Part shown: piece after piece, positions 1 to 64,000 of the stretch
Position numbering within the stretch: the stretch's first letter is position 1
Layout: the number at the start of each line of letters is the position of its first letter
NCBI GenBank assembly: GCA_937770485.1
Contig: CALJHX010000007.1
Span: 1 to 64,000, forward strand
Length of the DNA: 64,000 nt
Reading direction: 5' to 3'
Origin: an uncultured Verrucomicrobiae bacterium
Lineage (GTDB): Bacteria > Verrucomicrobiota > Verrucomicrobiia > Limisphaerales > UBA1096
Notes under the pieces: model-generated
Database searches by the model: none
The model's input: the letters and a program-made list of their open reading frames with translations, nothing else
Told to the model about the DNA's origin: nothing
Translations under genes and position numbers: made by a program

Positions 1-221
1 GCGGCGATACCCCAGTCGGCAAGCAACCGGGCGAACTCCGCCAGCAGCGGCTCGCCTTCCGGCAGCAGGACGCTGTGGCGTTCGGGATGGTCGGCGATGT
101 TTTTTTGGCGCTGGACCAATAGCGCGGCGTCGCCGGGGCGGTTGCGAAAAAACTCCGTTGGTTCTCCGCGCTCCAGCCCCATGCGGAATTCAAACTTGCC
201 GGGATAAAACAGGTTGTCCAT
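1..221 (-). CDS. Partial CDS (N-terminal part), possible DUF3445 / heme-dependent oxidative N-demethylase-like protein
   Basis: Reverse strand is open from ATG at 221 to the window edge: MDNLFYPGKFEFRMGLERGEPTEFFRNRPGDAALLVQRQKNIADHPERHSVLLPEGEPLLAEFARLLADWGIA. The FRMGL start followed by an LLVQRQ/ER-rich segment resembles DUF3445. Absent from the ORF track because it runs off the edge. Confidence 0.45.
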   Translation of the reverse strand, partial: MDNLFYPGKFEFRMGLERGEPTEFFRNRPGDAALLVQRQKNIADHPERHSVLLPEGEPLLAEFARLLADWGIA

Positions 222-379
222 CAGTCGAAATTGGCCTTGCAGGGAGGCACGATGCCAAAATCGGGACGGCTTGGCCATGCAAAGAGTTTGCCAATCGAGC
301 CTTCCCAGGTAATCTCTGTTGTCCGCCGGGAGGCGATTTGAATTTGTATCCCACCCGGCGCGTCTGTCGGCCTGTTCGC

Positions 380-1459
380 GTGGATAAACCTAAATCCAAT
401 TATTTTCGGGACGGTATTTTTATCGTCTTTGTGCTTCTTGCCATTCTGTCGTTCGAGTTGTTTTCTAGCACCGGCGGGGAGGCTCGCACCTACAATGTCC
501 CAAAGGAAAAATCGGCCCGAGCTGCTGCACCCCGGGCTAATCCGAATCCAAGTTCGCTGATCCAGTTTGCCAAGCCGGAGGACTGGATTGACAACACTGA
601 TGCGTCTGGGCTCGCAACTCTCTCTTTTGAACTGCCCGGAAATGCCGGAGTCAGTGCCATTCCGTTGCCAGCGCGGCTGGCGGAAAACCCGATGATCGTC
701 AACATGTGGCGCGAGCAGGTGGGCCTTGGCCCGGTGGACGAAGCCTTGGTGAAAGGGCTCACCAAGCCGATTATGATCGGTGGTAGCACGGGCCGGCTTT
801 TTGACTTCGCCGGCACCAAGCCGCTCCCGGGCCAGGATGATCCACCGCGCATCGTCTCCGCGTCAGTCGTGCTCGGCCAAGTCGGCTGGTTTTTCAAGTT
901 GTCCGGCTCAGCCGGCGCGGTCGAGCCTCAGTTCGCCTCCTTCACGAATTTCATCGCGACGCTCAAGTTCCAACCGGCGGCAAGCGAGGTGAACTTTGAT
1001 AAAATAATGGCGGAGGCACGGCAGGCCAATCCGCCACCGCCCGCACCAGCCGCTGTTGCCCCGGGGTGGACCAAGCCGCCCGGTTGGGCCGAGCTGCCTC
1101 GTACCGCCATGCGCTTGGGCAATTTCACCGCCGGGGGCGGCAAAGCGGAGATCACTGTGATGACGTTCCCCGGCAACGTCGGCGGGCTGTTGGCCAACGT
1201 CAACCGCTGGCGCGGCCAAGCGGGGCTGTCCCCGCTTGATGCCGCCGGCTTGGCCAAGGCGACGGAACAAGTGAGTGTCGCCGGCACGCAGGCTACACTG
1301 GTCGAGGCCATCGGCGCCGCCACCGGTTCGCTGAGCGTGTATCACCCGGCGGACGGCCAAACGTGGTTTTACAAAATGAGCGGGCCGAGCGTTGTTGTCA
1401 CCGCTGAGAAAGGAGCGTTCATGGAATTCGTCCAGTCCATCCGGTTCCCGAAACCGTAA
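380..1459 (+). CDS. Membrane-anchored hypothetical protein with two copies of an NVNRWR-type domain, upstream of resB
   Basis: ORF 158-1459; GTG at 380 gives a short N-terminus followed by a TM segment (GIFIVFVLLAILSFELF). Two related ~100-aa segments: MIVNMWREQVGLGPVDEALVKGLTKPIMIGG...GWFFKLSG and LLANVNRWRGQAGLSPLDAAGLAKATEQVSVAG...TWFYKMSG. Confidence 0.75.
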   Translation: MDKPKSNYFRDGIFIVFVLLAILSFELFSSTGGEARTYNVPKEKSARAAAPRANPNPSSLIQFAKPEDWIDNTDASGLATLSFELPGNAGVSAIPLPARLAENPMIVNMWREQVGLGPVDEALVKGLTKPIMIGGSTGRLFDFAGTKPLPGQDDPPRIVSASVVLGQVGWFFKLSGSAGAVEPQFASFTNFIATLKFQPAASEVNFDKIMAEARQANPPPPAPAAVAPGWTKPPGWAELPRTAMRLGNFTAGGGKAEITVMTFPGNVGGLLANVNRWRGQAGLSPLDAAGLAKATEQVSVAGTQATLVEAIGAATGSLSVYHPADGQTWFYKMSGPSVVVTAEKGAFMEFVQSIRFPKP

Positions 1460-1465
1460 ATCGCG

Positions 1466-3088
1466 ATGCAGTTACTCAAGCTTTTTGTCCAGTTTTGGTG
1501 CTCGTTGCGCCTGACCGTGACCTGCCTCATCGGGGCGATGGTGCTGGTGTTTGTCGGCACGCTGGCGCAGGTGGACCAGGGACTTTACGATGCGCAGAAA
1601 AAATATTTCCGCAGCTATTTTCTCGTGCCGGAAAGCATCGGCGGCGCGGGCTGGGCGCAAATCCGAGTCGGTAGTTCGCAGTGGATGCCGCCGGAGCATT
1701 GGAACGAAATCGAGGGTTCTCAGTTTAGCCTGATCGACTTTGAGTCCGTGCACGACGGCCAGCGGGCGGCTATCTCGGTCACCAAGTTGGCCAAGAACGC
1801 GGGCGGGGAACTGGCCAATGTCAACCGCTGGCGCAAACAGATCGGCCTCGGGGAAATCGAGCAAGCGCAACTAGACAAAACAAAACAGCCGTTCGCAGTG
1901 GACGGCAACCCTGGGACGTTCGTCGAGATGAGTGGAACCCGTGATGGCAAGCCGGCCACGACGCTGGGCGTCATTCACACCATCACCTATCGGACGCTAC
2001 CAGAGACCTGGTTTTACAAGATCACCGGCGATACCGCAGCGGTAGTGAAGGAAAAGGATGTCTTCCGTGACTACGTGCGGTCGGCCCGCTACCCGGTGAT
2101 GTTCAAGTTTCCTTTCGTTGGCGGCTACCTCCTGGGCATCACGCTGCTGGTCAATCTGCTCGCCGCGCACTTTCAGCGGTTCAAGTTCTCCCGGAAAAAG
2201 ATCGGCATTTCCATGACGCACGCCGGGCTGATTTTCATGCTGCTTGGCCAGTTGGTCACCGACAAGTTCCAGGTCGAAAGCAACCTTCGGCTCGAGGAGG
2301 GCCAGACCAAGGGCTACTCCATCAGTGGCAACGAGTGTGAACTGGTGATCATCGACAAAAGCAAGCCGAGCACGGACACCGTCGCCGCTATCCCGGCGGA
2401 GGTACTCGGCAAAAATAAAACCTACCCGGCTGGCAGCCTGCCATTCGAGGTGACCGTGTTGGACTACTTTACGAACTCCGACCTTGGACAGCTTGGCCAA
2501 GAGCAGCCAAACAAAGCCACTCACGGCAAAGGACTTGAGTTGGCAGCGATCGACAAGGAATCGGTCACATCGCTCGAGGAGGTCAACTTCCCCGGCGCGT
2601 ATATCCAGCTCCGATCCACCGAGGGTATCGAGCTTGGCACCTGGATGGTCTCTGCGCTATTCGGCGCACTCCGCCAACCGATCCCCGAGCAGACCTTCGA
2701 GCACGACGGCAAGGAGTACGAGTTGGCCCTGCGCTTCAAGCGCTACTATACGCCGTACGACATCGAATTGATCGATTTTAAACACGACAAGTTTCAAGGG
2801 ACAGAAAAGGCGCGTAACTTCTCCAGCCTAGTAACCGTGCGAGACCGCGCCAGCGGGGCTGAGCGCGAGGTGAACATCTGGATGAACCATCCGCTTCGCA
2901 CCCAAGGCAAGACCTACTTTCAGGCCAGCTTCGACCCGGAAAACGATAAGGCCACCGTTTTGCAGGTTGTACGCAATCCCGGCTGGGTCACGCCGTATAT
3001 CTCCTGCGCGCTGGTCGGCCTTGGGCTACTCATACAGTTTTTGACCCACCTATTTTCGTTCAATAGAAAACGAAAGGCTGCCGCATGA
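1466..3088 (+). CDS. resB: ResB-like cytochrome c biogenesis protein (System II) with an inserted NVNRWR domain
   Basis: N-terminal TM LRLTVTCLIGAMVLVFVGTLAQ, then later TMs, HAGLIFMLLGQ and a C-terminal TM. Directly followed by a ccsA-like gene with 4-nt overlap. Confidence 0.88.
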   Translation: MQLLKLFVQFWCSLRLTVTCLIGAMVLVFVGTLAQVDQGLYDAQKKYFRSYFLVPESIGGAGWAQIRVGSSQWMPPEHWNEIEGSQFSLIDFESVHDGQRAAISVTKLAKNAGGELANVNRWRKQIGLGEIEQAQLDKTKQPFAVDGNPGTFVEMSGTRDGKPATTLGVIHTITYRTLPETWFYKITGDTAAVVKEKDVFRDYVRSARYPVMFKFPFVGGYLLGITLLVNLLAAHFQRFKFSRKKIGISMTHAGLIFMLLGQLVTDKFQVESNLRLEEGQTKGYSISGNECELVIIDKSKPSTDTVAAIPAEVLGKNKTYPAGSLPFEVTVLDYFTNSDLGQLGQEQPNKATHGKGLELAAIDKESVTSLEEVNFPGAYIQLRSTEGIELGTWMVSALFGALRQPIPEQTFEHDGKEYELALRFKRYYTPYDIELIDFKHDKFQGTEKARNFSSLVTVRDRASGAEREVNIWMNHPLRTQGKTYFQASFDPENDKATVLQVVRNPGWVTPYISCALVGLGLLIQFLTHLFSFNRKRKAAA

Positions 3089-5127
3089 AAAAATTCGTTC
3101 CGGTCATTGTCGTTGTGGTTATGGCCTTGTGGGCCTTGATGGGGCTGGTGCGCATACCAAAGGTTGCGAGCGAAAAGCCGGACATTTACGGTTTCGGTAA
3201 ACTACCGGTGCTGCTCGACGGACGCATCCAGCCAATCGACTCCACCGCTCGAAACGCCATGCAAGTCATCCGCCACAAGTCCACAGGGCTCTACGCCCGA
3301 GACGGCGGCGAGGTGGAAACCATCCCGGCGATCGAGTGGCTGCTCGAACTGGCGGCCAAGCCAGTTGTGGCTCGCACCCGGCCGGTGTTCCGCATCGACA
3401 ACGAGGAAACCAAGGACAACCTCCGATTGGCCATGGACGAAAAACATTTCTCGGTAAACGACATCACCGCCGGGAACAATTTCGAACGCCTAGCCCGGGA
3501 GAGCGGGCGAATCCGCTCCAAGGAATCTTCTCTACGCACACCTTACGAAAAATCGCTCAAGGCCGTCGCCGACTCACTGTTGATTTACCAGCGCTTGGCC
3601 AAGAGCTTCCGGCCGCAAAACTCCGTGGACTTCGACAGTGAACTTACCCAATTTGAAACCATTTTCCCGATCGGCATGGCTGCCGTTCGAGCACACGAAA
3701 CCGATGCAGAACACAACGAGGATGACCATCAACAGTTTTCAGGATTAATCGAAACGCTGATCGATCCCAGCATACGGGACGGCGACCGGAGCGGTGTGAT
3801 GTTTTGGCCCCGGGTCATTCCGCCTGGGAAGGGCAGCAAAGCCAGCTGGCAATCCCTGAGCGCAAACCTCTTTCACAGCATCACCAACTCGGCCGCTGCA
3901 AGCAGCGACTGGAAAATTGAATTCGACACCGCAACTAAGTCATACGCTGGGATGGTCTCGGCCTACGCAAAGGGTGATGCCGCGGGATTTAACAGCACCC
4001 TTGCCGGTTACCACGATGATCTCAAGAAAAACGGGCACAGTACCGCGCTCAGCAAGACTCGCAAGGAGTTCGCCTTCAATAACTTCGACCCTTTTTACAA
4101 GTGCGAAATCCTTTACGTGCTGGCCTTCCTTCTGGCCTGCGGCGGCTGGCTCACTCTAGCCAAATGGCCAAACCAAACCTCCTATTACCTGATCGCCCTA
4201 GCCGCAGTCATCCACACGTCGGGGCTGATTTTCCGCATGTGGCTTGAGGGCCGTCCGCCGGTGACCAACCTCTACTCGGCTGCTGTGTTCGTTGGCTGGG
4301 GCGCAGTCATCCTGGGATTGATTTTGGAACGCATCTATCGCGACGGCATCGGCAATGTCGTCGCCAGCTCAGTCGGATTTGTCACCCTCCTCGTCGCTGG
4401 CGGCTTGTCGCTCAGCGGTGACACTATGGAGATGCTGCAAGCCGTGCTCGACACCAATTTCTGGCTCGCAACACATGTGGTGATCATCACCATTGGCTAC
4501 TCCGCCACCTTCGTCGCCGGCTTCCTCGCGATCGTTTATGTGTTGCGCGACTTCGTCGCCAACAAGGTGCCGTTCGACAAGACGAATCGATCATCCCTCA
4601 CAAAGATGATTTACGGCATCGTCTGTTTTGCAACGCTGTTCAGTTTTGTCGGCACGGTGCTCGGCGGCATCTGGGCGGATCAGTCGTGGGGCCGCTTCTG
4701 GGGCTGGGATCCGAAGGAGAACGGCGCGCTCATGATAGTGATCTGGAACGCCGCCATCCTGCACGCGCGCTGGGGCGGGCTGATCCGTGAGCGCGGGCTC
4801 GTCGCCATGGCGATCTTCGGCAACGCCGTCACTGCCTGGTCCTTCTTCGGCACGAACATGCTCGGCATCGGTCTGCATTCGTACGGCTTCATGGACAAGG
4901 CGTTTGCCTGGCTGATGGTGTTCGTCTGCATACAGATCGTCGTGATGACTGGTGGCCTGATGCTCGGAACGCTTGGCCAGGCGGGCAAACCGAGCGTCCA
5001 AAAAACAGGGCAAACCGCTCTGGGCCTCCCACCTTTGGCTCAACTCGCTTTCGAGGCGATTGTGATCATCGCCAGCTTCGCCGTCACGATCTTCTACCTT
5101 CTTAAGGCGCTCGGAATCTGGCTTTGA
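3085..5127 (+). CDS. ccsA: CcsA/ResC-type cytochrome c assembly protein
   Basis: Heme-handling motif WGRFWGWDPKENGALMIVIWN with surrounding multi-TM C-terminal half. Confidence 0.9.
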   Translation: MKKFVPVIVVVVMALWALMGLVRIPKVASEKPDIYGFGKLPVLLDGRIQPIDSTARNAMQVIRHKSTGLYARDGGEVETIPAIEWLLELAAKPVVARTRPVFRIDNEETKDNLRLAMDEKHFSVNDITAGNNFERLARESGRIRSKESSLRTPYEKSLKAVADSLLIYQRLAKSFRPQNSVDFDSELTQFETIFPIGMAAVRAHETDAEHNEDDHQQFSGLIETLIDPSIRDGDRSGVMFWPRVIPPGKGSKASWQSLSANLFHSITNSAAASSDWKIEFDTATKSYAGMVSAYAKGDAAGFNSTLAGYHDDLKKNGHSTALSKTRKEFAFNNFDPFYKCEILYVLAFLLACGGWLTLAKWPNQTSYYLIALAAVIHTSGLIFRMWLEGRPPVTNLYSAAVFVGWGAVILGLILERIYRDGIGNVVASSVGFVTLLVAGGLSLSGDTMEMLQAVLDTNFWLATHVVIITIGYSATFVAGFLAIVYVLRDFVANKVPFDKTNRSSLTKMIYGIVCFATLFSFVGTVLGGIWADQSWGRFWGWDPKENGALMIVIWNAAILHARWGGLIRERGLVAMAIFGNAVTAWSFFGTNMLGIGLHSYGFMDKAFAWLMVFVCIQIVVMTGGLMLGTLGQAGKPSVQKTGQTALGLPPLAQLAFEAIVIIASFAVTIFYLLKALGIWL

Positions 5128-6093
5128 TCAGGCCAAACCGCAGTTTTTGCGGGCGCGGTCGAGGACGATAGTTGCCCGGGCGCGGGCTTTATCGGCACCA
5201 TCCCTCAGGACTTGGTTGACGTGGTCCAGATTGTTTTCCAACTCAGCCCGCTTCGCCCGCGCTTCCGCAAAGTATTCCCAATAATGCTCGAACAGCGCCT
5301 TTTTCAGGTCGCCGTAGCCAAGCCCACCGGCCCGCAGGCGCTCCTCCCAGTCACCGGCCACGTCTTCCGGCGCGACTAGGCGCAAAAGCTGTACAGCGAT
5401 GTTTTTGTCAGCATCCGGCTTGGGTTCCTCCGGCGGTCGGCTGTCCATCACGAGACGCATGATGGTTTTGCGCAGCGGCTTTTCATCGCCGAAAATATCG
5501 ATCGTGTTGCTGTAGCTCTTGCTCATTTTTTGGCCGTCCGTGCCGGTCACCACCGCCACCGAGTCACGAATCTTCGGCTCGGGAATGACAAAGGTCTCGC
5601 CGTAGGCCTGGTTGAACTTGATCGCGATGTCGCGCGTCACCTCGACGTGCTGTTTTTGGTCGCGCCCGACCGGCACGACGTTCGAGTCGTAAATTAAAAT
5701 ATCCGCCGCCATCAACACCGGATAGGCGAACAGCCCGTGGTTCGGGGAGAGACCCTTGGCCAGTTTGTCCTTGTAGCTGTGGCAACGCTCTAGCAGCCCC
5801 ATCGGCGTGAGCGTCGTTAGCAGCCAAGTCAGCTCGCATACCTCCGGCACATCACTTTGACGAAAGAACACTGACTCTGCTGGATCGAGCCCGCACGCGA
5901 GAAAATCCAGCGCAACATCGAGCGTGTTTTTGCGCCGCTCGTCGGCGTCGAACACCGACGTCATCGAGTGATAGTTCGCAATGAAATAATACGCCTCGCC
6001 CTGCTCCTGCAGCTCGATCGCCGGACTCATCATGCCGAAGTAGTTGCCAACATGCAGCGTCCCCGACGGTTGGATTCCCGATAAAATAATCAT
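5128..6093 (-). CDS. trpS: Tryptophanyl-tRNA synthetase
   Basis: MIILSGIQPSGTLHVGNYFG, GRDQKQHVEVTRDIA and KMSKS motifs. Confidence 0.97.
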   Translation of the reverse strand: MIILSGIQPSGTLHVGNYFGMMSPAIELQEQGEAYYFIANYHSMTSVFDADERRKNTLDVALDFLACGLDPAESVFFRQSDVPEVCELTWLLTTLTPMGLLERCHSYKDKLAKGLSPNHGLFAYPVLMAADILIYDSNVVPVGRDQKQHVEVTRDIAIKFNQAYGETFVIPEPKIRDSVAVVTGTDGQKMSKSYSNTIDIFGDEKPLRKTIMRLVMDSRPPEEPKPDADKNIAVQLLRLVAPEDVAGDWEERLRAGGLGYGDLKKALFEHYWEYFAEARAKRAELENNLDHVNQVLRDGADKARARATIVLDRARKNCGLA

Positions 6094-6205
6094 CTACTTC
6101 GAAAAAAAACTTCAAAACACCCGGCCAAACGTGAGAACCCCCAGCCAGCAATTGCTTCTTTCAAAAAAACCGGCCAAGTTCCTAACGCCTTCGGGCGCGG
6201 CGTCA

Positions 6206-6799
6206 ATGCAAATCAACGAGGACAGAGACTGGGAAGCCCTCTATCAGGCCAACAACATTTTTTGGGATCACGGCAAGGCCTCGCCCGGTTTGGTCGATTA
6301 CTTGGCCGCGAACCCGGCGCTGCAGACCGGCGAGGCGCTCGTCCCCGGCTGTGGCCGCGGCCACGACGCCCGCGCCCTAGCCAAGGCCGGCTGGGCAGTT
6401 ACCGGGCTTGATCTCGCCCCAAGCTCCGTTCCCCTGGCCAAGCGCCTGGCCGACGAGGAGGGGCTGGCAATCGACTACCGCATCGTCGACTTTTTAAGCG
6501 ACGAGCCGCATCAGCCATTTGATATTGTGTTAGAACACACGTTGTTTTGCGCTATCCCTCCGACGCGGCGGATCGACTACGTGCAGGCCGTGCGCCGCTG
6601 GCTTAAGCCGGGCGGGCTCTACCTCGCCGTCAACTACATGATCACCGATGACAACGGCGAGCCGCCGTTCAGCACGACAACCGCCGAACTGGACGCGCGC
6701 TTCGGGGAAACGTTTGAGCTGCTCCGCCGCTGGGTGCCGCGCTCATACGAAAGCCGCGAAGGAAAGGAACTGATGAATGAATGGAAAATGAAGGGATAA
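6206..6799 (+). CDS. TPMT-like SAM-dependent methyltransferase
   Basis: In-frame ATG at 6206 (MQINEDRDWEALYQANNIFWDHGKASPGL); ALVPGCGRGHDARALAKAGWAVTGLDLAPSSV SAM motif. Confidence 0.8.
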   Translation: MQINEDRDWEALYQANNIFWDHGKASPGLVDYLAANPALQTGEALVPGCGRGHDARALAKAGWAVTGLDLAPSSVPLAKRLADEEGLAIDYRIVDFLSDEPHQPFDIVLEHTLFCAIPPTRRIDYVQAVRRWLKPGGLYLAVNYMITDDNGEPPFSTTTAELDARFGETFELLRRWVPRSYESREGKELMNEWKMKG

Positions 6800-9700
6800 A
6801 AATTTTCAGTTTCAAGTTTTCAGTTTTCAGAAAAACTGCCGAGCTGCTGCTCGTCACTAGCCTAGGCTTGTCCAACAGCACGGCTCTCGAGTGGAGCGCC
6901 GAGGGCGGCCACCGCTGGGCCAAGCTGGCCGACCCTGGCAACGGCAAACCCGGCTTCACGTTGATGCCCCAGAAACAGACCGGCGTGCAATTCACGAACA
7001 CCCTCTCGACAGCGATTCTCATCGGGAACAAGAATCTACTGAACGGCTCCGGCGTTGCGCTCGGTGATTATGACGGCGACGGCCTGTGCGACATTTACCT
7101 CTCCCGGCTCGATGGCGAAAACGGTCTCTACCGCAACCTCGGCGACTGGCGATTCAAGGACGTCACAACCACCAGTGGCATCGCATGTCCGTCGCAGTTT
7201 TCCACCGGTGCCGTTTTCGCCGATGTCGATGGCGATCACGATCTTGACCTGCTGGTCACCGCCATGGGCCAGCCCAACCGTCTCTTCCTCAATAACGGCG
7301 ACAGTACGTTCACCGACGCCACCGCGACCGCCGGTATCGGTACGCGATACGGCAGCAACTCGATCGCCCTAGCCGACATCGACAATGACGGCGACCTCGA
7401 TTTGTACATCGTCAACTACGGCGCGAAGTCCGTTCTGAAGGACGGCGGCAAGCTGGACATCGTCCGTGAAAACAACCGGCTCACCGTGCGCGGCCCTTAC
7501 GCGAACCGAATAAAGTTCATCGGCAACAAGATGTTTGAATTCGGTGAGCCGGACGAGTTTTACCTCAACGACGGCGACGGCCGTTTCACCCTTATGGAAT
7601 GGGCCGATAGCCGATTCAAGACCCACGACGGAGAGCCTCTCGCTGAGCCGTACCGGGATCAGGGTTTGAGCGCGATTTTCCGCGACATGAACGGTGATCA
7701 CGCGCCAGATTTGTTCATTGCCAACGACGGCTTCACCGAGGATCGCTGCTGGATCAATGACGGCTCCGGGCGCTTCCGCGAAATCTCTCCGCTCGCCATC
7801 CGGCAGCTCAGCTACTCGGCGATGGGCGTTGACTTTGCTGACATCAACCGCGACGGACACGATGACTTTTTCGTCGTCGAGATGCTCAGCCGCAGTCACG
7901 AGCGACGCCTCACGCAGCAGGGCACGGTTCCCGGCTCGAGTATCGCCTCCGGCAATTTCACCCACCAGCCGCAGAGCCGGCGAAACTGCCTTTACGTCGC
8001 ACGTGGCGATGGCACCTACGCCGAGACAGCGTACTTCTCCGGCGTAGCTGCTTCCGAGTGGTCGTGGAGCAGCATCTTCCTCGACGTCGACCTCGACGGC
8101 TGGGAGGACATTCTTGTCACCAACGGTTTCGAGTTCGACACGGACGACCTCGACACACAGGCCCGCATCAGCCGACTCGGCAACCTGGGCGTGGCGCAGA
8201 AACGAAAAACCATTTTTTTGTTTCCGCCACTCGACACGCCCAATGTCGCCTTCCGCAACCTGGGCAACTTGCGCTTCGAGGAGGTTGGCGCCAAGTGGGG
8301 CTTTGACGACAAACACGACGGTAACGGCATGGCTCTCGGCGACCTCGACAACGATGGCGACCTCGACGCCGTGGTCAGCTGCCTTAAAGGCCCGGCATTG
8401 CTCTACCGCAACAATGCCGTCGCACCCCGAGTCGCCATCTGCCTGGCTGGCAGCGGCAAAAATACCGAGGGCACCGGGGGCCGCGTTCGTGTCATCAGCA
8501 CTGTTGGCCAAAAACCGCAGTCGCAGGAAATCATGAGCGGCGGTCGCTACGTCAGTGGCGACCAGGCGAGGCGCACCTTCGCCGCCCGAACTGACAAGCC
8601 TTTCACCATCGAGATCTATTGGCGTGACGGCACCCGCACCGCCTTGGCCAACGCGAAAGCCGGGCGGCTGTACGAAATCCGCCAAAAAGATAGCCAGCCG
8701 ATTAAGCCTAAAAACAAATTAAAAAAGATATTTTTCAATGATTTGAGCGCCCAGCTTGGCCATGAGCACAAGCCCTCGGTGAGGAACGATTTCGCTATTC
8801 AACCCGCGCTGCCGTTCCGTCTGAGCCACTCAGGTCCGGCCTTAGCCAATGCTGACATCGACGGTGACGGTGACCAGGACTTGATCATTACCGACACCTC
8901 CGACGCCCGGTTAACTTTCCTGCTGAACGATGGCAACGGCGTTTTCACTGAGTCACCTAACTCGCTGCCTGTCGGCGGAACAGGCGTTGTTGTTTTCGAC
9001 GATGGCCAAGCACAACGACTGCTGCACCTTTCAGAGCCGCCGATGCTTTACTCGATGGCCAACGGCCAACTGAGCCTGGCCAAGCGCTTGGCTTTCGACG
9101 GCATACCGAGTTGTGCGGCCGCTCTTGATGCCGATGGCGACGGCGACACGGACCTATTCATCGGTGGCAGTTCATCGCTTGGCCAATTCCCTGTGGCCTC
9201 TCCATCCCAGTTATTTTTAAATGACGATGGCAATTACACCTCCTCACGCTTGGTTGATGTCGGGCTCGTGAGCGGTTGTGTAACCGCCGACATGGATGGC
9301 AACGGTGATACCGACTTGGTACTTGCCTGTGAATGGGGCAGCTTGAAGTTGCTTCTCAACGACGGCGGCAAGTTCACCGACGCGAGTGCGGCATGGGGCT
9401 TGGCCAAGTTCACCGGGCTGTGGCACGGCGTGGCAGTGGCGGATTTCGATGGCGACGGAAAACCGGACATCGCTGCGAGCAACGCCGGGCGCAACACGGC
9501 TTACGAATTGTATCCGCTGCCGGTGCGGTTGTTTTATGGCGACGCCAACGGGGACGGTATGATCGAACTGGCTGAAGCCTTCGCCGACAAAAAAACAAAA
9601 CAGTGGAAACCAATTCGCACACTAGAAGTTTTCGCCAAAACGTTTCCGCACATCCAGGGCACGATCACCCGCAACAAGATATTCGCGGCCGCATCTCTGC

Positions 9701-10131
9701 CTCAAATTATCGGCACGGCATTTGGTAACATGAAATCACTGGAAATCACTGGTCTATCCAGCGCAGTTTTCCTCAACAAAACAGGGCTTTTTGAAATACG
9801 TCCACTGCCGGATGCCTCCCAGTTGGCACCGGCGTTTGACCTGTGCGCTGAGGATTTTGACGGCGACGGGGTGGTTGATCTGTTCCTCGCGCAAAACGCC
9901 TTCGGAGTGCCTAAGTGCAGCTCTCGTTATGACAGCGGCCGCGGCCTTCTGCTGCGCGGCGATGGGACGGGGAACTTCGCAGCCGTGCCAGCTTCCAGGA
10001 GCGGCATCGCCCCTTACGGTGAGCAGCGCGGCGTGACCGCTGCAGACTTTAATAACGACGGGAGAGCCGATCTCGCCGTGAGTCAACGTGGCGCTGCAAC
10101 GAGGCTTTTCATCAACCTCAAAACTGACTGA
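6781..10131 (+). CDS. FG-GAP/VCBS repeat protein with ASPIC/UnbV-like segment
   Basis: Many DxDGDGxxD-type repeats (DYDGDGLCD, DVDGDHDLD, DIDNDGDLDL, DFDGDGKPD) and a central ASPIC/UnbV-like region (GTGGRVRV...QEIMSGGRYVSGDQARRTFA). Confidence 0.88.
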   Translation: MENEGIKIFSFKFSVFRKTAELLLVTSLGLSNSTALEWSAEGGHRWAKLADPGNGKPGFTLMPQKQTGVQFTNTLSTAILIGNKNLLNGSGVALGDYDGDGLCDIYLSRLDGENGLYRNLGDWRFKDVTTTSGIACPSQFSTGAVFADVDGDHDLDLLVTAMGQPNRLFLNNGDSTFTDATATAGIGTRYGSNSIALADIDNDGDLDLYIVNYGAKSVLKDGGKLDIVRENNRLTVRGPYANRIKFIGNKMFEFGEPDEFYLNDGDGRFTLMEWADSRFKTHDGEPLAEPYRDQGLSAIFRDMNGDHAPDLFIANDGFTEDRCWINDGSGRFREISPLAIRQLSYSAMGVDFADINRDGHDDFFVVEMLSRSHERRLTQQGTVPGSSIASGNFTHQPQSRRNCLYVARGDGTYAETAYFSGVAASEWSWSSIFLDVDLDGWEDILVTNGFEFDTDDLDTQARISRLGNLGVAQKRKTIFLFPPLDTPNVAFRNLGNLRFEEVGAKWGFDDKHDGNGMALGDLDNDGDLDAVVSCLKGPALLYRNNAVAPRVAICLAGSGKNTEGTGGRVRVISTVGQKPQSQEIMSGGRYVSGDQARRTFAARTDKPFTIEIYWRDGTRTALANAKAGRLYEIRQKDSQPIKPKNKLKKIFFNDLSAQLGHEHKPSVRNDFAIQPALPFRLSHSGPALANADIDGDGDQDLIITDTSDARLTFLLNDGNGVFTESPNSLPVGGTGVVVFDDGQAQRLLHLSEPPMLYSMANGQLSLAKRLAFDGIPSCAAALDADGDGDTDLFIGGSSSLGQFPVASPSQLFLNDDGNYTSSRLVDVGLVSGCVTADMDGNGDTDLVLACEWGSLKLLLNDGGKFTDASAAWGLAKFTGLWHGVAVADFDGDGKPDIAASNAGRNTAYELYPLPVRLFYGDANGDGMIELAEAFADKKTKQWKPIRTLEVFAKTFPHIQGTITRNKIFAAASLPQIIGTAFGNMKSLEITGLSSAVFLNKTGLFEIRPLPDASQLAPAFDLCAEDFDGDGVVDLFLAQNAFGVPKCSSRYDSGRGLLLRGDGTGNFAAVPASRSGIAPYGEQRGVTAADFNNDGRADLAVSQRGAATRLFINLKTD

Positions 10132-10339
10132 GCAAGGCGTGAAGTTTTCGCCGAGAAGACACAGGCTGTTCCCCTTCAATGGGATGAGCCGGGAACGGTA
10201 GGTATCGTGATTCGATAACAAATTGTTCTCAACCTATTTTTTCGGCGCAGAAAGCAAGCCGCAAAAAAATTAAAAATAGTTCAATTTTATTGGTTTTTCT
10301 GCTTGCGAACCCTGAAGGGCGCTCGTACAACCGACTCCC

Positions 10340-10356
10340 AGTAGTGCAGCACTACT
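10340..10356. promoter_or_regulatory. Perfect 17-nt dyad AGTAGTGCAGCACTACT upstream of the HU gene
   Basis: 8-nt arms with a single central A, 37 bp before the HU start codon. Confidence 0.45.
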
Positions 10357-10393
10357 ACAAGGAGTAATAATAACCCGTACTATTAATAACGAT

Positions 10394-10684
10394 ATGGCAG
10401 ACAAACCGTTGACTAAATCACAGATCTCAGCAGCTGTTGCTGAAGCAAATGGAATCACCAAGAAGGAGGCTACAGACTTGCTGGCCAATATAGCCGACTT
10501 GGCACTCGAGAGCACCAAGGCAACTGGTGCCTTCACATTCCCAGGCATTGGGAAGCTTAAACTGGTAAATCGTCAGGCTCGCATGGGGCGCAACCCCGCC
10601 ACCGGCGAAACGATCAAAATCCCAGCGAAGACTGTCGTGAAATTTGCCGTGGCAAAGGCCGCTAAGGACTTTATCGCTAGTTGA
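10394..10684 (+). CDS. HU-family DNA-binding protein
   Basis: MADKPLTKSQISAAVAEANGITKKEATDLL...FTFPGIGKLKLVNRQARMGRNPATGETIKIPAKTVVKF. Confidence 0.93.
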   Translation: MADKPLTKSQISAAVAEANGITKKEATDLLANIADLALESTKATGAFTFPGIGKLKLVNRQARMGRNPATGETIKIPAKTVVKFAVAKAAKDFIAS

Positions 10685-10703
10685 GGATTAACTCATTCTC
10701 ATG

Positions 10704-10735
10704 AAAAGCGCCCGCGTTTGCTGGGCGCTTTTTTT
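10704..10735 (+). terminator. Rho-independent terminator after HU
   Basis: AAAAGCGCCC-gcgtttgct-GGGCGCTTTT stem followed by a T-run, 20 nt after the HU stop. Confidence 0.9.
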
Positions 10736-10743
10736 GTACACTG

Positions 10744-11748
10744 ATGGAGGCAAACAAAACAAAAATCGCCATCGTCGGCTGCGGGGCCGTGGGCATTTAT
10801 TATGGGGGTAAACTGTGCCAAGCAGGCCGCAACGTGCATTTTTTGCTCCGCTCCGACTACGAGGTTGTTCGAGAACATGGCGTGCAAATCCAAAGCCTTA
10901 ACGGCGATTTTCATGTCCGCCCCGCCGCCGCCCAGTCACCGGGGGAAATCGGCCCGTGCGATCTCGTCATCGTCGCCTTGAAGTCCACGGCGAACCATTG
11001 CCTCGGCGAACTGCTGACACCGCTGGTTCGCAAGCATACCGCCCTGCTGACACTCCAAAACGGCTTGGGCAATGAGACGGAACTGGCGGAACTGTTCCCG
11101 ACTCAGCCTATCTTCGGCGGCATGTGTTTCGTCTGCCTCAACCGAATCGCGCCGGGTGTCGTCCAACACCTCGCGCACGGCAAGGTTGTCATGGCTCGGC
11201 ACGGTGGTTCGCCGGATGAGTTGACCACCGAGATCGCCGATCTCATCCGCTCGACCGGCATCCCGGTCGATGTCTCGACCGATCTCGAAAAGGCGCACTG
11301 GGAAAAGTTGGTCTGGAATATCCCGTTCAACGGACTCGGTGTCGCCGGCGCGGCCGGACTCGATGCCACACTTGCTGGCCAACTGAAAACCGATCAACCA
11401 ATCGGCCCCTGTCTCGCCACTGACGCCTTGCTAGACAATGGGCCCTGGGAGCAACTTGTCACGGAACTGATGGACGAGGTCATCGCCTCCGGCTGTGCGC
11501 TTGGCCACGACCTCTCGCCCGGCCTTGGCGAGCATCAGCGTAACCGCACGCGCGTCATGAAAACTTACCTCTCCTCTACGCTGATCGACTTTGAGCGCGG
11601 CCTGCCACTGGAACTCGATGCTCTCTTTCGCCGGCCGCTTAGTCGGGCGCAGGCCGCCGGTGTCAAGACCCCGCGCCTGGCAGCGCTTTGTGATCTGCTT
11701 GCGGAGTTGGATAATCGACGAAAAGAATCGGGATCGGACGCTGCCTAA
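10744..11748 (+). CDS. panE: 2-dehydropantoate 2-reductase family protein
   Basis: IAIVGCGAVGIYYGGKLCQAGRNVHFLLRSD Rossmann motif; WEKLVWNIPFNGL. Confidence 0.88.
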   Translation: MEANKTKIAIVGCGAVGIYYGGKLCQAGRNVHFLLRSDYEVVREHGVQIQSLNGDFHVRPAAAQSPGEIGPCDLVIVALKSTANHCLGELLTPLVRKHTALLTLQNGLGNETELAELFPTQPIFGGMCFVCLNRIAPGVVQHLAHGKVVMARHGGSPDELTTEIADLIRSTGIPVDVSTDLEKAHWEKLVWNIPFNGLGVAGAAGLDATLAGQLKTDQPIGPCLATDALLDNGPWEQLVTELMDEVIASGCALGHDLSPGLGEHQRNRTRVMKTYLSSTLIDFERGLPLELDALFRRPLSRAQAAGVKTPRLAALCDLLAELDNRRKESGSDAA

Positions 11749-11768
11749 GTCACAATTCGCCTCACGAA

Positions 11769-13280
11769 ATGCGTTTATTTTACTTAATTTTTATGACATT
11801 TTCTGCCTTTTCCGCGCTGGCACTTAGCCAAGCGGATAAGCGGCCCAACATTGTTTTCATCATCGCCGACGACCTCGCATGGGACGACCTCGGCTGCACA
11901 GGCAACCCCGGCGTCCGCACGCCGAACCTCGACCGCTTGGCCAAGGGCGGCATGCGCTTCACCAACGCCTATCTGACGATCAGCTCGTGCAGCCCCAGCC
12001 GGGCCAGCATCATCACCAGCACTTACCCGCACCAGACCGATGCCGAGCAGCTTCACTGGCCGCTGCCGGCCGACCGGTTGACGTTCGTCGAGTTGCTCAA
12101 GGCCTCCGGCTACTGGACTGCGGCGGCCGGTAAGTGGCATCTGGGCAACGCCGTGAAGGATCGCTTTGACGAGGTCCGCGAGGCCGACGTGTCCGGCTTT
12201 CAACTGCCCACCGGCGAGGCAGCCAAAGCTGGAAAGATTGTGCAGAAGGCAGTCGGCGATGCGCGCAGCGGCTGCGATCAATGGGTGCCTGTGCTCAAGG
12301 CGCGGCCAAAGGACAAGCCGTTTTTCCTGTGGCTCGCCGCGCTCGATCCGCACCGCGACTACGACGAGGGCATCCTCGAGCAGCCACACAAGCCAGGAGA
12401 TGTTCGCCTGCCGCCGTATGTCGCCGATACGCCTGGGTCCCGTCGCGACTACGCGCTGTACTACGACGAGATCACACGGCTCGACCGTTTCGTCGGCGGC
12501 GTGTTGGCCGAGTTGAAAGAACAGAACGTCGCCGACAACACGTTCGTGCTGTTTATCAGCGACAACGGCCGGCCGTTCCCCCGTGACAAAACGACGCTTT
12601 ATGACAGTGGCATCAAGACGCCGTTCATTGTGCACTGGCCGGGGCGTGTTGGCGCCGGCAGCCGCTGTAATAGCCTACTCAGTTCGGTCGACATCGCGCC
12701 GGCGTTCCTGGAACTGGCCGGTTTGTCGACGCCTAAGGTTTTTGAGGGACGCAGTTTCCTGCCGTTGTTGCGCAATCCGCAAAAGGACATTCGCGAGTTC
12801 GTGTTCGCGGAACGCAACTGGCACGACTACGAGGATCGCGGCCGCGCAGTCCGCAACAGGCGATTCAAGTACATCCGCAACTTTTACAACGACCTGCCCA
12901 ACACACCGCCGGCGGATGTCGTGCGCTCGGTGGCCTACCGAGAAATGATCCGGCTGCGCGACGAGGACAGACTTGTCGATGCACAAAAAAACACCTTCAT
13001 TCAGCCGAGAGCCAAGGAGGAGTTGTACGACACACAATCCGATCCGTTCGAGTTGAAGAACCTCGCCAGTGACCCCGCACAAGCCAGGCGGCTGAAACGG
13101 TTCGGCAGCGCCTTGGCCAAGTGGCAGAAAGAGACGGGGGACACCAACCCCAGATTTCGCACGCTCGACGAGTTTAGCCGGGAAGATGGCCAGGCGTTGC
13201 CGGTGCGTGAACGGCCCCGCCCCGACAAGGCTGAAATGACCCTACGCCTCGAGGCGCATTACCGCAAACAGGCCAATTGA
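11769..13280 (+). CDS. Secreted sulfatase (type I, formylglycine)
   Basis: Signal peptide; RPNIVFIIADDLAWDDLG; CSPSRASI formylglycine motif; GKWHLG; FISDNG. Confidence 0.93.
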   Translation: MRLFYLIFMTFSAFSALALSQADKRPNIVFIIADDLAWDDLGCTGNPGVRTPNLDRLAKGGMRFTNAYLTISSCSPSRASIITSTYPHQTDAEQLHWPLPADRLTFVELLKASGYWTAAAGKWHLGNAVKDRFDEVREADVSGFQLPTGEAAKAGKIVQKAVGDARSGCDQWVPVLKARPKDKPFFLWLAALDPHRDYDEGILEQPHKPGDVRLPPYVADTPGSRRDYALYYDEITRLDRFVGGVLAELKEQNVADNTFVLFISDNGRPFPRDKTTLYDSGIKTPFIVHWPGRVGAGSRCNSLLSSVDIAPAFLELAGLSTPKVFEGRSFLPLLRNPQKDIREFVFAERNWHDYEDRGRAVRNRRFKYIRNFYNDLPNTPPADVVRSVAYREMIRLRDEDRLVDAQKNTFIQPRAKEELYDTQSDPFELKNLASDPAQARRLKRFGSALAKWQKETGDTNPRFRTLDEFSREDGQALPVRERPRPDKAEMTLRLEAHYRKQAN

Positions 13281-13348
13281 CCTCGCTCTTAGCGAAGCGG
13301 AAAACGGCTGGCCAAGCGGCTGTTTTTGCGGAACTCTCTCCGCCACCT

Positions 13349-14812
13349 ATGAATTCTCCTATCCGAACTTCTCTATTCAGCGGGCTGATCAGCGTATTGG
13401 CGCTTGGGCAGATCTCGCCGAACCAGGTTACCGCCGCCGACAAGCAACCCCCGAATGTTGTTGTCATTTTCATCGACGACATGGGCTATGCAGACATTGG
13501 CCCGTTCGGGGCCAAGGCGTATCCCACGCCCCACCTCGACCGCATGGCCAAGGAGGGACGCAAGTTCACAGACTTTTATGTGACCCAGGCCGTTTGCAGC
13601 GCCTCGCGGGCGGGGTTGCTCACCGGCTGCTACAATGTTCGGGTTGGCATCTTCGGCGCGTTGGGGCCCAGCTCCAGGCACGGCATCAACGCCGGCGAAA
13701 CGACGCTTGCCGAGGTCTGTAAACAGAAGGATTACGCCACTGCCATCTACGGTAAATGGCACCTTGGCCATCACAAACAGTTTCTGCCTATGCAGCACGG
13801 GTTCGACGACTACTTCGGCCTGCCGTACTCGAACGACATGTGGCCGTACCATCCCGGCGTGTTGCATCTGCCGATGGAACAGCGCCTCAAACGCTGGCCG
13901 CACCTGCCGTTAATCGACAGGAACGACGTTGTCAACGCACAAGTGTCCGGCAAGGAACAGGAACAGCTCACCACGCAATACACCGAGCGGGCCGTATCGT
14001 TCATCGAGAAGAACAAGGACAACCCATTCTTCCTCTACGTGCCGCACTCGATGGTGCACGTGCCGCTGTATGTTTCCGAAAAGTTCAAGGGCAAGAGCGG
14101 CGCGGGCCTGTTCGGTGACGTGATGATGGAGGTGGACTGGAGTGTCGGCCGAATCCTCGAAACGCTCCGCAAAAACAAGCTCGATAAAAACACGCTTGTC
14201 ATCTTCACCGCCGACAACGGCCCGTGGCTCAACTACGGCGACCACGCCGGCTCGGCCTCGCCGCTGCGCGAGGGCAAGGGCACGATGTTCGACGGAGGCT
14301 GCCGCGAGAGCACGCTGATGTGGTGGCCCGGTTCCATCCCGGCCGGCAGCGTCTGCAACACGCCGGCGATGACCATCGACATTTTGCCGACCGTCTCCGA
14401 GTTGATCGGAGCCAAGCTGCCGAACCATAAAATCGACGGCAAAAGCATTGTGAACCTCATCAAGGGCACCAGCGACCAAAGCCCGCAGGAGGCGTACTAT
14501 TTTTATTATGGCAAACAGTTGCAGGCCGTTCGCTCCGGCAAATGGAAGCTCCACTTTCCGCACGGCTACCGCACCATGGCCGGCCAGCCCGGCGGCAAGG
14601 ACGGCATCCCAACGGCTTACACCCAGGCTAAGATCGGCCTGTCGTTGTTCAATCTCGAGAAGGACATCGGCGAAACGACGGACGTGAAGGCCCAGCATCC
14701 GAAGGTGTTGGCTAAACTGAAGTCGCTTGGCCAGGCGATGCGCAAAGAACTCGGCGACCAAGGCCAAAAAGGCAGCGGCCAACGCGAAGCAGGCCGCTTG
14801 ACCAAGCGCTGA
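13349..14812 (+). CDS. Secreted sulfatase (type I, formylglycine)
   Basis: PPNVVVIFIDDMGYADIGPFG; CSASRAGLLTG motif; GKWHLGHH; FTADNGPW. In-frame ATG at 13349 precedes the signal peptide. Confidence 0.93.
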   Translation: MNSPIRTSLFSGLISVLALGQISPNQVTAADKQPPNVVVIFIDDMGYADIGPFGAKAYPTPHLDRMAKEGRKFTDFYVTQAVCSASRAGLLTGCYNVRVGIFGALGPSSRHGINAGETTLAEVCKQKDYATAIYGKWHLGHHKQFLPMQHGFDDYFGLPYSNDMWPYHPGVLHLPMEQRLKRWPHLPLIDRNDVVNAQVSGKEQEQLTTQYTERAVSFIEKNKDNPFFLYVPHSMVHVPLYVSEKFKGKSGAGLFGDVMMEVDWSVGRILETLRKNKLDKNTLVIFTADNGPWLNYGDHAGSASPLREGKGTMFDGGCRESTLMWWPGSIPAGSVCNTPAMTIDILPTVSELIGAKLPNHKIDGKSIVNLIKGTSDQSPQEAYYFYYGKQLQAVRSGKWKLHFPHGYRTMAGQPGGKDGIPTAYTQAKIGLSLFNLEKDIGETTDVKAQHPKVLAKLKSLGQAMRKELGDQGQKGSGQREAGRLTKR

Positions 14813-14819
14813 ATCGCCA

Positions 14820-15659
14820 GTGGCTAATCGAACAAAAATCCCGTTCGGGGCACGGTTTTGGTGGCTTTGGCGGCCGGTTTGGCAGTTGCGCCACAAGGCT
14901 AACGGGATGCTCTTCCCGGCGCTGCTGCTGTTCTGGGTGATGCTGCTCATCAGCCCGTACATCGTCATTAACCGAATGGCGGCTTGGGCGGATCATACCC
15001 CGATCAGCGCGGAAGCCATCGACCAGCGGGACACGCTCAAGGTTTCGCAGCAGGACGATCGCACGGTATGGGATCCGAAGTCGTTTTTTCGAGACAGCGA
15101 AGGCCGCTTCCTAGACTACAAAATACCGGCTATCGACTGGACCATCTGGTTTTACCTCACGCTTTTTATCTACTACTTCGCTTTTTTTGCGGCGCTAAAA
15201 AATGACCGTGGCCGGGCTGAGTCACTGGTAATGGCTCAGGCCTGGGCGGTGTCAAGTTGGATCGCCTACCCGATCTTCGCCGTGTTACCAGCACACATCA
15301 ACATGCGCTGGCAGTTGGGCGAGATGGAGGGAATCTACGGCTTTGTTTACGAGGCGTTCCACTCCCTCGACGAGCCGTTTAATGCCTGGCCGTGCCTGCA
15401 CATCGCGCAGAGTTTCATTATTGCCGTGGCGTTGTCGCGCTGGTGGCGGCAGCGCAAATGGAACTGGGCGGTGTGCCTGCTTTGGCCAGCATGGCTTGGC
15501 CTGTTCATCAGCGTGATGACCACCAAGCAGCATTTTATCTGGGACTCGATCACCGGCACGCTGCTGGGCGTCGGCGTGTGGTTGGCGATCATGCGGCCCG
15601 GCTTCCGGCATCTCGACAACGTGGCCGACGACGATCTGCCCTTGGCCAAGTTGGGGTAA
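14820..15659 (+). CDS. PAP2-like membrane phosphatase
   Basis: GTG start; multiple TMs; PCLHIAQSFIIAVALSRW and TTKQHFIWDSITGTLLGVG match a PAP2-type active-site layout. Confidence 0.75.
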   Translation: MANRTKIPFGARFWWLWRPVWQLRHKANGMLFPALLLFWVMLLISPYIVINRMAAWADHTPISAEAIDQRDTLKVSQQDDRTVWDPKSFFRDSEGRFLDYKIPAIDWTIWFYLTLFIYYFAFFAALKNDRGRAESLVMAQAWAVSSWIAYPIFAVLPAHINMRWQLGEMEGIYGFVYEAFHSLDEPFNAWPCLHIAQSFIIAVALSRWWRQRKWNWAVCLLWPAWLGLFISVMTTKQHFIWDSITGTLLGVGVWLAIMRPGFRHLDNVADDDLPLAKLG

Positions 15660-15808
15660 AAAAAGTGGCCGCCGGCAGGGGATGGGTGTAGAGGTTGCCG
15701 ACGGCCGACGACCCGCGGCTGGGATGGGAGGGGGATGCCACGGATCGCTGAACAACAAAGCTACCCCAATTTTCCCATAAAGCAACAAAAAAACTCAGCG
15801 AATCAGGC

Positions 15809-16537
15809 TCAAACTTCAGCAGTTTCAGCTTGGCCAACACCGGTCTTGACCTCTAGATGGCGAAGCATGCTCTCGAAAACCAAGCGGCCGTCGTCCGCGC
15901 CGAGGATGTTTTCGCTGGCCCTCTCCGGGTGGGGCATCATGCCGCAGACGTTGCGGCCTTCGTTGCAGATGCCGGCGATGTTGAGCAGCGAGCCATTGGG
16001 GTTCGCCTCGTCGGTCAGATCGCCGGTCTCGGTGGCGTATTGGAAAAGGATTTGGTCGTCCGCCCGTAGCTTGGCCAAGGCCTCATCGTCGGCAAAGTAA
16101 CAGCCCTCACCGTGGGCGATCGGTACGCACAACAGCCTGTCCGCCGGCACCTCGCTGGTGAACGGTGAGTCAGTGGTTGGGATCTTAAGGAAAATGGTCT
16201 CGCAGCGAAACTGCAGTGAGCGGTTCCGCACCAGCGCCCCCGGCAGCAGGCCGGTCTCACACAAAATCTGAAAGCCATTGCAGATGCCGATGACCAGTCC
16301 GCCTGCGTTGGCGAACGCCTTCACGGCATTCATCACCGGGCTGAACTGCGCGATGGAACCGGTCCGCAAATAGTCTCCGTAGCTGAAGCCTCCCGGAACC
16401 ACCACGGCGTCGGCGTCACCTATCGACTCCTCCTTGTGCCAGAGATAGTCGGCATCCTGCCCGAGGACGTTGCCCAGCACGTGGACGCAGTCCTGATCGC
16501 AATTTGAGCCGGGAAACTGGAGAACAGCGAAGCGCAT
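15809..16537 (-). CDS. purQ: Phosphoribosylformylglycinamidine synthase, glutaminase subunit
   Basis: [50 protein letters not shown]. Confidence 0.96.
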
Positions 16538-16543
16538 CCGAGG

Positions 16544-16780
16544 TTACTCGATGGTGAAATGGTAATCCTCGATCACCGGGTTGCTGAGCAGCTTGTGGCA
16601 CGCCTCGTCGATCTTCGGCCGCCACGAATCGGCGTCCCCCTCCAGTTCGATCTCGAGGTATTTGCCGACATGAACGGCCTTAACACCGTCGTAGCCCATG
16701 TGCTCCAGCGCGGTCTGCACCGTCTTACCCTGCGGATCGAGCACGGCCTTCTTGGGGGTGATGACTATCTTGGCTTTCAT
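16544..16780 (-). CDS. purS: Phosphoribosylformylglycinamidine synthase subunit PurS
   Basis: MKAKIVITPKKAVLDPQGKTVQTALEHMGYDGVKAVHVGKYLEIEL; adjacent to purQ. Confidence 0.93.
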   Translation of the reverse strand: MKAKIVITPKKAVLDPQGKTVQTALEHMGYDGVKAVHVGKYLEIELEGDADSWRPKIDEACHKLLSNPVIEDYHFTIE

Positions 16781-16919
16781 TCACTGCGCGCACCCGGCGC
16801 GCCCAAGGCAGTGTCAGGCCAAGCGCGGCAGTGAACCAGTTTATTTTGTTCACAGCAGGAAATTTGCGCTTGGCCAAGTTTTGCTTTTCCCCGGCCAAAC
16901 GCTTGACCATGCTCCCCAC

Positions 16920-18314
16920 ATGAAGCTCTCCTTCCACGGCGCAGTCCGGACGACGACCGGTTCACAGCACTTGCTCGAGGTCAACGGCATCCGGCTGCTG
17001 CTCGACTGCGGCCTGTATCAAGGCAAGCGGCAGGAATCGATCGATCGCAACCAACAATTTCCGTTCGACCCCAAGTCGGTGGACGCCGTCATCCTGAGCC
17101 ACGCGCACATCGACCATATCGGCAATCTGCCCAACCTCCACAAGCAAGGCTTCGCGGGGAATGTTTACTGCACGTTCGCCACGCGCGACCTCGCGGCGAT
17201 CATGCTCGAGGACTCAGCGCGAATTCAGGTTGCCGACGCTGCGTATGTCTCGAAGAAGCACAAAAAGAAGGACCTGCCACCGGTCGAGCCGCTTTATTTG
17301 CCGGAAGACGCCGAGGGCGCGGTGCGGCAGTTCGTCTCGCTTGGCTATGAGCGGCCAATCCCGGTGGCCAACGGCGTGACGCTGACCTTCCGCGACGCCG
17401 GGCACATCCTCGGCTCAGCACAGGTCATCCTCGACATCGACGAAGACGGCACAAAACGCCGGCTGCTGTTCAGCGGCGACATCGGCCGCGGCGGCCACGC
17501 GATCCTGCGCGACCCGAAACCGGTCGAGGACGTCGACGTGTTGCTCGTCGAAAGCACCTACGGCAACCGCGAGCACACGGCTCACTCCGGTTTGTCGGAC
17601 GAGGTCGAGGCGCAGCTCGCCGGCACACTGAACAACGGCGGCAAGGTGATCATCCCGGCGTTCTCGGTGGGGCGAACGCAACTGCTCGTTTACACGCTGC
17701 ACCAGCTCGTCGAGGCCGGCCGGTTGCCAGCCTTCCCGATCTACGTGGACAGTCCGCTCAGCGTGAACGCCACCGAGGTTTTCCGGCTGCACCCCGAGTG
17801 TTTCAACAGCGACATTTACACCTTCCTACGCGAGAAGGAGAACCCGTTTGGCATGGACAACCTGACGTACATCCGCAAGGCGTCCGAGTCGATCAAGCTC
17901 AACAGCCTCGACGGCCCGGCGATCATCATCAGCTCAAGCGGCATGTGCGAGGCGGGCCGCATCCGGCATCACTTGAAAAACCACATCAGCAACCCGGACG
18001 ACCTTATCCTGTTCGTCGGCTACTGCGCCTACAACACGCTCGGCTCGGTAATCCGCGCCGGCATCGACCCGGTTTACATCTTCGGCAAACCGCACAAAGT
18101 GAAAGCCAAGATCGAGAGCTTCGACGGCTTCTCCGGTCACGCCGACAAAAGCGAGCTGGCCGACTACGTGAAAAGCCTCACTGGTGACATCAAGAAAATC
18201 TTCGTCGTCCACGGCGAGGAAAAATCGAGTCTGGCCTTCGCTGACACCCTGCGCCACCTCAAGCCAAGCGCAAAAGTCACCGTGCCGGAGCTGAACGAAT
18301 CGTTCGAAGTCTGA
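16920..18314 (+). CDS. Metallo-beta-lactamase/beta-CASP RNase (RNA-specificity exonuclease family)
   Basis: In-frame ATG at 16920; SHAHIDHIGNLP; FSGDIGRGGHAIL; SSSGMCEAGRIRHHL; GFSGHADKSEL. Confidence 0.92.
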   Translation: MKLSFHGAVRTTTGSQHLLEVNGIRLLLDCGLYQGKRQESIDRNQQFPFDPKSVDAVILSHAHIDHIGNLPNLHKQGFAGNVYCTFATRDLAAIMLEDSARIQVADAAYVSKKHKKKDLPPVEPLYLPEDAEGAVRQFVSLGYERPIPVANGVTLTFRDAGHILGSAQVILDIDEDGTKRRLLFSGDIGRGGHAILRDPKPVEDVDVLLVESTYGNREHTAHSGLSDEVEAQLAGTLNNGGKVIIPAFSVGRTQLLVYTLHQLVEAGRLPAFPIYVDSPLSVNATEVFRLHPECFNSDIYTFLREKENPFGMDNLTYIRKASESIKLNSLDGPAIIISSSGMCEAGRIRHHLKNHISNPDDLILFVGYCAYNTLGSVIRAGIDPVYIFGKPHKVKAKIESFDGFSGHADKSELADYVKSLTGDIKKIFVVHGEEKSSLAFADTLRHLKPSAKVTVPELNESFEV

Positions 18315-18325
18315 AGCCAGGCGCT

Positions 18326-18333
18326 TGGCCAAA
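18326..18333. repeat. TTGGCCAA palindrome centred in the gap between convergent genes
   Basis: Lies in the 24-bp gap between the stops of the beta-CASP RNase (+) and the ABC permease (-). Confidence 0.85.
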
Positions 18334-18338
18334 CGGAG

Positions 18339-19550
18339 TCACACCCGGAAGAGCACGCTCTCGCGGTTGAACCATTTCGCACAGAAAAACAGCAGCCCGC
18401 CTGCGATCAGGGTGCTGGAGGCAAAAATAGCCAGCAGCATCGTGTAGTCCATCGTGCCCTTGAGCAGCTCCTTCATCGCCAGCGAGACGTTGGTGACCGG
18501 CACCGACGCCCAGAACCAGTTCAACTCCACACCGGGCAACATGGCGAGCGCGGCCGGGACGATCAGCACGATGCCAAACGGGGAAATCAGCGTGGAGGCC
18601 TCGGCGGAGTTACGCGCAAAAATGGAAATGCTCAGCAGTAAGGCGGCGAACATGGCCGCGACCGGAATCAGCATCAGCGCCAGCAGCATCAAATCCAGCA
18701 AGTCAATCGACCCGATGAGCGTCCCGATGATCCCGCGCAACTCCCCTGCCTTGATGGCCAGCCATGTCCCGAGACTGGCCAGGTTCAGCAGCACGGCGAT
18801 GATGCCGCCGCAGAAAACTGCCAAGAATTTTCCCAGCACAACTTGGTGCCGCGGGATCGGCGCCAGCAGCAGCGTCTCCAGCGTGCCCCGTTCCTTCTCA
18901 CCGGCACCGAGGTGGATCGCGGGATACACCACGCCCATGAAACAAAACGCGATGAAAAAATAAGGCACCATCCCGCCAATACGATCGCCAATAACTTCGC
19001 GGATTTTGCCCGTCCCCTGTTTACGCAGGCGTACAGGCTCAAGTAGCGATTTCTGTTTTTGCCCCGACGGCACGCCAAGCTTGGCCAAGCGGGCAGCGGT
19101 CAACCCATCGTTGAATTTTTCCACCAAGCCCTGCACTCGATCCTCCACCTTGCTGCCCATCGACGCATTGTCAAAATGCAACTCAATCGACGCCTGTTCC
19201 TGACCGCTCAACTGGGTCGCAGTCTTCTCCGGGATCACGAGGCCGAAGTCGATCCTCTCCTCCCGGATAGCCACAACCAACTCGTCCGAGGATCCAAGCG
19301 TGACCTTTTTGAAACCATTCGCCCCCTCGAAAGTCTTGGCAAACTCCGGGGCAAACTCATCCCCAAAGACGACATACTCCAGCACTTCTGATTTGGCTTC
19401 CTGTTCCTTCTTTATCACAAACCCGATCAACAAGTTAAGCAACAGCGGAACGACCACGATCGGAAGAATGATCATCAACAGCAGGGTTTTACGATCCCTC
19501 AGGACATCCTTCATCTCCTTAAAAAAAACGGTTTGGAATCCAGCCTTCAT
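18339..19550 (-). CDS. ABC-2 type permease (NatB-like)
   Basis: FFKEMKDVLRDRKTLLLMIILPIVVVPLLLN; GAGEKERGTLETLLLAPIPRHQVVLGKF. Confidence 0.9.
   Translation of the reverse strand: MKAGFQTVFFKEMKDVLRDRKTLLLMIILPIVVVPLLLNLLIGFVIKKEQEAKSEVLEYVVFGDEFAPEFAKTFEGANGFKKVTLGSSDELVVAIREERIDFGLVIPEKTATQLSGQEQASIELHFDNASMGSKVEDRVQGLVEKFNDGLTAARLAKLGVPSGQKQKSLLEPVRLRKQGTGKIREVIGDRIGGMVPYFFIAFCFMGVVYPAIHLGAGEKERGTLETLLLAPIPRHQVVLGKFLAVFCGGIIAVLLNLASLGTWLAIKAGELRGIIGTLIGSIDLLDLMLLALMLIPVAAMFAALLLSISIFARNSAEASTLISPFGIVLIVPAALAMLPGVELNWFWASVPVTNVSLAMKELLKGTMDYTMLLAIFASSTLIAGGLLFFCAKWFNRESVLFRV
19074..19090. repeat. Two overlapping 12-bp palindromes GCCAAGCTTGGC / GCTTGGCCAAGC
   Basis: Sequence GCCAAGCTTGGCCAAGC read directly. 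GCCAAGCTTGGC also occurs at 25860-25871. Confidence 0.85.
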
Positions 19551-20338
19551 GTTTTTGCTCCCTCTGTTTTCGGCCTGATAAGCCTGAGAAACGCCTTGTC
19601 CAAAAACGACTCACCGGTTTGCGACCGCATCGTATCGACGCCACCCTCGAAGCAGAGTTTGCCCTCGTGGACGATGACCACGCTGTCGCACAACTGATCG
19701 ACCTCGTCCATGTGGTGGGTGGAAAACAGAACCGTCCGTCCCTCGCTTTTACAGACAGCCACGACCGTCAGCACCGAATCCGCAGCAGCCACGTCGAGAC
19801 CTGTGGTCAACTCATCGAAAAGCAGGATTTCAGGGTCATGAATCAGCGCCCTTGCGATGGACACCTTTTGGCGCATGCCGGAGGAAAGCGTTTCGTTTCG
19901 TTGGTCGAGGAACCAATCCATGTCCAACTTACGTGCCAGCGATCTGATGCGCTCGTCAAGCGCGGCGGCGGCCATGCCGTGCAGCTTGCCGTAATAGCTC
20001 AGCATCTCGCGGGCAGTCAACCGGCCGTAAAGCCCCGTGTTGCCGGAGACGAACCCGATACGCTTCCGGATCTCCAGCGGGTTTTTCGTGAGGTCTTCAC
20101 CATCACACAAAACGACACCCGAGGTGGGCTTCAGCGAGGTGGAGAGAATGCGCAGCAACGTTGTTTTACCCGCCCCATTTTGCCCAAGCAGCCCAAGCAC
20201 CTGTCCACGCCTCACTTCAAAATCAATGCCGTCAATTGCGTGAAAGCGCCGACCCCTTTCACGAGGATCATGCCCCTCCCTCCCTCGTTTGCTGGAGGCT
20301 AGACGGAAAACTTTGGTCAGAGAACTGACTTGAAGCAT
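19547..20338 (-). CDS. ABC transporter ATP-binding protein (NatA-like)
   Basis: [17 protein letters not shown] Walker [16 protein letters not shown] signature; [12 protein letters not shown] Walker B. Confidence 0.95.
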
Positions 20339-20388
20339 GGATAATAAAATTTATATTTATAAATTTTCATGCTTTACCAAGCCTTTGG

Positions 20389-21834
20389 CTACTGAGCGCA
20401 GAGCTCTTTTAGACGTTCGTCGGGGGTTTGGTAGGCGCGGGTGCGGAAGAGGAAATCGACGATGCTGCCTTCGTGGGGTTGGAGCCAGTTGAGGGCGATG
20501 GTGGGCATCGCACCGATGTTAAGGCGGTCGATGTTGGTCGCATCTGTAAGCTGCGCGGCCCAGGTTTCGTCATTGGTGATGGCAGAGGCGACGAGGGTGC
20601 CGCCGATTTTTTCAATCATCTTTTCCTGCGGACATTTCACGACACTGGTGAAGGGGAACATATATTCGGTGTTAGCCATTTTAAGGTCGGGCGAATCGCA
20701 ATGTAAAATGGTGGTGCGGATGTAATCGCAGCGCTCCATTTGCTCGAGGCGCGCGCCGTGCTTGGCGGTGACGTGCGTGGTGCCGGTCTCTTCGCAGCCA
20801 TCTTCGATCATGCCCCAAACAGCCTCGGCTTGGCCGGGCACGGTGAAGGCGGCGAGGCCAGCCTCGGGGTCGGTGGGGTCTTTGACTTCAAACGGGCCAA
20901 GGCGCTCGGCGAGGGCTTCGGCGATTTCCTCTGTGTGGCGCGAGGCCCACACGCCGGAGCAGTTGATGCAGCCACGCCCACTGTTTTTGTAAATGCTATC
21001 GGCCATCAAATCAAGGTAGTCCTCCCATTGATCGACCACGTCGTCGCCCAGTAAAATTTTGCTGTAGCCGGGGCCGTGCACTTGGACTTGTTCGTTGCCG
21101 GAATAATTTTTGACCGTTTGTGTGCTGCCAAAAATCATAACGCGGCCGCAGCGCGAAACCGTCTCTGCGCCCATTTCGCCGCCGCCTGGATAAATGCCGA
21201 TGGCTTCCTTGGGCACACCGGCCTCGGTGAAGGCGGCGAACATGCGGTAAGGCGTCCACGGCTCTTGCGGGCCGGGCTTGAGGATGAGGCCGATTTGCAT
21301 GGGGATGACCGGCATCCACAGCGTGTGAACGCCGGGGGAGTTGCTGGGCAGCACCATGCCCAGTACGGGCGACTGCGCTTGGTAGCTGATGGGCACGCCG
21401 CGATCCTCCACGCCGAAGCCGCGCTCGAGGATGGAGATATCCAGCCCGCGCGTGAGGGAGTCGAGGATTTGATCCATGTGGTTCAGTACGAAATGGTTTT
21501 TCTCCATATTGAACTTGCACATGTGCTCCGGCAAACCGGTGGAGGCGGATTGTTGCCGAGCGAAATCGTCGGGTGTTTGCACGCCATCGCCGAGCGGCAG
21601 CGTGGCATTGAGGTAAAGGTCGCCGGCCTTTTTCATCATCTCGACGAGGTCCTTGATGGGAATCTCGCGCAGCACTTCCCGCGCGCGGGCGGCCTGGCGC
21701 ATGTCGCGCGCGAGCAGGCCAGGATTGGCTTGGCCGACCTTGGCCAAGACTTCGCCGGTGCGGTGATGGATGACTTCTTCGGTGTCGAGGCTCTCGTAAG
21801 GTTCGCCCCAGCGTATAACGGGAATGTTAATCAT
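20389..21834 (-). CDS. Aldehyde dehydrogenase-fold acyl reductase (LuxC-like / acyl-CoA reductase)
   Basis: VLGMVLPSNSPGVHTLWMPVIPMQIGLILKPGPQEPWTP; NSGRGCINCSGVWA (putative catalytic Cys). Confidence 0.75.
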   Translation of the reverse strand: MINIPVIRWGEPYESLDTEEVIHHRTGEVLAKVGQANPGLLARDMRQAARAREVLREIPIKDLVEMMKKAGDLYLNATLPLGDGVQTPDDFARQQSASTGLPEHMCKFNMEKNHFVLNHMDQILDSLTRGLDISILERGFGVEDRGVPISYQAQSPVLGMVLPSNSPGVHTLWMPVIPMQIGLILKPGPQEPWTPYRMFAAFTEAGVPKEAIGIYPGGGEMGAETVSRCGRVMIFGSTQTVKNYSGNEQVQVHGPGYSKILLGDDVVDQWEDYLDLMADSIYKNSGRGCINCSGVWASRHTEEIAEALAERLGPFEVKDPTDPEAGLAAFTVPGQAEAVWGMIEDGCEETGTTHVTAKHGARLEQMERCDYIRTTILHCDSPDLKMANTEYMFPFTSVVKCPQEKMIEKIGGTLVASAITNDETWAAQLTDATNIDRLNIGAMPTIALNWLQPHEGSIVDFLFRTRAYQTPDERLKELCAQ

Positions 21835-21852
21835 AATTTAAAATATAGTTTT

Positions 21853-22944
21853 CTAGTAAACCCCCTCGACAATTTTTTTCGTCAATGCGCCGAAGGGGCG
21901 CACTTCGGCGACGCCGTCCCATGGGTAAAGCTCAATGGGTTCCCGGCGGATGGCTTCGTCGCGCTCGAAGAAGCGCGGCATAAAAAATTCCTTGGTGAGC
22001 GTGGTCAACTCCACGCGGCCCCATTCGCCGTACTCGACCGGCGCGTTGGTGTCCGGATTCAAAACACGCATCAGCGCGCGCGGTTGCGGCGCGTAATAGG
22101 TGATGGAATATTTGTCCTCGGGCGTGAGCGGCTTGTGCTTGGCCAAGCCCATCAGCGTGTTGCCGTACGTTGGCACGAACCCGATTTTATTTTCCAACAA
22201 CTCCTCGCACAGGAAGCGCGTGTACTGCGGATCCATCGTGGTGCCCCCGCAGAACACGCCGCGAATGCCCGCATCGTACAAGCTGCTGCCTTCGCTCTCG
22301 TAACGCTCGGCGATGCTCTCAAGCAATTTCGGCGTGGTGAACAGCGCGCTCACGCTGCGGTTTTTCATAATCGTCGTGGCTTGGTCGACGACGTGTTCCA
22401 TGTACGCCTTGGCTTGGTCGAATTGTTTTTCTTTGATGAGCCGCTTGACCCAGCGCGGATCGAGATCGACAAAATAACACGAGCAGCCGCGCACATTGGC
22501 GAGATGCTCAATGGACAACCGCAGCCGGCGCGGTCCCGTCGGGCCGACCATCAGCCAGTAGTGATCGCGCGGAAAGGCGGCATCATCCAGCGTGTCGGAA
22601 AACTCGCTGTAGTCGATTTTGTAATCCTCCCAGCCGATGCGTTGTTTGGGCATACCGGTGGTGCCGCCGGTTTCAAAAATGTTGAACGGCTTCCCCTTGA
22701 ATTTGGCGGGCACCCACACTTCGGGCTGCTGGTCGCGCAGCCATTCGTCCTGGAAATGCGGAAACTTAGCCAGTAAATCGTCGAGGCACTTCACCTCCGC
22801 TGCTGGGTCCCAATCTGCGTCCCTGGCCCAATCCAGCCAGAACGGGCAGCCCGTTTCCGGCGAGAAATGCCACTGCACAATCTCCGCCACATGCGCATCG
22901 AGCGCGGCACGTGCCTCCTGAATTTGTATGTCTAAATCAGCCAT
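21853..22944 (-). CDS. Adenylate-forming acyl ligase (PaaK/LuxE-like)
   Basis: FETGGTTGMPKQRIGWEDYKIDY nucleotide-binding loop; FCGGTTMDPQYTRFL; FVPTYGNTLMG. Confidence 0.75.
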   Translation of the reverse strand: MADLDIQIQEARAALDAHVAEIVQWHFSPETGCPFWLDWARDADWDPAAEVKCLDDLLAKFPHFQDEWLRDQQPEVWVPAKFKGKPFNIFETGGTTGMPKQRIGWEDYKIDYSEFSDTLDDAAFPRDHYWLMVGPTGPRRLRLSIEHLANVRGCSCYFVDLDPRWVKRLIKEKQFDQAKAYMEHVVDQATTIMKNRSVSALFTTPKLLESIAERYESEGSSLYDAGIRGVFCGGTTMDPQYTRFLCEELLENKIGFVPTYGNTLMGLAKHKPLTPEDKYSITYYAPQPRALMRVLNPDTNAPVEYGEWGRVELTTLTKEFFMPRFFERDEAIRREPIELYPWDGVAEVRPFGALTKKIVEGVY

Positions 22945-22992
22945 AAAAAAATGTTACGTCAGTGTGGGGCTTAGCCAAGCGCGGTAGTCGGT

Positions 22993-24603
22993 TCAGCCCT
23001 TGGCCGGGAAAAACTTGTCGATTGTCTCGCCGGTGGGCGGCTTGGTTGCCAGCGACACGCCGACCAGTGCCACCACCGATGCGAGACAAATGAATGCCAC
23101 CGGCATTACGCCCGCGATGAGGTACTCGCCGTGTTCCTTCACGCCAAACCACTGCTCGCCGGCGGCCCGGCCAAGCGAGTCGTGGATGAACAGCACCCAC
23201 GTCACCGCTGTCGCAATCACGCTGGCAAACACGCCCGCCGTTGTAACCCGCTTCCAGTAAACGGCGGCAAACGCGATCGGGAACAATGCCGAAAAACCGC
23301 TGAAGCACCAGATACCAAGATTGAAAACGCTCATCGGCTTGAAGATGGAAATCACGTACGTGATCACAACGATGAACACGATGAAGCCGCGACCGAGCCA
23401 GACTTTCTGCCGGTCACTAAAGCGTTTTTCGCCGAACATCGGCACGATAAAATCGTTGGTGAACATGCTGCCGACGCAGACGAACTGCGAGTCGAGCGAA
23501 CTCATGATCGCTGCCAGCACGCCGGCAGAGAACAGCCCGATCAGCACCGGGTCAACCATGAATTTATTCACCATCATGCTAAGAACCGTGTTTGCGTTGG
23601 GCGCGCCATTGGGTAGTTTCGGCACGATCAAACTGCCCTCGGCGTACAGACCCGCACCCCATATGCCGATCAGGATGCACGGCACCCAGACGATCATGAT
23701 GCAGAGCGGATGGGCAATGACCGTCAGCCGGAATGCCTTCGCGCTCTTGGCCGTCAGCCAATGCTGGAACAGGTGCGGGAACATTCCAACGCTCAACGGC
23801 ACCAGCATGTAGCTCATGAAATGCGCCGGCGTCATCAACCCCTCACGGACGAGTTTCTCCGGGGCGTGCTGCCTGGCCAATTCGGAGGCCTCGGCCAAGC
23901 CGCCGATACCCTTGGCGATCACGATGAAGCCGACGAGACCCATGATCATGAAGACAATCGTCTGGAACGTGTTCGCCCAGACGGCGGATCGCACCCCGCC
24001 GGAGAAGACGTAAAACAGGACGACCCCACAGATCACCAAGCCGGTCAGCCAACCCGGCACTGCGCCGGCGTCGAACGTCCCCGGGAACATTCCGCGCGTC
24101 ACCCCGCCGATATACGTCCCCGCTCCGATCAAGCCGACCAGCAGATACGGAATGATCAGCCCGGCCAAGATTGGGAACAGTAGATAGCCGAGTTTCTTCG
24201 ACTCGAAGCGGTCGCGGAAAAACTGGATCTGCGTCACGTAGCCGTATTTTTTGCCGAAGCTCCACATGCGAATGCCGACGAGAAAAAAACAGGCGGCGTG
24301 AATCAACCCCGAACTCGAGGCCATCAATCCGTACACGCCGATGCCCATGCTGAACGCCTTGCCGGTGGAACCGACCAGCGCGAAGGCGGTCATCGTCGTG
24401 CCGAACACGCTCATCAGCAGCATGAACGGCCCGATCGAATGGCTCGCGACGAAGAAGTCCTTGCTCGAACCGCGAAATAGTCGGCTAGAAATCCAGCCCA
24501 GCCCAAACAACACGCACATGTAAATACCGATGATCACCAGCGGCGTGCGCGATACGGGCTCGGCCGCCTGGCCAAGCGCGATTAACGGGGTGATACTGCT
24601 CAT
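22993..24603 (-). CDS. Sodium:solute symporter (SSS family)
   Basis: 12+ TM protein; GWISSRLFRGSSKDFFVASHSIGPF; SSLDSQFVCVGSMFTNDF. Confidence 0.92.
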   Translation of the reverse strand: MSSITPLIALGQAAEPVSRTPLVIIGIYMCVLFGLGWISSRLFRGSSKDFFVASHSIGPFMLLMSVFGTTMTAFALVGSTGKAFSMGIGVYGLMASSSGLIHAACFFLVGIRMWSFGKKYGYVTQIQFFRDRFESKKLGYLLFPILAGLIIPYLLVGLIGAGTYIGGVTRGMFPGTFDAGAVPGWLTGLVICGVVLFYVFSGGVRSAVWANTFQTIVFMIMGLVGFIVIAKGIGGLAEASELARQHAPEKLVREGLMTPAHFMSYMLVPLSVGMFPHLFQHWLTAKSAKAFRLTVIAHPLCIMIVWVPCILIGIWGAGLYAEGSLIVPKLPNGAPNANTVLSMMVNKFMVDPVLIGLFSAGVLAAIMSSLDSQFVCVGSMFTNDFIVPMFGEKRFSDRQKVWLGRGFIVFIVVITYVISIFKPMSVFNLGIWCFSGFSALFPIAFAAVYWKRVTTAGVFASVIATAVTWVLFIHDSLGRAAGEQWFGVKEHGEYLIAGVMPVAFICLASVVALVGVSLATKPPTGETIDKFFPAKG

Positions 24604-24830
24604 TGCTCCCCTCCCGCCTCGTCACCAGACTCGGCCCACTGCTCGATGTCGCCTGGCCAAGCCCACTTGACGGCCATTGCCCACACGGCAGCTGCCATGC
24701 ACGAATACAGCGAGTGATAAAAAAGGCCAAGTGGCATGAAGCCAAACACCAATTCGCCGTTGTCCCACCACCAAACGTCCTGATGGATGACGGCCAACAA
24801 AATGAGCAAACCGTAAACAACTTTTTTCAT
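24600..24830 (-). CDS. Small membrane protein, likely DUF3311-type partner of the symporter
   Basis: 76 aa; GELVFGFMPLGLFYHSLYSCMAAAVWAMAV; overlaps the symporter start by 4 nt. Confidence 0.6.
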   Translation of the reverse strand: MKKVVYGLLILLAVIHQDVWWWDNGELVFGFMPLGLFYHSLYSCMAAAVWAMAVKWAWPGDIEQWAESGDEAGGEQ

Positions 24831-24841
24831 GAGATGCGATT

Positions 24842-24864
24842 GGCCAAGTGCTTGTTACTTGGCC
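24842..24864 (-). repeat. Hairpin built from two iterated-palindrome half-sites, spanning the PQQ gene stop codon
   Basis: GGCCAAGT-gcttgtt-ACTTGGCC, perfect 8-bp stem. Confidence 0.7.
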
Positions 24865-26462
24865 TTCTTTTGATCCGTGGCAGCCTTGGCACGGGCCTCG
24901 TCGTACAGCGCGTAAAGGTGTGATTGCGTTGCGACGTACAACACGCCGTTGGCCACGATCGGCGTGGAATAGATCGGTGCCGGGAAGTAGGTCTCGCTCA
25001 GCAACGTCATTTTTTTGTCGGAAGCCAGCACGACAAAATCGCCGTCCTCGTCGCCGACGTAAACCTTGCCGTCCGCCACAAAAGTCGAGCCCCACATGTG
25101 CGCTTTCATATCGTAAATCCAGTGCAATTTGCCGGTGTCGGCGTCGAGGCAATGCACGTATCCGGAGAAATCACTGACGAACAAAAGCCCATTCCCGGGG
25201 TCGATAGATACGGTGGAAATACTGCGCTTAATGCCCTTGTACGACCAGATCGTGCCGCTCTTTGTGATGTCGCCCTTCTTCGTGGGGTCGAGGCAAACGA
25301 GATGGCCGACGCCCTCGCCGTGTTCGGGATCCTGCCCCGTCGCAATATAAACGCGGTTGTTGTAAAAAACCGGCGTGGCGTTGATCTCGCTCGGCCCCTC
25401 GGCAGCCGGGTACTTGATCGCCTTGCCATCCTCGTCCTTTTTGTACTCGGGCGGATTGGCGTCGAACCACCAAACCTTGCGCAGAAAATCGAGATCCTCA
25501 TCCTCGTCGTAAACCGGCTTGGGGTTGAAGGCGTAACAAATACCATCGCCGCCGCCGAAGAACAGTTGGCCCTGCCCGTTCACCACGCCGTACGAAGGCG
25601 AACTCCATTGGCCGTGAAAAATATTCGGGCCAATGCCGGCGTCGTCCTCGCCCTTCAACTCACCGGTTTTGGCGTCAAGCGCGATGAAACTTGGCGAGAG
25701 TGGCGACGGCACGTTCGAGTGCGTCCAGTCCTGGCCGTTGGATGTGCAGGCGTAAACCATGTCGCCCACCACGATGATCGAGCAGTTCGATGCGTTATGG
25801 GGGAACACGCCCAACTCGTCCATCATATCGTAACGCCAAATGATGTCGCCGTCTTTCGGGCCAAGCTTGGCTGGCGGCTTGCCGGTGTCGAGATGCACGT
25901 AAACAGCCTCGTCTTTGTACGGGCCGTCGTTGCCGTTGGACAAGCCGGCCACATCGACGCAGAGCACTTCGCAACGGCTGCTGACGACGTAAAGCCGGTT
26001 GTCGACCACCGTCGGCGACGAGAGTAAGCCGAGACTTTCCCAATCGTTCACTTTGCCGGATTTGAGCTTGGGGATGACCAGTTGCCAGAGAAAGTCGCCG
26101 CTCTTTTCATCAAGACACAACAGGATGCTTCGGTCGCCGGGATGCTTCGGGTCACGCATCGAGTCGTTGTTGGTGCCGACGAAAATTCTACCGTTGGAGA
26201 TGGTGGTGTTGCCGTAACTTTGCGTGCCGAGCTTGGCCGCCCACTTGACGTTTTTGGCGGTCGACAAGTCCACGTCCTCGGTGCCCTGCTTGAAATCGCC
26301 CGGCTCAACCTTGTCCGGAAGGCCAGTGGCTCCTGGAGCGAACATGTTGCGGCCCAGTGTGTTGCCGCCCCATTGCGGCCAATCCACTGCCACCGCGGCA
26401 GCGTTTCCCAAAATGCCGGCGGCCAATCCGGTTACGATCGCGTTTTTCAGGTTTTTCATCAT
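24855..26462 (-). CDS. Secreted PQQ-binding-like beta-propeller protein
   Basis: Signal peptide; VDWPQWGGNTLGRNMFAPGA; repeated propeller blades (GDFLWQLVIP, GKLHWIYDMKAHMWGSTFVADGKVYVGDEDGDF). Confidence 0.86.
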   Translation of the reverse strand: MMKNLKNAIVTGLAAGILGNAAAVAVDWPQWGGNTLGRNMFAPGATGLPDKVEPGDFKQGTEDVDLSTAKNVKWAAKLGTQSYGNTTISNGRIFVGTNNDSMRDPKHPGDRSILLCLDEKSGDFLWQLVIPKLKSGKVNDWESLGLLSSPTVVDNRLYVVSSRCEVLCVDVAGLSNGNDGPYKDEAVYVHLDTGKPPAKLGPKDGDIIWRYDMMDELGVFPHNASNCSIIVVGDMVYACTSNGQDWTHSNVPSPLSPSFIALDAKTGELKGEDDAGIGPNIFHGQWSSPSYGVVNGQGQLFFGGGDGICYAFNPKPVYDEDEDLDFLRKVWWFDANPPEYKKDEDGKAIKYPAAEGPSEINATPVFYNNRVYIATGQDPEHGEGVGHLVCLDPTKKGDITKSGTIWSYKGIKRSISTVSIDPGNGLLFVSDFSGYVHCLDADTGKLHWIYDMKAHMWGSTFVADGKVYVGDEDGDFVVLASDKKMTLLSETYFPAPIYSTPIVANGVLYVATQSHLYALYDEARAKAATDQKKAK

Positions 26463-26480
26463 CTGACTAAAAGTTTTTTG

Positions 26481-28775
26481 TTACTCGTTGGGGGTGACTG
26501 TCACGTTGTCGATATACACCGGCACCTGCGGGGAAAACCCGAACAATCCGGGCGAACCACTTTTGTGAGCGTTGTCGTGCTTGAACTCCAGCGTCCAGCC
26601 TTCCGGCTCCGCCTCGCCCCTTGGCCAAGCCTTGGCCCGGATCATCCCGGAGCCATCGTCGGCCACGTCGATACGCGCCTTAAGAGTGTGCCACGTGTTG
26701 GCCTTCCATCGGTAGTTCGGAGGTGAGCCGCGTTCCGGCACGCGGATGCGGTCGAGGTTCGAGTTAATCTCGATTTTTTGCTCGTTGCCTTTCAGCACGA
26801 TGTAGTAGCGCTGGTTGATAATGCCGACATCGGACATCTTCCGTCGGCGTCCGTCGGTGAGCACATCGGCCTGGACGGTGTAGTTGCTCATGCTTTGTTC
26901 ACCGATGAACACCGTGGCGCGTTGGAGCCGCTTGTTCTCGATCGTCTTGCGTAGCACGTTGGAGCCGTCCTTCTCGCGCACCTCAAACTTGAACCTCGCA
27001 CCAATCCACGGCAGCGGCGGGTAGGCGAACTTTACACCGGGGTCGGCTAGGCTAGCCTCAGTCAAGTCGAACCCTTCGAAGTTTTCGCTCAGCGGCGGCG
27101 CCGGCAACACGCGGCCTCGTATCACGCCGGTCAACCCACCAAGCGTCGCCTTGAACGCCCCAGCGGAACTGATCATTTTTTTGTCGGCGACGATCTGGCC
27201 GCGCTCGTTGAACGAGGCATTCATGCGGGCCTTCACCTTGGCTGTTGGCGGGATGTACGATTCCCACTTGAGCGTTGAGCCGTTCACCTCCTCGACGAGA
27301 AAACCGTTTGCGTCGAGTTTGCGTGTGCGGAAGGAAATCGCTTGGCCGGGAGCGAGTAGAATTTCCGACGGGACGATTTGCAGCCGTGTGGCTTTCCCCG
27401 CCTTGGGCCAGCGCTTGGCCTTGGGAGTCTTGGCCAAGCCGCGGCTCTTTCCGGCCTTTCCGAAGCAGTAAAGTTTCTTGGTCGTCTGCACGTAAATCTT
27501 GCCGTTGTAAACTGACGGCGTGCCGAAACAGCGCCCGTCGAGCACGGCGTGTGAGAGAATCTTGGCCTCATTTTTCCCCGGTTTTATTACGTAAAACGCG
27601 CCGTGGGAGCCAGTGGCCTCGCCGCCGCCCCCGGGGTTTTCGAGCATCGGTAGGTAAATCTTGCCGTCCGCGAAAAGCGGCGAGGCGTTGCGCTGCTCGA
27701 TGCCAAGCTTGATCTTCCAGTTCTCTTTGCCGGTCCGGATGTTGATGCTATGTAGCTCGCCTTTTTCGGCGACGACGTAAATGGTGTCACCGACAAGTAT
27801 CGGCGAACTGGTGGAGGTCGAGATGTTTACGGTCCAAAGCTCGACCTGTTTGCGCTCGACGACGACCGGGTTGGCATCCGTCGGCTGAACGTGCGGAATC
27901 TTCAGGCCGACCATCTGGCCCGGTTCATACGGCGTCCCATAAATCGCGGCAGCGATGTCGTTTTTGTAAACTACAACCGAGGCATTGATGCCGGCCTTGA
28001 AGAGCGGCACCTGCCAGATCGCCTCTCCGGTGCGGGCGTTGGCGCAGACCACGCTGCCGTCTCCGGTAGTCGCGTAAAAAACTCGCTTGCCGTCAAGCCA
28101 GCCGAGTGCCGGCGAGGAGAAGCAACTGTCCTTGGGCCTCCCTCCAGGCTTAGCCGCCCAGACGAGCTCGCCGGTTTTTTTGTCGAAACCGTAAAAGCGA
28201 TCCCACGGCGGGCCTTGTGCCCCCCAGTTGGCCATGATGCCGCGAGTGATCACCAAGTCTCGATCGACGATTGGCGTGGCGGTGCGGCCATTCGGGAACG
28301 TCATCCGGCCCAACGCCTCCATTAGAGAATGTTGCCAGAGCATCTCACCGTCCTGTGTGAACGAGGCGAAGAGTCCCTGTGTCCCCTGATAAAACAGGTT
28401 GCCGGTCTCAGGATCGATCGTCGGGCTCGAGGCTGAGTAGCGCGTGTAGATGATGTCGCTCAGAAAATCGTTGAACTTACGCTCCCAAATTTTCTCGCCC
28501 GTGTCGCTGTCAAAACAAAACACGCCCTCCTGCAGATTCGCGCCTTCGCCGAGATGGCCGACGACAAAAATCCGGCCGTTGGCCACCGTCGGCGTGGAGC
28601 GCCCGGGCAGATCCACCGTCCAAAGCGCATCCTCGGTTAGGATCTGGTCCGGCAGCTGTTTCTCCAGAGAAACCCCGGTCTGCAGCGGCCCGCGCATGTG
28701 GAGCCAACCCTCGACTGGCGCAGCCGTCGCCGTCGCCGCTGTGAGGATCAATAAGGCTATTGTTAGGTTTTTCAT
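26481..28775 (-). CDS. Secreted PQQ-binding-like beta-propeller protein with extended C-terminal region
   Basis: In-frame MKNLTIALLILTAATATAAPVEG start; blades GRIFVVGHLGEGANLQEGVFCFDSDTGEKIWE; C-terminal WTLEFKHDNAHKSGSPGLFGFSPQVPVYIDNVTVTPNE resembles LamG/DUF1080-type ends. Confidence 0.85.
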   Translation of the reverse strand: MKNLTIALLILTAATATAAPVEGWLHMRGPLQTGVSLEKQLPDQILTEDALWTVDLPGRSTPTVANGRIFVVGHLGEGANLQEGVFCFDSDTGEKIWERKFNDFLSDIIYTRYSASSPTIDPETGNLFYQGTQGLFASFTQDGEMLWQHSLMEALGRMTFPNGRTATPIVDRDLVITRGIMANWGAQGPPWDRFYGFDKKTGELVWAAKPGGRPKDSCFSSPALGWLDGKRVFYATTGDGSVVCANARTGEAIWQVPLFKAGINASVVVYKNDIAAAIYGTPYEPGQMVGLKIPHVQPTDANPVVVERKQVELWTVNISTSTSSPILVGDTIYVVAEKGELHSINIRTGKENWKIKLGIEQRNASPLFADGKIYLPMLENPGGGGEATGSHGAFYVIKPGKNEAKILSHAVLDGRCFGTPSVYNGKIYVQTTKKLYCFGKAGKSRGLAKTPKAKRWPKAGKATRLQIVPSEILLAPGQAISFRTRKLDANGFLVEEVNGSTLKWESYIPPTAKVKARMNASFNERGQIVADKKMISSAGAFKATLGGLTGVIRGRVLPAPPLSENFEGFDLTEASLADPGVKFAYPPLPWIGARFKFEVREKDGSNVLRKTIENKRLQRATVFIGEQSMSNYTVQADVLTDGRRRKMSDVGIINQRYYIVLKGNEQKIEINSNLDRIRVPERGSPPNYRWKANTWHTLKARIDVADDGSGMIRAKAWPRGEAEPEGWTLEFKHDNAHKSGSPGLFGFSPQVPVYIDNVTVTPNE

Positions 28776-28878
28776 CTGAAAATCCTTAATAAGGTCACGC
28801 TTAGCCAAGCCAACTCAAGTCGAATTGACGAAGACCTAAACAGCCCGAAAGCCTAGCTGGATGGGCACTCCATGCAAC

Positions 28879-28904
28879 AAAATAATACCTACACGTATTA
28901 TTTT
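28879..28904. terminator. AT-rich 10-bp perfect hairpin between glgC and the PQQ gene
   Basis: AAAATAATAC-ctacac-GTATTATTTT; lies downstream of glgC on the minus strand. Confidence 0.5.
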
Positions 28905-28944
28905 TGAGCCCCGCCGTTCTCCGCTTGGCCAAGCCGCCATCGGG

Positions 28945-30249
28945 TTAAATCACTGTGTCGTTCTGAATGACGGCGTTTTTAGGGATGATCACTATCCCCT
29001 CGCGAATATAATAGTTTTCGCCGTCGAAATGTTCCGGCTTGTCGTCGGGCGTGATGACACAGTTGGCTCCGATGCGGGCGTTTTTGTCTATGATGGATTG
29101 CTCGATGCGAGTGTTCTCCCCAACGCCGATGCGCGGAATGCCTTTTTTGTCACTCTCTAGCTTAGAGACGTTCGTCTCGTAAAAGTCCGACCCCATCAAC
29201 ACCGAGCGGTGTACCCGGCAACCAGGCGAGATGAGACAGCGAACGCCGATCAGGCTTTGGCTGATTCGCGAGCGATCGATGATGCACCCGTCGGAAATCA
29301 CCGCTTGGTCGATGGCTGCGCCATTGATCTTGGAAGCAGGCATGAAGCGTGGCCGGGTGTAGATCGGCGTCTCCATCTGGAAGAAATCAAACTTGGGAAC
29401 CGTGCTGACCATGTCCAGGTTTGCCTCGAAAAAGGATCGGATTGTTCCGATGTCCTCCCAGTATCCCTGATAGACGTAAGAGAAAACCTGGTGCGTCTCG
29501 ATGGCGCGGGGGATGATGTGCTTGCCAAAGTCGGTCATCTCGTTGTCGAGCAGCTCGGTCAGCGTTGCCCGCTTGAAAATATAGATACCCATCGACGCGA
29601 GGTAATGGTCACCGCCCGCCTCGAGCCCCTGCTCGGCAACCTGCGCATCGGAGAGTCGGAGAGAATCGAGCAACTCCTGCGTACCGGGTTTCTCGACGAA
29701 CCGGCTAATCCGGCCGGCCTCATCGTTGTGCATGATGCCGAACGCCTTGGCCAGTTCCCGTCCTACCGGGATGGTGGCCACGGTCAGTTCCGCCTCCTTC
29801 TCGATGTGCGCCGCGATGATCTCACGGAAGTCCATCCGATACAGTTGATCCCCGCTCAGGATCAGCAGGTGCTCGAAGTCGTTGTTCAGCAAGTGAATCA
29901 GGTTTTTTCGGACGGCGTCGGCCGTGCCTTGATACCACGTGGCGCTGGTAGGCGTCTGCTCGGCCGCCAATATCTCCACAAACCCGCGCGAAAAGTGGTC
30001 AAACTTGTACGAGTGCGAAACGTGGCGGTGCAGCGAGGCGGAGTTGAACTGGGTCAGCAGATAAATCTGAGTCAGCCGTGAGTTGATGCAGTTGGATATG
30101 GGGATGTCCACCAAGCGATACTTCCCGGCCAGCGGCACTGCCGGCTTTGAGCGCTCCTGGGTCAACGGGAACAGGCGTGCTCCCTGTCCGCCGCCCATCA
30201 CGACGGCCAACACTCGTGCCTTCCCTGCTCTGGTGACTACCTGTGACAT
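28945..30249 (-). CDS. glgC: Glucose-1-phosphate adenylyltransferase
   Basis: AVVMGGGQGARLFPLTQERSKPAVPLAGKYRLVDIPISNCINS; LSGDQLYRMDF. Confidence 0.97.
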   Translation of the reverse strand: MSQVVTRAGKARVLAVVMGGGQGARLFPLTQERSKPAVPLAGKYRLVDIPISNCINSRLTQIYLLTQFNSASLHRHVSHSYKFDHFSRGFVEILAAEQTPTSATWYQGTADAVRKNLIHLLNNDFEHLLILSGDQLYRMDFREIIAAHIEKEAELTVATIPVGRELAKAFGIMHNDEAGRISRFVEKPGTQELLDSLRLSDAQVAEQGLEAGGDHYLASMGIYIFKRATLTELLDNEMTDFGKHIIPRAIETHQVFSYVYQGYWEDIGTIRSFFEANLDMVSTVPKFDFFQMETPIYTRPRFMPASKINGAAIDQAVISDGCIIDRSRISQSLIGVRCLISPGCRVHRSVLMGSDFYETNVSKLESDKKGIPRIGVGENTRIEQSIIDKNARIGANCVITPDDKPEHFDGENYYIREGIVIIPKNAVIQNDTVI

Positions 30250-30276
30250 TACGAATGAACTCCGTCTTTTCTACGC

Positions 30277-30321
30277 TTGGCCAAGCTGAAGTTCAAGCAG
30301 GTTGCGCCCCTCCTTGGCCAA
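30277..30321. repeat. Two CTTGGCCAAG(CTG) copies 37 bp apart upstream of glgC
   Basis: ACGCTTGGCCAAGCTG at 30274 and TCCTTGGCCAAGCTG at 30311, in sequence between glgC and the decayed gene. Confidence 0.85.
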
Positions 30322-30346
30322 GCTGCGAAGTGGTGCCGGTCGGCGC

Positions 30347-30830
30347 TCAGTCAACGGCCTTGAACAAATCTTGCTGGATGAAGTTGCGGTTATCATCCAA
30401 CGCCAGGTTAAAGGCGTATTGAATGTTGCCCAGCTTGTCGACGGTACTCATGGATTTGCCGTCTTCGCCCTCGATATCAGCACCCAGAGCCTGGACAGTA
30501 TCGAGTATTATCTGGTTGGCGGACACTTCGCCTAAGTACTCAATCCAGTGCTCGGCATCCCTTCACAATTCGGGATGTCCCGCTCGAATATGGGCTCCTT
30601 ATCGTTGGCCAAAAGATTGGCACGCAGGGAAATTAGGTTACCGAACAGCTTGCCGCCCGTACTGGAATTCTTCATCAACCCAATCGAGCCGGTATTTTCA
30701 GTGTTCTCACCGGCAATGTCGGTCGTCACCGTGTAACTACTGCCGAGATTCTACATGGCAGCATCGGTGGTTCCTTGATAGTTGACCTCGGTGATTTTCT
30801 CTCTGGTAACTTTTTTTCCGCCTGGCCAAG
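30347..30830 (-). pseudogene. Decayed gene remnant of unknown family
   Basis: Protein-like sequence with an in-frame TAG at 30753-30751 and a frameshift near 30535-30565: ...GGKKVTREKITEVNYQGTTDAAM*NLGSSYTVTTDIAGENTENTGSIGLMKNSSTGGKLFGNLISLRANLLANDKEPIFERDIPNCEGM / AEHWIEYLGEVSANQIILDTVQALGADIEGEDGKSMSTVDKLGNIQYAFNLALDDNRNFIQQDLFKAVD*. Confidence 0.55.
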
Positions 30831-32060
30831 TTACTCGGCGACAAGTTGCAGTATGCCCCCCAGCGGGTCGCGCTTAGTCGGGGGGGTTGAAGCCAGCGGC
30901 AGCAGGTACAGTTCGCCCTCGGCATCCTCACCAAAACTGGCGATCTGGTAAACTTTGCCCTTCTGCTGGTGGATAGTGCCGTGCTCAGTCGCCTTGCCGT
31001 CTTTTTGCCGGACGGCAAAAATCAGGCCGGTGACGAAGTCGCCGTAAACGTACGCCCCCCGCAGCGCCGGAATCGCCTTGCCGCGATAGACGTAGCCGCC
31101 GGTGATGCTCACACCGTAGCCGTGCCCGGGAAACTTGCTCTCCTTCTCCACGCCAGCGTGGTGCGCGTACTCGATCACCGGGTCGATCCAGTCTCCCTTG
31201 GCCGGGCCGTCCTCCTTAAACTTGTGAAACGACTCCCGGATGTTCCAGCCGTAGTTGCCGCCGCGCGTGATGAGGTTGACCTCCTCCCACTTGTTCTGCC
31301 CGACGTCCGCCGCCCAAAGTTCGCCGGTCTCGCGGTCGAAACTCATGCGCCAGACGTTGCGCAGACCGTACGCCCAAATCTCCCCGCGCGTGTCGTCCTT
31401 ACGCCCGACAAACGGGTTGTCCGCAGGGATGCTGTACGCCAGTTTGCCGGTGCGGGCATCGACATCGATGCGGAAAATCTTGCCCAGCAGCGTGCTTAGA
31501 TTTTGCGCGTTGTCATGCGGGTCGTTGGCCTTGCCGCCGTCGCCCGAGGCGATGTAAAGCTTGCCGTCCGGCCCAAACAAAATCACGCCGCCATTGTGGT
31601 TCCAGTACGGCTGTGGGAACTCGAGTAGGACGCGCTCCGACTCCATGTCGGCCCGGTTCGGGTGCGCCTTGGCCACGGTGAACTCGCTGACGACACTGCG
31701 CTTGGGCTCCTGCTGCGAGTAGTAAACATAAAACTTCCCGTTGCCCGCAAACTGGGGATGGAACGCCATGCCCAGCAGCCCCTCCTCGTTTTCGCGCCAA
31801 GGCTTGCGCTCGCTGATGTCAAAAAATACTTCTCGCTTGGGCTTGGCCACGTTTTTGTCATTCGGTAAAATGATGATGGCCCCGCCTTGCTCAAGGCAGA
31901 ATAACCGTCCGGAACCGTCCGGAGCCGGCTCAAGCCAAAGCGGCCGAGTCGATTCGAGCCCCTCCCAAACCGGCTTCAGCCCTACCTTGGGGAGTTCCGC
32001 CCAGGCGGCACCCAATCCGACCACCAGCGATAATCCAACAGAGAAAAAACGCAATTGCAT
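30831..32060 (-). CDS. Secreted PQQ-dependent sugar (glucose/sorbosone) dehydrogenase
   Basis: In-frame MQLRFFSVGLSLVVGLGAAWAE signal peptide start; GLLGMAFHPQFAGNGKFYVYYS; HNGGVILFGPDGKLYIASGDGG; AYGLRNVWRMSFDRETGELWAADVGQNKWEEVNLI. Confidence 0.9.
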   Translation of the reverse strand: MQLRFFSVGLSLVVGLGAAWAELPKVGLKPVWEGLESTRPLWLEPAPDGSGRLFCLEQGGAIIILPNDKNVAKPKREVFFDISERKPWRENEEGLLGMAFHPQFAGNGKFYVYYSQQEPKRSVVSEFTVAKAHPNRADMESERVLLEFPQPYWNHNGGVILFGPDGKLYIASGDGGKANDPHDNAQNLSTLLGKIFRIDVDARTGKLAYSIPADNPFVGRKDDTRGEIWAYGLRNVWRMSFDRETGELWAADVGQNKWEEVNLITRGGNYGWNIRESFHKFKEDGPAKGDWIDPVIEYAHHAGVEKESKFPGHGYGVSITGGYVYRGKAIPALRGAYVYGDFVTGLIFAVRQKDGKATEHGTIHQQKGKVYQIASFGEDAEGELYLLPLASTPPTKRDPLGGILQLVAE

Positions 32061-32142
32061 GCACGGAGTAAACTTGCTGAAATCGCCCAAGTCAATCAGC
32101 GGGTAAAAGGCGATGTCAGGATTCGGCGTCGTCAACCGTTCT

Positions 32143-32345
32143 TTTCTTTGCATAGGGCGACTTATCATGGTCGCAAGGAAATCGTCGAACGACTAATCGC
32201 CAAAGGTGCGGATGTGAATGCGAAGACAGATGCGGGCAGAACACCGCTAGATCGGGCCATCGTAATGGATAAAACTAAAATAGCCGACCTCCTCCGCAAA
32301 CACGGCGGCAAAACGGGTGAAGAATTGAAAGCTGAAGGCAAATGA
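32143..32345 (+). pseudogene. 5'-truncated ankyrin-repeat fragment
   Basis: FSLHRATYHGRKEIVERLIAKGADVNAKTDAGRTPLDRAIVMDKTKIADLLRKHGGKTGEELKAEGK* matches canonical ankyrin repeats; no first repeat, signal or credible start upstream. Confidence 0.55.
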
Positions 32346-33730
32346 AACACCTCCTACTCACAACAATCGCAGCCGTGGCGCTGGTGGGGGGCGGTGAGTC
32401 ACTGCAGTCGGCTGCGTCACTAGAAGCGAAATCAGGCGCTTCTACAGCCGAAACCCCAGACATTACTATTCACGAACTACCTCGCGGGAAGCCGGAAGAA
32501 GTGGACATGTCATCTGAGGGACTAAAAAAGATAGATGAATTAGTGAAACAATATATAGATGCTGGCCGCATAGAGGGCGCCGTTATCGGTATTGTTCGAC
32601 AAAGCAAGGTGGTCTACTTAGAGGCTCATGGAATTCTTGAAGGGAAGACCCCGAAACCCATGCTCGAAGACTCGATTTTCCTTATGGCATCCTCCACCAA
32701 GCCGGTGATCGGTGTGGCAACAATGATCCTGATTGACGACGGCCTCATTAGTCCTGAGGACCCAGTATCCAAATATATTCCTGAATACAAAGGACTGCAG
32801 GTTGCCATTCCGCTGAAGTCCGCAGGCAAAGGCTTTAATCCCAAAAAAAAAGACAAATCAATCAACAAGTCCAGGACTAAGGCTAAGAGCAAAAAAAGCT
32901 CGTATACAAAAAGCAAGAGGGAGGTGCCTGGATATCGACTTGAGAAGGTTAACAGACCTCTGACTATTAATGATCTGTTGACTCACACTGCCGGACTGGG
33001 AACCAAAGGAGGATTGGGATCAATCATTGCAAAAGACAGAGCCGCACCGTCAGACACACTTGCTACTTGGGTGCCCAGAATGGCAGCCAGACCTCTAGAC
33101 TTTCAGCCAGGGACTCGCTGGGCATACAGTCCAGGGAGCGGGCTGAAGGTGGTCGGGCGAATCATCGAAATAGCCTCAGGTATGTCCCTGCATGAGTTTA
33201 TACAGTCACGGATTCTTGATCCACTGGACATGAAAGATACCTACTGGGATGTGCCCGAAGACCAACTCTACCGAATGCCCTATAAATTCCACAGCAAAGC
33301 TAAAGGCAACGGAAGAGTTATTGGTGAAGACTTAAGCGCTTATGTCTCAAACGCCGGGGGACTATTTAGCACGACACGTGACTATCTGCATTTTCAACAG
33401 ATGCTGGTGAACGGAGGAACTTTGTTTGGCCATCAAATCCTCAAACCCGAAACTGTCGCTATGATGACAACCAATCAGGTAGGCAATCTTTTTAGTCAAA
33501 CAACAAAAGGAGGCCCTGGCCAAGGTTATGGCTATACGACTGCCATCACTCTGGACCAAGAGAAATCAAGAAATGGTCAAATAGCGGGCACATATAGCTG
33601 GGGAGGTGCTGCAGGCACTATTTCGTGGACAACACCGTCTGAAAAACTGACAGTTGTGTACATGGTTCAAGAGCCGTCTGATCTGCCAAATAAAATTGGT
33701 GCAATAGTAAGAGAAGCTATTATCGATTGA
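32342..33730 (+). CDS. Secreted beta-lactamase-family serine hydrolase
   Basis: FLMASSTKPVIGVATMILIDDG (SxxK); LTHTAGL; WAYSPGSGLKVVGRIIEIASG (YSxG); SWGGAAGTISW. Confidence 0.92.
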   Translation: MKHLLLTTIAAVALVGGGESLQSAASLEAKSGASTAETPDITIHELPRGKPEEVDMSSEGLKKIDELVKQYIDAGRIEGAVIGIVRQSKVVYLEAHGILEGKTPKPMLEDSIFLMASSTKPVIGVATMILIDDGLISPEDPVSKYIPEYKGLQVAIPLKSAGKGFNPKKKDKSINKSRTKAKSKKSSYTKSKREVPGYRLEKVNRPLTINDLLTHTAGLGTKGGLGSIIAKDRAAPSDTLATWVPRMAARPLDFQPGTRWAYSPGSGLKVVGRIIEIASGMSLHEFIQSRILDPLDMKDTYWDVPEDQLYRMPYKFHSKAKGNGRVIGEDLSAYVSNAGGLFSTTRDYLHFQQMLVNGGTLFGHQILKPETVAMMTTNQVGNLFSQTTKGGPGQGYGYTTAITLDQEKSRNGQIAGTYSWGGAAGTISWTTPSEKLTVVYMVQEPSDLPNKIGAIVREAIID

Positions 33731-33766
33731 TTGCAGGTAAGAATGTGACCTAACCAACTTATAGTA

Positions 33767-34282
33767 GTGCTTTCTGAACAGGACATTTTGAAGCGGCTGA
33801 TGAGCCAGCGCGACCGCGTGTCGGCTGCGGCCTGGCTGGTGGTCCGAAATGCGCACACAGCTGAGGATATTTTCCAGAATGTCGCTCTCAAGGCGATGAC
33901 CAAAGGGGTGCAATTTGAGTCCGTCGGCGCGCTCATGTCATGGGCGTTCATCACCGCCCGGCGAGAAGGCATCGACTGGCTACGCCGCCAAAAGAATGCG
34001 CCGATCTGCCTCGACAATACGATCCTCGAGCTACTGGAGCAGGAATGGGCTGATGAAGCGGCGGCGGGTGACATACGTGGCCAAGCTCTACGCGACTGCC
34101 TCGAGGATTTGCCGGCCAATTCGCGTGATCTGCTCAAGCGGCGCTACTTCGACGGACACGCCTGCGAGGCGGTGGCGGAGCAACTCGGCGTCCGTCTCGA
34201 CGCGATTTACAAACGGCTCTCCCGGCTTCATCAGGCCTTGAAAAAGTGTATCGAAATCAAGCTGGAGCAGCCGGCCAGCTGA
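33767..34282 (+). CDS. ECF-type RNA polymerase sigma factor
   Basis: GTG start; VVRNAHTAEDIFQNVALKAM; SWAFITARREGIDWLRRQ; LKRRYFDGHACEAVAEQLGVRLDAIYKRLSRLHQAL. Confidence 0.9.
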   Translation: MLSEQDILKRLMSQRDRVSAAAWLVVRNAHTAEDIFQNVALKAMTKGVQFESVGALMSWAFITARREGIDWLRRQKNAPICLDNTILELLEQEWADEAAAGDIRGQALRDCLEDLPANSRDLLKRRYFDGHACEAVAEQLGVRLDAIYKRLSRLHQALKKCIEIKLEQPAS

Positions 34283-34295
34283 ACTATTTCAAAAA

Positions 34296-35585
34296 TTGAG
34301 ATTGAGTGAGGAACAGAACGAACTTTTGCTGAGGCACTTGAACGGGCAACTCAGCCCGGACGAGGAGGCCAAGGTTGCCGACCTGCTGCGCGGCAATGCC
34401 GAGGCGCGCACCTTCCTGCGGGCGGTCGCCGAGCAGGCCGTCGTCGTGGCCGACGTCGAGCGTCTCGATCAACACAAGCCCCAAACGGCCAAGGTTATCA
34501 CACCGGTTTTTCGCCCGTGGAAGTGGGCGGTTGCCGCTGCGGCGGCGTTCGTGTTGCTGTCGGCGTTCGTGATCGCCACCACACCGCCAAGGCACACGGC
34601 AAAAGTCAGTGCAATTCTCGGCCCCTGCCAGTACATCGCCGCCGACGGCAAGGTGCGGGACGAAGTGAAAGTGGGCACCTTGCTGCGTGTCGGCGATACG
34701 ATCCGGACGCGCTCAAGTAGCGCTTGGGTGAAGCTGGACTTGAACAGCGGTTCGCTGATGACCATCGCCGGGCGCTCGCGGCTGCGGCTCCTCAACGTCG
34801 ATGGCCGGCGCGGGTTCCAACTCGCCTACGGGAATCTTTGGGCAACGGTGGCGAAACAAGCAATAGCCAAGCCTGTCTCGATCCAGACGCCGACCGCGAC
34901 GGTCGAGACCAAGGCCGCGCAGTTCGATGTCGAGACTCACTCCATGACGTCGATCGTGCGGGTGAACAGCGGCACAGCAAACGTCGTGCGGCTGGCCGAC
35001 GGCCAAGCGGTGGACGTTGTGGGGGATCACCAGGCCGTTGTCTCCGCAACGCGCAGCCGGCCGTTCGCAGTGGCGCGCCAGCCAGAACCGGTCAACGAGT
35101 GGAGCTGCCGCCTGATCGCCGGTTCCGGGGCGGTGTTCGGCAAATGGCTGCCGCCGGATGAAAAAAACAGCGTGCGGCTGGGAGCCAGCCCGATGCTCAT
35201 CGGCAAAAAAGCCACCGTTTTCGTAGCCAACTTCTCGGTGCAGTGCAGCAGCTCGCCGCCGGTGTTGATAGAGAGCGGCTCGAGTGTTCGCATCCGGGGC
35301 ACCAGCCAGACGGAGGGACCGGTTTACTTCGGCATCACGACCCAACGGATCAAGGGAGTCTTTTTCGGCAAGTACACTGCCAAGGTCGAGGCCCGGGCGC
35401 TTGGCCAAGCGGGCGAGCCGTGGCAGGTCGAGGTGCCGCTCAGCCAGTTCAATCCAAAGTCCAAGCAGCTGCCTGGTTCTCCAACTGGCATGGAGCTGAC
35501 TGACATCTGGATTGTGTCGCGCGAGGAAAGCGCGGAGCTGGAAATTCACAGCGTCAAGTTCCTGCCAAGGGAGGTGGGGCAATGA
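34296..35585 (+). CDS. FecR-domain anti-sigma/transmembrane protein
   Basis: TTG start; N-terminal cytoplasmic region, TM WAVAAAAAFVLLSAFVIATT, then VGDTIRTRSSSAWVKLDLNSGSLMTIAGRSRLRLLNVDGRRGFQLAYG and SIQTPTATVETKAAQFDVE, typical of FecR. Confidence 0.82.
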   Translation: MRLSEEQNELLLRHLNGQLSPDEEAKVADLLRGNAEARTFLRAVAEQAVVVADVERLDQHKPQTAKVITPVFRPWKWAVAAAAAFVLLSAFVIATTPPRHTAKVSAILGPCQYIAADGKVRDEVKVGTLLRVGDTIRTRSSSAWVKLDLNSGSLMTIAGRSRLRLLNVDGRRGFQLAYGNLWATVAKQAIAKPVSIQTPTATVETKAAQFDVETHSMTSIVRVNSGTANVVRLADGQAVDVVGDHQAVVSATRSRPFAVARQPEPVNEWSCRLIAGSGAVFGKWLPPDEKNSVRLGASPMLIGKKATVFVANFSVQCSSSPPVLIESGSSVRIRGTSQTEGPVYFGITTQRIKGVFFGKYTAKVEARALGQAGEPWQVEVPLSQFNPKSKQLPGSPTGMELTDIWIVSREESAELEIHSVKFLPREVGQ

Positions 35586-36223
35586 ACTACAGTGCATCGG
35601 TCGTTGATGAAGTCGCACCGGCCCGGTCGGAGGCGCCGCCTTCGGCGCGAGCTGCTGAAGCCACAACGCATGGCCAGGCAGAAAAGGAAGCTCGGCGCGC
35701 CGAGAGCCGGAGACTGGCCATTGCGGCGCAAAGTGGTTGCATCGAGTCATTCGAGTCGCTGGTCGGGCAGTTCGAGAAACCTCTTTACCACTTTCTTTTG
35801 ACCAAGACCTGCAATCACCATCAGGCGGAGGATTTGCTGCAGGACACCTTCCTCATCACCTACCGAAAACTGGGCCGGTTCAACCCTGCCTACCCTTTTT
35901 CCTCCTGGATTTTCACCATCGCAAACCGGCTGGCCATTAGTCATTATCGGAAGCAAAAACCATTGGTGGAAGAGGTTGTATTTGCCATCGAGACGACCGC
36001 GAGCAGCGAGGTGATGGAGCAGGAGTGGACCCGCTCTCTATGGGCGCATGCCAAGCGGCTGCTTACGGAAAACCACTTCACCGCTCTTCGGCTTTTTTAC
36101 AGCGAAGGCATGACCATCGACCAGGTGGCAGCAGCCATGAACCGGAATCCCAACTCGGTAAAAGTCTGGCTGCACCGCGCCCGAAAAAGACTGGCCCTGC
36201 AACTCAAGCCAACAGCTGAATAG
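35582..36223 (+). CDS. ECF-type RNA polymerase sigma factor
   Basis: QAEDLLQDTFLITYRKLGRFNPAYPFSSWIFTIANRLAISHYRKQK; GMTIDQVAAAMNRNPNSVKVWLHRARKRL. Confidence 0.93.
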   Translation: MNYSASVVDEVAPARSEAPPSARAAEATTHGQAEKEARRAESRRLAIAAQSGCIESFESLVGQFEKPLYHFLLTKTCNHHQAEDLLQDTFLITYRKLGRFNPAYPFSSWIFTIANRLAISHYRKQKPLVEEVVFAIETTASSEVMEQEWTRSLWAHAKRLLTENHFTALRLFYSEGMTIDQVAAAMNRNPNSVKVWLHRARKRLALQLKPTAE

Positions 36224-36227
36224 GTTG

Positions 36228-37598
36228 ATGAAAGTTTTCCAACGTGAAAAAAAATTTGAGATCTGGGCGCTCGCAGCAGCCATAATCCTGATGGTTGGCT
36301 GTGGTCGAGCACCCATTGGCGACCCCTCCGTGGATACCGACCAGTTCGAGACGCTCAGGAAGGAAGCCGCATCTCTAAAGTCCAAGCTGGCCAGCACTCA
36401 GTCGCACATCGACAACCTCCGCTTGGAACTCAACAACGGGGATGCGCAGGATGTTTCCGGGGGACTATCCGCACCCGACATTCTAGACGAGTTGATGGAG
36501 ATCAAATTGACTTCCGGCAACCGCGGTAGAATTCAGCGCCGCATTAACTTTCTCTTCGAGAGCTTGTCGCAGCAGGGTGAAGTCGCCGTGCCCCATATCC
36601 GTGAGTTCCTCAACAGGATGGAAGATGTTGATTTTTCGGTACCAAAATCACCTAAGGATGAATCAAATGAACTCGAATACTGGCGCACTCGCATGGTTCA
36701 TGGCCCACTCGATTTTGAGCAACCGCCTTCCCTTCGAATTGGCCTGATTGATATTCTGGCAGAAGTTGGCGGGGAAAAAGCTGAGAAGGCGCTGGCAGAA
36801 GTGCTTTCCACAACAGGCCGCGGTTTTGAAATCGCCTACACTGCAAAGAAATTGCAGAAATGGATTGGCAAGGATGCCTACCGTGACGAAGCTCTTGGTG
36901 CCGCGCACGAGCTTTTGGGCGAACCGATCGATGTCGCTAATGGAAACAAGTTTGATGCCGCTTCGCGACAGTACCTGTTCATGGTGCTGGAGATGTACAA
37001 AGACAAAACCTTCGTCCAAACTGCCCAAGGTCAACTGATCAAGGAGAATGGTAAAATCGATCGCTCCGTGTTGAGCTATTTTGAAAATATCAGCGAGGGA
37101 GGTGCCATCGACGCAGTTGTTCAAGCAATGCAAAGCGGGCAGCTCAGAGAAAGTGATATGAGGGAAATGGCTAGAGTAGCTGTGCAGGCAGTCGGTAAAA
37201 ACGATGCCCAAGCTGACTCATTGTTCCAAGACATCATGACAAGCGACCAGTACTCCCTTGATGTCAAGTTGGAGACCATCCGCTCCATGGACAATGCGGA
37301 AGACCTTACTAACATGGACAAAAACGAACAAGCGACCGTTCTGCAGTCGCGATTGGCACTAATGAACACGATTCAGCTTGGGGATGACGACATCATGTCA
37401 TGGGCGAATGAAATTTATTCCGGTAGAATAGAATCAAAAATACAAGGAAGAGGGTTTGATGATGAAAAAGCTTACGAGTCGATGCATGATTCCTTTCGTA
37501 AAATAAACGAACAGGTCAGGCGAGAATCACGGGGTGCGAATTCCGGCGCTGAAGTTAATAATCAACCAACGATTATCCGAGGGAATCCCGGGGATTGA
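36228..37598 (+). CDS. Lipoprotein with N-terminal coiled coil, unknown function
   Basis: AAAIILMVGCG lipobox; TLRKEAASLKSKLASTQSHIDNLRLELNNG heptads; helical repeats after. Confidence 0.65.
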   Translation: MKVFQREKKFEIWALAAAIILMVGCGRAPIGDPSVDTDQFETLRKEAASLKSKLASTQSHIDNLRLELNNGDAQDVSGGLSAPDILDELMEIKLTSGNRGRIQRRINFLFESLSQQGEVAVPHIREFLNRMEDVDFSVPKSPKDESNELEYWRTRMVHGPLDFEQPPSLRIGLIDILAEVGGEKAEKALAEVLSTTGRGFEIAYTAKKLQKWIGKDAYRDEALGAAHELLGEPIDVANGNKFDAASRQYLFMVLEMYKDKTFVQTAQGQLIKENGKIDRSVLSYFENISEGGAIDAVVQAMQSGQLRESDMREMARVAVQAVGKNDAQADSLFQDIMTSDQYSLDVKLETIRSMDNAEDLTNMDKNEQATVLQSRLALMNTIQLGDDDIMSWANEIYSGRIESKIQGRGFDDEKAYESMHDSFRKINEQVRRESRGANSGAEVNNQPTIIRGNPGD

Positions 37599-37675
37599 TC
37601 GTTTCTTAGGTAAATCGGCTATTCATTCACATAGTTGCCTAAACAAGTTTTTTCGAAAAATAATTAAAAAATAAT

Positions 37676-38821
37676 ATGAAACTAAATTCACTTCTCTCGG
37701 TCTTGCCCTTGGCAGGTTCAATGATTTTCGCCTCGTCTGTAATCGCAAAGGATGTTGACGATAAAAGCTCAGGGGGAAAACAGGTCTCTCTTTCAAAATT
37801 TGGTGCTGAACTAAAGTCAGCTGTTAAAAACGGCGAAATGTCCAAAGAAGAGGCTATGGCTAAATACCGAAAAGCCTTGGACAGCGGCACAATTGAATCG
37901 CTTGAAAAGAATCAGGAGGATGAATCGTTATTGACGCTTGACGGTTTTTTTCTGGGAGGGAAAGAAGATGACGATGGTCAATATCAAGCTTCATTTATCA
38001 TTCAGTCCAAAAGCAAAGATAAAAGTGAATGGCCCAGAATTACCTTCACTGGGAAAAGGTTTAAATCGAAATTCAGTGATCTCGAAAAAAGAGATGCCGT
38101 CTTGATTAATCTAGGTGAAGGGACAGCCAAAAAAATGGCCGATGGAAAAGGCGGGGAGAAAAAAGGGAAATCCGTTGCCATGCGAAAAGGTGGAGGCAAG
38201 GGAGGTTCTGCTAATTTTTATTCCATCGTCATTGGTCGATTAAAATCCAAGGATATCGAACTGGGAGAATTTACCATGCAAGTCGACTATGCCACATTGA
38301 ACAGATATAGCGCGGCACGGATAAAGGATGAGATTATGGGCAAGACGGTGAAGGTTACCGGCGTGTCAGGGCAATTCAGGGACAATCTCCTGCTGATTAA
38401 AACCGGTCAAACACTCAAGGTTCGCACTGGCAGCTATTCTTCAGACTCAAAAACACTGGCCTTTGCAAATAAATTCAACGTGCTCGAGCGCGCTCTGCCA
38501 TTTAGCCCGGACGCACACGGGGTACCTCCAGAAGCATTCCGTGGATTTCAGGGAGTTCTAAAGGGAAAGATCGTTGAAGCCGGAGGCTACGAGGTGTTGC
38601 TGCATGCAGAAGAAATCACAAGCTTGGATGATGCCAGCACAGCCTCAGATGCCAATAGTATAAAGGGGAAGCTAGTTCGGATTAGTGGGTTTTATGATGA
38701 CCACGCGGACAAGTTTAGTGAACTTCAGCCAAGCGACATCATTCAAGTTGGTGTACTCCATGCCAATCCCATATTTGACATGTTTAGTGTGACAGATGTT
38801 TTGGAGATCGTTGAGCAATAA
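37676..38821 (+). CDS. Secreted protein with FLGGK...FTG domain, unknown function
   Basis: Signal peptide; LTLDGFFLGGKEDDDGQYQASFIIQSKSKDKSEWPRITFTGKRFKSKFSD shares a domain with the C-terminus of 41504..43105. Confidence 0.65.
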   Translation: MKLNSLLSVLPLAGSMIFASSVIAKDVDDKSSGGKQVSLSKFGAELKSAVKNGEMSKEEAMAKYRKALDSGTIESLEKNQEDESLLTLDGFFLGGKEDDDGQYQASFIIQSKSKDKSEWPRITFTGKRFKSKFSDLEKRDAVLINLGEGTAKKMADGKGGEKKGKSVAMRKGGGKGGSANFYSIVIGRLKSKDIELGEFTMQVDYATLNRYSAARIKDEIMGKTVKVTGVSGQFRDNLLLIKTGQTLKVRTGSYSSDSKTLAFANKFNVLERALPFSPDAHGVPPEAFRGFQGVLKGKIVEAGGYEVLLHAEEITSLDDASTASDANSIKGKLVRISGFYDDHADKFSELQPSDIIQVGVLHANPIFDMFSVTDVLEIVEQ

Positions 38822-38877
38822 TTTTTTGCTAACTTAAATCTAGTACGGCAGCTGCTATATAAGCAAATCAGAGCTCA

Positions 38878-41487
38878 ATGGATCTAATAAATAAAATTAA
38901 TGGCCTTGCGACACTGCTCGGCTGCCTATTGATTGGAGTTATGGCCGTAAGTGCAGTTGAGGAAAGCCCTTCAGCGGCTTCCCGCTTTACTGAGGCAGAT
39001 AACAAGGCCGTTCCTGACTTCCAGAAGCATGTCATCCCCTTGCTTGGAAAGCTGGGTTGTAGCTCTGCCAAATGCCACGGCTCATTCCAGGGCCAGGGTG
39101 ATTTTCGGCTGTCCCTTTTTGGTTTTGGATTTCAGAAGGATCACGCAGCACTCGTAGCGGAAGCTTCCTCAGAGGACGGACATCGCATTAGTCCTGAGTT
39201 GCCTTCCCAAAGCCTGATACTTCTCAAACCAACAAAACAAATCAAACATCGTGGCGGGGAAATCATCAAACAAGATTCCTGGGAATACAACCTGTTGCAT
39301 CGCTGGATAGAAACCGGAGCAAAGGGGGTTCAAATTACCAAGACGGATCAACCTCCTCAACAGAACCAACCCGAATTTTCAAAAGAAGGCATTCTATTCT
39401 TTGAAAACAGAATTCGTCCTCTACTTGAGAACAATTGCTATGAGTGTCATGGATTCAACATGCGCAAGGGCGATCTTCAGCTTAAATCACGTGAAGACGC
39501 CTTGCTTGGGGGCGGATCAGGAAAGGCGGCCCTTGTTCCGGGAAATACAGAGAAAAGCCTTCTCATTGAAGCGGTACGACACACGAATCCCGATCTGCAA
39601 ATGCCACCTGAGCGAAAACTAGAGGAAAAGGAAATTGCAGATTTGGAACAATGGATCGCCATGGGAGCCCCCTGGCCAAATTCGTCTGATTTGGCTCCTG
39701 TCCAATCAGGAAAGAAACTGGCACAGCTCCATTATGAGCCGAAAGAAATCCTTTTTCAGAGCGCCAGCGATATCGCCCAGATCAGAGTCGTTGCCGAATG
39801 GGAAGATGGAGAGCGTGAGGACGTAACCTGCTTAACGCGCTTTCGGACCAACAACGATGCCGTGGCGGTTGTAAATGAATCCGGCTTGGCCAAGTCCATT
39901 GGAAAGGGTGACACCCACATCGTGGCATTATACGACAATGGTATTGCGGCAATTCCTGTCCTGCGACCGTTTACTGAAGAGCGCTTGGAGATTGATGTCA
40001 CACAATATTCCAACCCCATTGACCGGTTTGTTGTGTCAAAGTTGGTCAAGTTGGGGATCACGCCATCCAAGCAATGTACGGACACAGAATTCCTGAGAAG
40101 GTTAAGCATAGATTTAACAGGCACACTTCCTTCTCCTGATGAAGTTTTGTCATTCATTGGCAATGACTCAGCCGATAAACGGACCCTTAAGATCAATGAA
40201 CTGCTGGAGCGTCCATCCTACGCCGCCTGGTGGGCCAACAAGTTGTGCGACTTTACCGGCTGCAACCCGACTTCCATTAGTAGCCTTTTGGAAGTGGCCA
40301 GAGAGGATGGCTACATCAAGGCAACAAGATGGTACGACTGGATCTACGAACGAATTGCCAACAATGAATCCTACGTTGATCTGGTAGAGGGGATCATGCT
40401 CGCCGATATCTCGAGCGGTGTAGGGGAAGGAATGCCTTATTTCTGGACCCGCCAAAGCCTCGAAGAACCAAAGGACACAGCCATGTCTGTGGCCCACAGT
40501 TTCCTGGGGATTCAATTGCAGTGTGCGGAGTGTCACAAGCATCCATTTGATCAATGGACACAGAACGACTTTGTGGATTTCTCAAGTTTCTTTGACACTC
40601 CTATTTTAAAGAGAGGCCGCAAGGGAAGATCGTCAAAAGCTTCGGCCACAACTGAAAAGGAGTTGAGTCTTCTTCGCAGCCACACGGTTAAGGTTGGCGA
40701 CAGCGATCCGCGCGAACCCATCATGGATTGGCTGCGCAAAGAGGATAACCCCTGGTTCGCCCGGTCTTTTGTTAATCGTGTCTGGGCCGGATATTTTAAC
40801 GTCGGGATTGTTGAACCAACTGACGAGTTCACCCCATCCAATCCGCCCAGCAACCCCGAGTTGCTCAACTGGTTGACACAGGGTTTTGTTGCCAGCGGCT
40901 ATGACATGCAATGGCTGCACCGGCAAATTGTCAGTAGCGAAACTTACCAGCGCGGTTGGCAGCCGAACGAAACCAACCGCGAAGACCGGCGCAACTACAG
41001 CCGAGCGATCCCAAGGAGAATTCCAGCGGAGGTCATTTATGATGCCATGAAGCAGGCCACGGCCGCCACGGATCAACTTGAAACGGTTCGAACAAACCTG
41101 AAGCGACGCGGAACAGGACATCTTTCCATGCGCATGGCAGGGACTCATGCCATGAAAGTATTTGGTAAACCCGATCGTGCCATCAACTGTGATTGTGAAC
41201 GCGTCAACGAACCGACATTGTTGCAATCCATCTTTTTACAAAACGATCCTCTTGTCCGCATGCGACTGGCAGACAGCGGCTGGATTTCAGAGGTCGGCAA
41301 GAGCAAAGCAACCGATGAAGCCGACTTGATCCGTGAGGCCTGGCTTCGTTCTGTAAACCGCCCACCAACTCCAACGGAAGTCGATCGGGCCAAGGAGCAC
41401 CTGGCCTCAGCCCAGTCAACCGAAGAAGGGATGGCCGACCTACTTTGGGCCCTCATGAATACAAAAGAATTTATACTGAACCACTAA
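38878..41487 (+). CDS. DUF1549/DUF1553 protein with planctomycete-type cytochrome c motifs
   Basis: GCSSAKCHGSFQGQGDFRLSLFGF; NNCYECHGFNMRKGDLQLKSREDALLGG; FLRRLSIDLTGTLPSPDEV; QCAECHKHPFDQWTQNDFVDFSSFF; FVNRVWAGYFNVGIVEPTDEFTPSNPPSNPELLNWL. Confidence 0.93.
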   Translation: MDLINKINGLATLLGCLLIGVMAVSAVEESPSAASRFTEADNKAVPDFQKHVIPLLGKLGCSSAKCHGSFQGQGDFRLSLFGFGFQKDHAALVAEASSEDGHRISPELPSQSLILLKPTKQIKHRGGEIIKQDSWEYNLLHRWIETGAKGVQITKTDQPPQQNQPEFSKEGILFFENRIRPLLENNCYECHGFNMRKGDLQLKSREDALLGGGSGKAALVPGNTEKSLLIEAVRHTNPDLQMPPERKLEEKEIADLEQWIAMGAPWPNSSDLAPVQSGKKLAQLHYEPKEILFQSASDIAQIRVVAEWEDGEREDVTCLTRFRTNNDAVAVVNESGLAKSIGKGDTHIVALYDNGIAAIPVLRPFTEERLEIDVTQYSNPIDRFVVSKLVKLGITPSKQCTDTEFLRRLSIDLTGTLPSPDEVLSFIGNDSADKRTLKINELLERPSYAAWWANKLCDFTGCNPTSISSLLEVAREDGYIKATRWYDWIYERIANNESYVDLVEGIMLADISSGVGEGMPYFWTRQSLEEPKDTAMSVAHSFLGIQLQCAECHKHPFDQWTQNDFVDFSSFFDTPILKRGRKGRSSKASATTEKELSLLRSHTVKVGDSDPREPIMDWLRKEDNPWFARSFVNRVWAGYFNVGIVEPTDEFTPSNPPSNPELLNWLTQGFVASGYDMQWLHRQIVSSETYQRGWQPNETNREDRRNYSRAIPRRIPAEVIYDAMKQATAATDQLETVRTNLKRRGTGHLSMRMAGTHAMKVFGKPDRAINCDCERVNEPTLLQSIFLQNDPLVRMRLADSGWISEVGKSKATDEADLIREAWLRSVNRPPTPTEVDRAKEHLASAQSTEEGMADLLWALMNTKEFILNH

Positions 41488-41503
41488 TAAGTCTTTACTA
41501 CAT

Positions 41504-43105
41504 ATGAAAACATACCGCTTCGCTATCACATGCTTTTTAATTTCGCTGGCTTCCACAGCTTTTTGTGCAGGCACACACTGGAATCAATTCAGAGGTCCTA
41601 ATGATGGGCTTGCACCAGATGCCAAACTTCCCATCGAGTTTTCAGGCACAAAAAACGTGCAATGGAGAACCCCTATTCACGATCTCGGATGGTCCTCCCC
41701 GGTCGTCTGGAAGAATCAGGCTTGGGTCACAACGGCAAAGGAAGATGGTTCCGAAGTGTTCGCCGTCTGCGTCAATCTTGAGACGGGAAAAATTGAACAC
41801 GACATCAAAGTCTTTGATGTAGCCAATCCCCAGACCGAATTCAACAACCTGAACACGCACGCCACTCCCACCCCGATCATAGAGGAGGGTCGTATTTATG
41901 TGCACTTTGGGTCCTACGGCACCGCCTGCTTGGATACCAAGACCGGTAAGAAACTTTGGGAGCGTCGAGACCTGAACTGCGATCACCGGGTTCGCGCCGC
42001 CTCTTGCCCTATAATTGATGGAGGCTTGTTGTTTCTTACCTATGATGGGGTGGATCAGCAATTTGTTGCCGCCTTGGAAAAAGAAACCGGCGAGACGCGG
42101 TGGTTAACAAAAAGGTCATACAAGTCCGGTCGGGTTCCCCCAAAGAATAAGCCCAATGACAATCGCAAATCGTATGCCACCCCGACCATCATTGAGCACG
42201 ATGGAAAAAAACAACTGATTAGCCCGGCCGCAGAGGCAACTTATTCCTACGATCCGGAAACGGGCAAGGAGTTGTGGTTTATTCGTCACGGATCTGGCTT
42301 TGGGTATAATGTTACGTGCCGCCCAATATTCAGGCATGGTTTGGTTTTTACCAACTCTGGTATATCCAAAAAACTTTTCGCCATTGATCCCTCCGGTTCT
42401 GGAGATGTAACCGATACTCACATCCGATGGACAACTCGGAGAGGCGTTTCTAATATCCCAGCTCCACTGGTTGTTGGGGACAACTTGTACATGATTAGCG
42501 ATAGCGGCGGAATGGTGAGCTGCTTTGAAGCTAAAACCGGCAATCAAATCTTTAGCGAGAGACTGGGAGGACTTCAAAATCATTGGATCTCGCCTGTATG
42601 TGCTGACGGCAAGATCTACTTCTTCAGCAAGGATGGTGTTTCTTCAGTAATAGAGGCTTCCTCTGAATTTAAAATCCTCTCCAAAAATGAATCCGACACC
42701 GTATTTGTCTCCATGCCGGCCATTGCAGACGACTCAATGCTTATCAGATCCAATACTCACCTCTATCGGATCGCCAAGGGATACGAGATGGCCCCGCTTC
42801 CTAAAGTAGCTTCAACGAAGAAAACCAAGAAGTTCGCGAAAGGAACAGGCCTGGCATCCAAAGAAAAAACAAAAAGCAGTGCCAACTCTATTCTGGAAGT
42901 TTCAGCGTTCTATCTGGGAGGAAAAACCAACAGCGATGGCGTTTTCGAAGCCGGATTTCTGATTGAGGAAGAAGGTATCCCGAAGGGTGAATGGTCGAGG
43001 TTCACGTTCACCGGAGACAATTTTCGAGATTCTTTTTCCAGCTATAAACAATATCAAAAAGTAAGCCTGGACTTGGCCAAGCGGCAGGTCAGACGGAAAA
43101 AATAA
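41504..43105 (+). CDS. Secreted PQQ-binding-like beta-propeller protein with C-terminal FLGGK-type domain
   Basis: HWNQFRGPNDGLAPDAKLPIEFSGTKNVQWRTPI; GRIYVHFGSYGTACLDTKTGKKLWERRDLNCDH; C-terminal VSAFYLGGKTNSDGVFEAGFLIEEEGIPKGEWSRFTFTGDNFRDSF. Confidence 0.88.
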   Translation: MKTYRFAITCFLISLASTAFCAGTHWNQFRGPNDGLAPDAKLPIEFSGTKNVQWRTPIHDLGWSSPVVWKNQAWVTTAKEDGSEVFAVCVNLETGKIEHDIKVFDVANPQTEFNNLNTHATPTPIIEEGRIYVHFGSYGTACLDTKTGKKLWERRDLNCDHRVRAASCPIIDGGLLFLTYDGVDQQFVAALEKETGETRWLTKRSYKSGRVPPKNKPNDNRKSYATPTIIEHDGKKQLISPAAEATYSYDPETGKELWFIRHGSGFGYNVTCRPIFRHGLVFTNSGISKKLFAIDPSGSGDVTDTHIRWTTRRGVSNIPAPLVVGDNLYMISDSGGMVSCFEAKTGNQIFSERLGGLQNHWISPVCADGKIYFFSKDGVSSVIEASSEFKILSKNESDTVFVSMPAIADDSMLIRSNTHLYRIAKGYEMAPLPKVASTKKTKKFAKGTGLASKEKTKSSANSILEVSAFYLGGKTNSDGVFEAGFLIEEEGIPKGEWSRFTFTGDNFRDSFSSYKQYQKVSLDLAKRQVRRKK

Positions 43106-43123
43106 TTTATCAAGGGAATCAAC

Positions 43124-44404
43124 ATGAACTCTGCACTTTTTAGTCGGCGACAAATGCTCAAGGTCGGAGCCTTGGGGGGGCTCACGCTGTCGCAATATAT
43201 GAGGCTACAGGCTAGCGCCAAGGAGCCATCGCAAAAACGGTCCGGTATTTTTATTTTTCTCGAGGGTGGCCCTTCTCATCAGGACACCTTCGATCTCAAG
43301 CCGAATGCACCGTCTGAATATCGCGGCGAGTTTAAGCCAATATCGACATCCGTTCCTGGCATTCAAATTTGTGAACACCTTCCTGAATTAGCCAAGCGCA
43401 TGAAGGACTACGCCATCATTCGTGGCCTTTCCCACACCCTGGCCGATCATGGGATTGGGAAAAAATATATGCTGACCGGAAATCGCCCGTCCCAAACCTT
43501 AAGCCACCCTGAATACGGCGCTGTTGTGAGCAAGGTCCATCCGTCCGCGCGCGACCTTCCGTCTTACGTTTCAATAGATGAATCGTTTGTGGGCCCTGGC
43601 TATCTTGGCAATGAATTCAGTGCACTCACAGCCAACAAGCCAACATTTGGGATTCCCTACAGCGTCCGCGGCATTTCGCTCGAGGACGGTCTGACCGTCG
43701 AAAAATACAATTCTCAAAAGAAACTTCTCGACGATCTCGATACCGCATTTCGTGGTTACGAAAATCTCGACGAACAAGTTCGTGGTCTTGACCGTTTCGG
43801 CGAGCAAGCGCACGACATCATCAGCTCTCCTACCACCCGAAAAGCGTTTGATCTTTCTCTGGAAAAAACATCTGAATTCACAAGGTTTGGTAGGCACGAG
43901 TTCGGCCAAAGCTTGCTGCTGGCTTCACGGTTGATTGAAGCCGGCGTACACTTTGTCACTGTTCGGCTCCGTCCGGCAGAGTTTGATTTCGACACCCACT
44001 TGGATAATTTTTCCAAGCTCAGCGCCCTGCTACCGCCTTTTGACAAAGGCCTGTCTTCATTGATAGATCGGCTGAAGGAGCGGGGCCTTTTTCGTTCCAC
44101 TGGAATCATGGTTGCCGGTGAATTTGGCCGAACACCAAAAATCAACAGCCAGGGCGGACGCGACCACTGGGCGCGCGCCATGTTTGCGCTGATGGCCGGA
44201 GGCGATGTCGAAGGAGGTCAAGTGATTGGTGAAACCGATGACCGCGCCGGGGCACCAGTCGGAAATGGATATTCTCCGGATGATCTGGCGGCGTCCTTCT
44301 TTCAAAACATAGGCATTAACTCAAAACACGAATTCCAAACCAACATCGGCCGCCCGATCAACCTCGTCCGCGACGGCAAACCTATTTCTCAACTGTTTTC
44401 ATGA
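43124..44404 (+). CDS. DUF1501 family protein
   Basis: SRRQMLKVGALGGLTLSQYMRL TAT-like start; FLEGGPSHQDTFDLKPNAPSEYRGEFKPISTSVPGIQICEHLPELAKRM; VAGEFGRTPKIN; GRDHWARAMFALMAGGDVEGGQVIGETD. Confidence 0.94.
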   Translation: MNSALFSRRQMLKVGALGGLTLSQYMRLQASAKEPSQKRSGIFIFLEGGPSHQDTFDLKPNAPSEYRGEFKPISTSVPGIQICEHLPELAKRMKDYAIIRGLSHTLADHGIGKKYMLTGNRPSQTLSHPEYGAVVSKVHPSARDLPSYVSIDESFVGPGYLGNEFSALTANKPTFGIPYSVRGISLEDGLTVEKYNSQKKLLDDLDTAFRGYENLDEQVRGLDRFGEQAHDIISSPTTRKAFDLSLEKTSEFTRFGRHEFGQSLLLASRLIEAGVHFVTVRLRPAEFDFDTHLDNFSKLSALLPPFDKGLSSLIDRLKERGLFRSTGIMVAGEFGRTPKINSQGGRDHWARAMFALMAGGDVEGGQVIGETDDRAGAPVGNGYSPDDLAASFFQNIGINSKHEFQTNIGRPINLVRDGKPISQLFS

Positions 44405-44940
44405 AACAATACATTACAGCAATCATAGCAGCTGCACTCCTTGTGGGATGCGGAGAAGCCCCGCCACCGAAACCTCCCGATATTTCCCTCTTTGAGGCGG
44501 CCGTAGCAGGCAATCTCGATGCGGTCAAACAGCACATCGCTGCGGGAACTGATTTGAATTTAAGAGATCCGAATCCCGTTGGCAATAAAGACACTGCATT
44601 GGGAATGGCGGCAGCGTTTGGCAAAACTGATGTGGCTATAGCACTAATCGAAGGGGGAGCTGATCTGGACACGAGAAACAAGGATGGATCCACGCCACTT
44701 CACGCAGCTTCTTTCTTATGTTACCCGGAAATCGTTCAAGCATTGGTGGACAAGGGAGCTGACAAGAACGCAAGAAACAATAGCGGCGGTACGGCCCTTG
44801 AAGGCGTCGAACTCCCATGGGCGGTAGCAAAGGGGATTTATGAGCTCCTTGATGGTATTTTATTTAAACCGCTTGGAGCTCCATTGGACTACGAACACAT
44901 CCAGGAGACACGCCCCGAAATTATCGAGATACTGCGCTAA
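44401..44940 (+). CDS. Ankyrin-repeat lipoprotein
   Basis: AIIAAALLVGCGEAPPPKPPDISLFEAAVAGNLDAVKQHIAAGTDLNLRDPN...GSTPLHAASFLCYPEIVQALVDKGADKNARNNSGGTAL. Confidence 0.86.
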   Translation: MKQYITAIIAAALLVGCGEAPPPKPPDISLFEAAVAGNLDAVKQHIAAGTDLNLRDPNPVGNKDTALGMAAAFGKTDVAIALIEGGADLDTRNKDGSTPLHAASFLCYPEIVQALVDKGADKNARNNSGGTALEGVELPWAVAKGIYELLDGILFKPLGAPLDYEHIQETRPEIIEILR

Positions 44941-45070
44941 TGAGTGAGGGAAGAGGCGATAGAATGTAACCAAATTTGAATGTTTCCTCTATAAAGTACT
45001 ATCCGCCTCTTTAGGCACAGCGTTATTGTGGAATAATTCCATAGACTAAACGTATTATTATACCAGATTT

Positions 45071-47950
45071 ATGAAACATAGATTCATTATACCGGTCGCA
45101 ACTGCACTCCTTTTGGGGTGCACAGGTTCGGAGGCTCCGGCCCCGGAAGCAGAACCTCAAATCACCCCAAAGACTTCAACGGAAGCTCCCGCTACAAACA
45201 TTGGCGGCAGCTTGAAGACATTGAAGCTCGACAATATTTTCCCTAGGGATCGGGTGCTTGAAGTTGACATCACTCTCGCCGACAAGGATTGGGACACGCT
45301 CCGTTATCAGTCGCGCAATTTTTTTGAGGCGCTGCAACCAAAGCGACAGTTTGAGGAGGTCGACTCCCCATACACCTATGTCGAGGCTAGCGTGACGATT
45401 GATGGCGTGTCGTTCTCCAACGTGGGCCTCCGCAAGAAGGGCTTTATCGGCTCGCAAAGCACTTCCCGGCCCTCGCTCAAGATTAAGCTGAATCACACCA
45501 ATAAAAAAGTCGGCATCGAAGGGGTGACCACTTTGACTTTTAACAACAACAACCAGGACAACACTCTGATGAGCCAGTTCATGGGCTATGAACTGTTCAA
45601 TGCCGCCGGCTCGCCCGCGTCCCGTTGTGCCCTGGCCAAAGTCACCGTCAACGGTGAAAACCTTGGAGTATATGCGCATGTAGAGAGCGTGAAAAAACAG
45701 TTGGCTAAGCGTGGCTTCGGAAACAGTAAAGGTACCCTGTACGAGGGGACAGTCGTGGACTTCCACGAGAACTGGGAGGGCAGTTTCGAGAAAAAGTTTG
45801 GAAAGGATAAGCCCGGCCGCGAGCACATTGTCAAGGTCATCAACGCGCTCAAGGGCAAAGATGGTGATATATTTTTTGGAGGGAAGGCAGCCGGTCGCGC
45901 CTTGGTGCCGACCAGTGACGAACACGACGGTAAGTGGGTCAAGCCGGCCTTTGAAGACTCCGCCTGGACCGCCGGTGAAAACGGAGCGGGCTATGAGCGT
46001 GAGGAGGGATACCAGCCGCTTATCAGTGATGGCTTTGATTTCGAGGAGCAAATGTACGGAAAGGCCACCTCGCTCTACCTGCGGTTCCCATTCAAGATCA
46101 ATGACCTTGAAAAAATAAAATCTGCGCCCTCCCTTTTACTTCGAATGAAGTGCGACGACGGTTTTATTGCTTATATTAACGGTCACGAGGTAGCTCGTTT
46201 AAATGCACCGGAAGTTGCCAAATGGGATTCTGTGGCGACCGGAAGTGGCAACGATCAGGCGTCAATGCAGTTTTCGGCATATGATATTTCTGACCACAAG
46301 GACAAGCTTCGCAAGGGAGAGAATATTTTGGCGATCCACGGCATGAATAACAGCGAAAGAAGCTCCGATCTGCTCTTCGTCGCCGAGTTACAGACGAATG
46401 ATTACGACTTGGAGAAGGAGATATGGAAACTCATAGATGAGGAGGCGTTTTACACTTTTTGGACTGTGGAAGGCCTGCTCAGTTTTTGGGACGGCTACTC
46501 CGGCAACCGAAACAATTTCTTTGTCTATCTCAACCCCGAAACCGACAAGTTCCATTTCCTGCCGTGGGGCGCCGACAGCATGTTTGAGAAATACAGCCCG
46601 CTCGGGGTCGATCGCCGATCGCCACGCTCCGTGCGCACCGTGGGCCTTGTGGCCCACAAGCTATACCAAATCCCGGCTGTCCGGAAAAAGTACGCCGCTA
46701 GCATGAAGAAACTCATGTCCTCACATTGGGACGAGGACAAACTCCTGGCCGAGACTGCGCGGGTCGAAGCCATGGTCGATCCGCATCTCTCCCGTGAACA
46801 GCGGCGCAAGGTCGATTACGAAAAAATCCGTCGTTTTATCCGCAATCGCCGCGCTGATGTCGAACGGGAAATCTCTGGCGAAGACATGCCACTATGGAGC
46901 GCTGCCCCGGAGCCACCGCCCGTGATCGGGGGTGAATGGGGGAGAAACAAGGGAAAAGGTGACGGCAAGGATTCGGAGAAAGATGGTAAATCTTCTGCCA
47001 AGGCCACTTCACTTTGGGACGCAGCCAGAACCGGTAATACTTCCCTGCTAAAGCAACTTTTGGACAAAGGGATGGATGTCAATGCCAAGGATGAGGGAGG
47101 CGGCACAGCGCTTAGCCTGGCGACCCTCGCCGGACACATAGAAGCGATGGAGTTTCTCATTAAGAAAGATGCCGATGTGAACCTTTCTGGCAATGATGGG
47201 AGCGCCCCACTTCACGGGGCCGCGTTCCTTGGTCAAGAGGGCGCCGCAAAACTGCTCGTTGAAGCCGGGGCAAACGTGAACGCGCGGAACAACAAGGGAG
47301 AGACTCCTATTGACTCCGGGGCCGCCGAGTGGAGCGAGGAGATGCAAGGAATCGTGGAGTTCATTTCTGCCATCGTCCAGGTCAAGACCGATGTCAACAA
47401 AGTGCGTGACGGTAGGCCCAAGGTCGTCGCCTTGCTGAAGGAGAACGGCGGCAAGGCTGGCAGTGATTTGGCTGGCAGCCTTGGCGGTCTTTGGGATGTC
47501 GCAAAAAACGGTGACTTGGCCAAGTTGCAGGAGGCTCTGTCCAAGGGCGCGGACGTGAACGGGCACGATGACAAGGGGATTACCCCATTGTCTTGGGCAG
47601 CAATGGCAGGCCAAACGGAAGCCGCGCAATTGCTCATCAAGAAGGGAGCCAAGATAAACGGCAAAAACAGAGATGGAGCAACGCCACTGCATGCATCTGC
47701 TTTTTTTGGGCAGACAGAAATTGTGGAGCTGCTTATAAAGAACAAGGCAAATTTAAATCTCACCAACGGCAAAGGAGAAACCCCAATGGATAGCGCATCC
47801 CATGGGTGGGATGAAATACAGGGCCTTATGCAGATTGTTGGGGGGATGCTACAAATGGAGGTAAACCTTGATCGCGCCAAGGCAGGTCGCTCCAAGATTG
47901 TCGATTTACTGAAAGAGAATGGCGGACGCAGCGGTGAGGATTTCCGTTGA
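45071..47950 (+). CDS. CotH-family lipoprotein with inserted beta-sandwich-like region and two C-terminal ankyrin modules
   Basis: LLLGCTGSEAP lipobox; CotH-like GLRKKGFIGSQSTSRPSLKIKLN...TLTFNNNNQDNTLMSQFMGYELFNAAGSPASRCALAKVTVNGENLGVYAHVESVKKQL and NFFVYLNPETDKFHFLPWGADSMF; ankyrin blocks start at LWDAARTGN (about 47010) and LWDVAKNGD (about 47500). Confidence 0.9.
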   Translation: MKHRFIIPVATALLLGCTGSEAPAPEAEPQITPKTSTEAPATNIGGSLKTLKLDNIFPRDRVLEVDITLADKDWDTLRYQSRNFFEALQPKRQFEEVDSPYTYVEASVTIDGVSFSNVGLRKKGFIGSQSTSRPSLKIKLNHTNKKVGIEGVTTLTFNNNNQDNTLMSQFMGYELFNAAGSPASRCALAKVTVNGENLGVYAHVESVKKQLAKRGFGNSKGTLYEGTVVDFHENWEGSFEKKFGKDKPGREHIVKVINALKGKDGDIFFGGKAAGRALVPTSDEHDGKWVKPAFEDSAWTAGENGAGYEREEGYQPLISDGFDFEEQMYGKATSLYLRFPFKINDLEKIKSAPSLLLRMKCDDGFIAYINGHEVARLNAPEVAKWDSVATGSGNDQASMQFSAYDISDHKDKLRKGENILAIHGMNNSERSSDLLFVAELQTNDYDLEKEIWKLIDEEAFYTFWTVEGLLSFWDGYSGNRNNFFVYLNPETDKFHFLPWGADSMFEKYSPLGVDRRSPRSVRTVGLVAHKLYQIPAVRKKYAASMKKLMSSHWDEDKLLAETARVEAMVDPHLSREQRRKVDYEKIRRFIRNRRADVEREISGEDMPLWSAAPEPPPVIGGEWGRNKGKGDGKDSEKDGKSSAKATSLWDAARTGNTSLLKQLLDKGMDVNAKDEGGGTALSLATLAGHIEAMEFLIKKDADVNLSGNDGSAPLHGAAFLGQEGAAKLLVEAGANVNARNNKGETPIDSGAAEWSEEMQGIVEFISAIVQVKTDVNKVRDGRPKVVALLKENGGKAGSDLAGSLGGLWDVAKNGDLAKLQEALSKGADVNGHDDKGITPLSWAAMAGQTEAAQLLIKKGAKINGKNRDGATPLHASAFFGQTEIVELLIKNKANLNLTNGKGETPMDSASHGWDEIQGLMQIVGGMLQMEVNLDRAKAGRSKIVDLLKENGGRSGEDFR

Positions 47951-48065
47951 CCAGAGCCTTTTTTTGATGAACTACAACATATTGGACAATAATGGCCATT
48001 TTTCATATTCGGGCTCGTTATTCCTACTGAAATAATCATAAGATTAACTCCTACAGGAGAAATTT

Positions 48066-49001
48066 ATGAGTGATAAACAATATGAAATGATTGGAGGCGA
48101 CGGTGAACAGTATGGGCCATTCACTCTTCAGGAATTGCAGGAAACTCTTTCACAAGGGCGAGCCGATACGCAAACACAGATAAGGGAAACAGGATCAGAA
48201 GGATGGCAGCCACTTGGTCAACTTCTTAATCTCAGCGAGCAGGGACAAGCCCACAAGCCATTGGGTGCAGCTGTTCTCAGTGACCAACCGTTGGATATCA
48301 GTTTGGCGTTAAGCAGTGGATGGGCATTATTTAAAGAGCACATGGGTATTATGGTAGGTGCAGGGGGAATCTATTTTGGCATTTTATTCGCCGCTATAAT
48401 GGTCGGCGCTATTATCCCATTCGCCAATATTTTCGTTCAAGGCCCTCTCACAGGAGGACTCATTATACTGACTCTTAACTTGTCCAGATACGATCAAGCT
48501 GACATAAGCGATATGTTTTTGGGTTTCAAAAATTATGGTTGGCTATTGCTTGTTACCTTGGTCCAGGGGGCTGTTATAGTCGCGGCTATAGTTCCAGGCG
48601 TGATTGTTCTGGTGGTCGGTGGCCTTCTTCCTGTAATGCAAGCCCAGCAGGCCGGAGGGACCCCGGAACTCGCCGGAACAAGCATCGCTTTATTAATCGT
48701 TGGTTTTCTCCTGTTATTAGTATTGGTGATGATTGCTGCGGTATGTACATATTTTTGGTTATTTTTAGTTGCTGACAAACGTGGAGAATTTGGAGAAGCC
48801 TTAGCCGCTGGCTATCGAGCAGGAAAAATGAACTTCTGGAGTATTTTAGGTTTGTCGATCTTGCTCGGCTTAGTTGTGATGGTCTCCGCTATCCCGTGCG
48901 GACTTGGGCTAATTTTCTCTATTCCTTGGTCTTTCGCTATTATGGCTAACGCCTACGAACAGATATTTTCTTCCTCTTTAGTGACTCGAGAGAGTGAATA
49001 G
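48066..49001 (+). CDS. GYF_2-domain integral membrane protein
   Basis: YEMIGGDGEQYGPFTLQELQETLSQGRADTQTQIRETGSEGWQPLGQLL, then multiple TMs. Confidence 0.82.
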   Translation: MSDKQYEMIGGDGEQYGPFTLQELQETLSQGRADTQTQIRETGSEGWQPLGQLLNLSEQGQAHKPLGAAVLSDQPLDISLALSSGWALFKEHMGIMVGAGGIYFGILFAAIMVGAIIPFANIFVQGPLTGGLIILTLNLSRYDQADISDMFLGFKNYGWLLLVTLVQGAVIVAAIVPGVIVLVVGGLLPVMQAQQAGGTPELAGTSIALLIVGFLLLLVLVMIAAVCTYFWLFLVADKRGEFGEALAAGYRAGKMNFWSILGLSILLGLVVMVSAIPCGLGLIFSIPWSFAIMANAYEQIFSSSLVTRESE

Positions 49002-50724
49002 CCCTTCCTTCTTAGCCAGCAAACGATACCACGATCTAGACGCCCTACGGGCGTTTGCCATGCTGCTTGGGATTGGGCTGCACGGCTTCATGTCTTTTGT
49101 GCCAATCCCGCTACCAGTCTGGCCCGCACAGGATGTCAACCAGCACAACGGCTTCCTGTTTGCGCTACACGCCATACACGGCTTCCGGTTGCAGCTCTTC
49201 TTTTTAGTCAGCGGTTTTTTTACAGCAATGATGTTCCGGCAGCGCGGACTGCGAGGACTGATCAATCATCGGGCCAAGCGCATCCTACTCCCTCTGGTGG
49301 TTTTCACAATTCTCCTTAGCCCCGCCATCATTAGCATCGGGATTTACGGCAACGCCCTCAGCGCGAAGCGCGAAGGCGGCGAGACAATCTGGTCAGCGGC
49401 TAAGTCGGGTGATGTCAACGCGATCCACCGGCACTTGGCCGAGGGGTCCGATGCAAGCCAGCCGGACGCCGCCGGACTCACTCCCCTCTCGTGGGCGGCG
49501 CTGCTTGGCCAAGCGGAAGCCGCCGAGGAACTCATCGATAGCGGTGCGGATGTTCACGCCACTGACAACGACGGCGCCACCGCACTTCACTGCGCCGCGT
49601 TTATGGGCGAAGCCGCAATGGTCCGACTGTTGGTCAAGAGCGGGGCTAACATTAACGCCCTCAGTGATGATGGAGGCACGCCGCTCTCTGCAATCCAAAC
49701 GGACGAAATAACCACCGAGTTCATTACATGGTTACTGCAGATACCCGTGGATTTAAAGAAAGTTGCCGCTGGTCGTATTGAAATCGGTGAGTTTTTGAAA
49801 GCCAAGGGGGCCCTCCCGAGCCAAGCTTTGATCGAGGATCCGATGGCTTGGCTCTATCCGCTCGTTCCTGGCTTCAAAACGATTCTCGATCAGCTGCCCG
49901 ACTGGGCTCAGGTTGCCGCGATTGCGCTGGCCATCAATTGGCTACTCGCGATCATTCCTATCTTTCAGCACCTGTGGTTTCTCTATTACCTCGTTTTGCT
50001 GATAACCGGTTACGCCGTGGTGACCTGGGTCGCGCGTAAACTTAACTGGAACCCGTTACCAGCGTGGATCGTCGATTCGCCACTGCGCCTGATATGGCTC
50101 GTGCCACTGACATTTGTCCCGCAGTTTTTCATGGTGACCGACTTCGGTCCGGACACCGCCGCGAGCCCCATCCCTTGGCCTCCCATGCTGGCGTACTATG
50201 CGGTCTTCTTTGGCTTTGGCGCGCTATGCCACGGTCAAAAAGCATTCGAGAATAGTATCGGTCGCCGTTGGCCGGTGTACATGCTGCTCGCCCTCCCAGC
50301 ACTACTGCTAGCGCTGCATTGGTATGAGCTTCGTGGCGGCATTTTCGTCACAAGTGAGTCGAAAGAATTGTCCCAGTTGTTGTACAACAACCTGCTTTGT
50401 ACATTGTTCACGGTGCTCTATGCATGGTTGATGATCTTTGGCTTCATCGGGATGTTCCGACAGTTTTTCTCCAAAGGAAACCGATGCATCCGCTACATGT
50501 CCGACTCATCATACTGGCTGTATGTGATGCATCTGCCGCCAATCATGTTACTACAAATCTGGATGAGCGGTTGGCCTTGGCCAAGCGCGATCAAGTTCCT
50601 CGCTATCTGCATGGTCAGCACGGGGGTGCTGCTCCTGATCTACGAGTACGCCGTCCGCTACACATTGATAGGCACAATGCTCAACGGGAAAAAAACCCGG
50701 TACAACCCTAACAGCTTCGGGTGA
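48994..50724 (+). CDS. Acyltransferase_3/OpgC-like membrane protein with an internal ankyrin module
   Basis: RYHDLDALRAFAMLLGIGLHGF and later TMs (IFQHLWFLYYLVLLI, SDSSYWLYVMHLPPIMLLQ) interrupted by ankyrins (ETIWSAAKSGDVNAIHRHLAEG... about 49375-49818). Confidence 0.88.
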   Translation: MNSPSFLASKRYHDLDALRAFAMLLGIGLHGFMSFVPIPLPVWPAQDVNQHNGFLFALHAIHGFRLQLFFLVSGFFTAMMFRQRGLRGLINHRAKRILLPLVVFTILLSPAIISIGIYGNALSAKREGGETIWSAAKSGDVNAIHRHLAEGSDASQPDAAGLTPLSWAALLGQAEAAEELIDSGADVHATDNDGATALHCAAFMGEAAMVRLLVKSGANINALSDDGGTPLSAIQTDEITTEFITWLLQIPVDLKKVAAGRIEIGEFLKAKGALPSQALIEDPMAWLYPLVPGFKTILDQLPDWAQVAAIALAINWLLAIIPIFQHLWFLYYLVLLITGYAVVTWVARKLNWNPLPAWIVDSPLRLIWLVPLTFVPQFFMVTDFGPDTAASPIPWPPMLAYYAVFFGFGALCHGQKAFENSIGRRWPVYMLLALPALLLALHWYELRGGIFVTSESKELSQLLYNNLLCTLFTVLYAWLMIFGFIGMFRQFFSKGNRCIRYMSDSSYWLYVMHLPPIMLLQIWMSGWPWPSAIKFLAICMVSTGVLLLIYEYAVRYTLIGTMLNGKKTRYNPNSFG

Positions 50725-50815
50725 AGTATTGCGCCTGGCACCCTAGGCCGCTACCGTGCGCCGCAGTGCTCTGCGGCACCCCTACCCCGGCAAAAGCGTA
50801 AGCCTGGATTTAACC

Positions 50816-51502
50816 ATGAACATTTTAAAACCCATGTGGAAAGCATTCGATATTGCCCTTGCGATGTCGGGGCTCCGGCTGGATGCCGGTCGTTATCTTT
50901 TTGCATGGATTCCGTTGCTTGGCGCGAGCGTCTGGCTGGGTTATCAGGCTGAGAGATCCGAGTGGCTTGTTCAGTACGCTATCAGCACATGGGTGTTTTA
51001 CTACGTTGGCATAAGCCTGATTCTCGGCACACGAATTAAGAGTGTTATGCTCAAAAAATTTGGTGCAAATAATGCCACTAAATTGTACGACATGATTTGC
51101 GGCCTGATGTTTTTCAATATCGGCTTAGGTGTTGCAGTAGTATCCCTACATTACGATGCGGCTATTCCAATGCCGCCGGCCATAAAATGGAGCCTTTTCG
51201 TCCTACTTACTGTGGTCGGTTTTGGAATCAAGTTTTGGGCAACATGGATCGTGGGCATAAATACTTATTATTTTCACGATTTGTTTTTGGAAAAATCTCA
51301 CGGCGAGTATACCGCTCGCGGCCCTTACAGGCGGTTGGCAAATCCAATGTACGGCGTCGGAAATTTCCATGCCTACGGCCCTGCTTTGATTACGGGATCC
51401 CTTATAGGCCTGTCGTTTGCACTTGCTTGCCACATGGGGATTTACGCATTCTACTTCATCGTCGAAAAACCATTCATCCGGCGAATATACCAATCCGACT
51501 AA
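50816..51502 (+). CDS. Integral membrane protein, possible isoprenylcysteine/phospholipid methyltransferase-like
   Basis: Multi-TM; C-terminal EYTARGPYRRLANPMYGVGNFHAYGPALITGS resembles the ICMT/PEMT RHPxY-type region. ATG at 50816 preferred over upstream GTG. Confidence 0.62.
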   Translation: MNILKPMWKAFDIALAMSGLRLDAGRYLFAWIPLLGASVWLGYQAERSEWLVQYAISTWVFYYVGISLILGTRIKSVMLKKFGANNATKLYDMICGLMFFNIGLGVAVVSLHYDAAIPMPPAIKWSLFVLLTVVGFGIKFWATWIVGINTYYFHDLFLEKSHGEYTARGPYRRLANPMYGVGNFHAYGPALITGSLIGLSFALACHMGIYAFYFIVEKPFIRRIYQSD

Positions 51503-51637
51503 GCCTTGAAAGCCGCCACTTATGCGGCAATAATCACGGCTGTAGCCACTCGGGACACCCTATCTCAACATAGCTTTTACGCGGGCCAGTTGTATTTAGC
51601 GGGAATAAAATCCGGGCCTGCGCGTAGTTGTATGTGA

Positions 51638-52153
51638 GTGACTGGTTTAAGGCTCAGACAAAACCTAAAGCTTAAGGATACTGACCTGGAGTCGCTGTCC
51701 TATCAGGGCTTTGGTGTTGCTATGCAGCTGCTAAAACACCGTGAAGATGCCTTAGATGTGGTGCAGGAATCTCTGCGAAAGCTCGTGCATGGCGGCCAGT
51801 ACAACGGAAAGCTTGGAACGCACCGATCCTGGTTTTTGATGGTCGTGCGGAACGGATCGTTGGATGTTCTACGCCGACGAAAGCCACACGACCCTGAGGC
51901 CTTGGCTAATCAAGCGGACAACAATAAAACCCCCGACGTTGCAACCGAGCGGAATGAACTGACAGAACTCCTAAAACAGGAGTTGAATTCCATGCCGCAG
52001 GATCAACAGGAAATTATCCTGCTTCGTGATCATCAGGACTTGAGCTACGCCGAAATCGCCGATGTGCTGGCCCTGCCTGCCGGCACGGTTATGAGCCGCC
52101 TGCACCGGGCTCGAAATGAACTAAGAAACCGTATGAAGAAGTATCTGCAATGA
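51638..52153 (+). CDS. ECF-type RNA polymerase sigma factor
   Basis: HREDALDVVQESLRKLVHGGQYNGKLGTHRSWFLMVVRNGSLDVLRRRK; ILLRDHQDLSYAEIADVLALPAGTVMSRLHRARNELR. Confidence 0.94.
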   Translation: MTGLRLRQNLKLKDTDLESLSYQGFGVAMQLLKHREDALDVVQESLRKLVHGGQYNGKLGTHRSWFLMVVRNGSLDVLRRRKPHDPEALANQADNNKTPDVATERNELTELLKQELNSMPQDQQEIILLRDHQDLSYAEIADVLALPAGTVMSRLHRARNELRNRMKKYLQ

Positions 52154-52602
52154 AACACGACTGCCAAGAAACCGAACTGTTAATTTCCGGCTACCTCGAT
52201 GGGGAACTGACCCAGTCCGACAGGCAGCGTGTGGATTTGATCTTGGAAGATTGCAGACAATGCACCGAAACTTACCAGGAAATGAAGAAATTCCGGGAAG
52301 GTGTGGGCGATATTCCTTTCGATAAACTGACTAAAAAAGAGAAAATGACCGTGAATAAATACGTAACAACAAACACGTGGGCAAACGTTGGGCAACTCAT
52401 GTTCATTATCCCTTTAATCCTTCTTTACGGAACCGGGGCGTTCCTTATGGTCGCCGGTGTGATCAATGACACGGAAGCCCCGTTATGGCTCAAGATCGGG
52501 CTACCTTCTATCATCTGTGGTCTCGGATTGATGGTCTTTACCGTGGTGGTCCAACGCATAAAAGCACACAAGACGGACAAGTATAAGGACGTCCAAATTT
52601 GA
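52150..52602 (+). CDS. Zinc-finger anti-sigma factor (zf-HC2-like) with two TMs and a KTDKYKDVQI tail
   Basis: HDCQETELLISGYLDGELTQSDRQRVDLILEDCRQC; overlaps the sigma gene by 4 nt; C-terminus IGLPSIICGLGLMVFTVVVQRIKAHKTDKYKDVQI. Confidence 0.86.
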   Translation: MKHDCQETELLISGYLDGELTQSDRQRVDLILEDCRQCTETYQEMKKFREGVGDIPFDKLTKKEKMTVNKYVTTNTWANVGQLMFIIPLILLYGTGAFLMVAGVINDTEAPLWLKIGLPSIICGLGLMVFTVVVQRIKAHKTDKYKDVQI

Positions 52603-53450
52603 TGAAACATCCATTCGAAGCATTTATTGTAGGTCTGTTCTTTGCTGCAACCATCGTGGCACAGGAACCCGACGCCGGACCGGCCTCTCCAGGGGACGAC
52701 ATCTGGACAGCGGCTCGCAAAGGCGATCTGACGGCACTTCAGCAACATATAAATGCCGGGATTGATATTGAAGCTCAGGATGAAGAGCATGAGTCCACTC
52801 CACTTCATCACGCTGCCTATTATGGTCAGGTTGAAACGGTGAAATGGCTTGTCGAAAAAGGCGCGGGGAAAAACGCACGCAACAACGATGGGATCACCCC
52901 ATTGGATGCTGCCTATGCTCGAATAGAATCCGATGAGTTTGACAGTGATGCCCGAAAGGCCAAGCGGGAAGTCGGCGAATACCTTGACAGTATCGGCGCG
53001 GAAAAAAAAGAAGTCCATTGGTATGATTTTTTGTGCTGCTTTAGTTGTCCGGCGTTGTTCATTTTCGGCATCCTTTACGCTGCATTCACCAAGCCCAAGC
53101 GGGAGGAGATTCCGACACCCTCAAAGCCGATCATGGTGACGACATCGCCTCAAATCGCCGGTAAAAAAGTAGTGCGCACGCTCGGACTGGTCCGGGGTAA
53201 TACCATTCGTGCCCGACATCTTGGGCGGGATATCATGGCTGGACTTCGGAATATCGTTGGGGGTGAGGTAACTGATTATGGAAAATTATTGGCTGAAAGC
53301 CGCGAACAGGCTCTCGACAGAATGTTGGCACAGGCCGATGAACTTGGAGCCAACGCTGTTATAGGCTTGCAGTTCCAGACCTCGGTCGTGATGGCAGGCG
53401 CTGCAGAAATGATGGCCTTTGGAACAGCAGTCGTGGCGGAAGATGCTTAA
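52602..53450 (+). CDS. Ankyrin-repeat / TM / YbjQ-domain fusion protein
   Basis: DIWTAARKGDLTALQQHINAGIDIEAQDEEHESTPLHHAAYYGQ...; TM FLCCFSCPALFIFGILYAAF; YbjQ-like VRTLGLVRGNTIRARHLGRDIMAGLRNIVGGEVTDYGKLLAESREQALDRMLAQADELGANAVIGLQFQTS. Confidence 0.86.
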   Translation: MKHPFEAFIVGLFFAATIVAQEPDAGPASPGDDIWTAARKGDLTALQQHINAGIDIEAQDEEHESTPLHHAAYYGQVETVKWLVEKGAGKNARNNDGITPLDAAYARIESDEFDSDARKAKREVGEYLDSIGAEKKEVHWYDFLCCFSCPALFIFGILYAAFTKPKREEIPTPSKPIMVTTSPQIAGKKVVRTLGLVRGNTIRARHLGRDIMAGLRNIVGGEVTDYGKLLAESREQALDRMLAQADELGANAVIGLQFQTSVVMAGAAEMMAFGTAVVAEDA

Positions 53451-53471
53451 ACACCTCAAAGACCAGATATT

Positions 53472-53753
53472 GTGAGTGAAAAAAAACTTGCGGAATCGGG
53501 GTCCAATATTGGTCAGTTCCTGCCCATTTTCGGCTGGATTCTTGTTTACGGTGTCGGCGCCTTTTGGTTATGCCAGGAAGTGATCACTGATGCGGAATTT
53601 GCCCGCACGGCAGATCCGGAGGATAAGGTGCCTTTTTTTATCCACTTCGGTGTGCCAACAATGATCATTGGAATTGGTATTCTGTTTTTTTCGGTGCTCT
53701 TCCAGCGCCTTAAAGCCGCCAAGACCGACAAATACATTGATGTCCAAATTTAA
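53472..53753 (+). CDS. Small two-TM protein with KTDKYIDVQI tail
   Basis: FGVPTMIIGIGILFFSVLFQRLKAAKTDKYIDVQI aligns with the C-terminus of the anti-sigma at 52150..52602. Confidence 0.72.
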   Translation: MSEKKLAESGSNIGQFLPIFGWILVYGVGAFWLCQEVITDAEFARTADPEDKVPFFIHFGVPTMIIGIGILFFSVLFQRLKAAKTDKYIDVQI

Positions 53754-53755
53754 AT

Positions 53756-54088
53756 ATGAGTGAGACCAATAAAATGATAGTTGTCACAACCCCCACTGTT
53801 CCAGAAAAAACCGTCGTGCGTACGCTTGGCCTTGTTCGTGGTAATACCATCCGTGCGCGCCATGTGGGCAAAGACATCATGGCGGGCCTCCGGAGCATCG
53901 TCGGCGGTGAAGTCACCGAATACGCCAAGTTGCTTGCCGAAAGCCGCGAGCAAGCGATCGACCGTATGACAGATCAGGCCGAAGAACTGGGTGCCAACGC
54001 CATCATTAGCGTGCAGTTTCAAACCTCGGTGATCATGAAGGGTGCCGCTGAGATGATGGCCTACGGCACTGCGGTCGTTGTGGAGTAA
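53756..54088 (+). CDS. YbjQ family protein
   Basis: VRTLGLVRGNTIRARHVGKDIMAGLRSIVGGEVTEYAKLLAESREQAIDRMTDQAEELGANAIISVQFQTSVIMKGAAEMMAYGTAVVVE. Confidence 0.92.
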   Translation: MSETNKMIVVTTPTVPEKTVVRTLGLVRGNTIRARHVGKDIMAGLRSIVGGEVTEYAKLLAESREQAIDRMTDQAEELGANAIISVQFQTSVIMKGAAEMMAYGTAVVVE

Positions 54089-54105
54089 AGGCGCTTGGCC
54101 ACGCG

Positions 54106-55380
54106 CTACTTCTTCTTCGCACCGCCCTTGGGCAGGACATGCATCATACCGCGCATCAGTAGCGCGTGGCCGGGGAATGTACAGACGTACGGGTAATCCC
54201 CCGGCGCCGGTGCCGTGAAGCTGATGACCGATTTCTGCTCATAGTCGATCATAGTCGAGCCCCACAAAATCTTCGGGGTGTCGGGACGCCACTGTTTTTT
54301 GAAGCCATCGTTGGCTAGCAGAATGGCGAGTTTAGCCACCTCGTCGGCTGTGCCTGGCTTGACGATGAGAAGGTTGTGCGGCGGGAAGTCGTTGTTAATG
54401 AAAGTCAGCTGCACCTGCTTACCGGTCTCGACGCTGAACTCTTTTTTGTCGTAAAGCATCTTGTCCTGCACGGTGCTGATAGTGATACGAAATGGCTTTT
54501 CTCGCTTGGCACCACTCGCTGCCATATCGAGTGAATAAAAGCCGGTGCGTGCAGTGACATAGAGCGTCTTTAAATCCTTGCCCCCGAAAACGACGTTGGC
54601 GGGATTCTCTGGAAATTTAAGATCCCCGATCTGGTTACCTTCCGGGCTAAACACTTTTACGCTACCAGAGGTGAGGTACACGTTGCCATGTTGGTCGAGC
54701 GTCATGCCATCCGAACCGCTTTCGCAAAACAATTCACGGTTCTTCAGCGTGCCGTCGGACTGAATGTCGTAGCGGTATATTTTTTTGTCGCCGATATCGG
54801 CAATGTAGAGTGTCGAGTCGTCCGGCGTACCGACGAGTCCGTTCGGGCGCTTGAAACCATCTGCCACGCGGATCACTTCTCCCCCAGGAGGGATATAGTA
54901 CACATGTTCCCCGTCCTGCGTGTGCTCAGTGTTGCCGTAGTTGGGGTCTGAGAAATAAACCCCGCCCTTTCCATCAATCCACAGGTCGTTTGGTTTGTTA
55001 AACTTGTTACCACCGTATCTCTTCGCCAGAGAATTGGAATCGCTACCATCAGAGGTGTAGGCCGTGACGCGCTTGGCCAAGCCCTGACAGGCATAAAGGC
55101 TGCCATCCTCAGCGAAGAATAGGCCGTTGGCCCCGTTGGAATCCTCGGCAAATGTAGAGAGTTTCCTGTCGGCGACCGACCATTTATGGATCTGGTTGTT
55201 CGGGATGTCGGTGAAATATACATCGCCGTTGGCCGCCACGGCCGGCCCCTCTGTGAACTTGAAGCCGCCGGCCAGCTTGACCGGCTTGGCTCCCGGCGCA
55301 ACGAGTTCCGCCGCGCTGCCCACGATTGGCCAAGCGAGCGCCGCAAGAAGCATGAAGGGGTTTCTCAACGTAATAACCAT
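54106..55380 (-). CDS. SMP-30/gluconolactonase-type beta-propeller fused to a C-terminal cupredoxin
   Basis: FKFTEGPAVAANGDVYFTDIPNNQIHKWS; DLWIDGKGGVYFSDPNYG; C-terminal LTFINNDFPPHNLLIVKPG...DYPYVCTFPGHALLMRGMMHVL (azurin-like Cu ligands). Confidence 0.88.
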   Translation of the reverse strand: MVITLRNPFMLLAALAWPIVGSAAELVAPGAKPVKLAGGFKFTEGPAVAANGDVYFTDIPNNQIHKWSVADRKLSTFAEDSNGANGLFFAEDGSLYACQGLAKRVTAYTSDGSDSNSLAKRYGGNKFNKPNDLWIDGKGGVYFSDPNYGNTEHTQDGEHVYYIPPGGEVIRVADGFKRPNGLVGTPDDSTLYIADIGDKKIYRYDIQSDGTLKNRELFCESGSDGMTLDQHGNVYLTSGSVKVFSPEGNQIGDLKFPENPANVVFGGKDLKTLYVTARTGFYSLDMAASGAKREKPFRITISTVQDKMLYDKKEFSVETGKQVQLTFINNDFPPHNLLIVKPGTADEVAKLAILLANDGFKKQWRPDTPKILWGSTMIDYEQKSVISFTAPAPGDYPYVCTFPGHALLMRGMMHVLPKGGAKKK

Positions 55381-55389
55381 CCGCTTGAC

Positions 55390-57813
55390 TTAGAGATTAT
55401 TGTCCCAAAACTGCTTCACGGTCTTGGCGGAGATGCGGGCGTGCTCCACGGGCGAGTTGAGTACCTGCTGTAGCAACGCCTCGTTCTTCTTGTCGTTGCG
55501 CTGGTAAATCCAAAGCGCCTCCAGAAAATGATGGGCGTCCTCCTTGGCCTTGGGATCGAGCTGCGCGATCCACTTGTCCGTGGCGTCGAGCACCTTGCCG
55601 CTCGGGTGTTCGGACAACTCCACGCGGGCGCGCTGCCGGATGCCGTTGATTGGGTGCTTGAGCAGGTCGAGCAGGTCGCCGATCGACTCGCCGTCCACGT
55701 TCATGTGCTTGGAAAGTTCGCGGCCCTCGTAGGTCACGCGGTAAATGCGGCCGTGCGTCTTGTTGCGGTTCGGGTCGCGGACGTTGTGCTGCATGTGGCC
55801 GACGATGACATTCTGCCAGTCAGAAACGTACAACGCACCATCGTCGCCAATCTCGAAGTCGGTCGGTCGCAGGTTTCGATCTTCGGAGACGAGCAAGTCG
55901 TGCGTCTCGGTGCCCCAGACATCGCCCTCGTCATCGTATTCCATCGTGTACTGCTTGATGCCAAGGAATCCGATAGCGTTTAAAATAAGAAAGTTCCCGT
56001 TGTTTTCCTCGGGGAAATGGTCGCTGGAGAGGATGCCGCTCGAGCAGACCGGGCGAACGGTTTTCTTTAACAGCGTCTGCATCTTGAAGCCGCCCTTGCC
56101 GTTGGGGCGAACTTGGTAGGCGCGGCCGCCGGTGCCGTCGGTGGCGTAGTGGTAGCCCCAGTAGTCGAAGCTGATGCCGTGCGGGTTCGGGCTGTTGTTG
56201 GCGTGATGCGAGAACTTGAACGTGCGCGGGTTAAATCGATACATCGCCGAGGCAGTGTCTTTGCGCGGCCCGCTCCACGGGGTCTCGACATTGCTGACGT
56301 GGAACACGCCGCGTTGGTAATAAATGTAACCACCCGGCCCGTAAACGAGGTTGTTCGCGGCATGATGCGTGTCGGCAGAATCGAGCCCGTGGAGCAAGCG
56401 CTCTCTTACGTCGGCCACGTCGTCGCCGTCGGTGTCTTTGAGGTAAATCAGATCCGGCGCGCTGGCGACGATGACGCCGCCGTTCCAAAACTCGAAGCCA
56501 GTTGGGTTTTGCACCTTGGCAAACGTGATTATTTTATCGGCAACGCCGTCGCGGTTTTCGTCCGGCAAAATGACGAGCGCGTCGTTGGTTTGCTTGAGCG
56601 GCTCCCACTTGGGATACGTCGGCCAGACAGCGGCCCAGAGGCGGCCCTTCGTATCGACGCCCATCTGCACCGGGTTGATCATGTTGTCGAACATCTCTTC
56701 CGAGGCGAAGACATTGGCCTTCATCTTCGGCGCGAGCTTGAGCTTGGCTAAGGTCTCCTCCGGCTTCAGGTATTTAACGGAGCCTTCCTTGCCGGTATTG
56801 CTGCTTGGCGAGCCTCCTCCCACGTTGGAAATGACCTTCACCGGTGCCGGCACATTGCTGTCGCCGGCCTTGATGGCTTTGCCGTTGGCGGCGGCATGGA
56901 TGACCTTGTCGCGATTGGCCGTCATCACGTCGATCATCTTTAATTCCTGCTGCAACACCTCGCGGTTGGTTTGCTTGTCGTAGAAGGCCAAGCCGGAGCG
57001 GCCACCCCAGACGTCGTTACCGTCCGTGGCGCGGTAGCGGTTGTACCAGTGCCAGTTCTTGTCCAGCACGGCGGCGTTGATCTTGGACAGTTTGCGAGCC
57101 CTCGCTCGAGGCAGTTTGCCAAACAGGCTTTTGTGGATGCCGCGCGCGAGTTGCTTATTGCCTTCGCTTGTCAAGTGAATGCCGTTGATCGTCAGCGGTG
57201 TTTTGCTTCTCGCATAATATTTCTGCGACTGGCCGAACAGATCCACGAACTCAACCCCTTTTTCGTTGGCGACCTGACGGGTGGCTTCTGCGTACTTAGC
57301 TAGACGCTCGTTGTTGGCAACGCCGTCCGGCAGGTTGGCTTGGCCAAGGTTTTCATGGGCGATCGGCGAGAATATCACGACACGCGGGGCGCTCTTACCG
57401 TTGTATTTCTTGCCGTTGATTTCATCAAGCCACTTGACCAAGTCGGCACGGTAGGCGTCAGGGCTGTTGTCGAACGACTCGTTGTAGCCCCAGAACGCGA
57501 GAATCACATCTGCCTTGGAAATCTCAAGATACGCATCGGCACTCGGGAACCCGCTGTTGCGCGGGCGGTTGTTCACTTTGTCGCCGCCGAAGCCGTGATT
57601 GCGAAACACCAGTTCCTTGTCCGGCATGGCGGCTTGCGCGTAGCTCTCGAGCCAACCGTGGTGCTGCATGCGCTCTGCGAGCGCGTTGCCGATGAGGACG
57701 ACATGGTCGCCCTTGTTTAACTCTAGCGCTTGGCTCGTTGTCATGCCAAGCACGGCGGCCGCAGCAAAGCCGAGCAGCGAGATTTTAGGGGTATGGATTC
57801 GTAGGTTCATCAT
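55390..57813 (-). CDS. SGNH/GDSL hydrolase fused to PVC-type membrane-bound dehydrogenase-like propeller
   Basis: GDHVVLIGNALAERMQHHGWLES...FGGDKV...ILAFWGYNESF...GIHLTSEGNKQLA; then MGVDTKGRLWAAVWPTYPKWEP...GYIYYQRGVFHVSNVETPWSG...HGISFDYWGYHYATDGTGG. Confidence 0.88.
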   Translation of the reverse strand: MMNLRIHTPKISLLGFAAAAVLGMTTSQALELNKGDHVVLIGNALAERMQHHGWLESYAQAAMPDKELVFRNHGFGGDKVNNRPRNSGFPSADAYLEISKADVILAFWGYNESFDNSPDAYRADLVKWLDEINGKKYNGKSAPRVVIFSPIAHENLGQANLPDGVANNERLAKYAEATRQVANEKGVEFVDLFGQSQKYYARSKTPLTINGIHLTSEGNKQLARGIHKSLFGKLPRARARKLSKINAAVLDKNWHWYNRYRATDGNDVWGGRSGLAFYDKQTNREVLQQELKMIDVMTANRDKVIHAAANGKAIKAGDSNVPAPVKVISNVGGGSPSSNTGKEGSVKYLKPEETLAKLKLAPKMKANVFASEEMFDNMINPVQMGVDTKGRLWAAVWPTYPKWEPLKQTNDALVILPDENRDGVADKIITFAKVQNPTGFEFWNGGVIVASAPDLIYLKDTDGDDVADVRERLLHGLDSADTHHAANNLVYGPGGYIYYQRGVFHVSNVETPWSGPRKDTASAMYRFNPRTFKFSHHANNSPNPHGISFDYWGYHYATDGTGGRAYQVRPNGKGGFKMQTLLKKTVRPVCSSGILSSDHFPEENNGNFLILNAIGFLGIKQYTMEYDDEGDVWGTETHDLLVSEDRNLRPTDFEIGDDGALYVSDWQNVIVGHMQHNVRDPNRNKTHGRIYRVTYEGRELSKHMNVDGESIGDLLDLLKHPINGIRQRARVELSEHPSGKVLDATDKWIAQLDPKAKEDAHHFLEALWIYQRNDKKNEALLQQVLNSPVEHARISAKTVKQFWDNNL

Positions 57814-57970
57814 CTCTAAAATGTTATTCAGTAATTCTCTTAGGAAAAACGCAGGAACGTTGCCCCTCCATCTCAGGGAGACAGACGCCCATGCGGTTTA
57901 AACATTCAAACTGGGCGGGAGTGTTACCAGCCATCTCCCCCGGAGTAAACCGCGAAAACCGTGCCTCAAT

Positions 57971-58918
57971 TCACCTAAACACCCGACGGAAAAGGTCGAT
58001 GCTCTTGGCCACGCCTTCGTCAGCCGGGGCTTTGCCCTCGAACTCCAGCGACACGTAGCCGGTGTAGTTCACGCTACGCAGAATCCTTGCCACGCGCTCG
58101 TAGTCGAGATCCAGTGTGTACCACTCGCCGCCGCCGTAGTAGGTCTTGGCCTGCACGAAGTCCGCCTTGGGAGCAATCTTCTCCAGCTTGGTGTAAGGAT
58201 CCTCGAGGAAGTTGCCGGTGTCCATCAACAACCCCAGCCACGGCGAGTCGATGGCGTTGACAATGCGCAGCAGTCCCTCCGGCGAACGGGTGAGGCCCCA
58301 GTGGTTTTCCAGTGCAAGCATCACGCCGCACTCGGCTGCCTTGGGCAGGCATTTCTCGATCGAGTCGATACACCACTTGAATCCCTCGTCCAGCGTGTGG
58401 CCCGGTAGCAATGGCTCCTTGCCGCGCAACTCCATCAACTTGTCGAACGACTTGACCGTACCCCAGCGGCCGGAGTTAAGCCGGATACACGGTATGCCCA
58501 TGCGGTACGCCAATTCGATGCACTTCTTCGTATGCTCAATGTGTTTGTCCCGCACAGCGGGATCTGGATCGACAAAGTCCTGATGAATTGACAGGCAGAT
58601 CAAGTCGACACCGTTCGTGAACGCGTGCCGCTTGAGCTTCTGCAAATAGCTGTTGTCCTCCGAATCCATCTGCCGATGGAGGATGTCCACCCCCTCGACG
58701 CCAAGCCGAGCTGTCTTGTCGATCACCGTCTCGATGGACACCTTCGGATCGCGGAAATGCCAATACGAATAGGACGAAATACCGAGCTTGATGCGCTTGT
58801 CCGATGGCGCGGCGGCTGCGGCCAAGCGCGGGAAGCCGGTCGTGCCTGCCACGGCGCCAAGCGCGGCGGCCGTACCGATAAAATTTCTGCGGGTGAGTGC
58901 AGTCGATGAGTTGTTCAC
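57971..58918 (-). CDS. TAT-exported sugar phosphate isomerase/epimerase-like TIM-barrel protein
   Basis: GTG at 58918; TRRNFIGTAAALGAVAGTTGFPRLAAAAA twin-Arg-like; LGISSYSYWHFRDPKVSIETVIDKTARLGVEGVDILHRQ; GVMLALENHWGLTRSPEGLLRIVNAIDSPWLGLLMDTGNF. Confidence 0.87.
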   Translation of the reverse strand: MNNSSTALTRRNFIGTAAALGAVAGTTGFPRLAAAAAPSDKRIKLGISSYSYWHFRDPKVSIETVIDKTARLGVEGVDILHRQMDSEDNSYLQKLKRHAFTNGVDLICLSIHQDFVDPDPAVRDKHIEHTKKCIELAYRMGIPCIRLNSGRWGTVKSFDKLMELRGKEPLLPGHTLDEGFKWCIDSIEKCLPKAAECGVMLALENHWGLTRSPEGLLRIVNAIDSPWLGLLMDTGNFLEDPYTKLEKIAPKADFVQAKTYYGGGEWYTLDLDYERVARILRSVNYTGYVSLEFEGKAPADEGVAKSIDLFRRVFR

Positions 58919-58961
58919 GGGAGGCAAGTATTGCGATGCCCCTGGCCAATGTCGAGGTCGC

Positions 58962-58969
58962 TTGGCCAA
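58962..58969. repeat. TTGGCCAA palindrome (TCGCTTGGCCAAGCGG) between divergent genes
   Basis: Lies between the GTG start at 58918 (-) and the trigger factor start at 59072 (+). Confidence 0.8.
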
Positions 58970-59071
58970 GCGGCAGGCTTGACGCGGCCAAGGAGAAAAC
59001 CTACTCTCCCGCCGCTCTGGCCGAGCCGATTACCGGTGGCTGAAGCCCCCAACTTTTAACGAAATATTCCT

Positions 59072-60436
59072 GTGGAAGTAACCATTACAGACCTGTCCCC
59101 GTGCAAGAAACAGCTCCGCATCGAGATCGACGTCGAGACTGTCAACGCCAAGTTTGATGCCGTGGCGAAGGACTTCCGACGGCATGCCCATCTGCCCGGT
59201 TTCCGGCAAGGCAAGGCGCCGTTGGCCAACGTCATGCGGTCCTACGGTGACAAGATCGGAGAGGAAGCTAAGCGTACCCTCATGTCCGACAGTTATGCCA
59301 AGGCTCTTAAAGAGAAAGAGCTCCGCCCGGTGATCATGCCTGAAGTCGAGGAGTTGCAGTTTGGACACGGCAAACCGTTCCAATACCTTGCCACACTCGA
59401 AGTCACCCCCGCCTTTGAAATGCCCGAGTACATCGGCATAGAAGTCGAGAAGGAGCGCCGCTCCGTCAACGATGCGGACATCACCAAGGCGCTGGACACC
59501 CTGCGCGACCAGCGAGTCAGCTACGCGGACATGGATCGCCCCGTCATGGAGGAAGATTTTATCGTGGTCAACTTCACTGGTACAATTGATGACAAGCCGA
59601 TCACCGATCTCATCAAGGTTGCCCGTGGCTTAACGGAACAGAAAAACTTCTGGCTTCACAAGACACAAAATCCGCTGATCCCCGGCACTGTCGAGGCCTT
59701 AATCGGATCGAGCAAAGGCGACAAAAAAACCGTGACCCTCACTATCCCTCAAGATTTCGTCTACGAGGAAATTGTAGGTAAAGAAGCCAAGTACGAGATC
59801 GAAGTCGTGCAGGTAAAGGAAAAATCCCTTCCGGAACTTGACGACAAATTCGCCAAGGGCTTTGGTGCCGAGAGTATGGAAAAGCTACGTGAAGGAGTAG
59901 AGAACGACCTTAAAAATGAGCTCGAGTATTCAAAGAAAAAATCTATCCGCAACCAATGCGTGGATAAGTTGCTTAGCGACGTAAACTGCGCTCTTCCCGA
60001 AACAATTGTCAACGAGGCCACTCGCGCGGCCGTACACAACATCGTCCAGCAAAACCATCAGCGCGGTGTTGGCAAGGAGATCATCGAGGAAAATAAGGAC
60101 AAAATTTACGCCAACGCAAAGACCGACGCCGAGGTGCGCGTCAAAGCAAATTACATCCTTTCAAAAATTGCTGAAAAGGAAGGTATTAAAGTCACCGACC
60201 AGGAACTCAGCCGGCAAGTCGCCGCCATGGCGGCACAGCAGAAGGTCAAGCCGCAGAAACTGGCACAGCAGCTTAAGGACAACGGTACTATCTACCAGGT
60301 TCAGGAGGAAATCTTGAATGCAAAGGTTATTGATTTGCTTGAGGAAAAAGCCAAGGTCACCGAAATCGACCCCAAGCCGGAGGCGGAACACAACCACTCC
60401 CACGAACACGGCGAAGGCCATGATCACTCCCATTAA
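59072..60436 (+). CDS. tig: Trigger factor with His-rich C-terminal tail
   Basis: GTG start; VEVTITDLSPCKKQLRIEIDVETVNAKFDAVAKDFRRHAHLPGFRQGKAPLANVMRSYG; FKBP-like core; C-terminus AEHNHSHEHGEGHDHSH. Confidence 0.95.
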   Translation: MEVTITDLSPCKKQLRIEIDVETVNAKFDAVAKDFRRHAHLPGFRQGKAPLANVMRSYGDKIGEEAKRTLMSDSYAKALKEKELRPVIMPEVEELQFGHGKPFQYLATLEVTPAFEMPEYIGIEVEKERRSVNDADITKALDTLRDQRVSYADMDRPVMEEDFIVVNFTGTIDDKPITDLIKVARGLTEQKNFWLHKTQNPLIPGTVEALIGSSKGDKKTVTLTIPQDFVYEEIVGKEAKYEIEVVQVKEKSLPELDDKFAKGFGAESMEKLREGVENDLKNELEYSKKKSIRNQCVDKLLSDVNCALPETIVNEATRAAVHNIVQQNHQRGVGKEIIEENKDKIYANAKTDAEVRVKANYILSKIAEKEGIKVTDQELSRQVAAMAAQQKVKPQKLAQQLKDNGTIYQVQEEILNAKVIDLLEEKAKVTEIDPKPEAEHNHSHEHGEGHDHSH

Positions 60437-60487
60437 GCCAAGCGCGTTGGGTTGACGTTTGGGATTGCTTGTGAACAATCGGCGGTC

Positions 60488-61807
60488 ATGCACGAGTACA
60501 TCGAACGCGTCGTTGACCTGACCGATCCCAACGAGACTGAGCTGCACAATCTCTCTCTCGCCGAGGCTCGCCAACGCATGCTTGCCGCCTCGCCGGAAAC
60601 CCTCCGCGACTTCGACGGTTCCTTCGCGCTCGTCGCCAAGGACGGCAAGTCGGTCAAGCTGGCCCGCTCGCTCGACCGACCGCTGCGCTACTTTTTGGCA
60701 AAGCAAATAGAGGGGCCGGCGCTCATCATTGCTCATCGCATCGATGCTATACGCCAATGGCTCGAGGAGCAGGGATTTGGTGATCAGTTTCATCCGTATT
60801 ACACGCGCATGGTTCCAGCGCATTATTTAGTGACCATCCAGCTCGTCGGCTGCCCGGACCCCGACCCTACATATGAACGCTTTTTCAATCCGCGCCGCAA
60901 CAACTACTCCACCGACCTCGGCTTGATTGGCCACGACTACATCGCCGCGCTGAAAAATGAAGTTCGAAAATGGCTCGAGCGCATCCCGGAAACCGAGCCG
61001 GTCGGCTGCTGTTTCTCCGGTGGGATCGACAGCGGCGCGGTGTTCCTGGCAACGTACGCTGTGATGCGCGAATTGGGCTACGACCTTGGCCGGCTCAAGG
61101 CGTTTACGCTGAGCTTCGGCGACGGTCCCGACCTGCAGCAGTGCAAGAATTTTCTCGGCAAGCTGGACTTGGGAATGTTCCTCGAGACGATTGAGTCCAG
61201 CCTCGGCGACATCGACGTCGCAGAGACGATTCAAATCGTTGAGGACTACAAGATACTCGACATCGAGTCCGCCTCGATGGCGGTTGCGCTTTGCCGCGGC
61301 ATCCGAAAAAAATATCCTGATTGGAAATATCTCATCGACGGCGACGGCGGCGACGAAAACCTGAAGGATTATCCGATTGACGAAAATCCGGAGCTGACGA
61401 TCCGCAGCGTCGTCAACAACCAGATGCTCTATCAGGAAGGCTGGGGCGTCGGCACGATCAAGCATTCGCTCACCTACTCCGGTGGCTTAAGCCGCTCTTA
61501 CGCCCGCACCTATGCTCCAGGCCATCACTTTGGATTTAAGGGGTTTAGCCCGTTCACAAGGCCGGATGTGGTTGAGGTGGCCGAGGGTATTCCTTTCGTT
61601 GAGTTAACCGACTACGATGTCGACAAGCTGTACGCGCTTAAGGGAGATATCGTCGCCCGTGGCGTTAAGTCAGCGCTTGGTTTAGATATGCCGGTTTTTG
61701 AAAAACGCCGCTTCCAGCACGGGGCAACATCAGTTGATTCGCTCCGCGAAAACATCCCTGCCCGTGAGGGGCAACTCCGTAAAAAATTCCTCGAGCTTTA
61801 TTCCTGA
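60488..61807 (+). CDS. Asparagine-synthase-like ATP-pyrophosphatase with degenerate N-terminal amidotransferase region
   Basis: VGCCFSGGIDSGAVFLATYAVM PP-loop; YLIDGDGGDENLKDYP; N-terminal DGSFALVAKDGKSVKLARSLDRPLRYF resembles the Ntn half but no MCG start is seen. Confidence 0.8.
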   Translation: MHEYIERVVDLTDPNETELHNLSLAEARQRMLAASPETLRDFDGSFALVAKDGKSVKLARSLDRPLRYFLAKQIEGPALIIAHRIDAIRQWLEEQGFGDQFHPYYTRMVPAHYLVTIQLVGCPDPDPTYERFFNPRRNNYSTDLGLIGHDYIAALKNEVRKWLERIPETEPVGCCFSGGIDSGAVFLATYAVMRELGYDLGRLKAFTLSFGDGPDLQQCKNFLGKLDLGMFLETIESSLGDIDVAETIQIVEDYKILDIESASMAVALCRGIRKKYPDWKYLIDGDGGDENLKDYPIDENPELTIRSVVNNQMLYQEGWGVGTIKHSLTYSGGLSRSYARTYAPGHHFGFKGFSPFTRPDVVEVAEGIPFVELTDYDVDKLYALKGDIVARGVKSALGLDMPVFEKRRFQHGATSVDSLRENIPAREGQLRKKFLELYS

Positions 61808-61826
61808 CACCCCCGCAGATACCGGG

Positions 61827-62795
61827 ATGACTTATCCGGAATCCCCTGCCGCACGCAGCCAATGGATAATAGGGCAGCGCGGCCAGAAGAACACGCTTGA
61901 CCCAAGCCGCCCCTACGCCTGGCTGCTCGAGAAGGAACGCGATGAAGACGGCTCTCTCGTTGATTGGTTGACGATCTTTCTCACCAACAAGGAATGCCCG
62001 TGGCGCTGCCTGATGTGCGATCTCTGGCAAAACACCCTAGACGAAACCGTGCCCGACGGGGCCATCGCCGGGCAGATCGACTTCGCGCTTGGACAGGCAG
62101 AACGCGAGTGCGGCGGCTTGGCCAAGCTGCGCAATGTCAAACTCTACAACGCTGGCAGTTTCTTCGATGTCAAAGCCATCCCAAAGGCAGAAGATGCCGC
62201 GATCGCAAAGCGCTTGGCCAATTTTAACCGTGTCATTGTTGAGTGCCACCCGGCTTTGGTTGGGGATCGTTGCCTCCAATTTCGCGACCGACTTAGCGGC
62301 CAACTCGAAGTGGCGCTTGGCCTCGAGACGGTTCATCCGGAGGCACTGCAAAAACTCAACAAGCGAGTGACTCTCGATCAGTTCCGCGCCGCCGCTGAGT
62401 TAGTCACTCAAAATGGCATGGCCCTGCGCGCTTTTGTTTTACTTCAGCCGCCATTCATTCCTCCGGAAGAAGCCGTCGAGTGGGCCAATCGTTCCGTCGA
62501 TTTTTCGCAGGATTGTGGCGCTAAAGTCACCTCGCTGATCCCCACCCGAACCGGCAATGGCGCGATGGATCGGCTCGCCACCGCTGGTCAATTCAAAGAG
62601 CCTACGCTTGACCAGCTGGAGGACGCGATGGACTACGGAGTTGGCCAGGCTCGCGGGCGCGTCTTTGCAGACCTCTGGGATCTAGGCCGCTTCTCAAGCT
62701 GCGAGACCTGTTTTCCCCAACGCAAGTCCCGCTTGGGCAAGCAGAATGACACCCAGCAAGTCCCCATCAGGATCACTTGCCCAAGCTGCCGTTGA
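61827..62795 (+). CDS. Radical SAM protein (CxxxCxxC), RaSEA/TIGR01210-like
   Basis: FLTNKECPWRCLMCDLWQNTLDE cluster motif; LRNVKLYNAGSFFDVKAIP; VECHPALVGDRCLQFRDRLSGQLEVALGLETVHPEAL. Confidence 0.82.
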   Translation: MTYPESPAARSQWIIGQRGQKNTLDPSRPYAWLLEKERDEDGSLVDWLTIFLTNKECPWRCLMCDLWQNTLDETVPDGAIAGQIDFALGQAERECGGLAKLRNVKLYNAGSFFDVKAIPKAEDAAIAKRLANFNRVIVECHPALVGDRCLQFRDRLSGQLEVALGLETVHPEALQKLNKRVTLDQFRAAAELVTQNGMALRAFVLLQPPFIPPEEAVEWANRSVDFSQDCGAKVTSLIPTRTGNGAMDRLATAGQFKEPTLDQLEDAMDYGVGQARGRVFADLWDLGRFSSCETCFPQRKSRLGKQNDTQQVPIRITCPSCR

Positions 62796-62831
62796 CCGGG
62801 CTTAGGTTGCAGTTTAGCTTGGCGTCTCGCT

Positions 62832-63398
62832 ATGGGATCGGATCATTCAGTAAATCAGAGACTTGAAAAATATCTGCGGTTGCATCCCTCGCTCGACGAG
62901 GATGTGTATATTGCCAAGTCAGCGGTGGTGTTAGGCGCGGTGACCCTCGGGAAACAATCAAGTGTCTGGTACAACGCCGTTCTGCGAGGCGACATTAACG
63001 AGATCGTTGTCGGCGAAGGGTCGAATATCCAGGACAACGCAGTGCTTCACAACGCCGACGACTTTGGCTGTTACATCGGTGACTACGTGACCGTCGGCCA
63101 CTCGGCGGTTGTGCATGCGTGCCGCGTTGGTGACGAAACACTGGTGGGAATGGGTGCCACCATTCTCGACGGGGCGGTGGTTGGCAACCAATGCATCATC
63201 GGCGCGAATGCACTTGTGAAACAGGGACAAAAAATCCCTGATGGATCGATGGCGGTGGGCAGCCCGGCAAGAGTGATCCGTAAGCTCTCCGACGAAGACC
63301 GGGCCGGACTTAAAAGCTGGGCTACTAAGTACGTTGCCAACGCGGCATACTGCCTGAAGCACGGCATCAATGTAGGGGGACCGCTGCAGACTTCGTAG
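62832..63398 (+). CDS. Gamma-carbonic anhydrase-like hexapeptide protein
   Basis: SSVWYNAVLRGDINEIVVGEGSNIQDNAVLHNADDFGCYIGDYVTVGHSAVVHACRVGDETLVGMGATILDGAVVG. Confidence 0.93.
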   Translation: MGSDHSVNQRLEKYLRLHPSLDEDVYIAKSAVVLGAVTLGKQSSVWYNAVLRGDINEIVVGEGSNIQDNAVLHNADDFGCYIGDYVTVGHSAVVHACRVGDETLVGMGATILDGAVVGNQCIIGANALVKQGQKIPDGSMAVGSPARVIRKLSDEDRAGLKSWATKYVANAAYCLKHGINVGGPLQTS

Positions 63399-63423
63399 CC
63401 CACATTGAGCTTTTGTTCCGTCG

Positions 63424-64000
63424 ATGAAAACCGTCAAGCTGGCTCAGTATGCCATGGCCACCCGCTTTGAGCTGGTGTTGCATGGGGACGATGAGCCGGC
63501 TCTTCGTGCCATAGGGGAAGAAGTGTTCAATGAAATTTCAGCTCTTTCGGAACAGTTAAATTTTCATTGCCAAGACAGTGAAGTCAGTCACATCAATGCC
63601 AATGCCTCGCTTGGCCCTGTGACTGTTGAGCCGGGTTTATTCCGTTTGCTTCAGGAGGCTAAGCTCATTCACAAACTGAGCGGCGGCGCGTTTGACATTA
63701 CGATCGCTCCGCTGATGAGGTGCTGGGGGTTTGCTGATGGGCCGCGCCTCGTGCCTTCACCTCGTGCCTTGGCCGAGGCGCAGCAATGTGTCGGAATGGA
63801 TTGGGTTCATCTGGACGCGGATAAATTCACGGTGCAGTTTGAGCGGTCCGGCGTGCAGGTGGATCTTGGAGCGGTCGGCAAGGGATACGCCCTGGAAATT
63901 GCGAATGAGATTTTACGCGATGCGGGTGTGGCAAGCGCCTTGATTCATGGTGGAACAAGCTCGGTATGTGCAATCGGCTCGCCTCTGGATGGGGAGTTTT
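63424..64000 (+). CDS. apbE: FAD:protein FMN transferase, partial (C-terminus beyond window)
   Basis: MKTVKLAQYAMATRFELVLHGDDEPAL...LSGGAFDITIAPLMRCWGF...VQVDLGAVGKGYALEIANEILRDAGVASALIHGGTSS; open to window end. Confidence 0.92.
   Translation, partial: MKTVKLAQYAMATRFELVLHGDDEPALRAIGEEVFNEISALSEQLNFHCQDSEVSHINANASLGPVTVEPGLFRLLQEAKLIHKLSGGAFDITIAPLMRCWGFADGPRLVPSPRALAEAQQCVGMDWVHLDADKFTVQFERSGVQVDLGAVGKGYALEIANEILRDAGVASALIHGGTSSVCAIGSPLDGEF

Follow-up and report, generated by a model that had tools for sequence, protein, structure and literature searches.

The closest described counterparts of the locus analysed here are ECF sigma factors paired with class I (ASDI) membrane anti-sigma factors, and proteins of the YbjQ/UPF0145 family. 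We know of no established function for the latter, whose Pfam name (PF01906) refers to heavy-metal binding. The family occurs widely among bacteria and archaea (10 of 14 control genomes), and its solved structures 1VR4, 2GTC and 1Y2I are listed as pentamers with a fold shared with DUF1471 and RcsF (PMC4092069). Among ASDIs, non-zinc forms are common (PMC7406223). YbjQ goes unmentioned in two accounts of ECF and anti-sigma factors (PMC8103513, PMC7406223), and the literature searched, which leaves out most subscription journals, yielded no link between YbjQ and an anti-sigma factor. The sigma and anti-sigma families described below are known, whereas their constant YbjQ partner with its cognate tail did not turn up in that literature.

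The window, a 64,000-nucleotide stretch of DNA from an uncultured Verrucomicrobiae bacterium (nearest named record found: a Pedosphaera MAG of marine origin, station ALOHA), carries on its forward strand a sigma factor gene followed by two related modules. The sigma gene (51638-52153) is directly preceded by a putative autoregulatory promoter, GGAATAAAATCCGGGCCTGCGCGTAGT (51602-51628), and encodes a protein of 171 residues with regions 2 and 4 only (Sigma70_r2, 9.4e-07; Sigma70_r4_2, 6.8e-16; TIGR02937, 88.4 bits against a cut-off of 42.9). We class it on these matches as an ECF sigma factor, with a putative ECF-type autoregulatory promoter assigned by motif and co-occurrence. It lies outside the span covered by the preliminary description (52150-54088), overlaps the anti-sigma gene by 4 bp and is part of the same unit as the anti-sigma and YbjQ genes. 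Copy B of the module comprises the anti-sigma factor (52150-52602; zf-HC2, two TM helices and a predicted cytoplasmic tail), ending AHKTDKYKDVQI with the tail KTDKYKDVQI at 52570-52599, and, overlapping it by 4 bp, a protein composed of a signal peptide, ankyrin repeats, a TM segment and YbjQ (52599-53450). Copy A consists of a standalone 93-residue protein with two TM helices and no zf-HC2 domain (53472-53753, GTG start), ending AAKTDKYIDVQI with the tail KTDKYIDVQI at 53721-53750, and, after a gap of 2 bp, a free YbjQ (53756-54088).

The preliminary description had reported two such membrane proteins ending KTDKYxDVQI, each ahead of a YbjQ domain, and this holds: the reading frames are present, and Pfam finds zf-HC2 (3.6e-06), Ank and two YbjQ_1 domains (1.2e-34 and 1.4e-38) at the locus. 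The two YbjQ domains, the only ones found in the source genome, score 132.1 and 119.4 bits (cut-off 23). Their cores had been called near-identical, which applies to motif blocks only, the whole domains being 72-75% identical. Alignment of the two TM-tail regions gave a BLOSUM62 score of 171, compared with 26 ± 4.4 (maximum 45) for 300 shuffles, a likeness far above chance.

The predicted anti-sigma factor displays the class I architecture, with an N-terminal zf-HC2 domain (27.4 bits, cut-off 22.2), a sigma gene as neighbour and a membrane anchor of two hydrophobic segments. The Hx3Cx2C zinc motif is incomplete, the window protein reading LILEDCRQC, a CxxC with no His at -4; the distant members G402 and G468 read HLARCAAC and HLTRCAAC. 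Family knowledge suggests that the protein binds its cognate sigma factor. Hydropathy and charge place the zf-HC2 domain and the tail in the cytoplasm with an acidic loop outside and, for the ankyrin-TM-YbjQ protein, predict periplasmic ankyrin repeats and a cytoplasmic YbjQ domain. By analogy with the solved relatives, the window YbjQ would form a pentameric ring. A comparison of 32 YbjQ domains contains four cysteines in all and a single invariant histidine (His36), with no obvious metal site.

We surveyed the linkage of tail and YbjQ across Verrucomicrobiota. With the single two-TM protein as query, only two close relatives were recovered from contigs and the phylum search returned only chance-level matches, making a profile necessary. 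A TM-tail profile built from 16 rows was therefore run against three sets of genomes, covering the order (196), the phylum (388) and the genus (21). Matches reaching the tail numbered 28 in 25 of the 196 order genomes; the phylum search added four genomes and the genus search seven matches in six genomes. In each of the 39 cases, spread over 35 Verrucomicrobiota genomes, the gene immediately downstream of the match encodes YbjQ, as a TM-YbjQ fusion in G581, G511 and copy B. The preliminary description had proposed searching genomes for this pairing and had held that a tail not conserved beside YbjQ elsewhere would count against it; the tail is in fact kept there. The consensus is D-x-Y-x-[DEN]-[VI], the tail D and Y being invariant in the profile rows together with only one Pro and one Gly, and a weak tail-family neighbour in G407 has no D-x-Y. 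A DNA pattern for the tail (K[T/A]D[K/P/...]YxD/N-V/I) gave 20 matches in the 196 genomes. Fifteen fall inside a TM-tail/YbjQ module; the remaining five lie outside C-terminal membrane tails and have no YbjQ nearby. A chance origin of the motif is ruled out by this control. No tail partner was seen beside 20 ordinary YbjQs of the same order (36-43% identical), nor beside the YbjQs inspected on plasmids of other phyla, where the annotated partners are TM-anchored YbjQs. In a different pairing, a divergent YbjQ with a membrane anchor follows a soluble YbjQ; this was observed in Verrucomicrobiota as well as on Acinetobacter and Haliovirga plasmids.

DNA upstream of the sigma gene from 11 genomes of three families could not be aligned save for GGAATAA and CGTA[GT]T, 14 bp apart and near the start codon. 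The exact motif GGAATAA-N14-CGTAKT stands ahead of the sigma gene in 13 of the 14 near-type genomes that have one, a count that is partly by construction, since the motif was first read from those upstream regions. In the remaining genome (G576) the sigma promoter carries one mismatch and the exact motif is found at a CotH gene instead, such that all 14 genomes contain it somewhere. The total was 20 matches versus 3 for a reversed control, of which a few may be chance given the small genome set. Two observations test the promoter independently: no sigma-less genome of the genus has it (0 of 7), and it recurs at the CotH gene. The motif is likely the cognate promoter of the ECF sigma factor, and the earlier term 'sigma-regulated' is borne out by a sigma gene within the unit and a motif that tracks its presence. 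In several genomes no more than about 8-12 bp separate the -10 element from the sigma start codon (51602-51640 in the window), suggesting a near-leaderless mRNA. G522 also has, upstream of the PEMT gene, a repeated segment similar to the promoter and 5' region of sigma (C228:4004-4030).

A further putative ECF promoter, GGAATAA-N14-CGTATT (45030-45056, forward strand), is located 14 bp ahead of the ATG start codon of a predicted target gene (45071-47950, forward strand) encoding a 959-residue lipoprotein with a CotH-kinase domain (PF08757, 1.9e-30) and C-terminal ankyrin repeats (Ank_2, 4.7e-37). This site occupies the same position in G576 and G388; the G585 copy agrees at 12 of 13 bases, and that of G447 has its -10 element cut by the contig end. 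The orthologues in four sigma-less relatives lack such a site. The CotH-Ank gene sits beside an ankyrin lipoprotein gene (44401-44940) and is conserved in the genus, with the promoter confined to sigma-bearing species. Two near-identical promoter-like sites of 27 bp occur in the source genome; one (G000:C1:43433), a third site besides those at the sigma and CotH-Ank genes, precedes an ankyrin lipoprotein gene and the other (G000:C2:40314) has no clear gene directly downstream. Between the CotH-Ank and sigma genes, on the same strand, are genes for a GYF-domain membrane protein (48066-49001), a probable passenger or target, an acyltransferase-3 protein with ankyrin repeats inserted between membrane segments (48994-50724) and a PEMT-like membrane methyltransferase (50816-51502), the latter two conserved in the genus. 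Ankyrin proteins are numerous in the cluster around 48994-50724.

We propose, with slightly more confidence than doubt, that the locus encodes an autoregulated ECF sigma/zf-HC2 anti-sigma system in which YbjQ is a third component contacting the anti-sigma tail. This proposal starts from the locus anatomy, the conserved linkage, the persistence of the TM-tail/YbjQ pair (described below) and the promoter's association with sigma. The zf-HC2 domain would hold the sigma factor in the cytoplasm, while the two TM helices would anchor the inhibitor and return its C-terminal tail to the cytoplasm, where a YbjQ oligomer may bind it; the sequence proposed to dock on YbjQ (53756-54088) is QRLKAAKTDKYIDVQI. 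Occupancy by YbjQ, or the state of its ring, might then alter the hold of the anti-sigma on sigma, or the stability of the anti-sigma itself. In the clade of the window, one YbjQ copy would have become fused to a periplasmic ankyrin-TM sensor, making ankyrin-TM-YbjQ a derived sensor subunit, and the second copy would have given the standalone tail protein and YbjQ pair; a ring possibly mixed with ankyrin-TM-YbjQ subunits may dock on the tail and so modulate the anti-sigma. Released sigma would read GGAATAA-N14-CGTAKT and drive its own operon and the neighbouring CotH/ankyrin envelope gene cluster, and sigma-less lineages would keep only a membrane-docked ring. AlphaFold2 models of the anti-sigma and of a tethered Ank-YbjQ/two-TM-tail read-through rested on alignments that were too shallow and reached pLDDT values of only 55 and 48, too low to interpret. 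The direction of control could differ from that drawn here, and the tail could instead act on sigma or on the membrane itself, with YbjQ merely co-transcribed.

In the preliminary description, a tandem duplication joined the TM-tail part of one copy to zf-HC2 and the YbjQ of the other to ankyrins, and the modules do stand in tandem in the source genome, G522 and G576. These are the only sampled genomes with a double module, however, and the zf-HC2-TM-tail protein, with an ECF sigma factor and YbjQ, occurs in 22 genomes of about ten families, 19 of which have a single module. Zf-HC2, TM helices and tail were thus likely the original protein, and the standalone two-TM gene likely a product of zf-HC2 loss, which reverses the order first assumed. 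Nor did duplication in the window lineage create the ankyrin fusion, as an ankyrin-TM-YbjQ protein follows an unduplicated anti-sigma gene in G581, a member of another family, with an ankyrin-TM part 43% identical to that of the window protein. The best YbjQ and TM trees place copy A (53472-54088) among the single-module relatives and leave copy B outside that group. A recent tandem duplication in the three genomes that carry both modules is disfavoured by this placement, although AU tests of one clade for both copies gave p values of 0.05-0.14 and hence no firm rejection. These AU values, and a zf-HC2 part of copy B that groups with same-genus anti-sigmas, would fit duplication within the genus with copy B diverging later. 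Taking tree placement and the G581 protein together, copy B is best seen as a module that is older or was borrowed rather than as a fresh fusion, and we regard the duplication and fusion scenario as very improbable.

The fate of the module where sigma has been lost bears on two other readings. Six genomes of the same genus (G503, G540, G565, G583, G588 and G589) retain the TM-tail protein and YbjQ while sigma and zf-HC2 are gone, and in G557, G430, G414 and G114 a 67-residue two-TM tail protein stands alone before YbjQ. The standalone gene appears to be under purifying selection where this is measurable, with pairwise dN/dS of 0.14-0.27 among close relatives; the more distant G503/G565 pair gives 0.07 near saturation. 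That the TM-tail/YbjQ pair is the unit surviving this loss argues for a direct functional link between its members. The same observations would suit a membrane-bound unit, for example a docked ring, in which the tail anchors YbjQ without signalling and the ECF/zf-HC2 pair only regulates its production. We give this reading some weight because soluble YbjQ pairs with TM-anchored YbjQ, with no sigma, in other genomes, which would make membrane recruitment the common theme, but consider it rather unlikely, as a tail carried on the anti-sigma itself in 22 genomes would be odd unless it informed the anti-sigma. Less probable still is that adjacency reflects co-transcription only, with YbjQ an output of the ECF regulon under stress and an unrelated role for the tail in sigma regulation, proteolysis or membrane insertion. 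Stop/start overlaps, shared operons and a putatively autoregulatory promoter could account for the gene order, yet tail and YbjQ stay linked where the sigma gene has disappeared along with its promoter, and YbjQs of the non-partner type have no tail next to them.

Returning to YbjQ as a third component of the sigma system, a short conserved anti-sigma tail that occurs beside YbjQ alone points to a role for the latter in signalling. More broadly, YbjQ rings may be cytoplasmic adaptors for short C-terminal tails of two-TM proteins, the commonest arrangement here gating an anti-sigma; we offer this tentatively, as somewhat short of probable. If true, it would provide a signalling function for a widespread family and a new class of third component for ECF systems. 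With a tail-bearing membrane anti-sigma as its strict partner throughout the lineage, and with a promoter and a target predicted, an orphan fold becomes a signalling component open to test. The locus is also a concrete example of an ECF system in Verrucomicrobiota, including a proposed binding peptide, receptor ring, promoter sequence and second target gene.

Compared with described systems, the window YbjQs belong by sequence to YbjQ/UPF0145 (PF01906), but differ from canonical members in forming a distinct subfamily that is tied to a membrane tail protein, has no conserved cysteines and includes one copy fused to ankyrin-TM. The locus resembles the tandem pairs of YbjQ and TM-anchored YbjQ (Acinetobacter and Haliovirga plasmids; G388:C47 and G423) in setting a soluble YbjQ beside a membrane-anchored partner. 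In those pairs the anchor is a second, divergent YbjQ domain and the stretches inspected contain no sigma or anti-sigma gene, whereas here the anchor is the two-TM tail protein. With ECF systems and their class I (ASDI/zf-HC2) membrane anti-sigma factors it shares overlapping genes, an N-terminal zf-HC2 domain, a TM anchor and a putative autoregulatory promoter of the GGAA/CGT type. Unlike those systems, it has two TM helices predicted to bring a conserved tail back into the cytoplasm, with a YbjQ gene as its constant third member.
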